From: Phocaeicola plebeius DSM 17135
Lineage (GTDB): Bacteria > Bacteroidota > Bacteroidia > Bacteroidales > Bacteroidaceae
DNA length: 64,000 bases
Direction: 5' to 3'
Assembly (NCBI RefSeq): GCF_000187895.1
Contig: NZ_DS990122.1
Span: 124,001-188,000 of the forward strand
Part shown: in pieces, positions 1 to 64,000 of the stretch
Layout of the letters: every line of letters starts with the position of its first letter
Numbering within the stretch: the first letter of the stretch is position 1
Translations under genes and position numbers: made by a program
The notes under the pieces: model-generated
The model's input: only the letters and a program-made list of their open reading frames with translations
Told to the model about the DNA's origin: nothing
The model's database searches: none

Positions 1-48
1 CGCCATGATTCCGATGTTACGGGTCAAATGCAAATCATGTTTAGCCAT
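1..48 (-). CDS. fusA: Elongation factor G, N-terminal end only (partial)
   Basis: The first 16 codons on the minus strand read MAKHDLHLTRNIGIMA, the conserved start of bacterial EF-G just before its P-loop (AHIDAGKTT in the family). EF-G is the ribosomal translocase GTPase. The gene runs off the left edge of the window. It lies 29 bp after rpsG and completes the rpsL-rpsG-fusA order of the str operon. Too little is visible to judge the rest of the protein, but the context makes the call secure. Confidence 0.93.
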   Translation of the reverse strand, partial: MAKHDLHLTRNIGIMA

Positions 49-77
49 TTTAATTCGTCTTAAAGTTATTAACTAGA

Positions 78-554
78 TTAAAATCTGAAGTGAGCGAAAG
101 CACGGTTAGCTTCAGCCATACGGTGCATATCTTCCTTACGCTTGAAAGCACCACCCTGTTCGTTATACGCATCAAGGATTTCTGCAGCCAATTTATCAGC
201 CATTGACTTTCCACCACGTTTACGGGCAAAAGCAATCAGATTCTTCATAGAGATTGACTCCTTACGATCCGGACGAATTTCGGTAGGAACCTGGAAAGTA
301 GCACCACCAATACGGCGAGATTTTACTTCCAACTGAGGAGTTACGTTATCAAGAGCTTTTTTCCAAACTTCCAATGCTGAAGTTTCTTCACCCGGAAGCT
401 TAGTTTCAACTGTTTTCAGTGCGTTGTAGAAGATTTCGTAAGAAGTATTCTTCTTTCCATCATACATCAGATGGTTTACGAACTTAGAAACCTTCTGATC
501 ATTAAATACTGGATCCGGAAGGATCACACGTTTTTTTGGTTTTGCTTTTCTCAT
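78..554 (-). CDS. rpsG: 30S ribosomal protein S7
   Basis: 158 residues, normal length for S7. It starts MRKAKPKKR and contains the family core [17 protein letters not shown] followed by the conserved C-terminal helices ending AFAHFRF. S7 nucleates assembly of the 30S head on 16S rRNA and lies near the E site. It is the second gene of the str operon, 149 bp after rpsL and 29 bp before fusA. In E. coli the rpsL-rpsG gap carries an S7 autoregulatory site. Here the gap holds a small hairpin (606-619), but control by S7 is only a possibility. Confidence 0.97.
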
Positions 555-703
555 TTTGTTTGATAATAATGTTTAGTTTGGGGCTGCATCTCTGTCTACT
601 TCAACGCTTCCTCCGAAGCATTTACTCAACCTTAAAGCTTTTCCAACAAACCAAAACGAATTTATAAAAGTTTTTTCTTAATAAGGATTGTACTCAGCGA
701 GGA

Positions 704-1111
704 TTATTTCTTACCCTTTCCTGCCGGAGCTGCCTGTCCTGGTTTCGGACGCTTAGCGCCATACTTAGAACGTCTCTGTGTACGGCCTGCTACACCTGCT
801 GTATCCAGTGTACCACGAACGATGTGATAACGTACACCCGGAAGGTCTTTCACACGACCACCACGAACCAAAACGATTGAGTGTTCCTGCAAGTTATGTC
901 CTTCTCCCGGAATGTAAGAGTTCACTTCCTTAGAGTTTGTCAGACGCACACGAGCAACTTTACGCATTGCTGAGTTCGGTTTTTTCGGAGTTGTAGTGTA
1001 AACACGCACGCAAACGCCACGTCTCTGAGGACATGAATCCAATGCCGGTGATTTACTCTTATCAACCAAAACCGTTCTTCCTTTTCTTACTAACTGTTGA
1101 ATAGTAGGCAT
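704..1111 (-). CDS. rpsL: 30S ribosomal protein S12
   Basis: 135 residues, beginning [12 protein letters not shown]. It carries the decoding-centre loop [13 protein letters not shown] and the second loop [12 protein letters not shown], the positions where streptomycin-resistance substitutions occur in other species. Both look wild-type. The tail is Lys/Pro/Ala-rich ([11 protein letters not shown]). It is the first gene of the str operon, with a consensus Bacteroides promoter about 80 bp upstream. S12 acts in decoding at the ribosomal A site. Confidence 0.97.
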
Positions 1112-1189
1112 TTTGTTTGATTTTTAATTGTTATATATTTGTTTCTTATTGTTTCTACAATCCTTGTCGAAATACTACATTTCGGGCTG

Positions 1190-1220
1190 CAAAATTACAA
1201 ATAACTTTTTAATAGACAAA
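1190..1220 (-). promoter_or_regulatory. Consensus Bacteroides sigma-ABfr promoter for rpsL-rpsG-fusA
   Basis: Read on the minus strand, TTTG (1220-1217) is followed after exactly 19 bp by TAATTTTG (1197-1190), matching the Bacteroidales consensus TTTG-N19-21-TAnnTTTG. The predicted start of transcription is near 1183, giving a leader of about 70 nt before the rpsL start. It lies just downstream of the DUF3467 terminator, so the str operon is probably an independent transcription unit. Confidence 0.8.
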
Positions 1221-1230
1221 CTGTTTTTAA

Positions 1231-1271
1231 AAAGAAAAAAGCTCATTTCCCGAAAAAAACGGGAAATGAGC
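1231..1271 (-). terminator. Rho-independent terminator of the DUF3467 gene
   Basis: A perfect 12-bp stem (GCTCATTTCCCG, 1241-1252, pairing with 1260-1271) encloses a 7-nt A/T loop. On the minus strand it is followed by a T-rich run (1231-1240). It lies 27 bp past the end of the DUF3467 gene and upstream of the rpsL promoter. Confidence 0.85.
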
Positions 1272-1297
1272 CTTTTGAATCCGCTATTTATATTTTT

Positions 1298-1621
1298 TTA
1301 AGCTTCTCCTTTGAAATCGCTCAACGGCGGGACGAAAGTTTTTCCACCTTGTGCCTGTTGTTCCGGCATCCGAATCTGACCAAAATTCTGTTCATACTTA
1401 GTGACATTGTCCTGCAATGCAAACATCAGGCGCTTTGCATGTTCCGGAGTCATTACAATACGAGATTGAACGCCTGCTTTCGGCAAACCCGGCATCACAC
1501 GTACAAAGTCAAGGATAAATTCAGAGCTTGAATGAGTAATAATTGCAAGATTCGCATAAGTTCCCTGTGCCACTTCTTCTTTTAGTTCTATCTGAAGCTG
1601 ATTTTTGTTTTCGTTTTCCAT
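1298..1621 (-). CDS. DUF3467 family protein
   Basis: 107 residues, small, soluble and acidic at the N terminus, with no signal peptide. The sequence (ANLAIITHSSSEFILDFVRVMPG then a SRIVMTPEHAKRL segment) matches the small conserved DUF3467 family common in Bacteroidetes. Its function is unknown. It is a single-gene unit: a possible minus-strand -7 element (CAAATGTA on plus, 1653-1660) lies upstream without a clear -33 box, and a strong terminator follows. It is listed as a conserved protein of unknown role. Confidence 0.85.
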   Translation of the reverse strand: MENENKNQLQIELKEEVAQGTYANLAIITHSSSEFILDFVRVMPGLPKAGVQSRIVMTPEHAKRLMFALQDNVTKYEQNFGQIRMPEQQAQGGKTFVPPLSDFKGEA

Positions 1622-1786
1622 AATGATTAAACTGTTTAATGAATTTATACGGCAAATGTAGGAAAAAAGTTGGAGTAAACTAATAAATCACATTCTTTTT
1701 CTAGCTTACACGCCCATAATCCACTTCAAAAAACTTTTTGTCTGCCCATCTCTTCATGAAAAGACTGTTATAAAAATAGTTTTTCA

Positions 1787-1828
1787 AATAAGTAAAAGCG
1801 GAAGGAGTCCCTTCCGCTTTTACTTATT
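1787..1828 (-). terminator. Terminator of the DEAD-box helicase gene, overlapping its stop codon
   Basis: A perfect 19-bp inverted repeat (1787-1805 with 1810-1828) with a 4-nt loop AGTC. The stop codon of the helicase (1824-1826) is inside the stem. The symmetrical A/T-rich base could also stop transcription coming the other way. Confidence 0.8.
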
Positions 1829-3713
1829 TTTTACGTTTGCTGCGTTTAGCCCAACCTTCTTCTGAGAAATCAGGTTCCTCTCCACGAAGCGGTTGATTAT
1901 CCTGCTGGAAAAACTGTTTCCAGTCATCCTTTTTTTTCGGGCCGCGAGGACTGGTATACCCTCTTTCTTCCCGACTTGGTTTCTTCGCCTTCTCTACTTT
2001 TGAAGGCTTATCTGCTTTCTTTTCAGTCGCTACTTTCTTTTTCTTTCCGCTCTTATCGCTTTTCCCTGTATTCTCACCCGCAATCTCTACACAAACTTTA
2101 CGTCCCCCGCTCAATACAACTTTATTCAAAGCCTTTATCACCTGAGGAGCTTGTTCTTGAATCACTTCAAAAAACGAGAAATTCTGCATCAAATCAATAC
2201 GACCAATTTGGATTCGTTCTTTTTTCAGGTTGCGATTTACCAAATCTATAATCTGATTCGTATAAAATCCATCTGTTTTTCCCAAATTCAAGAATAAACG
2301 CGTATATCCTTTCTCAGCTTTACGGCCAACTTTTTCTTTATCTCCTTTACGAGATTCTTTCGTTTCCGCTTTTTTATCATTAGCCTTAGGTTGCTCTATC
2401 TCAGGTGCATTCTTATAATAATCCAAGAAACGGTTAAACTCCAAAGAAACAACACGTTTAATCAAATCCTCTTTACTCAGCCAATCAAGTTTACGATAAA
2501 TTCCTGGAAGGAAAGTCTCGATTTCCTCCTCACTTACCTTTACCTTTTCAATATCATCAATAACCTTTATCAACTGCTGTTCGCAAATTTCCTTTCCGGT
2601 AGGCAACTCGCTAACTTCAAATTTTTTCTTGATAATACGCTCAATCTCGCGCATTTTACCCTTTTCGCGCAAATTAATAATGGCAATCGAAATTCCTGTT
2701 TTTCCGGCACGTCCTGTACGACCACTCCGATGCGTATAGCTTTCAATATCATCCGGCAAACCGTAATTAATCACATGAGTCAAGCTGTCCACATCCAACC
2801 CACGGGCTGCCACATCCGTTGCAACAAGAAGCTGCAAATGGCGTTGACGGAACTTCTGCATTACCAAATCACGTTGAGCCTGACTCAATTCTCCGTGTAA
2901 AGAATCTGCACTATATCCATCTTGTATAAGTTTATCAGCAATCTCTTGAGTTTCTTTTCGTGTACGACAAAAAACAATGCCATAAATTTGAGGATAAAAA
3001 TCAACCACACGCTTCAGAGCCAGATATTTATCCTTCGCATGTACGATATATGCTACATGATTTACATTCTTGCTCCCTTCATTCTTCGTTCCGATAGTAA
3101 TTTCCTTCGCATCGTGCAAATAGGTTTTAGCAATACGAGCAATTTCCGGACTCATCGTTGCGGAAAACATCAATGTATTTCTATCGTTCGGGACATTCTC
3201 AAGAATTGTATTTATACTATCCGTAAAACCCATGTTCAGCATCTCGTCAGCCTCGTCCATCACGACGTCGCGGACAGTTTCCAAACGGGCTACTTTACGT
3301 TCCATCAAGTCAATCAAACGGCCGGGAGTTGCTACAATAATGTGCACACCTCTTTTCATACTACGGATTTGACTATCGATGGAAGACCCGCCATAGACCG
3401 GCAAAATCTTCAAATCTGTAATATACTTAGAGTAGTCAGTCAAGTCACCTGCAATTTGCAGACAAAGTTCACGTGTCGGGCAAAGCACCAATGCCTGCGG
3501 CACACAATTTTTCACATCAATCTTCTGAATCAGCGGCAGACCAAATGCGGCTGTTTTTCCGGTTCCGGTTTGTGCCAGAGCCACTACATCATTGCCGTTT
3601 CCCAACAAATACGGGATCACTTCTTCCTGCACGGGCATGGGATTTTCATATCCCATTTCCTCAATTGCCTTGCGTATTTCTTGCGAAACGCCAAGTTCTT
3701 CAAATGTTTTCAT
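1824..3713 (-). CDS. DEAD-box ATP-dependent RNA helicase (CsdA/DeaD type)
   Basis: 629 residues. It shows a Q motif near residues 4-29, Walker A AQTGTGKT (47-54), PTREL (79-83), DEAD (153-156), SAT and the helicase C-terminal domain with HRSGRTGRAG. A DbpA/CsdA-type RNA-binding domain follows at about 465-550, then a Lys-rich disordered tail. This is the arrangement of helicases that remodel rRNA during ribosome assembly and cold adaptation. It is monocistronic, with its own consensus promoter (3738-3768) and terminator. DeaD/CsdA-like is inferred from domain order; the exact orthologue is not certain. Confidence 0.92.
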   Translation of the reverse strand: MKTFEELGVSQEIRKAIEEMGYENPMPVQEEVIPYLLGNGNDVVALAQTGTGKTAAFGLPLIQKIDVKNCVPQALVLCPTRELCLQIAGDLTDYSKYITDLKILPVYGGSSIDSQIRSMKRGVHIIVATPGRLIDLMERKVARLETVRDVVMDEADEMLNMGFTDSINTILENVPNDRNTLMFSATMSPEIARIAKTYLHDAKEITIGTKNEGSKNVNHVAYIVHAKDKYLALKRVVDFYPQIYGIVFCRTRKETQEIADKLIQDGYSADSLHGELSQAQRDLVMQKFRQRHLQLLVATDVAARGLDVDSLTHVINYGLPDDIESYTHRSGRTGRAGKTGISIAIINLREKGKMREIERIIKKKFEVSELPTGKEICEQQLIKVIDDIEKVKVSEEEIETFLPGIYRKLDWLSKEDLIKRVVSLEFNRFLDYYKNAPEIEQPKANDKKAETKESRKGDKEKVGRKAEKGYTRLFLNLGKTDGFYTNQIIDLVNRNLKKERIQIGRIDLMQNFSFFEVIQEQAPQVIKALNKVVLSGGRKVCVEIAGENTGKSDKSGKKKKVATEKKADKPSKVEKAKKPSREERGYTSPRGPKKKDDWKQFFQQDNQPLRGEEPDFSEEGWAKRSKRKK

Positions 3714-3737
3714 TCAATTCAAATATCTAATTTGCTG

Positions 3738-3768
3738 CAAAGATACAGACAATTCAAATGCTGCCAAA
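3738..3768 (-). promoter_or_regulatory. Consensus Bacteroides promoter for the DEAD-box helicase
   Basis: On the minus strand TTTG (3768-3765) is followed after 19 bp by TATCTTTG (3745-3738), a full match to TTTG-N19-TAnnTTTG. The predicted transcript starts near 3731, about 18 nt before the start codon. The region abuts the 3' end of ribF, so the helicase need not depend on read-through from the ribF operon. Confidence 0.8.
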
Positions 3769-3772
3769 TAGT

Positions 3773-4705
3773 TTATTCCTTTTGGTCTAAAAGTTTTTTT
3801 GCAACAATCTTATCTTTTTGCAATTGCAACGTCAACTCTTCCACATTTTCAAATTTTACTTCAGGACGTATATAGTCTATAAACTCTACTTTTATGGTTT
3901 CCTGATAAATATCCTTTTCAAAATCCAGGATATGCACCTCCACTGTTATTGACTTGTCTCCATCGTGTACAGTCGGACAACTTCCAATGTTCAGCATTCC
4001 CTCGTACCGTTTTCCTCCTAAATAGACATATACCGCATACACTCCTGATGCAGGTAATAGTTTATCTGCGCACAAAGGCTGAATATTGGCTGTAGGGAAG
4101 CCCAAAGTACGCCCTACCTTACGACCGTCAACCACCCTTCCGGTCAAATAATAATGATAACCTAGATAAGAATTTGCCAATTCTATCTTTCCCTCACACA
4201 AGCAAGAACGAATCAAGGTAGAACTGACAGAAACTCCATCTTCCGTTAAGGCCTTAGATTGCATCACTCGCATACCAAATTCTTTCCCATATTGGCAATA
4301 CTCCTGAAAACCTTCATCCTTACTATGACCAAAATGATGATCATAGCCTACAAAAAGAGTCTGCACTTGATATTCTTCATGCAGAACCTTCATAAATTCA
4401 CGAGCAGATAGCAGCGACAACTCCTTTGTGAAAGGCAACAACACGCAATACTCTATCGGTGATTGTTCAAAACGTTCTATTTTCTGAGAAAGACACGTGA
4501 GCAGCCGAGGACGAAAACTGGTATCCAAAACCTGCCGAGGATGATTAGCAAAAGTTATCAAACAAGAAGCGATACCTTCTGCCTTGGCAATATTATGAAC
4601 TTGCTCAAGCAAATATTGATGTCCTCTATGTACTCCATCAAAACAGCCTATCGTCGCTACACATGGGGGAAGACTTATACTTGCAGAACCTGTAACTATT
4701 TCCAT
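3773..4705 (-). CDS. ribF: Bifunctional riboflavin kinase / FAD synthetase
   Basis: 310 residues, the normal length for RibF. The N-terminal adenylyltransferase domain has GCFDGVHRGHQ with the HxGH nucleotide-binding motif at 26-29. The C-terminal flavokinase domain has GRTLGFPTANI. It converts riboflavin to FMN and then FAD in the cytoplasm. It begins immediately after the stop codon of the HAD gene (TAAATG), so the two are almost certainly co-transcribed with the Ca2+-ATPase. No FMN riboswitch is visible nearby. Confidence 0.95.
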   Translation of the reverse strand: MEIVTGSASISLPPCVATIGCFDGVHRGHQYLLEQVHNIAKAEGIASCLITFANHPRQVLDTSFRPRLLTCLSQKIERFEQSPIEYCVLLPFTKELSLLSAREFMKVLHEEYQVQTLFVGYDHHFGHSKDEGFQEYCQYGKEFGMRVMQSKALTEDGVSVSSTLIRSCLCEGKIELANSYLGYHYYLTGRVVDGRKVGRTLGFPTANIQPLCADKLLPASGVYAVYVYLGGKRYEGMLNIGSCPTVHDGDKSITVEVHILDFEKDIYQETIKVEFIDYIRPEVKFENVEELTLQLQKDKIVAKKLLDQKE

Positions 4706-5329
4706 TTATTTACTTATGAAATTTTGAAGTTGTATTTCCAGATTATCTCCTGGAACATAGTGAAAAACTTTAATCCCTAATAAAGAAGCTGCCTGACAAT
4801 TATCTTTGGAATCATCTACAAAAAGAGTTTCTTCTGCTTTAATCCCTGCCTCTTTCAATACGGTCCGAAAAATTTCAGCATCAGGCTTTGCTAAATGCAT
4901 CTGATATGAAAGAAACACTCGCGTAAAGCAACCAAGCATCTGCATTCCTTTATAAACGAACTTATCAGCACAATGCTCCCAATGCAAATCATTTGTATTA
5001 CTTAATAAATACAATTTATAGTTCTCTTGAAGTTTCAATAACAATTCGAACTTATAATCTGGAATATCTTTCAACATAGCATTCCATATCTGATCTATCT
5101 CCTCACCCGGAAGTTCACGACCCACTTCTTTGCAAATACGATCCCGAAACTGGTCCGTAGTCAGTGTGCCGCACTCATACTCCTTAAAGAATCCTTTTTC
5201 ATTCGTTCCGGTCATCCACTGACGCACTTCACGCAGTCCAACCTCCTCCAAACGTTCCATACAACGGTTAACATCCAAGTCAAGGAGCACACCGCCTAAA
5301 TCAAATATAATATTTTTAATCCGGTTCAT
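4706..5329 (-). CDS. HAD-superfamily phosphatase (YihX/epoxide-hydrolase-like subclass)
   Basis: 207 residues. It carries HAD motif I FDLGGVLLDLD (nucleophile Asp near residue 10), motif II LLSNTND, motif III Lys in LAKPDAEIF and motif IV FVDDSKDN. A helical cap lies between motifs I and II, as in the YihX/2-haloacid-dehalogenase-like branch, so it is probably a small sugar- or nucleotide-phosphate phosphatase. Its start overlaps the ATPase stop by 4 bp (ATGA) and its stop abuts ribF, which is directly downstream. A role as an FMN phosphatase is tempting from context but unproven. Confidence 0.85.
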   Translation of the reverse strand: MNRIKNIIFDLGGVLLDLDVNRCMERLEEVGLREVRQWMTGTNEKGFFKEYECGTLTTDQFRDRICKEVGRELPGEEIDQIWNAMLKDIPDYKFELLLKLQENYKLYLLSNTNDLHWEHCADKFVYKGMQMLGCFTRVFLSYQMHLAKPDAEIFRTVLKEAGIKAEETLFVDDSKDNCQAASLLGIKVFHYVPGDNLEIQLQNFISK

Positions 5330-7953
5330 TTTTTCATCATCCGTTTAACTCCTCGCCAAATCTCACCAATCCAAAGTACCACAGAAGTACCGGCTATGAT
5401 ATAAGCCCATTCCAATGCAGGCAAAGGCTCTGTACGGAAAACCTTGCCTCCAAAAGTAACAATAATGAACTGACCAACCAGAATAATCAATGCCACTCCT
5501 AACATACCCATCGCATGACCGGCATCTTTAAAGATAGAATGATTCGTACCAAATACGCTGGCATTAAACAGGTTCCAGAACTGCAGCATGACAAAAATCG
5601 TAAAGAAGACAGTCAGATGATGCACATCCATACCGCCAGGCATGTTCTTAAAGAAAGCCAGCAGCCCCATCAGTACAATCAAGAATCCGGCACCCACACC
5701 GAATATATTGTTCCGCATGGCAGGAGATATGATAAAATCAGTACGCTTGCGAGGTTTTTCATTCATTACATCCATGCTCGGTGCAATAGACGCCAACGCC
5801 ATTGCTGCAAATGTATCCATAATCAGGTTCACCCACAGCATTTGAGTAACCGTCAGCGGAAGCTCCGTACCTAAAAAGGCACCCAGCAACACGCTCAGCA
5901 AAGCTACTACATTGATGGTCAGCTGGAACACAATAAAGCGCTGGATATTCTTATACAACGAACGTCCCCACATCACTGCAGTAGCAATGCTATGGAAGGA
6001 GTCATCCAACAACGTAATATCACTGGCCTCTTTCGCCACAGAAGTACCTGTTCCCATAGACAAACCCACCTGTGCATGATTCAATGCCGGTGCGTCATTT
6101 GTTCCGTCACCAGTCACTGCTACTACTTCACCTTTTTGCTGAAGCAACTGTACCAGACGTTGCTTATCCATCGGACGTGCACGGCTCATCACCTTCAAAT
6201 CGACCACTCTTTCCAAAGCTTCTTCATCGCTCAAGGCAGCGAACTCCACTCCGGTAATGCGGTTCCGTTCCGTATCTTCCGATGTCCACAGCCCGATTTG
6301 TCGTGCGATTTCAGTTGCTGTGCCCGGAGTATCTCCCGTTACAATCTTCACACGGATACCAGCCGACTGACATTTCTTCACCGCATCAGGCACATCCGGA
6401 CGAATCGGGTCACTGATAGCGAAAATTCCCATAAATGTCAATCCGCCTTCTTTCACCAGTTCCGCACAATCCGTATTGCTATTTTCAGGTATCACCTTAT
6501 AAGCCACTCCCAATGTACGCATAGCCTGATTCTGGTAAGCCAAAAGCTGTTCATTATATTGCTTAATCCGGCTTCCTTCCAGATTACATTTTCCCATCAC
6601 TATCTCAGGAGCCCCCTTCACATAAAGTACACGTGCGTTCAAGACAGAAGACTCGACCAGCGTAGCCATGTATTTTCTTTCCGTAGAAAAAGTAAGCTGA
6701 TTTACCGTCTTTGCCTGATTTCTCAATGAAATGTAATCCACTCCCTGTTCATTCAGCCAAAGCAAAAGAGCCACCTCCGTAGGGTTTCCTACTCCGGACG
6801 GCTTACCTTCTCCTTCTTTCTCTTCCAGGAAAGCGGTAGAGTTTGTCGCTATGCCTTCTGCTATCAGGTTCTTCTGAGATTCATCCAACTGCGCATCATA
6901 CACCTGCATCAGGTTCTGTGTCAGTGTACCTGTCTTATCTGTACAAATCACCGTAATGGCTCCCATTGTTTCGCATGCATGCATCTTACGAACCAGATTG
7001 TTCGTTTTCAGCATACGGCGCATGTTCAATGCCAGACTCAAGGTCACACTCATAGGCAATCCTTCCGGTACCGCTACCACAATCAAGGTGACAGCCATCA
7101 TAAAATACTTCAACACGATACGTGCTATTTCAAGCCACTGATGCCAGTCGGTCACAGCCGTCACACTCAAATACGCATACAAATCTTTCGCTGTAAAGAT
7201 TACGAAAGTCAATATGGCAATTGTAAAACCAACCTTTCCTATCAGATTAGCCAATTTAGTCAATTGTAAATTCAACGGAGTCTGTTCCTGGCTTTGTTCT
7301 GTAGCCTGCCGAGCCACCTTACCAATTTCGGTAGCATCTCCCACTCTTTCTACGCACATCACTCCGTGACCATCCGTTACTGTCGTTCCACGCATTACGG
7401 AATTGGACGGATAAGTAGCTTCTTCATCAAAATGAGCCTCATCCGTGGTTTTATTCACCATCAACTCACCAGTTAGGCTTGATTCATTTACTTGTAATGA
7501 CACTGCTTCCAGTAATACCCCGTCTGCCGGAATTTCATCACCGGTATTCAATATCACCACATCCCCTACGACAATATCTTTTTTAGGAATCTCATGTACT
7601 TTACCATTACGAATTACCATTACCGGAGTCTCCTCTCCTACGGCATTCAACAAATCAAATTTCTTATTGGCATCATATTCAAAATAGAATCCAATGCCGG
7701 TAGCCAAAAAAATAGCAAAAAATATACCGATTGTCTCTGCATATTCACTTTCAATAATTGAAATTAGCAAAGAAAAAGCTGCTGCAACAAGTAGCACTTT
7801 AATAACCGGGTCCTGAAACTTCTCCAGATACAGTTTCCAGATTGACGGACGTTTGGGAGGAGTCAACAGATTCACCCCATATTTTTGACGACTTTGAAGA
7901 ACTTCTTGATCAGTTAACCCCTTAAAACGAGAATCTTGTGTGTTGTGTGACAT
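5326..7953 (-). CDS. P-type Ca2+-translocating ATPase, PMCA/SERCA class
   Basis: 875 residues. It has the N-terminal cation-ATPase domain, an actuator loop with LTGEL near 160-164, transmembrane M4 with PEGLP (296-300), the phosphorylation site CDKTGTLT (Asp339), the nucleotide-binding domain with KGAPE, the hinge TGDGTNDAPAL and six C-terminal membrane helices. This matches PMCA-type calcium pumps of the P2B/P2A class. It exports Ca2+ from the cytoplasm. The usual TGES reads TGEL here; the catalytic Glu is kept. It is the first gene of the ATPase-HAD-ribF operon. Substrate ion is inferred from family. Confidence 0.9.
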   Translation of the reverse strand: MSHNTQDSRFKGLTDQEVLQSRQKYGVNLLTPPKRPSIWKLYLEKFQDPVIKVLLVAAAFSLLISIIESEYAETIGIFFAIFLATGIGFYFEYDANKKFDLLNAVGEETPVMVIRNGKVHEIPKKDIVVGDVVILNTGDEIPADGVLLEAVSLQVNESSLTGELMVNKTTDEAHFDEEATYPSNSVMRGTTVTDGHGVMCVERVGDATEIGKVARQATEQSQEQTPLNLQLTKLANLIGKVGFTIAILTFVIFTAKDLYAYLSVTAVTDWHQWLEIARIVLKYFMMAVTLIVVAVPEGLPMSVTLSLALNMRRMLKTNNLVRKMHACETMGAITVICTDKTGTLTQNLMQVYDAQLDESQKNLIAEGIATNSTAFLEEKEGEGKPSGVGNPTEVALLLWLNEQGVDYISLRNQAKTVNQLTFSTERKYMATLVESSVLNARVLYVKGAPEIVMGKCNLEGSRIKQYNEQLLAYQNQAMRTLGVAYKVIPENSNTDCAELVKEGGLTFMGIFAISDPIRPDVPDAVKKCQSAGIRVKIVTGDTPGTATEIARQIGLWTSEDTERNRITGVEFAALSDEEALERVVDLKVMSRARPMDKQRLVQLLQQKGEVVAVTGDGTNDAPALNHAQVGLSMGTGTSVAKEASDITLLDDSFHSIATAVMWGRSLYKNIQRFIVFQLTINVVALLSVLLGAFLGTELPLTVTQMLWVNLIMDTFAAMALASIAPSMDVMNEKPRKRTDFIISPAMRNNIFGVGAGFLIVLMGLLAFFKNMPGGMDVHHLTVFFTIFVMLQFWNLFNASVFGTNHSIFKDAGHAMGMLGVALIILVGQFIIVTFGGKVFRTEPLPALEWAYIIAGTSVVLWIGEIWRGVKRMMKK

Positions 7954-7981
7954 ACGTCTGATAATTAATTATTAATGTCGG

Positions 7982-7989
7982 CAAAAATA
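7982..7989 (-). promoter_or_regulatory. Putative -7 element for the Ca2+-ATPase operon
   Basis: On the minus strand the octamer TATTTTTG matches TAnnTTTG, 29 bp upstream of the start codon. No good TTTG lies 19-21 bp further upstream, so this is a half-supported promoter. Confidence 0.45.
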
Positions 7990-8115
7990 CAACATATATT
8001 GCAAGCATCTGTCCCATTAGTTTTTTTTATCATTTTTTTCTAGCTAAATATTGCAGATTTCAACTCAAACCATTACTTTTGCAACGCATTTCCAAACTAA
8101 TTCTTTTGGAATACC

Positions 8116-8189
8116 GGACTTGTAGCTCAGTTGGTTAGAGCAACAGACTCATAATCTGGAGGTCCCAGGTTCAAGCCCTGGCTGGTCCA
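8116..8189 (+). tRNA. tRNA with CAT anticodon (elongator Met, or Ile2 after lysidine modification)
   Basis: 74 nt fold to a cloverleaf: acceptor GGACTTG pairs with CTGGTCC plus discriminator A; D arm GCTCAGTTGGTTAGAGC; anticodon loop CTCATAA (anticodon CAT); T arm CCAGG-TTCAAGC-CCTGG. CCA is not encoded. A long variable loop is absent, and the mismatched anticodon-stem start (A27-G43) is tolerated. A CAT anticodon can serve Met or, when modified by TilS, Ile AUA codons, and I cannot separate these by eye. It is not an initiator (no three G-C pairs closing the anticodon stem). It stands alone with its own terminator. Confidence 0.93.
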
Positions 8190-8191
8190 CG

Positions 8192-8225
8192 AAAAGCAGT
8201 TACGAAATTCGTAACTGCTTTTTTT
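8192..8225 (+). terminator. Rho-independent terminator of the tRNA gene
   Basis: The stem AAGCAGTTACGAA / TTCGTAACTGCTT is followed by an uninterrupted T run, three bases past the tRNA 3' end. Confidence 0.9.
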
Positions 8226-8340
8226 ATGTCTTTGCGAAAAAATGAAACACCATTTAACCATTTTACATGCAGGAATTACCCACTTCAAGCATTTTATGTA
8301 CAAACAACAAGAAGAAAGTAAACTTAAAAAATAATGTATT

Positions 8341-9099
8341 ATGAAAGCTCAATCATTCATTCGCAAAGGTTTTTTCATCCTGACAACTCTGTGTTTGTCT
8401 ATGGGGATTCAATCATGTCTGGACGATGACGATAACAACCTTTCTCTTTCACACTATTACGCCAATGCACTTGTCACTGTAAAACAGAGTGCAGACAATA
8501 CACCGTATCTGCAACTGGATGACAGCACAACCTTGCGTCCGGTAAATATGACAACTTCTCCCTTTGGCGAGAAGGAGGTAAGAGCACTGGCCAATATTGA
8601 ATTGGCTGACGCAGCTCCTCAGGAGTATGACAAAGCTGTATTCATCAACTGGATAGACAGTATACTGACCAAACCGATGGCTCCTAATTGGGGAGAAGAG
8701 GAAAATAATCATACGTATGGAAACGACCCAGTAGAAATACTGAATGACTGGGTAACCATTGCGGAAGATGGATACCTGACACTCCGGTTTGCCACTCGCT
8801 GGGGTAACGGACAATCACATTTCGTCAACCTGATCAGTACACAGAATCCGGACAATTCTTATGAGGTAGAATTCCGCCACAATGCCTTTGGTGATACAGA
8901 GGGTAAAATGGGAGATGCACTGGTTGCTTTCAAGCTGGATGAACTGCCCGATACGCAGGGAGAAACTGTCAAACTGAAACTGAAATGGAATTCTTTCAGC
9001 GGAGAAAAGTCGGCAGAATTCGATTACTGTACCAGGAAAGCCACGAACCCACAGGCTCAGGAAGTCACTGCCATCCGCTGCACACAGAAAGTGAAATAA
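8341..9099 (+). CDS. NigD-like lipoprotein
   Basis: 252 residues. A type II signal peptide ends at the lipobox MGIQSC (Cys26), followed by LDDDD, an acidic stretch like the Bacteroidetes surface lipoprotein export signal. The body is beta-rich and matches the NigD-like family (N-terminal domain about 40-120, C-terminal beta domain about 130-250), abundant in Bacteroides and named after a nigrescin-locus gene. Its biochemical function is unknown. It stands alone between the tRNA and a repeat array. The 115 bp upstream contains no full consensus promoter; TGTCTTTG at 8227-8234 is a near match. Confidence 0.8.
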   Translation: MKAQSFIRKGFFILTTLCLSMGIQSCLDDDDNNLSLSHYYANALVTVKQSADNTPYLQLDDSTTLRPVNMTTSPFGEKEVRALANIELADAAPQEYDKAVFINWIDSILTKPMAPNWGEEENNHTYGNDPVEILNDWVTIAEDGYLTLRFATRWGNGQSHFVNLISTQNPDNSYEVEFRHNAFGDTEGKMGDALVAFKLDELPDTQGETVKLKLKWNSFSGEKSAEFDYCTRKATNPQAQEVTAIRCTQKVK

Positions 9100-9120
9100 G
9101 TTAATTTTTAGCAACTAAAA

Positions 9121-9222
9121 AAACGCTTAGGCATTCGAACTAAAATACCTAAGCGTTTTCATTGAAACGCCTAAGAGTTTTAAATCAAACGCTTAGGCGT
9201 TTTAGTTAAAATGTACTTGCGT
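9121..9222. repeat. 22-bp-period palindromic repeat array (array 1), four full units plus an interrupted fifth
   Basis: Sixteen-base near-palindromes of the form AAACG-CYTARG-CGTTT begin at 9121, 9143, 9165 and 9187, exactly 22 bp apart, with 6-bp spacers. The hexamer cores are CTTAGG (9126), CCTAAG (9148), CCTAAG (9170) and CTTAGG (9192). A degenerate fifth copy, AAATG-TACTTG-CGT, starts at 9209 and is cut by the IS3 element; it continues as TTTTAAATC after the IS at 10731. In RNA, neighbouring units can fold into two hairpins with 11-12 bp stems and 16-nt loops. The array lies between convergent nigD-like and DUF389 genes, where it may also act as a terminator. Confidence 0.8.
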
Positions 9223-9370
9223 TGAAGTGTACTGAAAATAGTTGTCAGTTTGAAGATTAATTCCTGACAAAAGTTGACAGGTTAAACATTATATTCCTAG
9301 AAAGGTTGTCAGTTCTGCAAAACTACAACAAAAAATCAATATCGATATATTTACTCCTTAAAAACTCATC

Positions 9371-9420
9371 GCTCGGGGAGCGCCATGCGGCAAGGGGCGG
9401 GAGTCCCCGCCCCGACGAGC
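9371..9420. other. GC-rich nested hairpin in the IS 3' region
   Basis: GGGGCGGG (9394-9401) pairs with CCCGCCCC (9406-9413) around a 4-nt loop, and GCTCG (9371-9375) pairs with CGAGC (9416-9420) outside it. It begins 8 bp after the orfB stop codon (minus strand) and could protect or terminate the transposase mRNA. It lacks a T run. Confidence 0.55.
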
Positions 9421-9427
9421 ACATCTT

Positions 9428-10297
9428 TCAGTTATACCGATATTCCATAAGAGGGTTTCCTCCTCTGCCTGAAAAGACTTCCATAGGAGTCTTCATACCC
9501 AGTGCCCTGTGTGGTCTGGCATTGTTGTACATCGCTACGGATTTACTTACGGCTTCCTCTGCCTGTCTGAAGTCCATATCACCTTCATTGAAGAGCCACC
9601 CGTTCTTCAGGGTGTTGTTCATCCTCTCGGCCAGGGCATTGTGAAGCGGGTCTCCCGTCTGGGTCATGCTGATTCTGATGCCTTGTGAAAGCAGCAGGTT
9701 CGTGTACTGCTTCGAGGCATACTGCACGCCACGGTCAGAGTGGTGTATCATGCCCTCCGTACTGATTCCGTAGGCACGGTAGGTCTCCAGAGCCATGTAC
9801 ATAGCTCTCAGCGGTCCCTCTGCATCCAGACTCCTGCTCAGGCAGTATCCGACTATGTATCTGCTGTAGGCGTCAGTCACCAGTGAAAGATAGGCAAAAC
9901 CTTCTCTGGTATAGATATAGGTGATGTCCGCCACCACAAGCCGGCCATTGCCCGCAGGCGTGTACTTGGGAGAAGTGTTTACAAGATCCCTGTAAAGACG
10001 GTAACCGTGTCTGGAGTCCGTGGTACGAGGACGGTACCTTGTCCGCCTGAGCATGAGCGAGTTGAAACGGAGCACATTGTAAAACCTGTCCCGTCCTATG
10101 GTGAACTTTTCCCTGAAGTATTCACGGCAGAGTGTGTAGAGTTCCCGACAGCCCGCTTTGGGAAGACATTCCTTCTGGCGGACGTACAGGCAGTACAATA
10201 CAATGCTGGCAGAGAGTATGTCAGCCTCGTTTGAGGCATAGTCATGCTTGTAGTATCCCTGTGCTGATATGCCAAGCAATCTGCAAAGCGGACGCAC
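9428..10297 (-). CDS. IS3-family transposase OrfB (DDE integrase domain)
   Basis: 289 residues from a GTG start. It has an N-terminal HTH_21-like helical segment, then an rve integrase core with VADITYI (first Asp), HSDRGVQY (second Asp) and NALAERMNNTLKNG (catalytic Glu). The DDE triad is intact. The reading frame stays open upstream to the slippery site at 10348-10354, so the active product is probably the OrfAB fusion made by -1 frameshifting, and the GTG may not be used. OrfB carries the strand-transfer chemistry of transposition. Confidence 0.92.
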   Translation of the reverse strand: MRPLCRLLGISAQGYYKHDYASNEADILSASIVLYCLYVRQKECLPKAGCRELYTLCREYFREKFTIGRDRFYNVLRFNSLMLRRTRYRPRTTDSRHGYRLYRDLVNTSPKYTPAGNGRLVVADITYIYTREGFAYLSLVTDAYSRYIVGYCLSRSLDAEGPLRAMYMALETYRAYGISTEGMIHHSDRGVQYASKQYTNLLLSQGIRISMTQTGDPLHNALAERMNNTLKNGWLFNEGDMDFRQAEEAVSKSVAMYNNARPHRALGMKTPMEVFSGRGGNPLMEYRYN

Positions 10298-10332
10298 GCG
10301 GTAACGGCGTCCGCCTTGAGACAGGCCTCGGA

Positions 10333-10689
10333 TTACTTGGCACCGGAGTTTTTTCTTACCGGAATGTTATAGGTCTTTTCCGCAAGGTCGATCATGTAGT
10401 CGTAGGCGTCACGGGCCATGTTGGACTGCTTCAACTCTACTTCCAAGGACTTGATTTTCCGCTCGAGCTCATGAATACGGTCATGAAGCTCCTGCTCGGT
10501 CTGACTTAGTTTCTTGCTCATAATGGGACTTGGTTTATCTTCAAGCCCAAAGATACGAAGCCAGCGGCTAATTGTGGTGCGTTTCAGACCTTTTTCTCGT
10601 TCAAATTCACTGTGGTTCTGAGAAGAACACATATATTCTTCCAGATAAGACAGGCATTCTGCCTTTGAAAACTTTCGATTTTTACGCAT
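10333..10689 (-). CDS. IS3-family transposase OrfA (helix-turn-helix)
   Basis: 118 residues. A helix-turn-helix (KRTTISRWLRIFG, about 35-47) is followed by a leucine-zipper-like coiled coil (about 60-90, LHDRIHELERKIKSLEVEL), the usual OrfA layout for terminal-repeat binding and multimerisation. Its last codons contain the frameshift heptamer A AAA AAC. The stop codon follows five codons later. A start 40 bp inside the right terminal repeat is consistent with IS3 promoters that lie in the end of the element. Confidence 0.9.
   Translation of the reverse strand: MRKNRKFSKAECLSYLEEYMCSSQNHSEFEREKGLKRTTISRWLRIFGLEDKPSPIMSKKLSQTEQELHDRIHELERKIKSLEVELKQSNMARDAYDYMIDLAEKTYNIPVRKNSGAK
10348..10354 (-). 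other. Predicted -1 programmed ribosomal frameshift site of the IS
   Basis: On the minus strand the heptamer A AAA AAC lies in the correct phase (orfA codons AAA AAC). A -1 slip enters the orfB frame, which is open without a stop to the orfB start. About 35 nt downstream GCGGACGC pairs with GCGTCCGC in a perfect 8-bp stem that could stimulate slippage. Confidence 0.75.
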
Positions 10690-10737
10690 GTTACTAAATA
10701 AATTGTGTCAACTTATTTAGTACACTACAGTTTTAAA

Positions 10738-12096
10738 TCACTCCACAATCAGCTGTAAATGAGCATCTCCTGTCTTTGCTTTCAGCCATTTCACGATTTT
10801 ATCGCGACTCTTCGAATCAGGCACCCGCTGACAATCAATAATGGCGTATGTCAAGGTGTCTATCCGGGAACTGTCAACTGACAGGCGAAGACTCTTTGAA
10901 ACAGAAAGAGTTTTAATTTCGGGGAACAAGACTTTTAACTCCTGCCCTAACTGCTTACCCATCCAGTCTGAACCGGAAAAGTCAGCCAATTGCTTATGCA
11001 GGGTATTGATTTCCTCATCCTGCTCCTTCAAGCGTTTTTCGCTGTTCCGATAGAAATCTTCCATCACCATCGACTTAATGTTGCTGATGTCTACCGCACT
11101 GCCGTCACCCATTCCTTGAAATACTACCAAATTGGTTTTTGCCAGATTATAATCCGCCAAACGATGCTGGGCAGCCGCAATCTGATCTTTTGAGACTTCC
11201 TTTCCGACAAACACAACCTTTATTTCACGCTTGTCATAGGAAATTTCCCGACTTAAAATCTGAGAGTCAGGGAACTGCAGTTCTTCTGCAATGAAATGAT
11301 TGGCTGCAGACTGGTAGAAGGTTTCCCGCACAATATTATAAGTAAGGTAAACAGCCGGACACATCGTACCGATGGTTATCCAGATGATATAGCGTTTTAC
11401 CAACTTTTCACGAGCTTTATCTACAAACTGCTTGCGCTGGAAGTGCATCACCCGCACCCCAATGTAAGTGGCCAGACTGATAAAAACGGAGTTAATGAAA
11501 TACAAATAGAAGGCACCTAAAAAATACAGCAGATTCCCCGTGGCAATACCGAAACCAGCCGTACACAACGGCGGCATCAAGGCTGTAGCAATGGCCACAC
11601 CCGGTATTACATTTCCCTTTTCCTTCGTTGCCAATGCCACAATGCCAGCCAGACCACCCACTAAGGCTATGAACACATCGTAAATGGTAGGCGAGGTACG
11701 TGCCAACAATTCCGACTGAACTTCATCCAGCGGAGTAAAAGAAAAATAAATCGTGGCAGTCGTCACACTGAACAGCGTAGCTACCAGGTAACTTTTCAGT
11801 GAACGCTTCATCAGCTCGAAATCATTCAGTCCGATAGAAAGTCCCACTCCCATGATAGGTCCCATCAAAGGAGAAATCAACATGGCACCGATGATTACCG
11901 CCGTAGAATTGACATTCAGTCCCAGTGAAGCAATAAAGGTAGCAAAAATCAAGACCCAAAGATTGGTCCCTTTAAACTCTACCCCACTGCGGATGGCATC
12001 TACCGTCAGCTGTTCATCTTCCTTGCTCCGGTTCAAGTCCAGATACTCATTGAAGAATTTACGAAGGAGGAATTTCCTCTTGTTCCCTAGTTCCAT
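10738..12096 (-). CDS. DUF389 / TIGR00341 family membrane protein
   Basis: 452 residues. An N-terminal cytoplasmic stretch precedes a membrane domain (about 45-245) with GAMLISPLMGPIMG and ATALMPPLCTAGFG, the two signature repeats of DUF389. A soluble C-terminal region (about 260-452) follows. The family has no firmly assigned biochemical role. The gene is 53 bp after the flippase and in the same direction, so ruvB-flippase-DUF389 may be one transcript. The IS3 element lies 8 bp beyond its stop codon and has separated it from its original downstream flank, the 22-bp repeat array. Confidence 0.85.
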   Translation of the reverse strand: MELGNKRKFLLRKFFNEYLDLNRSKEDEQLTVDAIRSGVEFKGTNLWVLIFATFIASLGLNVNSTAVIIGAMLISPLMGPIMGVGLSIGLNDFELMKRSLKSYLVATLFSVTTATIYFSFTPLDEVQSELLARTSPTIYDVFIALVGGLAGIVALATKEKGNVIPGVAIATALMPPLCTAGFGIATGNLLYFLGAFYLYFINSVFISLATYIGVRVMHFQRKQFVDKAREKLVKRYIIWITIGTMCPAVYLTYNIVRETFYQSAANHFIAEELQFPDSQILSREISYDKREIKVVFVGKEVSKDQIAAAQHRLADYNLAKTNLVVFQGMGDGSAVDISNIKSMVMEDFYRNSEKRLKEQDEEINTLHKQLADFSGSDWMGKQLGQELKVLFPEIKTLSVSKSLRLSVDSSRIDTLTYAIIDCQRVPDSKSRDKIVKWLKAKTGDAHLQLIVE

Positions 12097-12149
12097 ACTT
12101 ATCCGATTTATAAATTACAATTCAGCCTATATGCCCCACCCCACATTTC

Positions 12150-13640
12150 TTATTTAAAGAAACGGTTGACAAATGGAAGACTCCTTAAAGGTAAATCTTT
12201 TTTGATAATAAATGCCACAAAAACCAATATTAATAAGGTGCGGTAACTTAAACGTAACCAAAGGTTGGCAATAGGTGTTTCTTGTGACAAGGCATAAAGC
12301 ACCAACGCCAAAATCAGATAGGCAGTCATCCGCTTCAACGGATAAGCCACAGGGTATTTTTTCTGTCCGATGAAATAAGACAACAGGGTAATCACGCCAT
12401 ATCCGGCTACAGATGCCCAGGCCGAAGCTACATAACCATAAGTAGGCACCAGCCAGATGTTCAAGCCTAAAATCACGACACATCCGATAAGAGAGAAGTA
12501 AGCTCCCCAATAGGTTTCATCCGTCAGCTTATACCAGAAAGAAAGGTTGAAATAAATACCTTTGATTATCTCGGCCAGCATCACGATGGCTACTACGCTC
12601 AGTCCTTCCCAATAGTCGGAAGCTACCATGTACTTCAGGATGTCCATGTAGCCCATCACGGCCAAGAATGCCAAAAGAGAAAAGATAAAGAAGTACTTCA
12701 TGGCAGAAGAATACATCTTCTTGCTGTCAGCATCTTTATTTTTGCCGAAGACAAAGGGCTCGTAGGCATAACGGAAAGCCTGGGTAAACATGGCCATGAC
12801 TAAAGCTACCTTACTGGTGGCACTGTAAATACCCAGCTGTACCAGTCCCTCCGAACGGTCATCAAACAGATAGGGATAAATCATCTTGTCGACCGTCTGA
12901 TTGAGGATACCGACCAGCCCGAATATCAGAATCGGGAAAGAGTAGTTGATCATGCGCTTCATCAGTACCTTATCCATACGGTAGGACACACCGCGCAGCT
13001 CGGGTATGAAGAAGAACATCTGCAAGGCCGACATAATCAGGTTGGACACGAAAATATATCCTACCAGATAATCGGGGTTATAGAACCAGCTGACAGTTTC
13101 GTGCGCATAGACATCGAGCCACGGACAAACCAGCAGAAAGAAAAGATTCAGCAGAATGTTTCCTATGATGTTCAGCAATTTGATGGCCGCAAACTTGACA
13201 GGCCGTTTCTTATAACGCAGGTAGGCGAAAGGTATACATTGAAAGGAATCGAGGGCCACCACACACACCATCATGGCAATATAGTCGGGATGGTCCGGAT
13301 ACTCCAACAAGGCTGAAAGCGGATGCAAAAAAGCCATACACAGCACCACAAACAGCAGCGAGAGTCCTCCCACAAATAACAGAGAATTGGCATATACCTT
13401 TTGCGCATCCTCGTCCGACTTATTGGCAAAACGGAAAAATCCCGTTTCCATACCAAAGGTCAGCAACACCAGAATCAGTGCCGTATAGGCATATACATTC
13501 GACACTACTCCATATCCTCCAGAAGCAGCAGGAAGTACTGCCGTGTAAAGAGGAACCAACAAATAATTCAAAAAACGTCCTACGATACTGCTCAGTCCAT
13601 AAATGGCAGTATCCTTTGCCAAAGATTTTATTCCGGCCAT
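12150..13640 (-). CDS. Polysaccharide flippase (MATE/MVF superfamily, Wzx-like)
   Basis: About 496 residues with 12-14 hydrophobic segments. The N terminus AGIKSLAKDTAIYGLSSIVGRFLNYLLVP is typical of polysaccharide biosynthesis transporters that flip undecaprenyl-linked oligosaccharides. I start it at ATG 13640 (MAGIKSL) rather than the upstream in-frame TTG at 13652, which would overlap the ruvB stop. The gene is 8 bp after ruvB. No glycosyltransferases are adjacent, so its substrate is unknown. Confidence 0.85.
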   Translation of the reverse strand: MAGIKSLAKDTAIYGLSSIVGRFLNYLLVPLYTAVLPAASGGYGVVSNVYAYTALILVLLTFGMETGFFRFANKSDEDAQKVYANSLLFVGGLSLLFVVLCMAFLHPLSALLEYPDHPDYIAMMVCVVALDSFQCIPFAYLRYKKRPVKFAAIKLLNIIGNILLNLFFLLVCPWLDVYAHETVSWFYNPDYLVGYIFVSNLIMSALQMFFFIPELRGVSYRMDKVLMKRMINYSFPILIFGLVGILNQTVDKMIYPYLFDDRSEGLVQLGIYSATSKVALVMAMFTQAFRYAYEPFVFGKNKDADSKKMYSSAMKYFFIFSLLAFLAVMGYMDILKYMVASDYWEGLSVVAIVMLAEIIKGIYFNLSFWYKLTDETYWGAYFSLIGCVVILGLNIWLVPTYGYVASAWASVAGYGVITLLSYFIGQKKYPVAYPLKRMTAYLILALVLYALSQETPIANLWLRLSYRTLLILVFVAFIIKKDLPLRSLPFVNRFFK

Positions 13641-13648
13641 AATGTTTA

Positions 13649-14674
13649 TCAATCAAACAGCGTTCTTTCGCTATTGTATTTACTTTTTCCTAAATGTTTA
13701 TATGCCAGTTCTGTCACTTCGCGGCCTCTGGGGGTACGCTTCAGGAAGCCTTCTTTTATCAGGAAGGGTTCGTACACTTCTTCCAGCGTACCAGGGTCTT
13801 CACCCAAAGCTGTCGCAATGGTAGTCAGTCCCACAGGTCCTCCCTTGAACTTGTCTATAATCGTGCACAGAATCTTGTTGTCTATCTCATCCAGACCATA
13901 CTGGTCAATGTTCAGGGCCTCCAATGCAAAACGGGCAATCTCCAAATCAATTCTTCCCGAACCTTTCACCTGTGCAAAGTCGCGCACACGTCGCAACAAG
14001 GCATTGGCTATACGGGGGGTACCACGGCTACGGGAAGCTATCTCTCCTGCCGCATCTGCATCACACGGCACATCCAAGATGTGTGCGGAGCGCAAGATGA
14101 TGCGTGAAAGTACTGAATCATCATAATACTCCAGGTGCAGGTTGATGCCAAAGCGGGCACGAAGCGGGGCTGTAAGCAAACCACTGCGTGTAGTGGCTCC
14201 CACCAACGTAAACGGATTCAGGTCAATCTGTATGCTGCGGGCAGAAGGCCCCTTGTCAATCATGATGTCGATACGATAGTCTTCCATGGCAGAATAGAGG
14301 TATTCTTCCACTACCGGACTCAGACGGTGAATCTCATCAATAAACAGCACATCATTCGGCTCCAAGCTGGTCAGTACTCCGGCCAAATCACCTGGTTTGT
14401 CGAGCACCGGTCCTGAAGTCACTTTAAATCCCACCCCTAATTCATTGGCAATAATGTTGCTCAGTGTGGTCTTTCCTAATCCGGGAGGGCCATGCAACAA
14501 GACATGGTCAAGCGCTTCTGCACGAAGTCTCGCCGCTTTTACAAAGATGCGCAGGTTATCCACCACCTTGTCCTGTCCGCTGAAATCTTCGAACTGAAGC
14601 GGGCGAAGAGCGTTCTCAAAATCACGCTCTTTTCCGGTTGGTTTATAATCGCGTATGTCAAATTGTTCTTCCAT
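13649..14674 (-). CDS. ruvB: Holliday junction branch-migration helicase RuvB
   Basis: 341 residues, standard length. Walker A is GPPGLGKTT (62-70) and Walker B FIDEIH (111-116). Sensor and arginine-finger segments ([18 protein letters not shown]) and the C-terminal winged helix ([16 protein letters not shown]) are present. RuvB is the hexameric AAA+ motor that works with RuvA and RuvC. A weak -7 element (TACTTTTG on minus, 14704-14697) lies 23 bp upstream of the start. Confidence 0.97.
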
Positions 14675-14756
14675 AAATTCTTTAAAAGTATGACTACAAA
14701 AGTACGAATAAAAGAAGAATCCCCGATGAAGAATCCCGATTTTCGTTTATATATTG

Positions 14757-14764
14757 TATTTTTG
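14757..14764 (+). promoter_or_regulatory. Putative -7 element for the ferredoxin-mnmA operon
   Basis: TATTTTTG matches TAnnTTTG, 29 bp before the start codon at 14794. No clear -33 TTTG was found. The ruvB -7 element at 14697-14704 is divergent from it. Confidence 0.5.
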
Positions 14765-14793
14765 TCTACTACAAAAACTATTAGAATAAGCTT

Positions 14794-15600
14794 ATGACAT
14801 CAGCAACAACCCAACTCAATGGTACCCGTCTGATATTCTTCTCACCCACACAGACCTCGGCCAAGATTGCACGAGCTATCGGAGAAGGTATCGGCATGGG
14901 AAGAAGAATGGAAACAGACCTGACGCTGGATGAACAAACCTCCCCTATCGAGATGAACGGAGAACTGTGCGTCATCGCCGTTCCGGTATACGGTGGCCGT
15001 GTAGCCGCTACGGCACTCCAGCGCCTGCAACGACTCAAAGGCAACGGCTCACCCGCCATCCTTGTCGTGGTATATGGCAACCGTGATTACGAGGATGCCT
15101 TACTGGAGCTCCGTGACACTGCTGTACAACTCGGTTTTGTACCTCTCACTGCAGGTGCGTTCATCGGGGAACATAGTTTTAGTACACCGGAACTTCCCAT
15201 TGCTGCCGGACGTCCGGATACAGATGATTTGCAACAGGCCCGTGAGTTTGGAAAAAGTAGTCTGGAAAAATGGGAAAAACTGCAGGCAGCTGGAAACCCC
15301 ATCACTGAATTAACGGTAAAAGGAAATTTTCCCTACAAACAACTGACACCCGGTGCCCCCGCCTGCCCGACTTGCACGGACGGTTGTTTTGCTTGTGGAG
15401 AATGTATTGAAGTCTGCCCCACACATGCCATCCATTTCAGTGAAGACCAGAGCTCCATTGAAACAGATATTCACAAGTGCATCAAATGCTGCGCCTGCGT
15501 GAAATGCTGCCCGAACGAAGCCCGCGAGTTCAGTACCCCGTTTGCTGCCATCCTTCACGAGAAGTTCAGCGCCCGCCGTCAGCCGGAATTATTCTTCTAA
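14794..15600 (+). CDS. EFR1-type flavodoxin/ferredoxin fusion protein
   Basis: 268 residues. The N-terminal flavodoxin-like domain (about 10-165) has FFSPTQTSAK as an FMN phosphate loop. The C-terminal 2[4Fe-4S] ferredoxin domain has C198-x2-C201-x2-C204-x3-C208-P and C229-x2-C232-x2-C235-x3-C239-P, with extra cysteines C191, C194, C233 and C238. It is a cytoplasmic electron-transfer protein combining FMN and two 4Fe-4S clusters. It is 17 bp upstream of mnmA and probably co-transcribed. Its redox partner is unknown. Confidence 0.85.
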   Translation: MTSATTQLNGTRLIFFSPTQTSAKIARAIGEGIGMGRRMETDLTLDEQTSPIEMNGELCVIAVPVYGGRVAATALQRLQRLKGNGSPAILVVVYGNRDYEDALLELRDTAVQLGFVPLTAGAFIGEHSFSTPELPIAAGRPDTDDLQQAREFGKSSLEKWEKLQAAGNPITELTVKGNFPYKQLTPGAPACPTCTDGCFACGECIEVCPTHAIHFSEDQSSIETDIHKCIKCCACVKCCPNEAREFSTPFAAILHEKFSARRQPELFF

Positions 15601-15617
15601 CATAAAAACTTGTTTAC

Positions 15618-16745
15618 ATGAAAGAAAGAGAAAAACGGGTACTGGTTGGCATGAGTGGCGGGATAGACAGTTCGGCTGCCTGCATCATGCTTCAGGAACA
15701 AGGATATGAGGTAGTAGGTGTCACGATGCGTACCTGGGACGTAGCCTCTCATTTCACTCCCGGAAATGATCAGCCCAATGAAGTCATAGAAGCTCAGGAG
15801 CTGGCGGCACGTTTAGGTATCGAACACCACGTGGCCGATGTCCGTACGGAGTTCCGGCAAGTCATCGTACAGTATTTCATCGACGAATATATGCGTGGAC
15901 GCACTCCCAACCCCTGTGTCATGTGCAACCCTTTATTTAAGGAACGGATTCTGTGTGAATGGGCAGACAAGTGTAACTGTGCCTGGATTGCTACAGGGCA
16001 TTACTGCCAACTGAAAGACCTCAACGGTTATCGTTACATCCTGACCGGAGACGACCCGCTGAAGGACCAATCGTACTTTCTGTGGAAACTTCCACAAGAA
16101 ATTCTGAAACGCATGATGTTTCCCTTAGGAGGAATGACCAAAGCCAGTGTACGCGATTACCTGGCATCCAAAGGTTTTGAAGCCAAAGCACGCGGAGGAG
16201 AAAGCATGGAAATCTGCTTCATCGAAAAAGATTACAGGGAATTCCTGAAAGAGCATTGTCCCGATATTGATGAGAGAATTGGTCCGGGATGGTTTGTGGA
16301 CAACAAAGGCCTGAAACTGGGACAGCACAAGGGGTTTGCCTACTACACCATCGGCCAGCGAAAAGGCCTGGAGATTGCTTTGGGCAAACCGGCGTATGTG
16401 CTGAAAATCAATCCGGCCAAGAATACGGTCATGTTAGGGGATGCTGACCAGCTCAAAACTTACTACATGTTAGTGGAAGATTATAACGTGGCCAGCCTGG
16501 CAGAGTTACTCAACTGCAAGGAGCTTTCGGTACGTATCCGCTATCGCAGCCGCTCAATTCCCTGCCGTGTAATTCTGCTGGACAATGGGCAATTATTAGT
16601 CCGGTTTGAGCAAGAAGCTTCTGCTATCACTCCCGGCCAGTCAGCAGTGTTCTACGAGGGAAACCGTGTACTCGGAGGCGGCTTCATCGCCTCTCAACAA
16701 GCGATTAAGAAAATAGCTGCTGAGAATGAAGCTAAATTTCTATAG
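15618..16745 (+). CDS. mnmA: tRNA-specific 2-thiouridylase MnmA
   Basis: 375 residues, normal length. The PP-loop is GMSGGIDSS (11-19). The catalytic cysteines are C100 (NPCVMC, with C103) and C200 (ESMEICF). The tRNA-binding and beta-barrel domains follow. MnmA thiolates U34 of the Lys, Glu and Gln tRNAs. Its likely partner gene upstream encodes a flavin/Fe-S protein, which is notable because some thiouridylases use Fe-S clusters. Bacteroidales often carry more than one mnmA; whether this is the main copy cannot be told here. Confidence 0.93.
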
Positions 16746-16755
16746 CATACCACAA

Positions 16756-16797
16756 AAAAATGTCCGGACTGCTCACTAAAGCCTTCCGGACATTTTT
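16756..16797. terminator. Bidirectional terminator between mnmA and the sulfatase
   Basis: A perfect 13-bp stem AAAAATGTCCGGA / TCCGGACATTTTT with a 16-nt loop. It has an A tract on one side and a T tract on the other, and it lies between two convergent genes. Confidence 0.88.
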
Positions 16798-16821
16798 CAT
16801 TTATAACTACCTTCTTACAAA

Positions 16822-18390
16822 TTATTCCTTATCCCGTTCCGGCGAGAAACGTACGGGGTCATCATATTGTTCCTGCAGTTTCAGCATTTCTGCCTTCAAC
16901 TCGTCAACCACTGCCTCATACTCCTTCTGTCCGTACAGATTGTGCATTTCATGCGGGTCTGCCTGCAAGTCGTACAATTCCCATGTATCAATGTCATTAT
17001 AGAAATGAATCAGTTTATAACGGTCTGTACGCACTCCATAATGGCGTTTCACCATGTGCTCTGCCGGGTATTCATAGAAATGATAGTACAAAGCCTTACG
17101 CCAGTCTTTCGGATGCTCACCTTTCAGCAACGGCAACAAAGATACTCCATGCATATCAGACGGAATTTCTACTCCAGCCAAATCCAGGAAGGTAGGTCCA
17201 TAGTCAATGTTCTGTACCATTTCAGTAATGTCTCCCCGACGAGTGAACCCATCCGGCAAACGCATAATCAGCGGAGTACGCATGGATTCTTCATACATGA
17301 AACGCTTGTCGAACCAACCATGTTCTCCCATATAGAATCCCTGGTCAGAAGTATACACTACCAGCGTATTCTCCAATAATCCTTTTTCCTTCAGATAGTC
17401 CAATACGCGACCCACATTGTCATCCAACGACTTCACCGTCTTCATATAGTCACGCATGTAACGTTGGAACTTCCAGTTGGCCAAATCCTTTCCTTGAGGA
17501 TTTTTCTTATAGAAATCTTCGATGATAGGACCATAGAACTTCTCCCATGCTGCACGCTGAGCGGTATCCATTCGGCCAAGGAAACTTTCATACAATGTCT
17601 TCAAACGAGAGTTCTTGTCCGGGCGAAGCATCTTCAGGTCATAAATCATATCCATGTCCTTCACGATACTCATTTCCTGGGCGGCAGCTGCTTCACGTCC
17701 CTTATAGTCATCAAAGAAGTTATCCGGCAAAGGGAAGGTTTTGTCTTCATATAAGGCCAGATTACAAGTATCTGCCATCCAGTTGCGATGGATAGCCTTG
17801 TGGTGAATGAACAAGCAGAACGGCTTCTTGTCATCACGCTTGTGTTCCATCCAGTCGATGGCATCATCGGTAATGATGTTGGTTATGTAACCGTGCTTCT
17901 GAATGGTATCATTCTGTTGCGTAATGAAGTTCGGATTATAGTAATCCCCCTGTCCCGGCACAATTTGCCAGTAATCAAATCCTGAAGGTAGACTTTCCAG
18001 GTGCCACTTTCCGATAATCGCTGTCTGATAACCAGCCTTCTGCAACAGTTTCGGGAAGGTTTGCTGTGCACTGTCGAATACACAAGTAGTATTATCATAG
18101 AACTTATTGCCACAAGAATGCTTGCCTGTAATCATACAGGCACGGCTGGGACCACTCAACGAGTTTGCCACAAAACTGTTCGTAAAGCGCACTCCCTCAT
18201 TGGCTATGCGATCCAAGTTGGGAGTTTCCATGTAGCGCGTATCATAACAGCTCATCATCTGTGCCGTATGGTCATCGGTCATAATGTACACAATGTTGTA
18301 TTGCTTCTTTTCTTGCTTGTCGGCCTGCTGACAGGCTGTAGTGACGGCCGATAAAGCAACCATACCGGCAACGGGATAAAATTTATTCAT
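16822..18390 (-). CDS. Ser-type family S1 sulfatase (possible GlcNAc-6-O-sulfatase), lipoprotein
   Basis: 522 residues. The lipobox TTAC (Cys20) predicts a periplasmic or surface lipoprotein. Metal ligands are in MTDD (Asp39, Asp40) and TSDQGFYMGEHGW. The sulfatase signature is S79-G-P-S-R, so the formylglycine precursor is Ser and an anaerobic radical-SAM maturase is needed; none is in the window. GKWHLES and HHKAIH supply further active-site residues. It is the last gene of the GH20-GH20-GH2-sulfatase operon. Clustering with hexosaminidases suggests removal of 6-O-sulfate from GlcNAc (S1_11-like). That substrate is inference. Confidence 0.85.
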   Translation of the reverse strand: MNKFYPVAGMVALSAVTTACQQADKQEKKQYNIVYIMTDDHTAQMMSCYDTRYMETPNLDRIANEGVRFTNSFVANSLSGPSRACMITGKHSCGNKFYDNTTCVFDSAQQTFPKLLQKAGYQTAIIGKWHLESLPSGFDYWQIVPGQGDYYNPNFITQQNDTIQKHGYITNIITDDAIDWMEHKRDDKKPFCLFIHHKAIHRNWMADTCNLALYEDKTFPLPDNFFDDYKGREAAAAQEMSIVKDMDMIYDLKMLRPDKNSRLKTLYESFLGRMDTAQRAAWEKFYGPIIEDFYKKNPQGKDLANWKFQRYMRDYMKTVKSLDDNVGRVLDYLKEKGLLENTLVVYTSDQGFYMGEHGWFDKRFMYEESMRTPLIMRLPDGFTRRGDITEMVQNIDYGPTFLDLAGVEIPSDMHGVSLLPLLKGEHPKDWRKALYYHFYEYPAEHMVKRHYGVRTDRYKLIHFYNDIDTWELYDLQADPHEMHNLYGQKEYEAVVDELKAEMLKLQEQYDDPVRFSPERDKE

Positions 18391-18414
18391 AAGTCTACTT
18401 AGGTTATTCTATTC

Positions 18415-24007
<5,593 letters not shown>

Positions 24008-24032
24008 TGTATCAAATTTAAAGTTCATATAA

Positions 24033-26345
24033 TTATCTAATTTGTAATTCATCAAAATAATAACGTGCCGGTTGTCCAGGACGCATGTAATGCGATTCCG
24101 GACAAGAGCCAAATCCTTCAGCAGTAACTCGAACATAGCGGACCTTACGCGCTTTAAACGTAAATTCCACATCCTCTACATAGTTCCCGTCTCTGAAAAT
24201 TTCCGTTTCCGAAAACTCCTTCTGACCTACCTGAACAAAAGTACGATTATCCTTTGAAACTTCCACTATTACTCTCTTAGGTTTATGAACTGCCATGCCA
24301 TAATTGGTCAAGCATCCCAACAGAACTTGCTGTACTGACTCTGTTTGCTGTAAGTCTACTGTAAATGAAGCAGAATTCAAGTTATCCCACGTGCACCACT
24401 CAAAATCAGACTGGCGCAAACTTCCACGCACTCCATTTGTCAATAAATAAGCCATAGGAGCCTTACTCAACACATGCTTTCCTGTCGCTTTATTGTTCAA
24501 CAGCGGAAGAGTCAGAATTTCTCCTTTTCTCATATCTTTTACGAACGATGCACACTTTACAACCGTCCCCGCATCCAGTTTCAAAGGCATTGTATAGACT
24601 GAAGAATACATATCCGGTACTCTTCCATCTAAGGTATATCGTATTTCGACATCTGTACGTTCACAATCTAACTTCACACATAACTTTCCTTTCTCAGGAA
24701 CAACTGTATGCTGAATATTATACATGGATGAAGCATAAGGTACATCCTTTTTGTTCAGATGAGCCAAATAATTATCCAGCCCCTGCTGAAAATCTGTCCA
24801 GTTCTTCTTTTCTTTTTGTGACCAGGCCACTTCAGCCAAAGCAGCCAGGCGAGGAAACAGCATATACATCACATCGTCTGCATTATAACAGAACTCCGTC
24901 CACATGGAAGCCTGTACTCCTAGCAACAATTTCTCATACTCCGGTTTCCAGTCCGCCTGTACCGGCTCATAATTATACACATCACGCAGGGTATTATTCC
25001 CAAAGTAGGTAAGCGGTTCAAACCACTGGGGACCTTGATACCGAATTAAATAAAGTACACGGGCCGGCGTCATCACAAAGTTCAATCCTTGGTCTGCCGC
25101 TTTCAATGCCGCATTGCCCAATCCTTGCCAGCCAAGAATCACGGCCTTATCGGGCAACTTGCTATTGGTCAGTTCATCCCATCCCATCATCGTACGTCCC
25201 TTACTCCGTATATAATCGTTCAATCTGCCCATGAAATAGCCCTGCAAGTCCTCTACCTCTTTCAAGTGTTCTTCCTGCATGCGCTTCTGGCACAACGGAC
25301 ATATCTTCCAATACGTTTTTGTAGCCTCATCACCCCCCATATTAATATAAGGAGAAGGAAATAGCTGAAGCAGTTCATCAATCACATCCTGTAAAAAAGT
25401 GAAGACCTTCTCATTTCCAGCACAATAAATCATTTCCGGATTACGTCCTCCCAGCCCTGGCAACACAGTAATCATTTCTTTTACCACCGGACATGCCAGT
25501 TCGGGATACGCGGCCAACGCCGCACACGAATGAGCCGGCACATCAATTTCTGGAATCACATTAATCTGCCGGTCGGCTGCATAAGCCACAATCTCCTCCA
25601 TATCGTCCTGAGTATAGAAACCTCCCAGCGTAGTCTTTTCTCCCTCTGCCTGATTACGACGTGCATAAAACGGCAACCGCCCTCTGTCCACTCTCCATGC
25701 TCCTACTTCTGTTAAACGGGGATATTTTTTGATTTCCAATCGCCAGCCCGTATCGTCCGACAAATGCAAGTGAAGGGTGTTCAATTTCAACAGAGCCATA
25801 CAGTCCAATATACGCAGCACTTCTTCTTTGGGAATAAAGCACCGGGCCACGTCCAACATCAGACTTCTATATCCAAAACGAGGTCCATCCGTCATAGTAA
25901 AGACCGGCAACTTCCATATTTGATTGGCCAAAGTTTGCCCCTCAATATCCGAAGGTAACAACAACCTCAACGTCTGGAAAGCATAAAAGAATCCTTTGGT
26001 GTCCGAAGCATAAATCCGTATATTATCTTCTGACACCTTTAACCGATAAGCTTCCTTTTTCAAGGCTTTATCAGTAACCAACGATATCGCTGCATTCTGT
26101 CCCCCGATTTCTACCATAGGAGTAAATCCAGCCGGAACAGTAAATAAATCAGCAAAATCAGATGCTATTCCCTCTTGTGCTTCATTCTCCACAGAAATGA
26201 CAGTTTCTTCAGTAACCTGAAAAAAGCCATCTCCTTCCTCTATTAGCAGAGGAGCGGGAACTAAATTTATCGGATGCTGTGCATATAAGTAATCTGTAGA
26301 AAAAAACAAAAGGCTCCACAGATAAATAAAAAACCATCTATTCAT
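24033..26345 (-). CDS. Glycoside hydrolase family 20 beta-N-acetylhexosaminidase (with C-terminal FN3/F5-8-like domains)
   Basis: About 770 residues from ATG 26345 (MNRWFFIYLWSLLFFSTDYLYAQ, a signal peptide), chosen over the in-frame ATG at 26381. The GH20b domain (about 24-150) precedes the catalytic barrel with Asp339-Glu340 (GGDEATK). A chitobiase-type C-terminal domain and a discoidin/F5-8-like domain (about 650-770, CTWDNLNSASFTVDL) follow. It is the first gene of the minus-strand operon. It diverges from the other GH20 in accessory domains, suggesting different linkages or locations. Confidence 0.88.
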   Translation of the reverse strand: MNRWFFIYLWSLLFFSTDYLYAQHPINLVPAPLLIEEGDGFFQVTEETVISVENEAQEGIASDFADLFTVPAGFTPMVEIGGQNAAISLVTDKALKKEAYRLKVSEDNIRIYASDTKGFFYAFQTLRLLLPSDIEGQTLANQIWKLPVFTMTDGPRFGYRSLMLDVARCFIPKEEVLRILDCMALLKLNTLHLHLSDDTGWRLEIKKYPRLTEVGAWRVDRGRLPFYARRNQAEGEKTTLGGFYTQDDMEEIVAYAADRQINVIPEIDVPAHSCAALAAYPELACPVVKEMITVLPGLGGRNPEMIYCAGNEKVFTFLQDVIDELLQLFPSPYINMGGDEATKTYWKICPLCQKRMQEEHLKEVEDLQGYFMGRLNDYIRSKGRTMMGWDELTNSKLPDKAVILGWQGLGNAALKAADQGLNFVMTPARVLYLIRYQGPQWFEPLTYFGNNTLRDVYNYEPVQADWKPEYEKLLLGVQASMWTEFCYNADDVMYMLFPRLAALAEVAWSQKEKKNWTDFQQGLDNYLAHLNKKDVPYASSMYNIQHTVVPEKGKLCVKLDCERTDVEIRYTLDGRVPDMYSSVYTMPLKLDAGTVVKCASFVKDMRKGEILTLPLLNNKATGKHVLSKAPMAYLLTNGVRGSLRQSDFEWCTWDNLNSASFTVDLQQTESVQQVLLGCLTNYGMAVHKPKRVIVEVSKDNRTFVQVGQKEFSETEIFRDGNYVEDVEFTFKARKVRYVRVTAEGFGSCPESHYMRPGQPARYYFDELQIR

Positions 26346-26871
26346 AAGACCAAATGTGTGTATTTCAAAAATCAACCACATTCAAAAAAGATATACAACT
26401 TATGCAAAGCATATGCTGTTCAGGCAATGAACAAATAAAACGAAAGTTTTTTTTCATATTATTTATTTAAGGATTTTAGTTTCAAGCACAAAAATATGTA
26501 TTTTTCTTTTCATCAACGCTTCTATAGCCTGATTTTTAAGTCTTAAAAATATCTATTAATAAGAATCGGAACAAGTTAAGGTACACCTTTCTGATGATAT
26601 TACATTTTCTGAGAAATCTCAGTCTCTTTTTTATGTATCCTTTCCTGAAAACAAATGTTTTCCAGACCTGAACTATACAGCTCTCAGCCGAAAGCCATAT
26701 ATTCCGCACAAGAGAAACATAAAAAGCTTTTTAGTGAATATGCATTTATGTAAAATACATTTACCAAAATGAAATAATTGCTTAATTCCTTCTTAAAATA
26801 GAGTTTACATTTATGAAATATTGTTTCTATTCCTTTGCTGCAAAATTTAAAAGCACATTAAAGCAAGCTAA
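26346..26871. promoter_or_regulatory. 526-bp divergent control region of PUL A
   Basis: No credible gene is seen. The region is very AT-rich. A minus-strand -7 element TATTTTTG (26496-26489) lies about 145 bp upstream of the GH20 start. A weak plus-strand candidate, TTCCTTTG (26830-26837), lies 34 bp before susC. Dyads that could bind a regulator are a perfect 19-bp palindrome ATTTTTAAG-T-CTTAAAAAT (26532-26550), CTGAGAAATCTCAG (26609-26622, followed by a T run) and ATGTA-AAA-TACAT (near 26748-26760). Long leaders are predicted for both operons. Confidence 0.5.
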
Positions 26872-29800
26872 ATGGAAACAAAGTTTTTTGAAGAAGGTAA
26901 AATTACAAGCAAAAGGATTGCAAGTATGCTACTAGCTGGAATCTGTTGCATATCCACATTTGCAGAAGAAGGGAACAGCCGTACAGTCGTCGGTAAGGTT
27001 TTGGATAACAGTGGATTTGGATTACCTGGGGTAACAATCCTACAAAAAAACACAACAAATGGGACAGTTACAGACATCGATGGAAATTTTACCATTAATG
27101 TATCAGACCCGACCAAAAGTACTTTGGTAGTTTCATTCATCGGATACGATACCAAAGAGATAAAACTGACCGGAAATGAACCAGTCTCAATTGTACTACA
27201 TGAAGATGTACAAGCTCTAGATGAAGTTGTAGTAACAGCATTGGGTATTAAAAGAGAGAAAAAATCACTTGGATATGCCCAGCAAGTTGTAGAAGGTAAT
27301 AACATGAATGTAGGCAACGATGCCAACGTTCTTAATAAACTAGCAGGAAAAGTTTCTGGTGTACAGATTATATCAGGAAACTCTGGTGCAGGTTCATCTA
27401 CACGAGTTGTCATACGTGGTGAATCCTCACTATCCAACAATAACCAGCCACTATATGTAGTAGACGGTGTACCCATTAACAATAATATCTATTCTAATCT
27501 TTCAGGAACCCCCCAAGAAATCGACTATGGGAATGGTGCCGGAGAATTAAATGCAGATGACATAGAAAGTATCTCTGTCTTAAAAGGAGCCAATGCCGCA
27601 GCTCTATATGGCTCCAGAGCCGCTAATGGAGTAGTTCTAATTACCACAAAATCTGGAAAAACAAAAAACAAATTCCAAATAGCGGTCAACTCCACTACAA
27701 CTTTCGAACAAGTTTCCCGTTTACCCAAATATCAAAACAGTTATAGCCAGGGATTAGACGGTGAATTCGAATACTGGGACGGAAATAACGGTCATGGAAC
27801 TCAAGATCACCAAGACATGAGTTGGGGACGTCCGCTTGATGGGAGCCTTGTACCTCAATTTGATTCTCCTTCCATCGGAGCAGATGGAACAATTTACAGA
27901 GGAGGTGATGTAGCAGCCCGAAATGGAGCAGCTATTCAAGGAACTCCACTTATTGCTCATCCTGACAACGTAAAAGATTTCTTCGAAACTGGTATTACCT
28001 ACAACAACAACATCGCATTAAGTGCCAGCAATGATAAAGGCGACATCCGAATCTCCTACACTAACCTATACAGTCAAGGAGTTTTACCGAATGTGGATCT
28101 TCGAAGAAATACAGTAAGTATAAATGCTGGCTATCATTTTACTGATAAATTCTCCGCAAAGACCAGTGTGACCTACATGAATGCAGCGAGCAGTAATCGC
28201 CCAAGTATGGGATATGGAACTGAAAACCCTATGTATACCTTCACCTGGTTTGGTCGTCAAGTAAATATTGACAGCCTGCGTGATTACTGGCAGAGAGGAT
28301 ATGAAGGTACCAAACAATTCCACTTTAACTCTGGATGGAATGACAATCCATTTTTCACCATGTATGAAAATACCAATGGATACGACAAAAACCGTATGTT
28401 CGGAAATATCTCTTTAAGCTACGATTTCTTACCAAACCTGAAACTAACAGCTCGTTCCGGTATCGACTTTTTTTATGATCTTCGACAAAGCAAACGCGCG
28501 TATAGTACCAAAAACTTTCCTACAGGAGCTTATAAACGTGAAAATGTCTTCTTCTCCGAATGGAATACTGATGTTCTTTTACAATGGAATCAAACATTCA
28601 ATGAGATTTGGCGAGTAGACCTTACGGGAGGTGCCAATTCAATGATACAAAAGAATATGTATGACTATGCTTTTGCTAACGGACTTTCTATTCCTGGAGT
28701 TTATAATCTAGGCAATGCCTCATCTAATGTATCTGTTATTCAGAAGGACTCTAAAAAACGTATAAATAGTATACTTTTCACAGGACAACTTTCTTATCAT
28801 GACTATCTATTCTTAAATATCACAGCACGTAATGACTGGTCTAGTTCTCTTACACGGTCGGATGGTTCCGGGAACAATTCGTATTTCTACCCCTCCGCTT
28901 CTATCAGTGCCGTGCTTAGTGATATTTTCGAACTACCTCAGCCTATCACCTACTGGTCTTTACGAGGAGGATACGCAGAGGTCGGTAGTGACACGGAGCC
29001 ATATCGTCTAGAGAATACCTACTCATATAGCAATCCTTACGGCTCTCAATCAGGGGTCACTATGCCGTCTACTCTATCGAATAATGACCTAAAACCCGAA
29101 AGAATGCATTCATACGAAATTGGAACAGATTTTCGTATTTTTGATAACCGCCTGGAAATTGACTTCACATATTACAACACGTTAAATAAAAATCAGATTG
29201 TACAAATTCCGATATCTTCAACCTCCGGTTATGATACACGTTATATAAATGCTGGCGCCATTCGGAATTATGGATTTGAAGCTACATTATCATACACTCC
29301 CATCAAAACCAAAACAGGTTTCCAATGGGATGGTTCTATCAACTTTTCTATGAATAAAAGTAAAGTTGAAGAAATCAGTGACGAATATGATCAATATGTA
29401 TACTCATGGGCGGCAATCTATTCAGACCAAGATGCACGAGTTTACGCGATTGCCAAAGAAGGAGAACCTATGGGTAATCTTTATGGAACAGGATTCAAAC
29501 GCACGGAAAAAGGAGAAATTATTGTAGATGCAACCGGTTTACCTATTGCAGACCCGACACTTGTCAAACTTGGTAATTATAATCCAGATTTTATCATGGG
29601 ATTCTACAATAAATTTACTTATAAAAACTTCTCTCTTGATTTTCTGATTGACTGGCATCAAGGTGGAGTATTTGTATCAAGAACTTTCGGAATGGGAATG
29701 GAATCAGGAGTTTTAGATAAAACAGAAAATAGAAATCCTGAAGATATGGTCATAGATGGAGTAATTTGGGATGAAACAAAAGAAGAATATGTAAAAAATA

Positions 29801-30123
29801 CTATTCAAGTAAGTCCGCGGGATTACTATCGTAACTTATACAGACGCTATCATGAGACTCAATCTACCTTCAGTGCCACTTATGTAAAGTTACGTGAAGT
29901 AAAACTTGGCTATCAGTTTCCCAGTAAATGGCTAAGCAAAACACCTATTAAAAATTTAGGACTCTCATTTGTTGCCAGAAACCTGTTCATGTGGACAAAA
30001 GACCAGGATTATGTAGATCCGGAAGCAATTACTTACGAAGGCGCCAGTGCAACTCCTGGAGTAGAAGAGATGTCATATCCTTCAACAAGAAGTTTTGGCT
30101 TTAACATAAATGTCGTATTCTAA
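26872..30123 (+). CDS. SusC-like TonB-dependent outer-membrane transporter (PUL A)
   Basis: 1083 residues. A signal-peptide-like segment (IASMLLAGICCISTFA) is followed by a carboxypeptidase-regulatory-like domain (about 37-110), a TonB-box-like DEVVVTA segment near 118, the plug (GVQIISGNSGAGSSTRVVIRG) and a 22-strand barrel ending NINVVF. No STN domain is present, so signalling to an anti-sigma factor is unlikely. It imports oligosaccharides together with the SusD-like partner 12 bp downstream. Its codons are visibly more AT-rich than those of metG and the glycosyltransferases downstream. Confidence 0.93.
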   Translation: METKFFEEGKITSKRIASMLLAGICCISTFAEEGNSRTVVGKVLDNSGFGLPGVTILQKNTTNGTVTDIDGNFTINVSDPTKSTLVVSFIGYDTKEIKLTGNEPVSIVLHEDVQALDEVVVTALGIKREKKSLGYAQQVVEGNNMNVGNDANVLNKLAGKVSGVQIISGNSGAGSSTRVVIRGESSLSNNNQPLYVVDGVPINNNIYSNLSGTPQEIDYGNGAGELNADDIESISVLKGANAAALYGSRAANGVVLITTKSGKTKNKFQIAVNSTTTFEQVSRLPKYQNSYSQGLDGEFEYWDGNNGHGTQDHQDMSWGRPLDGSLVPQFDSPSIGADGTIYRGGDVAARNGAAIQGTPLIAHPDNVKDFFETGITYNNNIALSASNDKGDIRISYTNLYSQGVLPNVDLRRNTVSINAGYHFTDKFSAKTSVTYMNAASSNRPSMGYGTENPMYTFTWFGRQVNIDSLRDYWQRGYEGTKQFHFNSGWNDNPFFTMYENTNGYDKNRMFGNISLSYDFLPNLKLTARSGIDFFYDLRQSKRAYSTKNFPTGAYKRENVFFSEWNTDVLLQWNQTFNEIWRVDLTGGANSMIQKNMYDYAFANGLSIPGVYNLGNASSNVSVIQKDSKKRINSILFTGQLSYHDYLFLNITARNDWSSSLTRSDGSGNNSYFYPSASISAVLSDIFELPQPITYWSLRGGYAEVGSDTEPYRLENTYSYSNPYGSQSGVTMPSTLSNNDLKPERMHSYEIGTDFRIFDNRLEIDFTYYNTLNKNQIVQIPISSTSGYDTRYINAGAIRNYGFEATLSYTPIKTKTGFQWDGSINFSMNKSKVEEISDEYDQYVYSWAAIYSDQDARVYAIAKEGEPMGNLYGTGFKRTEKGEIIVDATGLPIADPTLVKLGNYNPDFIMGFYNKFTYKNFSLDFLIDWHQGGVFVSRTFGMGMESGVLDKTENRNPEDMVIDGVIWDETKEEYVKNTIQVSPRDYYRNLYRRYHETQSTFSATYVKLREVKLGYQFPSKWLSKTPIKNLGLSFVARNLFMWTKDQDYVDPEAITYEGASATPGVEEMSYPSTRSFGFNINVVF

Positions 30124-30135
30124 AAATAAAAATCC

Positions 30136-31605
30136 ATGAAACATTTTATATATACCCTCAAAACCGGAGTTATCGTATTCCTTACAGTATGTACAACCTC
30201 ATGTACCTCTGATTTTGACAACATAAATACAGACCCCAACAATCCTACCACCGCCACAGCCGACTTATTACTAACTCCATTATTGCGTAATATCGTACAA
30301 AGTCAGTTTAACTATAGTGACGGTCCAGGTCTAGCCCACCAGATAGCCCGCACCAATTACAACGAAGTAGAACAATATGCATTTGGCACAAACGAAGGGA
30401 TTTGGAATCAATACTATTTATATTTGAATAGCATCCAAGAAATGATTCGGGTATCAGAACGTGACAATTGCTTGTCTTCTAAAGGAATTGCTTATATATT
30501 AAAAGCATTTTGTATCGCACAAATTACTGATATGTGGGGCGATGTTCCTTTTTTTGAAGCGACCCTTGGAGCAGAAAACATAACCCCTTCATACGACACT
30601 CAAAAAGATATCTATACGGCAGAAGGAGGAATAATTGATTTACTCAAACAAGCAGATAAACTACTGGAAGAAAATATTGATGTGCTCCCGGCCGATATCG
30701 TATATGGAGGAGACAGACTAAAATGGAGAAAACTTGCCAATTCTCTTCGCCTTCGCTATCTGATTCGTATTTCGAATCGCATAGATGACACAAACTTGAA
30801 TATTCCTGCAGAGATCAATTCTATCATGTCTTTACCTTTAATGGAAACGAATGATGACAACATGTTACTTCCATTTCTTGCCGGAAGTCCCAACAAATGT
30901 CCTATTTATGATATGCGAGCAGGTAACTTTGAATATACTCGCATGAGCGATGAAATGGAACGAATGTGGACACAATACGGAGACGAAAGAGTCACAGTTT
31001 GGTTTTCTCCAACGACCAATAGCGCAAATACGGCAATTAAAGAATACGCAGGAATTCCTTCTGGATGTTCATCTACTACCTTAACTAACATCGGCTATTC
31101 ACAAGCTGATGTCTCAATGTTAGGAGGTTATTATCGTGATACTCCAGACGGATGTAGTGCAATATTGATGAATTGTTCAGAAGTCAAGTTTCTACAAGCT
31201 GAAGCAGTTATAAAAGGCTATGCTGCAGGAAATGCAAAACAGCTTTACGAAGATGGCATCACATTATCTTTTGAATATTACAACAAGAAAGATGCAATAA
31301 CAAGTTATTTGCAACAAACCGGGATTGCATTTAACTCGGACAATGCAATGGAACAAATTATGCAGCAAAAATGGATGTCTCTCTTTATGGTAGGATATGA
31401 AGCATGGTTCGATTTCTTACGCACAGGGTTACCCGTACAAAATCAACTTCTTGACAATCGTAATCCATCTGCACCCGGAGAAGTCCCTTCTCGTTTTTAC
31501 TATCCGGAAGACGAACAAGCCCTGAATACCGCAAATTATCAGGAAGCTATTAAACGACAGGGAGGAGAAGATAATATTAATACAAAACTTTGGTGGGAAA
31601 AATGA
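30136..31605 (+). CDS. SusD-like surface lipoprotein, SusD/RagB (SusD_2-like) type (PUL A)
   Basis: 489 residues. The lipobox TTSC (Cys23) is followed by TSDFDNINTDPNNPT, the typical opening of the shorter SusD-like_2 (PF12771) branch. The body is helical TPR-like. It forms the lid of the SusC barrel and binds the glycan at the cell surface. It is 12 bp after susC, and its stop overlaps the start of the metallophosphoesterase gene (ATGA). Confidence 0.92.
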   Translation: MKHFIYTLKTGVIVFLTVCTTSCTSDFDNINTDPNNPTTATADLLLTPLLRNIVQSQFNYSDGPGLAHQIARTNYNEVEQYAFGTNEGIWNQYYLYLNSIQEMIRVSERDNCLSSKGIAYILKAFCIAQITDMWGDVPFFEATLGAENITPSYDTQKDIYTAEGGIIDLLKQADKLLEENIDVLPADIVYGGDRLKWRKLANSLRLRYLIRISNRIDDTNLNIPAEINSIMSLPLMETNDDNMLLPFLAGSPNKCPIYDMRAGNFEYTRMSDEMERMWTQYGDERVTVWFSPTTNSANTAIKEYAGIPSGCSSTTLTNIGYSQADVSMLGGYYRDTPDGCSAILMNCSEVKFLQAEAVIKGYAAGNAKQLYEDGITLSFEYYNKKDAITSYLQQTGIAFNSDNAMEQIMQQKWMSLFMVGYEAWFDFLRTGLPVQNQLLDNRNPSAPGEVPSRFYYPEDEQALNTANYQEAIKRQGGEDNINTKLWWEK

Positions 31606-33002
31606 AAATAAGAACAATCTTATGCGCAATAGCTTGCTGGCTATGTGCTACTGCACAAGCAGATATTATCAAAGGAACAGTGAAAGGAGATGGAAAAGCG
31701 TTAGGAGAAGTAATTGTCACTGATGGCTTCTCATTTTCTGTCACAGATTCAAATGGGAACTATGCTATCGATTTAAATAGTAAAGCCGAATTCGTATATC
31801 TATTAACGCCTAAAGGATACGTGGCAGACTTTACTTCTGGAGTTCCACAATTCTTTCAACGAATAGATCCAAACAAGAAACAGTATAATTTCTCCCTACA
31901 AAAAATGCAGGGAGATCCAGAACGATTTGCCATGATTACCATGGCCGATACACAACTTGATACAGAAGCTGATACCAAACGTTTTTTTTCAGAAACACTC
32001 CCTGACATAAAAGAAACACTATCTCAATACTCAGGTATTCAGACTGCAGGTATCATCTTAGGAGATATTTCATGGGATGTCTATATACAAAATATGTCTT
32101 ATAAAGAATTCGCAAAACAATTAAACATACCTATTTATCCAGTCATAGGAAATCATGATTTTGATAAATACATGAATATTACTTCTAACGCTGATTTTGC
32201 TCATATTTACAAAGCAGAGTTCGGCCCTTTATATTATGCAGTACAACTTGGAGATGTGTATTATATCATTCTAAATAATATAAATTACTTTGGTAACAAA
32301 CGGTATAAGACGACATTGGAATTTGAAGATCAGATGAAATGGCTCGAGCTATTGCTTAACTGTGTACTTCAGCAAGATAAGCAACTAGTCATCGCAATGC
32401 ACGCTCCCATGAAACCATCTCCTGAACATCCACTCATCGATGGAGGGGAGAAGCTTATAAAAATGGTAATGAATAAATTTCAAGCAACCATTATTTCAGG
32501 TCATTATCACCGCAACTCCAACACTGATTTAGGAGCAGGTATTACAGAACATAATCTAGGGGCTGTTTGTGGAACATGGTGGAATGGAGACACGGGTAGT
32601 GATGGTTCACCTAACGGATACCAGGTATTTGAAGGAAACAAAAATAAAATCTCCTGGTATTATAAAGCTACAGGGCAAAAACGTAACTGGCAATTTAAAA
32701 CATACCCAAAAGGAAGTATTATGGAACGACCTAATGCTGTGGTCGCTAAAGTCTGGAACTGGGATAAAAACTGGCGAATAAGATGGTATGAAGATGAGAA
32801 ATTTATGGGAGACATGAAACAATTCTATTCCTACGATCCTGATTATTTGGCTCATTTAAATGGAAGAAGAGCTGTTGCAGACTACGAACCTGCAAGAACT
32901 AATCATTACTTTTCAGCAACACCTTCTATTACAGCAAAAAAAATAAAGATTGAAGTAACAGACTGTTTTGGAGAAGTTTACACGGAAGAAATATATTTAT
33001 AA
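31602..33002 (+). CDS. Calcineurin-like metallophosphoesterase (secreted)
   Basis: 466 residues from ATG 31602 (MKIRTILCAIACWLCATAQA, a signal peptide), overlapping the SusD stop as ATGA. It has an N-terminal beta domain (about 22-110), then metal-binding motifs MADTQ, GD (ILGDIS), GNHD (VIGNHDF), a lone His (IAMHAP) and GHYH. A C-terminal beta domain of the calcineurin-associated type follows. The first motif is D-x-Q rather than D-x-H. It would hydrolyse a phosphomonoester or diester in the periplasm or at the surface. Its presence in a glycan locus suggests a phosphorylated substrate, or phosphate scavenging. Confidence 0.85.
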   Translation: MKIRTILCAIACWLCATAQADIIKGTVKGDGKALGEVIVTDGFSFSVTDSNGNYAIDLNSKAEFVYLLTPKGYVADFTSGVPQFFQRIDPNKKQYNFSLQKMQGDPERFAMITMADTQLDTEADTKRFFSETLPDIKETLSQYSGIQTAGIILGDISWDVYIQNMSYKEFAKQLNIPIYPVIGNHDFDKYMNITSNADFAHIYKAEFGPLYYAVQLGDVYYIILNNINYFGNKRYKTTLEFEDQMKWLELLLNCVLQQDKQLVIAMHAPMKPSPEHPLIDGGEKLIKMVMNKFQATIISGHYHRNSNTDLGAGITEHNLGAVCGTWWNGDTGSDGSPNGYQVFEGNKNKISWYYKATGQKRNWQFKTYPKGSIMERPNAVVAKVWNWDKNWRIRWYEDEKFMGDMKQFYSYDPDYLAHLNGRRAVADYEPARTNHYFSATPSITAKKIKIEVTDCFGEVYTEEIYL

Positions 33003-33027
33003 TATCGTTTTAACATCTCTATCTTAT

Positions 33028-33068
33028 AACTCCTGTCAATATTCACAAACTGACAGGAGTTGTTTTAT
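33028..33068 (+). terminator. Terminator of the susC-susD-metallophosphoesterase operon
   Basis: An 11-bp perfect stem AACTCCTGTCA / TGACAGGAGTT is followed by GTTTTATTC, 26 bp past the stop codon. The rest of 33069-33195 is AT-rich and holds nothing I can name. Confidence 0.85.
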
Positions 33069-33195
33069 TCTAAATATCATACAAAGATTTACTTTGAATT
33101 CTACATTTAAAAGTACTCAAACGGATTATATCTCAAACCACCCTCGAAAAATTCGCTTCGCACGCCTCAAAAAAGAATAATTTCCAAATAAATCG

Positions 33196-33203
33196 TATCT
33201 TTG
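33196..33203 (+). promoter_or_regulatory. Putative -7 element for metG
   Basis: TATCTTTG matches TAnnTTTG, 42 bp upstream of the start codon. No clear -33 TTTG at the right spacing was found. I looked for a T-box or S-box leader and saw none. Confidence 0.55.
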
Positions 33204-33244
33204 CACATCGTAAGGTTGCAACTTAGAATAAACTATATACGTAT

Positions 33245-35287
33245 ATGGAAAAGAACTTTAAACGAACGACCGTTACATCGGCTCTGCCATACGCAAACGG
33301 TCCGGTCCATATCGGCCATCTGGCAGGGGTTTATGTGCCGGCCGATATTTACGTGCGCTATCTGCGCCTGAAAAAAGAAGACGTGCTCTTTATCGGAGGT
33401 TCGGATGAGCATGGAGTGCCCATCACTATCCGCGCCAAAAAAGAAGGCGTAACTCCACAAGATATCGTAGACCGTTATCATACCCTCATCAAGGATTCTT
33501 TCAAAGAGTTCGGTATCTCATTCGATGTGTACGGACGTACCTCTTCACCCACTCACCATCAGTTAGCATCTGACTTTTTCCGTAAATTGTATGACAAGCA
33601 TGAGTTCATCGAAAAAACTTCCATGCAATATTATGACGAGGAAGCTCACACATTCTTAGCTGACCGTTACATCACGGGAGAATGCCCTCGCTGCCATGCA
33701 GAAGGTGCTTACGGCGACCAGTGCGAGAAATGTGGAAGTACACTTTCTCCTACAGAACTGATTAACCCGAAAAGTGCCATCAGCGGAAGCCAGCCTGTCA
33801 TGAAGGAAACCAAACACTGGTATTTGCCACTTGACAAACACGAAGGCTGGTTGCGCAAATGGATTCTGGAAGATCACAAGGAATGGCGTCCGAATGTATA
33901 CGGACAGTGCAAGAGTTGGCTGGATATGGGGCTGCAACCTCGTGCCGTGAGCCGCGACCTTGACTGGGGTATTCCGGTTCCGGTAGAAGGTGCAGAAGGA
34001 AAAGTATTGTATGTATGGTTCGATGCACCTATCGGCTATATCTCTAACACAAAAGAACTGTTGCCCGATTCATGGGAGAAATGGTGGAAAGACCCTGAAA
34101 CACGCCTGATTCATTTCATTGGAAAAGATAACATCGTGTTCCACTGCATCGTATTCCCGGCCATGTTGAAGGCAGAAGGAAGTTACATCCTTCCAGACAA
34201 CGTACCTTCTAACGAGTTCCTAAACCTGGAAGGTGACAAGATTTCAACTTCACGCAACTGGGCAGTATGGCTGCACGAGTACCTGCAGGACTTCCCTGGC
34301 AAACAGGATGTTTTGCGCTACGTGCTGACTGCCAATGCTCCGGAAACTAAGGACAACGACTTTACTTGGAAAGATTTCCAGGCTCGTAACAACAACGAAC
34401 TGGTAGCAGTATACGGTAACTTCGTAAACCGTGCATTGGTACTGACTCACAAATATTTCGATGGGAAGGTTCCAGCTTGCGGTGAATTGAACGACTACGA
34501 TCATGAAACACTGAAGGAGTTTGCTGATGTAAAAGAAGAAGTAGAAAAACTGCTGAACGTGTTCAAATTCCGCGATGCACAGAAAGAAGCCATGAACCTG
34601 GCCCGCATCGGAAACAAATACCTGGCAGATACAGAACCATGGAAACTGGCTAAGACCGACATGGCACGTGTGGCTACCATCCTGAACATTTCATTGCAGT
34701 TGGTTGCCAACCTGGCCATTGCTTTTGAACCGTTCCTGCCGTTCAGTTCTGAAAAACTGCGCAAGATGCTGAACATGGAAAGCTTCGACTGGGAACAGTT
34801 GGGACGTACAGACTTGCTGGCAGAAGGCCATCAGCTGAACAAGCCTGAACTGTTGTTCGAAAAGATTGAAGACGACGTCATTCAGGCACAGGTAGATAAA
34901 TTGCTGGCTACCAAGAAGGCCAACGAAGCAGCCAATTACAAGGCTAATCCGATTAAACCGACCATTGCTTTCGAAGAATTTGAGAAACTCGACATCCGTG
35001 TAGGTACCGTACTGGAATGCGAAAACGTACCTAAGATGAAGAAGCTGCTGAAATTCAAGATTGCCGACGGATTGGAAAACCGTACCATCGTCAGTGGTAT
35101 TGCTCAGCATTACAAACCGGAAGACCTGGTAGGCAAGCAAGTGCTGTTTATCGCCAACTTAGCTCCTCGTCAGTTCAAGAACGGTCTGGTGAGCGAGGGT
35201 ATGATTCTCAGCGCAGAAAACTTTGACGGTTCACTGTCCGTTACTACTACTTTGAACGAAGTAAAACCAGGAAGCGAGGTAAAATAA
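33245..35287 (+). CDS. metG: Methionyl-tRNA synthetase
   Basis: 680 residues, the long form. HIGH is at 22-25. A zinc-knuckle region has CPRC and CEKC near 140-165. KISTS stands in for KMSKS. The anticodon-binding helical domain and a C-terminal Trbp111/EMAP-like tRNA-binding domain (about 575-680, [16 protein letters not shown]) follow. It charges tRNA-Met. It is upstream of and in the same direction as the glycan cluster; a hairpin without a T run separates them. Confidence 0.97.
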
Positions 35288-35321
35288 CCTTTGCTCTCCT
35301 TCATTCTATTTTTACACACGC

Positions 35322-35358
35322 ACGCAGATTTCCGTTGATACACAACGGAGGTCTGCGT
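35322..35358 (+). other. Hairpin between metG and the glycan cluster
   Basis: ACGCAGA-TT-TCCGTTG, a 5-nt loop, then CAACGGA-GG-TCTGCGT: a 14-bp stem with one small internal loop. No T run follows, so it may be an imperfect terminator or an mRNA-processing stem rather than a clean transcription stop. I saw no promoter between it and the flippase start. Confidence 0.6.
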
Positions 35359-35381
35359 CGTCTGTTCCATAAGAAACAAGA

Positions 35382-36827
35382 ATGCCCGAAAACTCTTTAA
35401 AAGAAAAAACGGCCAAAGGATTGCTCTGGGGAGGAATCAACAACGGGGCCATGCAGGTGCTGAATCTGGCATTCGGCATCATTACTGCCCGTATCCTGAA
35501 CGACAGTGATTACGGAATGGTAGGGATGCTGAGCATTTTCTCACTGATAGCCGGTTCTTTACAAGAAAGCGGTTTCACCGCAGCGTTGGTCAACAAAAAG
35601 GAAATCAGTCACCAGGATTATAATGCGGTGTTCTGGTTCTGTAGTGGACTGAGTCTTACACTCTACCTCATCTTGGCCGGATGTGCACCACTGATTGCGG
35701 ATTTTTATCGTAACGACGAACTGATTCCACTGGCACGTTACTCATTTATCGGGTTCTTTATTGCCAGTCTGGGAATCCCTCACAGTGCTTACTTATTTCG
35801 CAACCTGATGGTGAAGCAGAAAGCTTTATCCAGTATCATTGCACTGGTGGTATCAGGATGCACGGGAGTAGCAATGGCTTTGTTAGGCTACTCTTACTGG
35901 GGTATTGCCACGCAAAGCATCGTATATGTATCTGCTATCAATCTGTGTTACCTGTATTTCTCTCCCTGGCGACCGACTCTCCAGTTTGATTTCCGACCGC
36001 TGAAAAGTATGGTCAGTTTCAGTAGCAAACTTCTGCTGACCAACATTTTCAATCACATCAACAACAACCTGTTTTCCATTATTTTAGGACGCTATTATTC
36101 AGAGCGAGAGGTCGGGCAGTTCAATCAGGCTAACAAATGGAATTTGATGGGGCACTCGCTGATTACAGGAATGGTAAGCAGCGTAGCCCTGCCGGTATTA
36201 CGCCAGGTAGCCGACGACAGCGAACGCCAGTGCCGCATTTTCCGTAAGATGCTTCGTTTCACGGCATTCATTTCTTTTCCGGTCATGCTTGGCTTGTCAC
36301 TTATTGCTCCGGAAATGATTACACTGACTATCGGAAGTAAATGGCTTCCCAGTGCCAATATCCTGCAACTGCTGGCCATAGGAGGTGCTTTCCTGCCCGT
36401 AACCAGCCTCTATACCAACTTGCTTATCAGCAAAGGAAAATCCAACTTGTTCATGTGGAATACCATCGCACAAGGAGTCAGCCAACTCGTCGTCATGTAT
36501 CTGCTTTATCCTTACGGCATACAGTGCATGATTAAAGTCTACATTGCCATCAACGTAGGCTGGCTGCTGGCATGGCACTACTTTGTGTGGCGTGAAATCA
36601 GACTGAGCCTTTTCCACGCCATCAAGGACGTGTTTTCATTTGGTCTCATCGCCGCCATTATCATGGCAGGAGTCTATTTCCTGACACGTTCCCTTACCAA
36701 CCTGTACCTGCTGATTACTGCAAAAATCTTATTGGCAGGAATTCTTTATCCTTTAGTTATGTGGTTGAGTGGTTCAGCCACTTTTAAAGAGGCCCTGAAC
36801 TATATCTTTAAAAAGAAACTATCCTAA
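35382..36827 (+). CDS. Lipopolysaccharide/polysaccharide flippase (MATE/MVF superfamily)
   Basis: 481 residues with 12-14 membrane helices. The opening TAKGLLWGGINNGAMQVLNLAFGIITARILNDSDYGMVGM is typical of the WzxC-like polysaccharide exporters. It would flip a lipid-linked oligosaccharide across the inner membrane. It is the first gene of the surface-glycan cluster and is 6 bp before the first glycosyltransferase. It is only distantly like the flippase beside ruvB. Confidence 0.88.
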   Translation: MPENSLKEKTAKGLLWGGINNGAMQVLNLAFGIITARILNDSDYGMVGMLSIFSLIAGSLQESGFTAALVNKKEISHQDYNAVFWFCSGLSLTLYLILAGCAPLIADFYRNDELIPLARYSFIGFFIASLGIPHSAYLFRNLMVKQKALSSIIALVVSGCTGVAMALLGYSYWGIATQSIVYVSAINLCYLYFSPWRPTLQFDFRPLKSMVSFSSKLLLTNIFNHINNNLFSIILGRYYSEREVGQFNQANKWNLMGHSLITGMVSSVALPVLRQVADDSERQCRIFRKMLRFTAFISFPVMLGLSLIAPEMITLTIGSKWLPSANILQLLAIGGAFLPVTSLYTNLLISKGKSNLFMWNTIAQGVSQLVVMYLLYPYGIQCMIKVYIAINVGWLLAWHYFVWREIRLSLFHAIKDVFSFGLIAAIIMAGVYFLTRSLTNLYLLITAKILLAGILYPLVMWLSGSATFKEALNYIFKKKLS

Positions 36828-36833
36828 CATAAA

Positions 36834-37811
36834 ATGACCGAAACAATGACATCCCCTACCGTAGCCGTAGTAATGTGTACCTACAATGGAGAAAAATACC
36901 TGCGCCAGCAACTGGATTCCATTCTGGCACAGACTTATCCCATTCAAGAACTGATTGTACAAGATGACTGCTCGACCGATGCAACCCTGGCCATCTTACA
37001 AGAATATGAGGCCAAAGTTCCTTTCATACAAGTCATTGAGAATACACATAATCTGGGATTCAATCTTAACTTCAAGACCGCCTGTATGCGGGCCACAGCC
37101 GACCTGATAGCTATTTCTGACCAGGACGATGTCTGGATGCCTGAGAAAATACAGAAACAAGTGCAGGCTATTGGAGATTACAACCTCTGTTTTTCCGCCC
37201 ATTTACGAGGAGAACGTATGGAAACGGCTCATATTGTCAGTTCACAATATGCGCCAGAAGCTTTATTGTTTGCAGGTATCGCAGGCCATACCATGCTTGT
37301 ACGCCGTGAATTCCTTCAAAGAGAAGAAATCTGGGTAGACAAGTTTTTCTATGACTGGAGTATTGCCGTCAGTGCCTACCTCTACGACCATCGGGGCATT
37401 GTCAAAGTAGACGAACCGCTTAACTGGCATCGCTCTCACGAAAACGAGGCTGCACTCAAACAAAACCTGGATTTGTTTCCCAAAAGCAAAAAAAAGCCGA
37501 CTTACCAGCCTTATCTGTATGGATTCAGGAACTACCGCAGACTCCAGCAAAAACCAAACTGGAAGCGGTTTTACACATTTGTGCGTGAGCATTCCGACCC
37601 CTCACTCTACCCGCTGCTACATCAGATGGCCACACTAATGCTAAAGAATGACGTGATTTCCTTGCTGAAGCTTTGCCGTCTGTGCATGAAACACCGCCAG
37701 ACAATTTATCCGGTAAAGGAAAAAGCACAAGGAATACGAGGTATGATTCGTGGATTTTTTTATCCGTTCATCTTCTCCTACCGTTGCTCTACTTTCGATT
37801 TAAAACAATAA
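36834..37811 (+). CDS. Glycosyltransferase family 2 protein
   Basis: 325 residues. The GT-A fold opens VAVVMCTYNGEKYL, with the nucleotide-sugar Asp in QDDCSTD and a DxD-like DQDDVW near residue 100. It is probably a rhamnosyl- or related transferase, as DQDDVW is common in that group, but the sugar cannot be assigned. ATG 36846 (MTSPT) is an alternative start. It acts on the cytoplasmic face of the inner membrane in the same pathway as its neighbours. Confidence 0.87.
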   Translation: MTETMTSPTVAVVMCTYNGEKYLRQQLDSILAQTYPIQELIVQDDCSTDATLAILQEYEAKVPFIQVIENTHNLGFNLNFKTACMRATADLIAISDQDDVWMPEKIQKQVQAIGDYNLCFSAHLRGERMETAHIVSSQYAPEALLFAGIAGHTMLVRREFLQREEIWVDKFFYDWSIAVSAYLYDHRGIVKVDEPLNWHRSHENEAALKQNLDLFPKSKKKPTYQPYLYGFRNYRRLQQKPNWKRFYTFVREHSDPSLYPLLHQMATLMLKNDVISLLKLCRLCMKHRQTIYPVKEKAQGIRGMIRGFFYPFIFSYRCSTFDLKQ

Positions 37812-37846
37812 AATATATGCTGTTCGCCTAGTTTTTAACATGCAAG

Positions 37847-37878
37847 CTTGGCTGAAAAAACGAGATTCACTAAGTTTG
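37847..37878 (+). promoter_or_regulatory. Internal promoter upstream of licD, overlapped by a dyad
   Basis: CTTG (37847-37850), a 20-bp spacer, then TAAGTTTG (37871-37878) is a good Bacteroides promoter match. The inverted repeat TTCACTA (37866-37872) / TAGTGAA (37886-37892) straddles the -7 box and start site, so a repressor could block it. It accounts for the 105-bp gap after the GT2 gene. Confidence 0.6.
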
Positions 37879-37916
37879 CAAAAAGATAGTGAATGCTGCT
37901 TAATTAAAAGATTTCC

Positions 37917-38804
37917 ATGAATACATGCTCCAGAAAATATACCCCGCAAGAGTTGGAACAGCTACATAAAGCTTTATACGAGATACTCGGTGAAATCGTA
38001 CGTATCTGCGAGAAGCATCAGATTCCGTTTTTCGTGATTGGGGGAACAGCCATTGGTGCGCTGTATGACAAAGCCATCCTTCCATGGGATGACGACATAG
38101 ACATTGGAATGAAACGGGAGGATTATAACCGCTTCCTGAAAATTGCTCCTCAGGAACTGGATTCCCGCTATTTTCTTTCATGGATAGAAACAGACCCGCA
38201 TACTCCTTACTACTTTGCCAAGGTTAAGAAGAATCACACCCTCTTCGTGGAAGGACTTTTTAAGAATGTACCCATGCACCAGGGTATTTTTGTCGATATT
38301 TTTCCTTTCGACCGCATTCCTGACAATCGCCGGCTGATGAAAGTCCAGCATGAGCTGGTCAAGTTCCTTAACTGCTGCCTGATTGGAAAAGAAGCCTGGC
38401 TTTGGAAGCATTGCCGCCCTTGTGAAATAGAAAACCCGACCAACCGGGGATTTATGGGATGTCTGGCCAACTATCTTATCGACGTACTCTTACCCAAAAA
38501 GACCATTTTCCGACTCCTGACAGGGGCACAAACGTTTTTCAATACACGAAAGACACGCTACTACAATAATGTCATGACCAAGACCGACCATGTGACAGAA
38601 GAAAGTCTGAACCAGTTGGAACCGGTGAAATTCGGTCCATTAACCCTGGCTGCTCCTCAAGGACTGGAAGGGTTTCTTCGGTACAATTACCCGAAACTGC
38701 ACCGCTTCAATGAAGAAGAGCAAGCACAAGTAGTTGATCACTATCCTGAAGTATTGTCATTCAATACGCTTGCAGAAGACAACGAAACGAAATCTCATTC
38801 CTAA
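37917..38804 (+). CDS. LicD family protein (phosphotransferase-type)
   Basis: 295 residues. The nucleotidyltransferase-fold LicD core is present: FFVIGGTAIGALYDKAILPWDDDIDIG (Gly-rich loop then DDDID metal site, about 40-67) and IFVDIFPFD near 121-129. LicD proteins transfer phosphocholine, phosphoethanolamine or other phospho-groups to surface glycans. No choline uptake or activation genes (licA-C) are adjacent, so a substituent other than phosphocholine is possible. It sits between glycosyltransferases, has its own promoter and is 14 bp before the next gene. Confidence 0.88.
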   Translation: MNTCSRKYTPQELEQLHKALYEILGEIVRICEKHQIPFFVIGGTAIGALYDKAILPWDDDIDIGMKREDYNRFLKIAPQELDSRYFLSWIETDPHTPYYFAKVKKNHTLFVEGLFKNVPMHQGIFVDIFPFDRIPDNRRLMKVQHELVKFLNCCLIGKEAWLWKHCRPCEIENPTNRGFMGCLANYLIDVLLPKKTIFRLLTGAQTFFNTRKTRYYNNVMTKTDHVTEESLNQLEPVKFGPLTLAAPQGLEGFLRYNYPKLHRFNEEEQAQVVDHYPEVLSFNTLAEDNETKSHS

Positions 38805-38818
38805 AACTACATAGTAAC

Positions 38819-39880
38819 ATGGAAAATTATATTCCTGTACACAGCACTCCGATTCAATATACCGGCCATCCATCACAAGTTGATGTAGCCGTATTGATTC
38901 TGTTCTTCAACCGGCCTGAGCCTCTTTCTGCCGTATTTGAACAGGTCAGAAAAGCACGTCCTTCCAAATTGTTTCTTTATCAGGACGGAGCAAGAGGGGA
39001 AAAAGACATGCCCGGCATTGTAGCTTGCCGGAAGGTAGTAGATGAGATAGACTGGGAATGTGAAGTATATCAATGGTACCAGGAAAAGAATTTTGGTTGT
39101 GACCCTTCTGAATATCTTTCCCAGAAATGGGCTTTTTCTATTGTCGAGAAATGCATCGTACTTGAAGACGATGATGTACCTTCCGTCAGCTTTTTTGCTT
39201 TCTGTAAGGAACTGCTCGACCGATATGAAAACGATAGCCGCATCTGCATGATTTCGGGAATTAACTACGACGAAATTACCCCAAACATGCCTTATGACTA
39301 TTTCTTCAGTACGGCATTTTCCATTTGGGGATGGGCCAGCTGGCGTCGTGTCATCGACCAATGGGATGAGCATTATAGTTTCCTGGATGATACGTTCAAT
39401 CTGCAACAATTGGAAGAATACATCAAGGAAAGAAAATACCAGAAGGAATTCATCGAGTTTTGTCGTCACCACCGGGAAAGCGGGAAAGCCTATTATGAGA
39501 GTATTTTCCATGCGGCCATGTTCTTCAATTCCGGCTTGAGCATTGTCCCCACCAAAAACATGATCAACAATTTGGGAGCCACAGCCGGTTCTACTCACTT
39601 TGGCGGAAGTAATAACCTACTGCCCAAAGGGTATCGGCGTATATTCACCATGAAGCGTTACGAACAGGAGTTCCCGTTGAAACATCCACGGTATATCATC
39701 GAAAATGTGGGTTACAAGAACCGCATGTTCCGCATCATGGCATGGGGGCACCCATGGATAAAAATCGGACGCTCTTTTGAAGAACTCTATTTAAACCTAC
39801 GCTATGGCAACTTCCAGCATATACGAAAATCATTAATTAACCGTATCAACAAATGGTTAGGACGCAACAAATGGCGCTAA
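38819..39880 (+). CDS. GT-A-fold glycosyltransferase (family 2-like)
   Basis: 353 residues. VAVLILFFNRPEPLSAVFEQVR opens a GT-A fold, with LEDDDVPS as the metal-binding acidic motif near 117-124 and FSIWGWASWRRVI further on. This pattern is seen in hypothetical glycosyltransferases of Bacteroides surface-glycan loci. Donor and acceptor are unknown. It lies 14 bp after licD and 12 bp before the next transferase. Confidence 0.78.
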   Translation: MENYIPVHSTPIQYTGHPSQVDVAVLILFFNRPEPLSAVFEQVRKARPSKLFLYQDGARGEKDMPGIVACRKVVDEIDWECEVYQWYQEKNFGCDPSEYLSQKWAFSIVEKCIVLEDDDVPSVSFFAFCKELLDRYENDSRICMISGINYDEITPNMPYDYFFSTAFSIWGWASWRRVIDQWDEHYSFLDDTFNLQQLEEYIKERKYQKEFIEFCRHHRESGKAYYESIFHAAMFFNSGLSIVPTKNMINNLGATAGSTHFGGSNNLLPKGYRRIFTMKRYEQEFPLKHPRYIIENVGYKNRMFRIMAWGHPWIKIGRSFEELYLNLRYGNFQHIRKSLINRINKWLGRNKWR

Positions 39881-39892
39881 TTTGGAGATAAA

Positions 39893-40969
39893 ATGAATTC
39901 AAAGCTCAAGATTTACTTCTACCATACCCGTCTTACACGGGAAAGTTATGAAGAATGGAAAGATTTCCGGTTTCCCGGACATATTCTTTATGGTCTGCCG
40001 TTATTAGAAAAACACGGCATTCAGTCTGTCATGCATCGGTATAAACCTTATGCAAACCGATGGAAACTGATGCTTTACACCACGAAGGAAATACTTTTCT
40101 GCAAAGAGAAATACGAAGTGCTTTACGGTACATCTTTCCGTGGACTGGAGTTGATTATCTTCCTACGGGCATTAGGGCTATACCGGAAACCGATTGTCGT
40201 ATGGCATCATACGGCATTACGTAAATCGCCCAATCGCTTGAAAGAGGCTATTTCCCGTTTCTTTTACCGGGGAATTGACCACATGTTTCTCTTCAGCCGT
40301 AAACTGATTCAAGACTCCATCGCAACCCATAAAGTCCCGGAGCACAAGCTGGAACTCATTCATTGGGGACCTGATTTAGCTTTTTACGACCACTTATTGA
40401 AAGAATTGCCCGCTGAACCACGTGAAGGTTTCATCTCCACAGGAAAAGAGAACCGTGACCTGAAAACCATGTTACAAGCTTTCTCACAAACGAATGAGAA
40501 TCTGGAAGTCTTTATTGCAGAAGAATGTGGTAACCTCAACTACAAAAAGATTGCCGACAAACTGACACTGACAGACAACATCTGCATTCACTATACCGAA
40601 GGGGTTATTCCTTATGAACTGGCCAAGAAAGTAGCACGAAAGAAAGCCATCGTCATCTGCTGTCTGGATTTTCCTTACACGGTAGGACTAACTACATTAG
40701 TGGAAGCGTATGCTTTAGGAATCCCTGTCGTTTGCTCTAAGAACCCCAATTTCGAAATCGACATAGACAAAGAAGGAATTGGTATCGCCGTGGAATATGG
40801 AGATGTAGAAGGCTGGGTAAAAGCCATCCGTTACCTGTCCACCCATCCGGAGAAGGCCAGAGAAATGGGAGAAAATGCCAGAAAGCTGGGAGAAAAACGA
40901 TTCAATCTGGAGATTTTCAGTAAGGAAATTGCCCAAAGACTGTTGCACATAAGTACAAAAAACTCCTAA
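39893..40969 (+). CDS. GT-B-fold glycosyltransferase (family 4-like)
   Basis: 358 residues. The C-terminal half has the GT4-like segment GLTTLVEAYALGIPVVCSKNPNFEI (E-x7-E-like region, about 262-285). The N-terminal half is divergent (FYHTRLTRESYEEWKDFRFPGH). It is a retaining-type GT-B enzyme judging by the C-terminal domain. The sugar is unknown. The internal promoter of the next gene overlaps its 3' end. Confidence 0.75.
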   Translation: MNSKLKIYFYHTRLTRESYEEWKDFRFPGHILYGLPLLEKHGIQSVMHRYKPYANRWKLMLYTTKEILFCKEKYEVLYGTSFRGLELIIFLRALGLYRKPIVVWHHTALRKSPNRLKEAISRFFYRGIDHMFLFSRKLIQDSIATHKVPEHKLELIHWGPDLAFYDHLLKELPAEPREGFISTGKENRDLKTMLQAFSQTNENLEVFIAEECGNLNYKKIADKLTLTDNICIHYTEGVIPYELAKKVARKKAIVICCLDFPYTVGLTTLVEAYALGIPVVCSKNPNFEIDIDKEGIGIAVEYGDVEGWVKAIRYLSTHPEKAREMGENARKLGEKRFNLEIFSKEIAQRLLHISTKNS

Positions 40970-40974
40970 CTTTG
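40942..40974 (+). promoter_or_regulatory. Internal promoter for the last two glycosyltransferases
   Basis: GTTG (40942-40945), a 21-bp spacer, then TAACTTTG (40967-40974), 22 bp before the start codon at 40997. It mostly lies inside the 3' end of the preceding gene. Confidence 0.55.
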
Positions 40975-40996
40975 CAGAAAAATTGAACGATACGCT

Positions 40997-42259
40997 ATGA
41001 GAGTACTGATTATCAACACCGCAGAACGCATCGGAGGAGCTGCCATCGCAGCCAACCGACTGATGGAAGCTTTAAAGAACAACGGAATAAAAGCTAAGAT
41101 GCTGGTCCGTAACAAGCAAACCGATCAAGTGACGGTGGTTGCCCTCAAGAAATCATGGCGCAGAATCTGGCAGTTCACCTGGGAACGAATTGTCATCTGG
41201 GCAGCCAACGGATTCAAACGGCATAACCTTTTTGCGGTGGATATTGCCAACACAGGCACAGATATTACCTCCTTACCAGAATTCCGTCAGGCAGATGTGA
41301 TTCACCTGCATTGGATTAATCAGGGGATGCTTTCCTTGAAAGATATCCAGCGCATTCTTGCTTCCGGAAAGCCAGTGGTGTGGACCATGCACGACATGTG
41401 GCCTTTCACCGGCATCTGCCATTATTCCGGGGAATGCGAGAAATATACCGCACAATGTCATGACTGTCCGCTTCTACTGAAGCCTCATCATCATGACTTG
41501 TCGGAAAAGACGTTCCATAAAAAGCAAAAGCTCTACACTACGGCTCCCATCACGTTTATCGCCTGCAGCCAATGGCTGGAAGCTATGGCACGCAGAAGCA
41601 GCCTGCTGCAAGGACACCCCATTACAAACATTCCCAATGCAATTAATACCAACCTGTTCAAGCCACGTGCCAAGAAATTCGCACGCGAGAAGCTGCACCT
41701 GCCTACCGACAAGAAACTGCTTTTGTTCGGGTCCATGAAGATTACAGATAAGCGTAAAGGAATAGACTACCTGATTGAAGCCTGCAAGTTATTGGCCCAG
41801 CAAGAACCTGAGTTGAGCAAACAACTGGGAGTTGTAGTACTGGGAAGTCAGGCCGAACAGTGCAAATCACTTTTCCCCTTTCCTATTTATCCCATGAATT
41901 ACGTGAGCAATGAAAAAGAGCTGGTAGATATATACAATGCCGTCGACCTCTACGTCACTCCTTCCTTGCAGGATAACCTGCCGAATACCATTGTCGAAGC
42001 AATGGCCTGCGGCATTCCTTGTGTAGGATTTAATGTAGGAGGTATTCCGCAAATGATTGACCATTTGCACAATGGCTACGTGGCCCAATATAAATCGGCT
42101 GACGACCTGGCCAACGGCATTTGCTGGACACTGACAGAAGGAGACTACGAAACATTAAGTTCCGAAGCGTACCGTAAGGCCGTGACAACCTACTCTGAAG
42201 CAACCGTAGCCAGCCAATATATTCAAATATACAACCACATCACCGGAAAAAATGCATAA
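40997..42259 (+). CDS. Glycosyltransferase family 4 protein
   Basis: 420 residues. The N terminus RVLIINTAERIGGAAIAANRL is the Gly-rich acceptor-domain loop of GT4. The C terminus has the PSLQDNLPNTIVEAMACGIPCVGFNVGG donor-binding motif near 316-343, with the two conserved Glu residues replaced or kept as in the WcaC-like group. It is a retaining glycosyltransferase in the same surface-glycan pathway. Its 3' end overlaps the next gene by 8 bp. Confidence 0.87.
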   Translation: MRVLIINTAERIGGAAIAANRLMEALKNNGIKAKMLVRNKQTDQVTVVALKKSWRRIWQFTWERIVIWAANGFKRHNLFAVDIANTGTDITSLPEFRQADVIHLHWINQGMLSLKDIQRILASGKPVVWTMHDMWPFTGICHYSGECEKYTAQCHDCPLLLKPHHHDLSEKTFHKKQKLYTTAPITFIACSQWLEAMARRSSLLQGHPITNIPNAINTNLFKPRAKKFAREKLHLPTDKKLLLFGSMKITDKRKGIDYLIEACKLLAQQEPELSKQLGVVVLGSQAEQCKSLFPFPIYPMNYVSNEKELVDIYNAVDLYVTPSLQDNLPNTIVEAMACGIPCVGFNVGGIPQMIDHLHNGYVAQYKSADDLANGICWTLTEGDYETLSSEAYRKAVTTYSEATVASQYIQIYNHITGKNA

Positions 42260-43016
42260 CATTCATCATTTACATCCGAAGTTTTCCATCATCACGGTTA
42301 CTTATAATGCCGGAGCCGTACTGGAAGACACTATTCAGAGTGTCATCACCCAGACCTACAAGAATGTGGAATACATCATCGTGGACGGAGGTTCCAAAGA
42401 CAGAACTTTACAAATCGTTGAACAATACAAGGAACATATACATACCGTAATCAGTGAACCGGATAAAGGACTGTATGATGCCATGAACAAGGGAATCAAG
42501 CTGGCCACCGGCGATTACCTCTGCTTCCTGAATGCAGGCGACGAACTGCATGAGGACGATACTCTCCAGTTGATGGTGCACTCCATTACAGAGCCCACAC
42601 TTCCGGATGTGCTGTATGGTGACACAGCCATTGTGGACGAAGAAGGACACTTCCTGCACATGCGCCGCCTGGCTCCTCCAGAAAACCTGAACTGGAAAAG
42701 CTTCAAGGAAGGCATGCTCGTATGTCACCAGGCTTTTTTCGCACGACGTGACCTTGTAGAGCCCTACAACCTTCATTATCGTTTTTCAGCAGACTTTGAC
42801 TGGTGCATCCGAATCATGAAGAAAAGTCAGGTACTTCACCACACTCATCTGGTGCTTATCGACTACCTGAATGAAGGAATGACTACACGCAACCACAAAG
42901 CTTCTCTGAAAGAGCGTTTCCGCATCATGTGCAAGCATTACGGTGTAGTATCTACCGTGCTGCGTCATGCCTGGTTTGTCATCCGGGCCCTGAAAACTAA
43001 AAAGCGTCCCAGTTAA
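42252..43016 (+). CDS. Glycosyltransferase family 2 protein (WcaA-like)
   Basis: 254 residues. FSIITVTYNAGAVLEDTIQSV, VDGGSKDRT, SEPDKGLYDAMNKG and the acidic FLNAGDEL are hallmarks of the short GT2 enzymes common in capsule and lipooligosaccharide loci. It overlaps the upstream GT4 gene by 8 bp. The last codons form the left arm of the transcription terminator. Confidence 0.88.
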   Translation: MHNIHHLHPKFSIITVTYNAGAVLEDTIQSVITQTYKNVEYIIVDGGSKDRTLQIVEQYKEHIHTVISEPDKGLYDAMNKGIKLATGDYLCFLNAGDELHEDDTLQLMVHSITEPTLPDVLYGDTAIVDEEGHFLHMRRLAPPENLNWKSFKEGMLVCHQAFFARRDLVEPYNLHYRFSADFDWCIRIMKKSQVLHHTHLVLIDYLNEGMTTRNHKASLKERFRIMCKHYGVVSTVLRHAWFVIRALKTKKRPS

Positions 43017-43047
43017 GTGGCCTGAGCCTCTTCACTGGAACGCCTTT
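43001..43047. terminator. Bidirectional terminator between the glycosyltransferase operon and yfhO
   Basis: AAAGCGTcCCAGT (43001-43013) pairs with ACTGGaACGCcTTT (43034-43047), a 12-bp stem with one mismatch and one bulge. The stop codon of the GT2 gene lies in the loop. It separates convergent genes. Confidence 0.7.
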
Positions 43048-43075
43048 ATTTCTTCAAACAAACTTCTCTGCCTGT

Positions 43076-45574
43076 TTACTTCTTACTTTTCTTTATGGCC
43101 AATACAATGGCTGCCAGAATTGCCAGGCCCAATATGCCCAATGCAATGAAAGCAACAGTCTCGGTCACATGGAGTGATTTCGGGTCGAAAGTAAATTCTA
43201 TCACATGTTTCCCGGCAGGCACATTCATCGCACGCAGAATATAATCTGCACGACCATGCGATACCTCTTTTCCATCAATGAACGAACGCCATCCCGGATA
43301 GTAAATCTCAGCAAAGACTACCGTACCGTCCTTCGGAGAGTTTACCTCATACTTCAACGCATTAGGTTCATAGCTGGTCAATACAATCGTACTCAAGCTG
43401 TCTGCACCTGCAGAAGCTTTCACTTCGTTCTGGAACTTTTTATCTACCACTGCTACGTGGGCCGGATTTACCTGATGCAACGCTTCTATTTCTTCATTGG
43501 CATTGTTCACATACTGCACCTCGTTGACAAACCAGGCATTGCCTAATGCATGAGGATTAAACACCGGAATAGTCTTGCCCTGCTGCAACGGAATGATAAA
43601 ATAACGTGTATTCAGCATATTCAGCACCGGAGTCAACGTATCGCCTACCTGACTTAAATCAGCTCCCACCGAGGGTAAAGTCTTATACAGAGCCGTAATT
43701 TCACCCTGAATGTGCTCATCAATCATTTCCTGATAACGGCGAAGCTTCGCTGCATGATACCCTCCAATACTTTTGTGCCAGTAAGCTGTATTGTTCTCAT
43801 TAAAGGTATTGACCGACAGATTCAGCACACGATAATCCAGCGACTTGTCCTGAAGTATCTGCTTGTCTGTTTCCGAAGGTTCCAGGAAAGGCTGCATTTC
43901 TGTGCCCTTTGCCACAAACTGCTCGTCATACAGATAGCGTTTGTTTACAGTCCACATATCTACCAAGCAAAGCAAAGCCAGCAAACCAACCAGCAGCTGT
44001 GCTTTCAGCTTTCCGGCACAGTATCCCCATAACAACACAGCTCCAATCAATACGACAAAGAAGCTTCTCCAGGCATCCGAAGTAAAGATGGACTTACGTA
44101 TCTCTTCCAGGTTAATTAAAATCGGAGCCAGCTGATCGGCCGGAATCGCATTCTGCAATGCGTTCATTTCGGCAGAAGACACATACGAAGGGAAGAAGAA
44201 ACCTGGAGCCAATGCAAACAGCAAAGAAAGACCTCCCGTCAAAGCAAAAGTAATATAGAAAGACTTACGTGATTCATTCCACAACTGCGGACGTTCTACC
44301 ACTTCCTTTAACGCCATAATGGCCAGCAACGGTATAGTAAATTCTGCAATGACCAAAATAGAAGATACCGCACGGAACTTGCTGTACATGGGCACATAGT
44401 CAATAAAGAAATCCGTCAGGCCCATAAAGTTATGTCCCCAGGAAAGTAATATGGAGAATACGGTTCCACCCGCCAATGCCCACTTCATCGGTCCTTTTAC
44501 GATAAACAATCCCAGAATGAAGAGGAACATGACAAAAGCACCTACATATACCGGACCGGAAGTACCCGGCTGTTCACCCCAATACTGTCCCAACTGACTA
44601 TACAATCCCATATAGTTAGGGTCGGCCTTCTCCATGGCTTTCTCATTTTGAGCCAAAGGAACAGAAGCACCTCCTTTCACATTCGGAACCAGCAGCGAGA
44701 AAGTTTCTCCGATACCATAGCTCCACTGTGTGATGTAGCTTCGTTCCAATCCGCTATTGGTCTGGTTTGCACTGTTCTCCTTTACCAGCTCACTTTTGCC
44801 GCGCATGGTCTCCTTACTATACTCATACGTATGGTACAAATTTGACAAGTTCACACACACGCCCAACAGGCCCGCGATTACCAGTACCACACTGGCTTTG
44901 ATAAATTGAGGCATCTTCTTTTCCCGCCATGCCATCACCCCATACGCAATGGCCATAAACAGCATGACAAACAAGAAATAGTAACTCATCTGCGGATGGT
45001 TAGCCACAATCTGCAAGGCCACAAACAAGGCCGTCACAATCCCCCCAGCCAACAGCTTACCACGATAAGCCAGCACCATACCGGCAATGGTAGGAGGAAT
45101 ATAAGCCAGTGCTACAAACTTCCAGATATGACCGGCCGCAATGATGATGAAGAAATAAGACGAGAACGCCCAGATAATGGCACCCAAGGCTGACATCCAC
45201 ACTTTAAAATCAAATGCACGCAAAAGAATGTAAAAACCCAGCAGCATGACAAACACATACCACACGTAAGTAGGCAGGAACAGATGATATACCTGCTGAA
45301 TCCAGCCTAACGTATCGGTAGAATCATAGCTCGGAGACATCTGGTAGGTAGGCATTCCTCCAAAAATGGAATTTGTCCAGCGCGTACGCTCACCAGTCTT
45401 CTCCAGGTATTCACTCATTTCACGTCCAGAACCGATGCCGGCTACCGCATCATGCTGAGCCAGAATTCGTCCTTCATTTACCGCAGGATAGAAATACGCA
45501 AACGAAATAAGGGCAAAAAGCACGATTACCACTACATCGGGTAATAGTTTCTTGAACAAGTTCATATTATTCAT
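43076..45574 (-). CDS. YfhO family multi-pass membrane protein (GT-C-like)
   Basis: About 832 residues from ATG 45574; ATG 45565 (MNLFKKLLPD) is equally plausible. The open frame continues upstream to 46012, but that part runs antisense through mtnN and is rejected. It has an N-terminal membrane helix and the YVGAFVMFLF-type multi-helix region (about 12-14 helices). A C-terminal periplasmic domain ends in FEFTFDPKSLHV plus one helix and a Lys-rich tail. YfhO proteins have a GT-C fold; in Firmicutes they glycosylate teichoic acids. Its role in Bacteroidales is not established. Confidence 0.85.
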   Translation of the reverse strand: MNNMNLFKKLLPDVVVIVLFALISFAYFYPAVNEGRILAQHDAVAGIGSGREMSEYLEKTGERTRWTNSIFGGMPTYQMSPSYDSTDTLGWIQQVYHLFLPTYVWYVFVMLLGFYILLRAFDFKVWMSALGAIIWAFSSYFFIIIAAGHIWKFVALAYIPPTIAGMVLAYRGKLLAGGIVTALFVALQIVANHPQMSYYFLFVMLFMAIAYGVMAWREKKMPQFIKASVVLVIAGLLGVCVNLSNLYHTYEYSKETMRGKSELVKENSANQTNSGLERSYITQWSYGIGETFSLLVPNVKGGASVPLAQNEKAMEKADPNYMGLYSQLGQYWGEQPGTSGPVYVGAFVMFLFILGLFIVKGPMKWALAGGTVFSILLSWGHNFMGLTDFFIDYVPMYSKFRAVSSILVIAEFTIPLLAIMALKEVVERPQLWNESRKSFYITFALTGGLSLLFALAPGFFFPSYVSSAEMNALQNAIPADQLAPILINLEEIRKSIFTSDAWRSFFVVLIGAVLLWGYCAGKLKAQLLVGLLALLCLVDMWTVNKRYLYDEQFVAKGTEMQPFLEPSETDKQILQDKSLDYRVLNLSVNTFNENNTAYWHKSIGGYHAAKLRRYQEMIDEHIQGEITALYKTLPSVGADLSQVGDTLTPVLNMLNTRYFIIPLQQGKTIPVFNPHALGNAWFVNEVQYVNNANEEIEALHQVNPAHVAVVDKKFQNEVKASAGADSLSTIVLTSYEPNALKYEVNSPKDGTVVFAEIYYPGWRSFIDGKEVSHGRADYILRAMNVPAGKHVIEFTFDPKSLHVTETVAFIALGILGLAILAAIVLAIKKSKK

Positions 45575-45593
45575 AATTAATGTTTTCGGCAGG

Positions 45594-45601
45594 CAAAGAT
45601 A
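45594..45601 (-). promoter_or_regulatory. Putative -7 element for yfhO
   Basis: TATCTTTG on the minus strand, 20 bp upstream of the start codon. It faces the mtnN -7 element 24 bp away, so the two promoters overlap back to back. Confidence 0.5.
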
Positions 45602-45624
45602 ACACAATACTGCCTGAAAAGTCG

Positions 45625-45632
45625 TAAATTTG
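45625..45632 (+). promoter_or_regulatory. Putative -7 element for mtnN-luxS
   Basis: TAAATTTG matches TAnnTTTG and lies 23 bp before the mtnN start codon. No strong -33 was found. Confidence 0.5.
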
Positions 45633-45655
45633 CCACTGAAAATCTTTTTTAACGC

Positions 45656-46351
45656 ATGAAAATAGGAATCATTACGGCCATGTCTTCCGAACAGAAGCAA
45701 CTGGCTAATCAACTCGAGAACAAGACTGAACGTAAAGAAGGTCCCTTCACCTACATTGAAGGAAACATCAAGCAAAATACCATCATCCTGATGCAATGTG
45801 GCATCGGCAAAGTGAATGCCGCTGCCGGAACGGTCGAACTTATCCGCAACTTCCAGCCCGACTGCATCATCAGCACCGGAGTAGCCGGAGGAATCGACAC
45901 CTGCCTGAAAGTGATGGACGTAGTAGTCAGCCAGCAGATTGTGTACCATGACGTATGGTGCGGCGAAGGCAATGCCTACGGACAGATTCAGGGTCTCCCT
46001 ACTTTCTTCCAAGGAAATGAAACCCTCTTCCAGTGTGCCCTTTCACTCGATACAGAAACGGCTATCCACGGAGGTCTGATTTGTACAGGTGACAAGTTTA
46101 TTACCGGCCGCAGCGAACTGGACGAAATCAAGCATAACTTCCCGGAAGGACTGGCTGTAGATATGGAATCGGCTTCCATTGCCCAGGTGTGCTACCTCTA
46201 TCAGGTTCCTTTTATCAGTTTCCGCATCATTAGTGACACTCCAGGAGCCGACAAGCATTTTGAACAATACCAGAATTTCTGGGGGGAAATGGCCGACCGT
46301 TCTTTCCACGTCACTGAAACTTTCCTGAAAGCATTACCCAACAAACTATAA
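45656..46351 (+). CDS. mtnN: 5'-methylthioadenosine / S-adenosylhomocysteine nucleosidase
   Basis: 231 residues, normal length. Active-site residues match the family: Glu12 near the N terminus, VDMES (Glu171, Ser172) and Asp194 in IISDTPGAD. It cleaves adenine from SAH and MTA. The product S-ribosylhomocysteine is the substrate of LuxS, which is encoded 7 bp downstream, so the two form a metabolic operon. It is divergent from yfhO. Confidence 0.95.
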
Positions 46352-46358
46352 TCGCTTT

Positions 46359-46844
46359 ATGAAAAAGATACCAAGCTTTACAGTAGACCATATTCGTTTG
46401 CAACGCGGTATTTTCGTGTCACGCAAAGATGAAGTTGGAGGTGAAATCGTCACTACCTTCGATATTCGTATGAAAGAGCCTAACCGTGAACCGGCCTTAG
46501 GTCCTGCAGCCATCCATACCATTGAACACCTGGCAGCTACTTTCCTGCGCAATCATCCGGTATGGGCCGACAAGATTATCTATTGGGGACCAATGGGTTG
46601 CCTGACCGGAAACTACCTGATAGTAAAAGGTGACCTGCAATCCAAAGACATTGCTCCACTGATGACAGAAACTTTCCGCTTCATCGCCGATTATGAAGGT
46701 GAAGTGCCGGGAGCCAGTGCAAAAGACTGTGGAAATTATCTGATGATGAACCTTCCCATGGCCAAATGGGAAGCAGCCAAGTTCCTGCATGAGGTGCTGG
46801 AACAGCTCACCGAAGAAAACTTAAACTATCCGGCTTCCCTGTAA
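46359..46844 (+). CDS. luxS: S-ribosylhomocysteine lyase LuxS
   Basis: 161 residues. The zinc site is H53-TI-E56-H57 plus Cys124 (KDCGNY), and the catalytic Cys is Cys81 (GPMGCLTG). It converts S-ribosylhomocysteine to homocysteine and DPD, the precursor of autoinducer 2. Pairing with mtnN gives the full two-step route from SAH. A strong terminator follows 60 bp after the stop. Confidence 0.97.
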
Positions 46845-46904
46845 AACCACATCACCTATTCCAGAAACACGAACAGGCTATCACCTTATCAGATGCCGGA
46901 AAAC

Positions 46905-46950
46905 AAAGCGTGCCGGCAGGCGCTTTTCAGACAGCCTGCCGGCACGCTTT
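46905..46950 (+). terminator. Strong hairpin terminator of mtnN-luxS
   Basis: A perfect 17-bp stem AAAGCGTGCCGGCAGGC / GCCTGCCGGCACGCTTT with a 12-nt loop. The 3' side ends in CTTTC before the AGTACT array begins. Confidence 0.8.
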
Positions 46951-47030
46951 CAGTACTTCTTAGGCAGTACCGTAGTACTTCCCTAGCAGTACTCCAGTAC
47001 TTTCAAGGAAGTACCGCAGTACTGCTTAAG
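46951..47030. repeat. 22-bp-period AGTACT repeat array (array 2)
   Basis: Seven AGTAC(T/C) copies lie at 46952, 46966, 46974, 46988, 46996, 47010 and 47018, i.e. alternating 14- and 8-bp steps that give an exact 22-bp period. Hexamer cores CTTAGG (46959), CCCTAG (46981), TCAAGG (47003) and CTTAAG (47025) alternate with 16-bp near-palindromes of the type CAGTACnnnnGTACTT. The whole also folds as one long imperfect hairpin (about 46959-47030). It lies between convergent luxS and GH2 genes, 6 bp from the GH2 stop. It has the same scaffold as the array at 9121. Confidence 0.82.
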
Positions 47031-47035
47031 GAGGA

Positions 47036-49441
47036 TTACTCAGCCTTCAATACCACTTCCGTTCCTTTCAAAAGAGGAGAAGTCAGTTTCACACGAATCT
47101 CACCTTTCTCACCTGTAGTCTGGATATAAGCCAGCAAACGTCCGTGAAAAGCACGGTGGTGATTATCTGTATAATCACTCATATCTCCGTTATTTGAACC
47201 TTCCAGTCCCAACAAGCGTGCCGGACCTTCAATCTGACAAGTTACGTCGTTATCGCCTAATTTTACGATAGTACCTTGTTCATCCACCACTTCGATTGTC
47301 ACATGTGCAGTAGCCTTATCCGGCGACAAGACTTCCTTATCCACAGTAGCCCGCAAGGCGTATGGACGTCCTGAGGTCTTGATTGCATAAGATGAAAGCA
47401 CCTTTCCAGTTGCATCACAACCTTCTGCACGCAATTCTCCATCCTGATAAGGAATATCCCAATAAATGATACCACTCTTATCATCGTAAGGCTTCATCTG
47501 ACCCACTTCTTTTCCGTTCAGCAACAAACGAGCCTGCGGTGCATTGGTATAACAAACCACCCGAATCAACTGACCCGGTTCGTAGTTCCACAAATCCCAT
47601 GCATCCATTGATACCCAGTCGTGCTTAGGATACGTACCAACATAAGTCACAGGTTTTTCACTCCAAAGCGAAGCACGGAAGTATCCACGGGGTTTAGGGA
47701 AGCTGCCAAAGTCCAGCAAACCAGTATACAAACCTCTGGAAGGCCATCTGCCTGATTCACCCAAATAGTCTGTACCCGTCCAGAGGAACTGTCCGAAAAT
47801 AAACTCCTTGTCGCGTACTGCATGCCAAGCCTCAATTCCCACACCGGTTTCACTACCGTAAATCACACGGTCAGGATAAGTAGCATGATCTTCGTCATAA
47901 CGGTTTTCCGTATAATTATATCCTACTACATCTACTGCTTCAGGATACTCTGTCTGATTCGACATCACCACTCCGGCCAATGCACCGGTAACAGGACGTG
48001 AAGTGTCCACCGCACGAACACAGGCAGCCAGACGCTTCGCAATCTTACCGATACGCATGGCATCCGGGGCATCAGGCTTGTATCCACCGAACATAGGCTG
48101 ATTAATGGTTGTGCCATCCAAAATAGGGTGAGAATAAGGATCGTTCGGATAGTCTACCTCATTACCGATGCTCCACAAGAATATACAAGGGTGATTCCGG
48201 TCACGACGCACCATATCCGTCACATCGCGTTCAATCCATTCCTCAAAGAAATCAAATGTTCCGTCATAGCTTGGTTCACCGACATTCCATCCCTTTATCC
48301 ATTTCCGTTTCGGGAATTCCCATTCATCCGAAGCTTCATCCATCACCAGGAAGCCCATTCGGTCACATAAATCATACAATACCGGTGCCTGCGGATTATG
48401 GCTCATACGGATGGCATTCACACCAATCTCTTTCAGGTTTCTCAGACGACGCTCCCATACTTCAGGAGGAACTACCGCACCCAGCACACCTGCATCATGA
48501 TGCAGACATACTCCTTTCACCTTCATCCACTTTCCGTTCAAGGCAAATCCCTTGTTGGCATCAAACTTCAATGTACGGAGACCTACATTCGTCGAACTGC
48601 CATCTATCCGTTTCCCGTCACAAAGCAACTCTGTCTTCAGCGTGTACAGATAAGGTGCATCCAGATTCCAGCGGCGAGGCTTCTTCACCTTCAGTGATAT
48701 TGTTTCTTTCGCAATACCCTCAGCTTTATCTGCCACTTTCTTACGGCCTTGTGCTACCAACGCACCTTCTGCATCATAAAGTGCCGCAGAAACCTCCAAT
48801 GCACCAGCAGCCTTCACATGTTTTTCGACTTCCATATCAACTGCCACTACCGCCTGCTTATCGGTCAGCGAAGTAGCGTGCCAGCCTATTCCCCATTGAG
48901 CAAAATGAATATCCGGGGCGGAAATCATCCACACATCCCGGTAAATTCCGGAACCGGTGTACCAGCGTGAATCGGCATAACGGCTATGGTCAATACGGAC
49001 TGCCAGCACGTTATTTCCTTCCTTCAGGTAGGGAGTCATGTCATACATAAAAGATATGTATCCGTTCGGACGTTTACCGAGCAAGTGACCGTTCAAATAA
49101 ACCTCGCTGCGGTTATATGCTCCCTCAAAATAGATGTAGTGGCGCGCAGCCTTATCGGTAACCTGAAAATGTTTCCGATACCAGCCTATCCCCCCCGGCA
49201 AATAACCGGTACAGCTTGCCAGGGAAGGAGAAAGCTGTCCTTCTACCGACCAGTCGTGCGGCAAATCAAGTTTTCGCCACTTACTATCGTCATACGATAC
49301 GGAAGTGCTCAGACTATCGTCCGACAAACTGAACAACCAATTCTCATTAAATTTTTTGGCTTCGCCAAAAGATACTTGGGCTTGCACTACAGTACATACC
49401 AACAGCCCCAAAAGAATAATAAAAAATGCCTTGTTCTTCAT
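47036..49441 (-). CDS. Glycoside hydrolase family 2 (beta-galactosidase-like, DUF4982-containing)
   Basis: 801 residues with a signal peptide ending VVQAQ (22). The sugar-binding jelly-roll, immunoglobulin-like domain and TIM barrel have acid/base Glu428 (WSIGNEVD) and nucleophile Glu531 (YGSETGVG). A C-terminal DUF4982 and Ig-like segment follows. It is an exo-acting periplasmic enzyme, probably a beta-galactosidase, though GH2 also includes beta-glucuronidases and mannosidases. It is the last gene of PUL B, 9 bp after the GH30 gene. Confidence 0.88.
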   Translation of the reverse strand: MKNKAFFIILLGLLVCTVVQAQVSFGEAKKFNENWLFSLSDDSLSTSVSYDDSKWRKLDLPHDWSVEGQLSPSLASCTGYLPGGIGWYRKHFQVTDKAARHYIYFEGAYNRSEVYLNGHLLGKRPNGYISFMYDMTPYLKEGNNVLAVRIDHSRYADSRWYTGSGIYRDVWMISAPDIHFAQWGIGWHATSLTDKQAVVAVDMEVEKHVKAAGALEVSAALYDAEGALVAQGRKKVADKAEGIAKETISLKVKKPRRWNLDAPYLYTLKTELLCDGKRIDGSSTNVGLRTLKFDANKGFALNGKWMKVKGVCLHHDAGVLGAVVPPEVWERRLRNLKEIGVNAIRMSHNPQAPVLYDLCDRMGFLVMDEASDEWEFPKRKWIKGWNVGEPSYDGTFDFFEEWIERDVTDMVRRDRNHPCIFLWSIGNEVDYPNDPYSHPILDGTTINQPMFGGYKPDAPDAMRIGKIAKRLAACVRAVDTSRPVTGALAGVVMSNQTEYPEAVDVVGYNYTENRYDEDHATYPDRVIYGSETGVGIEAWHAVRDKEFIFGQFLWTGTDYLGESGRWPSRGLYTGLLDFGSFPKPRGYFRASLWSEKPVTYVGTYPKHDWVSMDAWDLWNYEPGQLIRVVCYTNAPQARLLLNGKEVGQMKPYDDKSGIIYWDIPYQDGELRAEGCDATGKVLSSYAIKTSGRPYALRATVDKEVLSPDKATAHVTIEVVDEQGTIVKLGDNDVTCQIEGPARLLGLEGSNNGDMSDYTDNHHRAFHGRLLAYIQTTGEKGEIRVKLTSPLLKGTEVVLKAE

Positions 49442-49450
49442 ATAACTTTT

Positions 49451-51061
49451 TTATTTTAGTTCATAGACTACTGTTGTTACACTCTCTGCATCTAATACGA
49501 CAGAGTCTTCAGTTTCTAAAACCTTCTCAACCAATTGTTTATTTGCAGAAGTTGTATAAGTTTTTATAGACTTAAGCTCTCCAGGCCAATTTTGACGTGT
49601 CTCGTTTAAGCGTACTCCCTTACTTGATAAGTTTGTATACACAGCTACGATACAATCCTGCTGTGGTGAGATCCAAGCAGAACCAAAGAAGCTCATGGAC
49701 TCATTTAAAGTAGCAGAAATTCGTTGATAATCAGGACGAATAAAACGGCTATAGTTTCCTAATACCCACAAAGTGGCAGTAGCATTAAAACTTCCCTCTT
49801 CTTCCAGATTATCCACACTTTCTTTATCTCCAGCCCATCCCTTCGGCGTCAGTGAAATCAACAGGAAACGGTTTTTCTGTCCCCATCGTGAAACATCCAT
49901 AGCTACCCAATAATTCCAAGATGTTACATTGGCAACTGTCAGGTCATTATGAATCACCTTAGACATATACAAAGCAATATCCATTTCCGAGGCTGCATCA
50001 TATCCCACAAACTCTGACGAACTATAATTATCTCCCAGCATGCTCCACTCACTTTGCCAAACTTCCACGCCATACTGTGTAGCAGCCTCTGCTACTTTCT
50101 TACGTACCTCACGCATTCCATCCCATGTTCCATCTGTCCAGTAGCTATGTCCACAAATTAAGTTTTTCACATGCGATAAATCACCCACATAAGCAGATGA
50201 TGAGGTAGAAAAGAATGCAGAAAGCACATTACTACGATTTGCATCGTCTTTCACCTTGTAAAGATACTCCCAATCTCCTGATTCTCCTAATAAAATATTA
50301 GTAGAAAGTCCTTTTTGAGTCAGTTGCGAATCAAGTTCTCTTGCAAGCTTAGCAATCTCTTCATTCTTCCATCCGCTACCTTCCTGACCATTTCCATCCC
50401 AATTATATTGAGGTTCATTAACCGGAGAAATATGGCTGACAGAGAAGCCTTCATCCACATAATGTTTGGCGACCTCTGCCATATAAGCAGCAAAATCATC
50501 ATAACAATCCGCTTTCAGGTTTGCACTACCTCCATTCTGAGAAAATCCTTTGCCATTCAGAGTGTACTGTACTGGAGGAGTATTACTAAAAAGCACATAA
50601 TTATTGACACCAAATTCTTTTGCACGACTCATGAAATAACGCTGTCCCTCACAATGTGTCCAGTCTAATGACAAATTATCTGTCAAATAAGACTCCGCAC
50701 GTCGAGATTTGTCCACAATTCCACTTTCATCTCCTTGTTCCGTACTTCCTCCTCCCAAATTCACACGCCACATAGAAAGCCCGATTCCCTTAGGCTGTCC
50801 ATCTACAATCTCCGAAGAAAATAAAAGTTCAGAAATACGATCACGGCCACTGGTCCAATACTTTCCAATATACGCAGGCGTCCAGCAATCAGATGCACCA
50901 AATCCCACCATTTTCTGGAATGTCTGTCCAGCATCAATTGTTACCCTTTTCTCTACGCTGACAATCTCTCCTGAATCACCTCCATCCTCAGGATTTTCTG
51001 GGGTATTGTCACTGCATGCAGTCAGAGCTAACAAACCTAATATTATTGAATATCCTTTCAT
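49451..51061 (-). CDS. Glycoside hydrolase family 30 endo-acting lipoprotein (beta-1,6-galactanase-like)
   Basis: 536 residues. The lipobox LTAC (Cys16) is followed by an acidic tether (SDNTPENPEDGGDSGE), suggesting surface display. The TIM barrel has acid/base Glu216 (SPVNEPQYNW) and nucleophile Glu338 (VWQSEWSM), followed by a C-terminal beta-sandwich typical of GH30. The VNEPQxNWxGxxQEG pattern recalls fungal endo-beta-1,6-galactanases, but beta-1,6-glucanase or another activity cannot be excluded. It would cut the polymer outside the cell before SusC/D import. Confidence 0.82.
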   Translation of the reverse strand: MKGYSIILGLLALTACSDNTPENPEDGGDSGEIVSVEKRVTIDAGQTFQKMVGFGASDCWTPAYIGKYWTSGRDRISELLFSSEIVDGQPKGIGLSMWRVNLGGGSTEQGDESGIVDKSRRAESYLTDNLSLDWTHCEGQRYFMSRAKEFGVNNYVLFSNTPPVQYTLNGKGFSQNGGSANLKADCYDDFAAYMAEVAKHYVDEGFSVSHISPVNEPQYNWDGNGQEGSGWKNEEIAKLARELDSQLTQKGLSTNILLGESGDWEYLYKVKDDANRSNVLSAFFSTSSSAYVGDLSHVKNLICGHSYWTDGTWDGMREVRKKVAEAATQYGVEVWQSEWSMLGDNYSSSEFVGYDAASEMDIALYMSKVIHNDLTVANVTSWNYWVAMDVSRWGQKNRFLLISLTPKGWAGDKESVDNLEEEGSFNATATLWVLGNYSRFIRPDYQRISATLNESMSFFGSAWISPQQDCIVAVYTNLSSKGVRLNETRQNWPGELKSIKTYTTSANKQLVEKVLETEDSVVLDAESVTTVVYELK

Positions 51062-51083
51062 AACCTTGATTTTTTAAACAAGA

Positions 51084-51123
51084 ATGCCATTCAGAAGAAC
51101 ATACACATTCCTCTGAATGGCAT
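51084..51123 (-). other. Intra-operon hairpin between susD and the GH30 gene
   Basis: A perfect 12-bp stem ATGCCATTCAGA (51084-51095) / TCTGAATGGCAT (51112-51123) with a 16-nt loop, in the 86-bp gap after susD. Downstream on the minus strand is a short TTCTTGTTT stretch. It could partly terminate, or protect the 3' end of susCD mRNA, so that the binding and transport proteins outnumber the enzymes. Confidence 0.7.
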
Positions 51124-51147
51124 ATAACCTAAATTACTTATTTATTA

Positions 51148-52845
51148 TTAATTCCAGTTCGGGTTTTGTTCTATTGAACCGTTAGACATAGTCACTTCAT
51201 ACAAAGGAATTGGGAAAAGAAGGTCACGATCTTCACGGAATGACTTACCCTTATCGCTTGCTTCACCCTGATTGTCCCACTCCATTGCATCACGAGTAGC
51301 AGGATCTGTATTCCATTTTACAAATGAACCGTTTTCACCCATCAGATTTGCAATTACCGGTTTACCGTTATCATCCTTCCAACGACGGATATCGTACAAA
51401 CGATTCTGTTCGAAAGCCAACTCCAAACGACGTTCGTTACGAATTGCATGACGAAGTTCATTTCCAGTTACGCTTACAGAAGCAAGTCCTGCACGATTAC
51501 GTACTCTGTTCAATGCAGCCTGAGCATGAGTATCATCATTCAATTCATTACAAGCCTCCGCATACATCAATAACACATCTGCATAACGCAAAATACGATG
51601 ATTAAGCGGGCTCTTATCCGTATTATAAACTTCAGGACGATCGTTCAAAGGAAGGTAATATTTACGAATAATACGAGCTGACTTGTGACCTGAAGGATCA
51701 ATTACCAAACTGTTCTCTGGCAGATTATATTTCTCTACACAGTCATCATATACAGATATGTCCTTATTGTCATTCAGAATTTTAGCGAAATTCTCTTCTG
51801 TTTCACCTTTAATTTCTGTACAGCCAGTCTTAATGATAGTCCATTCACGGCGTTCATCATCTTCACTATAAGCTGCCTCTAAATTGGCAGTAGGCTGACA
51901 CCATGCCCATCCATCACCCAAAGCAGCACCACAGCTACGGGCACCTGTTATAGTAGAAAGCGAACCTCCTACAGCCAATGTAGCATGATATTCATATTGT
52001 ACCTCAAAAAGGCTTTCCACACTATTGTCGAAGTCTTTATCCCATACATCACCAAAGTTAGGAAGCAAATCATACTCTGTAGTCTGTGCGTCTTCACCGG
52101 TATAACCAGATTCAGGAATCAACTTCTGTAATACATCGCGGGCTTCTGTCCATTTTTCCTGATACAGATAAACCTTACCCAGCAAACCAAGTGCTGCTCC
52201 ACTTGTAGCACGGCCCATATCAGCATCCGCATATTCACTACGCTTCGGCAATACCTCAGCAGCAGCAATCAAATCCTCCTCAATAAATTTATAAGTATCT
52301 TCCAATGAGGCACGGGTTATACCCTGAATCTCTTCCGGCATCTTGAACTCTGTAATCAAAGGTACACCTCCAAAGTTTCTGGCCAGTTCAAAATAGAAAT
52401 ATCCACGCAAGAAGCGAGCTTCTGCTACCAAGCGTGCCTGCAGTTCTTTGTCTTCCAGTTCAGCACTGCTGATACGGTCAATAGCGACATTACAGCGCAG
52501 AATACCTTTATAACGATATTGCCAGAAGTTGGAAATAGGACCATTACTTGCTCCATTACCTTGGTAATGTGCCAATGAAATATAATCACTCTGACTCTGT
52601 GTAGTATTTCCCATCCAGGCATCGTCACTACACATTTCCGACAAAAGCCAAACAGTATTAATGTTCCACCATCCGCCACAGGTAATATCCTGATAGCAGC
52701 CTGTTATATAAGCCTCGCACTCATCAGCCGTAGTAAAATAAGTATCAAGGTTTTGCTGGCCTCGTACTTCTTCTGTCAAGAAATCCTCACAAGAAGTAAA
52801 AGTCAGAGAGCCAAACAATGTCAATATTGCTAATAGCTGTTTCAT
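51148..52845 (-). CDS. SusD-like surface glycan-binding lipoprotein (RagB/SusD family, PUL B)
   Basis: 565 residues. The lipobox FTSC (Cys19) is followed by EDFLTEEVRGQ. The N-terminal SusD domain, the TPR helices (ELARNFGGVPLIT) and the C-terminal RagB/SusD domain ending NGSIEQNPNWN are all typical. It binds glycan at the cell surface and caps the SusC barrel. It is 13 bp after susC. Confidence 0.95.
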   Translation of the reverse strand: MKQLLAILTLFGSLTFTSCEDFLTEEVRGQQNLDTYFTTADECEAYITGCYQDITCGGWWNINTVWLLSEMCSDDAWMGNTTQSQSDYISLAHYQGNGASNGPISNFWQYRYKGILRCNVAIDRISSAELEDKELQARLVAEARFLRGYFYFELARNFGGVPLITEFKMPEEIQGITRASLEDTYKFIEEDLIAAAEVLPKRSEYADADMGRATSGAALGLLGKVYLYQEKWTEARDVLQKLIPESGYTGEDAQTTEYDLLPNFGDVWDKDFDNSVESLFEVQYEYHATLAVGGSLSTITGARSCGAALGDGWAWCQPTANLEAAYSEDDERREWTIIKTGCTEIKGETEENFAKILNDNKDISVYDDCVEKYNLPENSLVIDPSGHKSARIIRKYYLPLNDRPEVYNTDKSPLNHRILRYADVLLMYAEACNELNDDTHAQAALNRVRNRAGLASVSVTGNELRHAIRNERRLELAFEQNRLYDIRRWKDDNGKPVIANLMGENGSFVKWNTDPATRDAMEWDNQGEASDKGKSFREDRDLLFPIPLYEVTMSNGSIEQNPNWN

Positions 52846-52858
52846 AGTTATTCAAGAA

Positions 52859-55800
52859 TTAAAATTTAAAGTCTATACCAAACAAGAATGTACGTGGATT
52901 CGGATAAGCAATGTTATCAATACCAGTTTCAATAACACTACCATTTGCATTTAACATAGGACGCTCCGGATCCATACCAGAATAACCGGTAATGGTAAAC
53001 GGATTCTGTGCTGAGAATGAAATACGCAAGTTTGCTCCTCCTACCCACTGCTTAGGCAATGTATATCCAATCTGAAGCAATTTACAACGCAGATAAGAAC
53101 CGTCTTCTACATAGAAGCTAGACACACGCTGATAGTTCAGGTTCAAATCATTGTATGACAAACGCGGAATATCATAGCTTGTACCTTCTCCATCCCAAGC
53201 TTTATTTAACGTACCAGCCCATACATTCTGTCCATTGGCGCCAGAATAGTATCCTTTTGTTGTATTAAATATATCATTGCCAATTGTACCATAGAAATTA
53301 GCTGCAAAATCAATGTTCTTATACGCGAATCCTAAGTTCAAACCTACCATCAAATCAGGATAAGGATTACCAATATAAGTCTTATCATTTGCGTCCAGAT
53401 TACCATCATGGTTCAAATCTTTAAAACGAATATCTCCAGGCTGGGCATTGGGCTGAATCAAATTTCCATGCTCGTCAGTATGTGCATACACTTCCTCCCA
53501 ATTCTGGAACAAACCATCTGCCACATATCCATAGAAACGAGAAATCAAACCTCCATCTTCATTACAAATAATCTGATCACTGTTAAATCCACCTGTATAA
53601 ATCGGTCCATCACCAGAGAATTTAATGGCCTTATTACGTACAGAAGACAAGTTCAAACCGATATTGTAAGAGAAATCACCTTTCTGATCACGCCAATCAA
53701 TTCCAAGTTCCCATCCATACGCCTTCATGCTACCTACATTCATCCATACTGTACTATTCCAGTTAGGATAACCAATGGCAAAAATATTCTGCTTTTCATA
53801 AAGCATATCTTTTGACTTCTTCTGGAAATATTCAAAAGTGACACCTAAACGAGAGTCAAGGAATGACATATCCAATCCTACGTTCCAGTCTTCTACAGTT
53901 TCCCATTTCAGCTGGTCATTACCTACAGTAGAGATATAATAACCATTTGCCAATGTAGGAGAAGTTCCAAAATAATACTGAGTCTGATCCAGCAAAGTCA
54001 AAGTAGCGTTATTGTCAATGTTCTGGTTACCTACGCGACCCCAACCTCCACGAACTTTCAAGTCGCTAAAAAGAGACTGGTCTTGCATAAACTCTTCACT
54101 GGTCACACGCCAAGAAGCAGAAACTGACGGGAACAATGCGTATTTATTTCCTGATGGGAAACGAGATGAACCATCGGCACGTAATGAAGCTGAAATGTAA
54201 TACCGGTTCGCATAATTGTACATTACACGTCCCAAGAAAGAAACCATTGAGTTAAATGTAGTTTCACCATAAGCCTCTGCATTGTCTGCATTACCTGCAT
54301 TGACTTCCTGCATCTGATCCATATTGCTTGGCAAGTCACGACGCAGCGCTTTTGTATTATACCATGCATAACGTTCTGCCGTAAAACCTGCCATCACATT
54401 CAAATTATGCTTCTCGGCAAAAGTATCTGCATAAGTAATTGTATTGGTCCAGTTCCAATCTAACCATTCCTGTGACTGGCGAGAAATTTCATTCAAATCT
54501 GTCTTTTCCAGTGGATCCAGACTAAACTCCGGAGTAAAGCTATCCGAACGACGGAAATGCGCATTTGTTCCGAACTGCGTACGTAAAGTCAACTTCTGAA
54601 TCGGATTTACCTGCAAATAAGCATTCAAGATTGCCCCCATTTCGCGTGAGTTACTGTTTGAACGGGCGATTGAAGCTGCCGGATTCCAAACCTGGTTGTT
54701 ATAAGAGCGTTGATAATTATTATACTCATTATCTACCCACTCTGATTCAGGCTTGAACACCGGAGTAGTCGGGTCCATACCCATAGCTGAAGAGAACTGG
54801 TCGGGAGTATCTTCCCAAGACTCCATACGAGGAGCTATGTCCACGCCCATCTTTACGTATTTATTAAAAGTATATTCTGTGTTCAAACGAATATTTATCT
54901 TGTCCCAATAACCTACATCAAACTGAGAATTGTTACGATAGTAACCTAAACTAAAGTTATATACTAATTTGTCTGTTCCGCCTGCTACACTAAGCGCATA
55001 GTTCTGAACCAAGGCAGTCTTGTTCACTACAGTATCCCACCAATCGGTTCCACCCGGATTTGTAGTAGCTCCTGTATCATTCCAGTTAGAAGTAGCACCA
55101 TCATTCGTATAACGCTTGTTGTACACCTCTTTATATTCACTGGCATTTGCCATATTAGGTTTCGCGATAGTCTGGAAACCCACAGAAGTTGTAAAGTTAA
55201 TATTGGCCTTTCCTGCCTTACCTTTTTTCGTTGTAATCAAGATGACACCATTAGAAGCACGAGTACCATAAATAGCTGCCGCAGAAGCATCTTTCAAGAC
55301 TTCCATTGATTCAATATCATTACTATTCAAGAAGTTGATATTATCACCTACTGGCATACCATCTACTACATAGAGCGGATTACTACCATTTACAGTAGTA
55401 ACACCACGAATCAATACTTTAGGAGTAGTACCCGGTCCACCACCGCTTGCTACTTGCACACCATTTACCTTACCCTGCAAAGCATCCATGGCATTACCCG
55501 TCACAGTCTGTGTAATCTCTTCTCCTTTCACTGTAGAAATGGAGCTTGTCAAATCACTCTTTTTCACTGTACCATAACCGATAACAACCACCTCTTCCAG
55601 TAATTCTGTAGACTCTTTTAACTCTACATTAATAACAGTTTTTCCATTTACAGGAATTTCCTGTGTGTCAAATCCGATAGAAGAAAAGACAAGTACGGCG
55701 TTTGAAGAAACGTTTGTCAATATATAATCACCATCCAGTCCGGTAATAGAACCGTTTCCGGTACCTTTGACTTGTACTGTAGCACCGATCATAGGCTCTT

Positions 55801-55900
55801 TATCAGACGCTGAAGTTACCGTTCCTTTTACGGTAAGGGTCTGTGCATAGCTACATAATGAAAGTAGCAATAGACACACAATTAATAATTGTTTTTTCAT
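52859..55900 (-). CDS. SusC-like TonB-dependent outer-membrane transporter (PUL B)
   Basis: 1013 residues. A signal peptide (about 1-19, LLSLCSYAQ) is followed by a carboxypeptidase-regulatory-like domain (VKGTVTSASDKEPMIGATVQVKG), a TonB-box-like EEVVVIGYG segment near 102-110, the plug and a barrel ending FGIDFKF. No STN domain is present. It is an active oligosaccharide importer powered by TonB. It is 20 bp after the surface glycan-binding gene and just ahead of susD. Confidence 0.95.
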   Translation of the reverse strand: MKKQLLIVCLLLLSLCSYAQTLTVKGTVTSASDKEPMIGATVQVKGTGNGSITGLDGDYILTNVSSNAVLVFSSIGFDTQEIPVNGKTVINVELKESTELLEEVVVIGYGTVKKSDLTSSISTVKGEEITQTVTGNAMDALQGKVNGVQVASGGGPGTTPKVLIRGVTTVNGSNPLYVVDGMPVGDNINFLNSNDIESMEVLKDASAAAIYGTRASNGVILITTKKGKAGKANINFTTSVGFQTIAKPNMANASEYKEVYNKRYTNDGATSNWNDTGATTNPGGTDWWDTVVNKTALVQNYALSVAGGTDKLVYNFSLGYYRNNSQFDVGYWDKINIRLNTEYTFNKYVKMGVDIAPRMESWEDTPDQFSSAMGMDPTTPVFKPESEWVDNEYNNYQRSYNNQVWNPAASIARSNSNSREMGAILNAYLQVNPIQKLTLRTQFGTNAHFRRSDSFTPEFSLDPLEKTDLNEISRQSQEWLDWNWTNTITYADTFAEKHNLNVMAGFTAERYAWYNTKALRRDLPSNMDQMQEVNAGNADNAEAYGETTFNSMVSFLGRVMYNYANRYYISASLRADGSSRFPSGNKYALFPSVSASWRVTSEEFMQDQSLFSDLKVRGGWGRVGNQNIDNNATLTLLDQTQYYFGTSPTLANGYYISTVGNDQLKWETVEDWNVGLDMSFLDSRLGVTFEYFQKKSKDMLYEKQNIFAIGYPNWNSTVWMNVGSMKAYGWELGIDWRDQKGDFSYNIGLNLSSVRNKAIKFSGDGPIYTGGFNSDQIICNEDGGLISRFYGYVADGLFQNWEEVYAHTDEHGNLIQPNAQPGDIRFKDLNHDGNLDANDKTYIGNPYPDLMVGLNLGFAYKNIDFAANFYGTIGNDIFNTTKGYYSGANGQNVWAGTLNKAWDGEGTSYDIPRLSYNDLNLNYQRVSSFYVEDGSYLRCKLLQIGYTLPKQWVGGANLRISFSAQNPFTITGYSGMDPERPMLNANGSVIETGIDNIAYPNPRTFLFGIDFKF

Positions 55901-55920
55901 GTTCTATGATTATTGGTTAA

Positions 55921-57456
55921 TTAATTTGCAGGGACAATTTTACCTCTACCAAGATGAGCATCAAACTCAAATCGATAATTTCCTCCATTCACAATAACAG
56001 GCTTCATCCAATTATCTTGTACGGAAGAGCCATCTTCCCATTTCATATTTGTTCCTTCCCAATTAGGATTTACATCATTTTTCTTACTGAAATATCCAAA
56101 TTTTTCGATTTCTGTAGAATTATCACATCTCCATTCTACATGATCCCACCAGCCTCCAGGATGGTAGTTAGAAATAATAAAGTTCATTTCTTCTCCAGAA
56201 GAAAGTGTCCACGTTCCTTCTGATGGATAGTAGAACAGATGAGGATTATTGGAATCTTGAACAAACAAGTGAGCTCCAGCATCTTGCGGCGAGCTTCCCC
56301 AACCGATATAGAAATCAATCATTTCAGAGCCATTTTCCCAGACATCAAAACACGGCTTTCCATATTCATATTTTATTGGACTAGTCGCCTCATCCACAGA
56401 ATAAGTCTTTATGTTATAAGTAGATTCTTGTATATTGATATCAATCTCATAATACACATTAGGCGTATCCAATACTATAGGTTTAGCAAGCTTCGGATCG
56501 CTCGTCAGTTTATTAGAATCTTTAGGATCCAAGCCAAAACAAACCGGATTAAAACTAGTTTTCTGGGGAAGGAAGAAAATCTCTGTCCCTGCAGCTTTGT
56601 TATAATAACGAGCCTTGTATTGATATTCTCCTACATGGTTAATTACCATAGGTACACCAAATACATCGCTATTCAATTCTGCCTCAGTTGCTACATCGGC
56701 CAAATACATTTTCTCAAAATCGATTATATCTGTAACAGAGATCGTGCATTTAACGGTATCTGTTCTTCCTGCATAATCAGTAACTGCAATTGTTGTCGGA
56801 TAATCTTTCTTTTCCGCAGGTAACTCAATTCTCCAATTATACTCAAAAGAAGGAATACTATCAATATCTATAACCAAATCACTATATCCCGCTGCACCTT
56901 CTATATTCAGATATAGAGATTTTAAGGCACGATCATCTGTCATTTGAAGTTTCATCTCATAAGGATCAACAGCTCCATCTCTCAACAACATTGTCACAAA
57001 ACTACCATCCTGCGGTGCCAGAGCAAATACAGGATCTGTAAAATCTCCATCCATGGTAATCAGTACATCTTGGGATGTTTCTCTTCCGCCGACATCCACA
57101 ACTGTCACTTTTACTGTAAACTGTTCTCCAACCTCATCCTTTGAAATGCTAAATTTATAGCTTAAATCATAGGAAGTTTGGGGTTCACCATAGATTTCTA
57201 TTAAATCAATAGTCTTGTTCAAATACAAATCTGCACATTCCAATTTAATGGCAGAAATTCCATCTGCATCTGTAAGGGTTCCTTCAATTGTGAAGTCATG
57301 GCCCGCACCACTCTGAATATGGTTCGTTTTTAACACAGCAACAGGTGATTCTCCATCTACATCCGAATATCCATTATCATCGCTACATCCTGTTACAAAG
57401 ACCCCTGTGGCAAAAAGCGCACAGAGCAAAGAAACTTTTAAGAATCTTGTCCTCAT
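55921..57456 (-). CDS. Predicted surface glycan-binding lipoprotein (SusE/F-like position, multi-domain)
   Basis: 511 residues. The lipobox VTGC (Cys24) is followed by SDDNGYSD, an acidic surface-export-like signal. Two or three immunoglobulin/cadherin-like beta domains (about 40-270; VAVLKTNHIQSG..., DPVFALAPQDGS...) precede a C-terminal beta domain that ends NYRFEFDAHLGRGKIVPAN, typical of surface glycan-binding proteins. It has no catalytic motif. It is the first gene of the PUL B operon, ahead of susC, whereas most loci place such genes after susD. Confidence 0.8.
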   Translation of the reverse strand: MRTRFLKVSLLCALFATGVFVTGCSDDNGYSDVDGESPVAVLKTNHIQSGAGHDFTIEGTLTDADGISAIKLECADLYLNKTIDLIEIYGEPQTSYDLSYKFSISKDEVGEQFTVKVTVVDVGGRETSQDVLITMDGDFTDPVFALAPQDGSFVTMLLRDGAVDPYEMKLQMTDDRALKSLYLNIEGAAGYSDLVIDIDSIPSFEYNWRIELPAEKKDYPTTIAVTDYAGRTDTVKCTISVTDIIDFEKMYLADVATEAELNSDVFGVPMVINHVGEYQYKARYYNKAAGTEIFFLPQKTSFNPVCFGLDPKDSNKLTSDPKLAKPIVLDTPNVYYEIDINIQESTYNIKTYSVDEATSPIKYEYGKPCFDVWENGSEMIDFYIGWGSSPQDAGAHLFVQDSNNPHLFYYPSEGTWTLSSGEEMNFIISNYHPGGWWDHVEWRCDNSTEIEKFGYFSKKNDVNPNWEGTNMKWEDGSSVQDNWMKPVIVNGGNYRFEFDAHLGRGKIVPAN

Positions 57457-57496
57457 AATTATTAGTATTTATGATTAAACATTATATTTTCGATTT

Positions 57497-57504
57497 CAAA
57501 AATA
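57497..57504 (-). promoter_or_regulatory. Putative -7 element for the PUL B operon
   Basis: TATTTTTG on the minus strand, 41 bp upstream of the first start codon. No consensus -33 box lies upstream, as expected for a promoter that depends on an activator such as the adjacent hybrid two-component regulator. The 164-bp intergenic region holds no other gene. Confidence 0.5.
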
Positions 57505-57601
57505 CTTAACCTTATTATCAATTAAGAAAAAACATCATGCAATGACCGAGCACAAATCATTCATTGTATGATTTACATCCCTTTAATTCAATAAATATTA
57601 C

Positions 57602-57609
57602 TATTTTTG
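57602..57609 (+). promoter_or_regulatory. Putative -7 element for the hybrid two-component regulator
   Basis: TATTTTTG matches TAnnTTTG and ends 11 bp before the chosen ATG (57621). The predicted transcript start is within about 5 nt of that codon, so the message may be nearly leaderless. Confidence 0.5.
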
Positions 57610-57620
57610 AATCTACCAAA

Positions 57621-60600
57621 ATGAACAATATGAAATATCTTTTTACTTTTTTCCTTTGTATACAGATTCTTTCCAGCTATGGCCAGCAGTATACAATTAA
57701 AAAGCTTGGATTAGAGAAAAAGCTATCCAACAGTTATATCATTGACATTACAGAAGACAAAAACGGATATCTTTGGTTTGCAACTGAAGACGGACTCAAT
57801 AAGTTAGAAGGTGGATTATTCAGTTCCTATTATAAAAAAGATAATAGTAGATCACTTAATCTGACAGGAAACGAGTTGAACTGCCTGTTAGATGACCCTC
57901 AAGACCCAGTGTTATGGATTGGTACCCAGCGTGCTGGATTAAATGCATTCAATTATCAAACCAATCAACAAACTGTTTTCTTACATGATGAAAACAATCC
58001 ATATAGTATTGCCACAAATGACGTAACAGATCTGGCAGTTGCAGCAGATGGTAATTTATGGGTTGCAACTTATTGGAGAGGAATAGAATATCTAGATAAA
58101 AAAACCGGAAAATTTACACACTACAACCAGCAAACAGTTCCAGGTCTTCCAAGTAATACCGTTTGGACTCTGGTAGACGACCACAAGGGGAACTTATACA
58201 TAGGTCATGCACAACACGGAATGAGTATTCTCTCGATTAAAACCAAGAAGATCAAAAACTTTACTTATAACAAACTGGACGATACAACAATACCAAGCAA
58301 TAATGTCCAATGCATATTCAAAGACAATACTGGAAATCTATGGATTGGTACAGAAAAAGGATTAGCCCTATATAATCCAGAAACAGAGCACTTCATTAGA
58401 ATAGGAGAACAAGAATCTCCTCTTACGCACCGAATATACGACATCCAACAATTCAATGAAAATGAATTATGGGTAGCCACTGAATTTGGAGGAATTGCCA
58501 TTATCAATCTTTCCAAGAGTTTGTTTAATACAGCCGAAAGCATACATTATATCCAGGCTGGAGATAATGAATATTACTTAAATAATTCAACAGTACGCTG
58601 TCTGTACCAAGACTCACATCAAAATATCTGGGCTGGAACATGGGGAGGAGGTGTCAATTTTCTTAGTTCCAATACCACTCTGTTTAAATCGTTCAGTTAT
58701 TCACAAAATTCATCTGAAAGTAACCTAAGTTCTCATATTGCCAGCGCTGTATGCCTTGACAAGCAGAACAATTTATGGGTTGGTACAGATGGAGGAGGAA
58801 TTAATGTAATAAAAGCAGGGAAAAGAACAGCCACTTACACCAAAAATGCCGGAAAACTTAGTGGCAACTCCATACAGACAGCCTTATGCGATAAACAAGG
58901 TAATTTATGGTTTGGTATATTTAATGGAGGAATTATGTTTTATGATACGCACAAACAAACATTTCACCAGATTTTTCCAGAAGAGTATGCTACTCAAGAC
59001 GTCCGTTCACTTTATGAAGACAAAGAAGGCATTATCTGGGTAGGAACCAGTAATGGCGTATTCCAAATAGAAAGAAATAGTAAAAAGATTCGTCAACATA
59101 CACATATTCCAGATAATCTTGTACGCACTGTCATTAAAGACAAAAAAGGACAAATATGGGTTGGAAGCTTTGGAAGCGGAATCTTCCTGTATTCTTCAAA
59201 CTGGAAACCATTAAAAAGCTTTAACACCTATCTTAGCTTCCCGTCTAACACTATCAATCAGATTTTTGAAGACTCAAAAGGTTATATATGGGCTGCTACA
59301 GGAGAAGGATTAGTACAATTTGAAAACAAAACTCCCTGGAAATACAAAGTCTACCAGCGTAATGAAGGATTAGCCAATACCTTTATTTGGGCTATCGAAG
59401 AAGACGAAAACCAGAACATCTGGTTCAGCACGAATCAAGGAATCAGCTGTTTTGTCCGAAATGAAGGAAATATCTATAATTACGATTTCAGAGACAATAT
59501 TCCGATGGCAAGTTTTATTGGAAGAAGTGCCTGTAAAGACAGAAATGGAGTTATGTATTTCGGATCAACCAACGGACTTTGCTATTTTACTCCCAGCTAT
59601 ATTCTGGAAAAACGACAAGCTCCCAAAGCCATTATTGGAAAAATAACGGTTTTTGAACCTCTCATCGCCGAGAATAGCAATGAAACAGAAATTCCTTTAA
59701 TTAACAAAGAGAGTGTACGGTTAAAACACCTGCAAAACAATTTCAATATTTCATTCAATATACAGGATTACTCGCTGAATGAAAGAGTGGAGTATGCCTA
59801 TATGTTAAAAGGGCTGGAGAACGCATGGTATACGGTAAAAGAGCCCAATAACGTCACATTCCGTAACCTACCACCCGGAAAATACGAGTTCTTAATTAAG
59901 ACCCGTATCCGCAATCAGGAATGGTCAAACGAAATATCATCCATTGAAATTATTATTGCTCCCCCATTATGGCTTTCCTGGTGGGCAAAATTGCTTTATG
60001 TATTCTGTGCTGTAGGACTTCTTTTCATTGGACTATGGGCGTACAAACGTAAACTGAACCTGGAGTATCTGTACGAATCAGAAAAGAAAAGCCACGAACA
60101 AGAACAAGAACTCAATGATGAACGTCTGCGTTTCTATACCAATATCACCCACGAACTACGCACGCCATTGACATTGATTTTGGGACCACTGGAAGACTTG
60201 GTGAAAAGCAATACACTTTCCAGCAAAGATCACCATCGAATCTCTGTCATCCATCAAAGTGCCGTACGACTATTGAATCTGATAAACCAGATATTAGATT
60301 TCCGAAAAACAGAAACACAAAATAAGAAGCTTTGTGTCACAAAGGGGAATCTAACCAACGTAATCTATGAAACCGGACTGAAATACAAAGAACTAAATAA
60401 CAAACCAGAGATTCAGGTCCTGATAGAAGCAGAAGATGAAAATATGGTATTGTTTTTTGACAAAGAGATCATCACTATGATTCTGGACAACCTGATTTCC
60501 AATGCAATAAAATACACAGAAAAAGGATATATCCGTATCCGCGCTGAATGGATTACAGAAAATGGTATACGATATGCACAACTTTCTGTAGAAGATACCG

Positions 60601-61724
60601 GATATGGAATCGGACAAGAAGCACTGACACATATCTTCGAGCGCTATTACCAGGAAAGTGGAGAACATCAAGCTTCTGGAACAGGTATCGGCCTGGCCTT
60701 GGTAAAGAATTTAGTAAAATTACATGAAGGAGATATTCAAGTAAAAAGTTTGCCCGACATCGGCACTACATTCTACCTACGCTTGCTGGCTGAAAACACC
60801 TATCCTCAAGCATTACACGGAGAAGATATGCATGCCGGAAAGCAAGACGTCAAAGAAAAGTACATTGAAAAGCTGGAAATCAGCGACCCAGACAGAAATG
60901 CGCGTCCTATCATTTTAGTGGTAGAAGACAATGCCGATATACGCGACTACATTGCAGACTCATTTACAGATTTATATGAGGTAAAAACAGCAGCCAACGG
61001 TAAGGAAGGACTACAAATAGCCACAGAATGTATCCCTGATATTGTAGTCAGCGACATCATGATGCCAGTAATGAATGGAATCATGATGTGTCAGAAACTG
61101 AAAGCAGACATGCGTACCAGTCACATTCCGGTTATTCTGCTGACAGCAAAAGACAGTATCACCGACAAAGAAGAAGGCTATCAGGCCGGAGCGGATTCCT
61201 ATCTGACAAAACCCTTCAGCGCCAGCCTGCTGCAAAGTCGCATCAGCAACCTACTGACACAAAGGAGATTATTATCAGAACGGTTTGCCATCCGTCCTGA
61301 AAAACCGGAAAAACAAAGTATGGAGAAAAAAAGAGCTATTATTACAGAATCTATGAACAAACTGGACAAGGCATTCATGGACAAGATTACGAATGCCATT
61401 ACCGAAAGCCTAGCCACCTCAGAAAACGTAGATATTACCGTACTTTCCAATGTGATGTGCATGAGCAGTTCTACCCTCTATCGCAAGGTAAAAGCACTTA
61501 CCGGTATGTCAACCAATGAATACATCCGGAAAATTAAAATGCAACTTGCCGAAAAGTATCTGCTGGAAGGAAAATATTCGATTTCAGAAATCGCATTTAA
61601 GGTAGGAATCAATAGTAGCGTATATTTCCGTCAATGCTTCAAGGAGGAATTCGGAATGTCTGCTTCTGAGTATTTAAAGCAATTGACAGGACAATCCATT
61701 GATGAAAAAACTGATGAAAAATAG
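57621..61724 (+). CDS. Hybrid two-component system regulator (HTCS) of PUL B
   Basis: About 1367 residues from ATG 57621; the in-frame ATG at 57564 would precede the signal peptide awkwardly. In order: signal peptide (about 1-20); fourteen Reg_prop beta-propeller repeats (LWIGT/IWVGT type), i.e. two seven-bladed propellers; a Y_Y_Y domain (about 690-780); a membrane helix (about 790-808); HisKA with His844 (HELRTPL); HATPase; a receiver domain with Asp1145 (VVSDIMMP); and an AraC-type helix-turn-helix. It binds a periplasmic glycan fragment and activates the PUL. It is divergent from its target operon. Confidence 0.95.
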   Translation: MNNMKYLFTFFLCIQILSSYGQQYTIKKLGLEKKLSNSYIIDITEDKNGYLWFATEDGLNKLEGGLFSSYYKKDNSRSLNLTGNELNCLLDDPQDPVLWIGTQRAGLNAFNYQTNQQTVFLHDENNPYSIATNDVTDLAVAADGNLWVATYWRGIEYLDKKTGKFTHYNQQTVPGLPSNTVWTLVDDHKGNLYIGHAQHGMSILSIKTKKIKNFTYNKLDDTTIPSNNVQCIFKDNTGNLWIGTEKGLALYNPETEHFIRIGEQESPLTHRIYDIQQFNENELWVATEFGGIAIINLSKSLFNTAESIHYIQAGDNEYYLNNSTVRCLYQDSHQNIWAGTWGGGVNFLSSNTTLFKSFSYSQNSSESNLSSHIASAVCLDKQNNLWVGTDGGGINVIKAGKRTATYTKNAGKLSGNSIQTALCDKQGNLWFGIFNGGIMFYDTHKQTFHQIFPEEYATQDVRSLYEDKEGIIWVGTSNGVFQIERNSKKIRQHTHIPDNLVRTVIKDKKGQIWVGSFGSGIFLYSSNWKPLKSFNTYLSFPSNTINQIFEDSKGYIWAATGEGLVQFENKTPWKYKVYQRNEGLANTFIWAIEEDENQNIWFSTNQGISCFVRNEGNIYNYDFRDNIPMASFIGRSACKDRNGVMYFGSTNGLCYFTPSYILEKRQAPKAIIGKITVFEPLIAENSNETEIPLINKESVRLKHLQNNFNISFNIQDYSLNERVEYAYMLKGLENAWYTVKEPNNVTFRNLPPGKYEFLIKTRIRNQEWSNEISSIEIIIAPPLWLSWWAKLLYVFCAVGLLFIGLWAYKRKLNLEYLYESEKKSHEQEQELNDERLRFYTNITHELRTPLTLILGPLEDLVKSNTLSSKDHHRISVIHQSAVRLLNLINQILDFRKTETQNKKLCVTKGNLTNVIYETGLKYKELNNKPEIQVLIEAEDENMVLFFDKEIITMILDNLISNAIKYTEKGYIRIRAEWITENGIRYAQLSVEDTGYGIGQEALTHIFERYYQESGEHQASGTGIGLALVKNLVKLHEGDIQVKSLPDIGTTFYLRLLAENTYPQALHGEDMHAGKQDVKEKYIEKLEISDPDRNARPIILVVEDNADIRDYIADSFTDLYEVKTAANGKEGLQIATECIPDIVVSDIMMPVMNGIMMCQKLKADMRTSHIPVILLTAKDSITDKEEGYQAGADSYLTKPFSASLLQSRISNLLTQRRLLSERFAIRPEKPEKQSMEKKRAIITESMNKLDKAFMDKITNAITESLATSENVDITVLSNVMCMSSSTLYRKVKALTGMSTNEYIRKIKMQLAEKYLLEGKYSISEIAFKVGINSSVYFRQCFKEEFGMSASEYLKQLTGQSIDEKTDEK

Positions 61725-61740
61725 GCCGTAAACCACATTA

Positions 61741-61777
61741 AAAAAGCGGCTGCTTTCACGAGGAAAACAGCCGCTTT
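61741..61777. terminator. Bidirectional terminator between the regulator and secDF
   Basis: The stem AAAGCGGCTG / CAGCCGCTTT with a 15-nt loop lies between convergent genes. A tracts and T tracts flank it. Confidence 0.8.
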
Positions 61778-61801
61778 CAAACATTATATCAGATCTCTAT
61801 T

Positions 61802-64000
61802 TTATTCTGCTTCACCAGCCTGTTTCGGCATCTTATGACCCATTGTCAGGTAAGCTACCGGAGCAGCTACGAACAATGAAGATAACGTACCGATTACTAC
61901 ACCCAAAATCATAGCGAATGCAAAGCTGCGGATGCTGTCACCACCAAGGATGAAGATACTCAGCAACACAATCAACGTACTCAAAGAAGTGTTGATGGTA
62001 CGAGCCAAAGTTGTGTTCAACGAATCATTGAACAGCTGTGTACGGTCGCGTTTTGGATACAAACCGATAAACTCACGTACACGGTCGAAGATTACCACCT
62101 TATCATTGATAGAGTAACCGATTGCAGTCAAGATAGCACCAATGAATGTCTGGTCGATTTCCAAAGAGAACGGCATCCATCCATAGCACAAAGAGTATGC
62201 ACCGATAATCAATACGGTATCCACCATCAATGCTACTGTAGCACCAATACTGAAGGCGATGTTGTTGAAACGAATCAAGATATACAGACCGATAGCAATC
62301 AAAGCCAATACAACTGACCATACAGCTGAAGTCTTAATATCGTCGGCGATGCTAGGACCTACCTTCTGAGAACTGATGATAGAACCTCCGGCACGATTAT
62401 CACGGTCGATAAAGATTTCCAGTGTAGTACCTTCACCCAACAGATTACCTTCTTTCAATGCATTGTAAAGGAACTCTTCAATTTCTGCATCGATTGTAGG
62501 AGAATCTTCATTGATACGGTAGTTGGTAGTCACACGGATTGTCTTACCGTCTGTACCCAAAGCAATAGCCTGTACGTTTGCATCACCCACTTTCGGCTGC
62601 AGCAAGCTACGTACTGTTTCAGGCTGTACAACCTGTTCGAACTGAACTACGAAGTTACGTCCACCGGTGAAGTCGATACTCTGTGCAAGACCACGTACAA
62701 AGAATGAAATGATACATACTACAATGATAACTCCCCAGATAGTGAACGAGCGTTTCGTAATACCCATGAAGTTATAGTGTACATTCTGCATCAGGTTCTT
62801 TGAAATACCTGTAGTGAATGTCAGGTTCAACCACTTGTCCTTATTCATGAAGTGTTCGTAAACCAGACGAGTCAAGAACACAGCTGAGAAGAATGAGCAG
62901 AGGATACCGATAATCAAGGTAGTGGCAAAACCACGGATCGGACCAGTACCGAAGTTAAACAGGATGATACCTGTAATGATAGAAGTCAAGTTAGAGTCGA
63001 AGATAGCAGAGAATGCATTCTTGTAACCTTCAGCCAATGCCTGTTTGGTTCCCTTACCAGCACGGAGCTCTTCTTTCGTACGTTCGTAAATCAATACGTT
63101 CGCATCCACAGCCATACCCAGTGACAATACCATACCGGCGATACCAGACATGGTCAATGCAGCCTGGAATGAAGAAAGGATACCCAGTGTGAAGAAGAAG
63201 TTGATGAACAACGCACCGTTAGCCACCATACCCGGAATGAATCCGTACATCGCACACATATAAATCATCAGGACAATCAAAGCTACGATGAAAGATACGA
63301 TACCCTGATTGATAGATTCCTGTCCCAAAGACGGACCTACGATGTCTTCCTGTACGATACGTGCAGGAGCCGGCATCTTACCTGACTTCAATACGTTAGC
63401 TAAGTCTTTTGTAACTTCCGGAGTAAAGTTACCGGTAATCTGTGAGTTACCACCAGTAATTTCAGAGTTTACACGCGGAGCACTGTACACATATCCATCC
63501 AATACGATAGCGATTTCCTTACCGATGTTCTTCTTGGTCAAGGCAGCCCAACGACGAGAACCTTCTGTATTCATAGACATGCTTACGCAAGGCTTATTGA
63601 ACTGGTCGTATTCATCTTTTGCATCAGTTACTACATCACCTTCCAGCGGTGCACGACCGTTACGTTCTGTCGACTTGATAGCATACAATTCGAAGATACG
63701 TCCTGTCTTGTCCATATCCGAAGCTTTCACACCCCACATCAGTTTCAAGTCGCGCGGCATTACTTCCTTCACAGCTTTCATGTTCAAGATACGGTTTACA
63801 TCAGCAGTATCCTTATAGTCAGCATAACCTACGATACAGCCTACACCGCTCTGATTCAACTGCAGTACAGCCAGCAACGGATGTTCTTTCTTCAGTTCTT
63901 CAATATTTGTATTAGAAGCAGTAGCAGTTTCGCCCTTCAATGCAGCAGCCAGACTGTCTTTTGCAGACACAGCAGAAGCCTCAGCTACAGCAGTTGTATC
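61802..64000 (-). CDS. secDF: Protein translocase subunit SecDF (fusion, 5' part outside the window)
   Basis: About 730 codons are visible; the reading frame continues past 64000, so the start is missing. The C-terminal end of the SecD half (GFIPGMVANGALFINFFFTLGIL, AVDANVLIYERTKEELRAG) and the full SecF half (SIDFTGGRNFVVQFEQ, GYSINDKVVIFDRVRE) are present. SecDF fusions are usual in Bacteroidetes. The protein uses the proton gradient to pull secreted proteins through SecYEG. A GTG at 63970 is internal, not a start. Confidence 0.95.
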   Translation of the reverse strand, partial: DTTAVAEASAVSAKDSLAAALKGETATASNTNIEELKKEHPLLAVLQLNQSGVGCIVGYADYKDTADVNRILNMKAVKEVMPRDLKLMWGVKASDMDKTGRIFELYAIKSTERNGRAPLEGDVVTDAKDEYDQFNKPCVSMSMNTEGSRRWAALTKKNIGKEIAIVLDGYVYSAPRVNSEITGGNSQITGNFTPEVTKDLANVLKSGKMPAPARIVQEDIVGPSLGQESINQGIVSFIVALIVLMIYMCAMYGFIPGMVANGALFINFFFTLGILSSFQAALTMSGIAGMVLSLGMAVDANVLIYERTKEELRAGKGTKQALAEGYKNAFSAIFDSNLTSIITGIILFNFGTGPIRGFATTLIIGILCSFFSAVFLTRLVYEHFMNKDKWLNLTFTTGISKNLMQNVHYNFMGITKRSFTIWGVIIVVCIISFFVRGLAQSIDFTGGRNFVVQFEQVVQPETVRSLLQPKVGDANVQAIALGTDGKTIRVTTNYRINEDSPTIDAEIEEFLYNALKEGNLLGEGTTLEIFIDRDNRAGGSIISSQKVGPSIADDIKTSAVWSVVLALIAIGLYILIRFNNIAFSIGATVALMVDTVLIIGAYSLCYGWMPFSLEIDQTFIGAILTAIGYSINDKVVIFDRVREFIGLYPKRDRTQLFNDSLNTTLARTINTSLSTLIVLLSIFILGGDSIRSFAFAMILGVVIGTLSSLFVAAPVAYLTMGHKMPKQAGEAE

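Follow-up and report, generated by a model that had tools for sequence, protein, structure and literature searches.

Imperfect palindromes arrayed at a strict 22-bp pitch near gene ends in Phocaeicola plebeius and its relatives

Introduction

Between a NigD-like gene and a convergent DUF389 gene of Phocaeicola plebeius DSM 17135 lies a short row of palindromes repeated at a single spacing, which raises the question of whether such a row acts in the RNA, as a terminator, or in the DNA, as a set of protein-binding sites. The locus is part of the 64,000-nt stretch analysed here (the window), for which an initial annotation had proposed four elements with a period of exactly 22 bp, dyads all on one face of the DNA, sites that change orientation and two hairpins with 16-nt loops in RNA from either strand. 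This interpretation was partly supported. Arrays of this kind, if they bind a family of proteins, would give abundant gut bacteria a system for organising the chromosome or bounding transcription, and from a single pitch over unrelated sequences follows a sharp biochemical prediction. An insertion sequence (IS) also lands at the arrays, which therefore influence where these genomes change.

Results

The array in the window

We confirm that the 22-bp-periodic palindrome array at 9121 is real. Its units are 16-bp imperfect palindromes starting at 9121, 9143, 9165, 9187 and 9209, with the first located 21 nt after the stop codon of the NigD-like gene (8341-9099, plus strand). Units 1 to 4, namely AAACGCTTAGGCATTC (9121-9136), AAATACCTAAGCGTTT (9143-9158), AAACGCCTAAGAGTTT (9165-9180) and AAACGCTTAGGCGTTT (9187-9202), have 2, 2, 1 and 0 mismatches to AAACGCYTARGCGTTT and carry the cores CTTAGG, CCTAAG, CCTAAG and CTTAGG, exactly as first described. 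The strict period holds as well, with four motif matches in 0 of 100 shuffles of the window sequence. A fifth unit, AAATGTACTTGCGTTG (9209-9224), is degenerate but in phase, and the array thus has five units rather than the four proposed.

The right arm of unit 5 is cut from 9223 by an IS (9223-10733, minus strand, right end uncertain by ~4 bp), which now separates the array from the convergent DUF389 gene (10738-12096, minus strand). The IS has ORFs at 9428-10297 (rve integrase domain) and 10333-10689, a layout from which we take it to belong to the IS3 family. A 32-bp repeat at its left end (2.5 copies, 9232-9312) perhaps provides transposase sites. An Rfam scan of the window at the gathering score returned tRNA only, and the array was not near any cut-off.

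The proposed geometry required revision. Placement of all dyads on one DNA face is exact only at 11 bp per turn, 22 bp being 2.1 turns at 10.5 bp per turn. In the predicted minus-strand fold, units 1 and 2 form a hairpin with a loop of 6 nt, not 16, because adjacent units are only 6 nt apart, and the plus strand folds as one nested hairpin instead of two.

Related arrays recur across the genome

We refer to arrays of this sequence as type A. The pattern AACGC-N4-GCGTT, required twice at 22 bp with at most 3 mismatches, was found at 189 places genome-wide, and its reversed control at 0. With an array defined as two units with at most 2 mismatches, and unit counts admitting 3 mismatches (5 inside an array), 45 type A arrays were detected in 2.06 Mb sampled of the 4.42-Mb genome, with five units in 35, six in 8 and four in 2. 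The mainly contiguous part of the sample (1.78 Mb; 1.784 Mb including one 20-kb stretch, L181, chosen for a match) held 32, from which we estimate ~80 per genome; the further 280 kb were chosen near known matches. Thirty of these 32 arrays sit between called ORFs, genes being defined by a simple ORF call of at least 90 or 100 aa. Detector hits on N runs (G164, L040) and a 39-bp IS match on contig C15 were dropped. Common function was absent among 20 proteins scanned from genes beside arrays.

The phasing of the units is strict. At no more than 1 mismatch, unit lags were 22 (85 cases), 44 (64), 66 (40) and 88 (18), with 21 seen once and 23 never; at no more than 2 mismatches, a lag of 22 was found in 120 cases, 21 in 5 and 23 in 0. 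The periodicity first noted in the window extends to two 400-kb stretches of the genome, which contained 30 and 36 lag-22 pairs, whereas none arose when the first stretch was simulated three times with a Markov model. Isolated units numbered 1, 84 and 903 at 0, 1 and 2 mismatches, compared to 2-5, 49-73 and 900-969 in three simulations. Since isolated units are near the chance level, the type A unit occurs in phased rows and hardly singly. Spacers vary within arrays at constant period, and indels are almost absent in this genome. The number of deviations in a unit is under-dispersed (variance 0.96 compared to 1.17, p 0.025), and no conserved flanks were detected, information content being near zero outside the five aligned units. 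The orientation change is visible in the window cores but is not a general design rule, as adjacent-unit complementarity over the 45 arrays averages 11.28 of 16 positions, compared to 11.24 after shuffling (p 0.36).

Arrays lie at gene ends and are targeted by an insertion sequence

Of 40 oriented type A arrays, 28 start no more than 61 nt from a stop codon. Among the gaps with type A arrays, convergent ones are enriched (12/30 vs 70/447 gaps, p 0.0019) and divergent ones depleted (3/30 vs 131/447, p 0.021). For a second class with the same pitch (type B, described below), 7 of 10 gaps are convergent (p 0.0002) and 3 of 10 are tandem. Most arrays of both types follow stop codons, in convergent or tandem gaps.

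The window IS has 11 matches in the genome, seven of them nearly full-length copies, two truncated at contig ends, one a 61-bp end and one the 39-bp piece. All except the 39-bp piece were inspected, and all 10 sit at type A units, while type A arrays and their 35-bp flanks together account for 0.4% of the sampled DNA. Five of the sites fall within a terminal unit (first or last), and two border unit 5 on its outer side, with a further, sixth unit beyond (weak in one case). Another is 31 bp outside, and the remaining two are contig ends; none of the 8 placeable sites is in a middle unit. IS elements targeting REPs, as described in PMC1525189, provide a parallel.

Unrelated sequences share the 22-bp pitch

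The type B motif, GTACTKC-N4-GMAGTAC with 4-nt spacers, is unrelated to type A; 10 arrays were sampled, all with four units. The type B array of the window (46953-47036) has units at 46953, 46975, 46997 and 47019, the fourth being half degenerate. It is flanked by convergent luxS and GH2 glycoside hydrolase genes and has a syntenic copy in the sister species G164. A perfect 17-bp inverted repeat (46905-46950) precedes it, which was called as a minus-strand terminator in one scan and not in a second, which allows loops of 3-8.

Two smaller classes were found in this genome (G000). Type C (TTTCC...GGAAA, ~22 bp) comprises five arrays (C2:214648, C6:277199, C14:1457, C14:295864 and C3:249779), all five upstream of a plus-strand gene, unlike types A and B. 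In most type C arrays a T-run precedes and an A-run follows, the reverse of terminator polarity. Type D (GACACG..CGTGTC) comprises three arrays (C6:266545, C3:313731 and C16:385601); the one on C16 is near an HU-HIG gene, 47 bp away on its 5´ side.

In this genome, 22 bp is the sole enriched period, and it spans unrelated sequences. Outside type A arrays, a lag-identity scan of the contiguous sample gave 14 peaks for a period of 22, compared to no more than 1 for any other period from 13 to 44. A stricter motif-free scan with symmetry returned 24 hits for 22, type A making up 13 of them, compared to 0, 0, 0 and 1 for 20, 21, 23 and 24. Applied to 75 loci related to the nigD locus (580 kb), the stricter scan picked out the 22-bp period 8 times and other periods between 16 and 30 1 to 3 times. 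An N run and the L029 type A array account for two of these 8 hits, and two more (L040 and L063) look like plain inverted repeats. The remaining four are 22-bp arrays of unrelated sequence in Bacteroides oleiciplenus (L034, 3595-3757), an uncultured Bacteroides (L035, 3690-3850), B. stercorirosoris (L039, 3718-3840) and Parabacteroides sp. 52 (L075, 1834-1912).

A-tract curvature was rejected as a common cause, as type B is without A-tracts by inspection. We also considered guide arrays of the TIGR type, since 5-mers alternate with 6-nt variable stretches, and rejected them because the cores are drawn from a small vocabulary.

RNA structure accounts for the arrays only in part

The arrays might be bidirectional intrinsic terminators, in which units pair in the RNA, a U-tract at each end releases RNA polymerase and extra units give robustness both ways. 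The proximity to stop codons is consistent with this, as are T-runs that are longer after the last type A unit than after inner units (5.1 vs 3.2; 4.4 at the other end) and the terminator-like structures that overlap 35 of 45 type A arrays. In B. mediterraneensis (L030), moreover, the orthologous nigD site has two units that form a hairpin followed by a T-run (T8), in effect a two-unit terminator. Type A arrays also have a folding advantage over unit-shuffled ones, at -39.0 vs -36.6 kcal/mol on one strand and -37.1 vs -35.3 kcal/mol on the other (a single shuffle in 60 did equally well on each), and near-perfect adjacent unit pairs are about twice as frequent as in shuffles (16 vs 8.3, p 0.0055).

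The units themselves, however, do not behave like hairpins in RNA. The arms of type A units are less complementary than shuffled arms (4.73 vs 4.80 for 6-bp arms, p 0.026), self-complementary cores are missing (0 of 231 compared to ~35 expected), and mirrored arm positions are without compensatory changes. Restriction-site avoidance is judged an unlikely reason for the missing palindromic cores because many different sites would need avoiding. On the transcribed strand (39 arrays), G-U is not favoured over A-C in non-convergent arrays, given counts of 105 vs 103; the counts are 88 vs 69 in convergent arrays. Nor would a terminator need an exact 22-bp pitch or five units. Strict phasing is the essential feature and, as initially proposed, is not accounted for by a plain terminator.

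Type B arrays have no folding advantage over shuffles, and terminator-like structures are found in the 150-bp flanks of 8 of 10, overlap 3 of 10 and are absent for 1. Two of the three neighbouring pairs (2-3 and 3-4) are less complementary than shuffled, while units 1 and 3 are somewhat more so (14.47 vs 13.85, p 0.028). Folds of both window arrays had suggested that a whole array is one hairpin, an idea we rejected as mirror pairing is not above shuffles (p 0.78 for type A and p 0.78 for type B, 17 arrays). A chain of RNA hairpins was likewise rejected as the common principle, given the lack of arm covariation and of a type B folding gain, and kept as a secondary role of type A. Because type B is without a folding advantage and its terminator-like structures are mostly outside the array, the feature common to types A and B is the pitch at the DNA level. 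Collectively, RNA structure explains the arrays only in part. Termination is unlikely to be what the arrays as a whole are for, though type A arrays do end in U-tracts and probably also act in transcription termination.

Distribution among relatives and the origin of the arrays

Of the 61 genomes of the genus, 26 have the general type A pattern at least 10 times (up to 268) and the remaining 35 have it 0 to 6 times, with the control pattern at no more than 3 in every one of the 61. Cores vary by species (TCCGTT in G112, CCGAAA in G155, ACAGGT and TGCCCG in G152). In 18 other genomes, the unit number of the best array ranges from 2 to 7, which makes five units a trait of this genome and not of the genus; G164 has four clear type A arrays with 4, 4, 5 and 5 units. 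When 298 family genomes were searched at no more than 2 mismatches, only three members of genus g6 (74, 62 and 10) reached at least 10 outside the genus. Type B matches were found in 9 of 61 genomes and reached at least 18 only in G196, G000, G164 and G185 (63, 40, 22 and 18), all of them type A-rich. In the gap first singled out in the window, the period is retained in the nearest relative found (L029, NigD 95% identical), with five units and different cores; the next relative, B. mediterraneensis, has only the two units, and B. ilei (L031) has none but an unrelated hairpin.

These distributions bear on a second explanation, that the arrays are non-autonomous mobile repeats, similar to REPs or MITEs, copied whole by some enzyme and without host function. 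The arrays are extragenic and clade-specific, and an IS homes on them as on REPs. Two type A arrays in this genome match at 86 of 104 bases, unit by unit and mainly within units (the shuffled maximum averages 80, p 0.025; top-ten mean 81.1 vs 77.3), and whole-array copying may therefore sometimes occur. Against mobility, flanks are not conserved, and period and number are held despite differing spacers. Two type B arrays are syntenic between this genome and G164, with 80/84 and 55/62 bases identical and a distance between the two of 28,011 and 28,115 bp in the two genomes; 77 of 84 bases agree in a third type B pair. For type A, a 400-kb comparison with B. mediterraneensis, where 5 detector hits include 4 clear arrays, yielded no orthologous pair. 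The Y1 transposase family (PF01797), which includes RAYT, is present in 6 of 61 genomes of the genus and in one (G155) of the 26 array-rich genomes; G000, G112, G157, G164, G185, G196 and G200 are without it. RAYT-driven REPs were rejected on this result. We consider mobile repeats a rather improbable explanation. A search of plasmid sequences gave no match, and a single viral contig (L259 from IMG/VR, 11536-11573) exactly matched the three-part type A pattern.

Functionless tandem duplication of a 22-bp repeat by slippage, of which several units identical including the spacer in one G112 array (L204, C1:367809-367912) are a sign of a recent case, is barely credible for the family, since spacers differ within arrays while the period holds with almost no indels in this genome, and the same period recurs in unrelated sequences.

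Discussion

Phased binding sites as the preferred reading

Our preferred reading, which we hold tentatively and as somewhat short of probable, is that each array is a phased row of binding sites for a putative sequence-specific, oligomerising DNA-binding protein. One dimer would occupy each 22-bp unit, with four or five dimers stacked along the DNA. The constant pitch, the few indels and single sites not above chance are properties of phased protein-binding arrays. Cooperative binding of a protein would fit the strict pitch, the near-constant unit number seen here, the imperfect symmetry of the units, their under-dispersed deviations and the fact that they hardly occur singly. Also in favour are the uncompensated mirrored arm positions, the missing palindromic cores, the preservation of type B arrays in both sequence and place in a sister species, and the enrichment in convergent gaps. 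One pitch with different sequences in types A and B, and probably C and D, fits a family of related binders; proteins of one geometry might read the different sequences. The likeliest role would be at the boundary of transcription units (chromosome architecture, supercoil handling or transcription blocking) because most type A and B arrays follow stop codons in convergent or tandem gaps.

Several results count against this preferred reading. Unit number varies across the genus, from 2 to 7 in best arrays, type A arrays do fold better as RNA than unit-shuffled ones, type C is upstream of genes, and a lag of 21 was seen in 5 cases beside the 120 at 22. The type A motif varies with the species and is missing in about half of the genus, which is unusual for a core chromosome function. 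No candidate binding protein was found in a search covering one family.

A broader proposal, which we regard as possible but doubtful, is that Bacteroidales have a general chromosomal address made of imperfect-palindrome rows with an invariant 22-bp pitch and several unrelated sequences per genome, each of which would be read by its own member of one stack-forming protein family that marks gene ends and organises the chromosome.

Comparison with known systems

We recognised no description of such arrays in the literature searched, in which subscription papers were thinly covered and outside which preprints lay. Operator and iteron arrays have several phased sites per protein at a pitch of about two turns. 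Unlike these, type A arrays number ~80 per genome by our estimate, mostly at 3´ ends and beside genes of unrelated function.

The arrays share with intrinsic, including bidirectional, terminators a location after stop codons, U-tracts at both ends and stable predicted type A hairpins. They differ in being exactly phased, with a fixed unit number and no arm covariation, and type B terminator-like structures are mostly outside the array.

BrickBuilt elements of Porphyromonas gingivalis are likewise intergenic repeats in a Bacteroidales species, characterised in PMC4596501 as MITEs with leader, tail and terminal inverted repeats. Unlike BrickBuilt elements as characterised there, type A arrays were seen with no leader, tail or terminal inverted repeats.

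The arrays can also be compared with REP and BIME elements, which PMC1525189 and PMC3733652 present as clustered extragenic imperfect palindromes, often at gene ends, and as targets of insertion sequences, including those of the IS3 family. The arrays resemble BIMEs in place and in IS targeting. Unlike REPs and BIMEs, they have a strict 22-bp pitch, four or five units in this genome and several unrelated sequences, with single units not above chance in a genome without a RAYT gene. A GTAG or CGTC tag at one end is given as a REP feature in PMC3733652, and no constant tag of either kind was found in the aligned units of 39 arrays. Because both the RAYT gene and the tag are absent, we do not file the arrays as REPs. 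We place them with extragenic palindrome arrays, where they possibly represent a categorically new kind.
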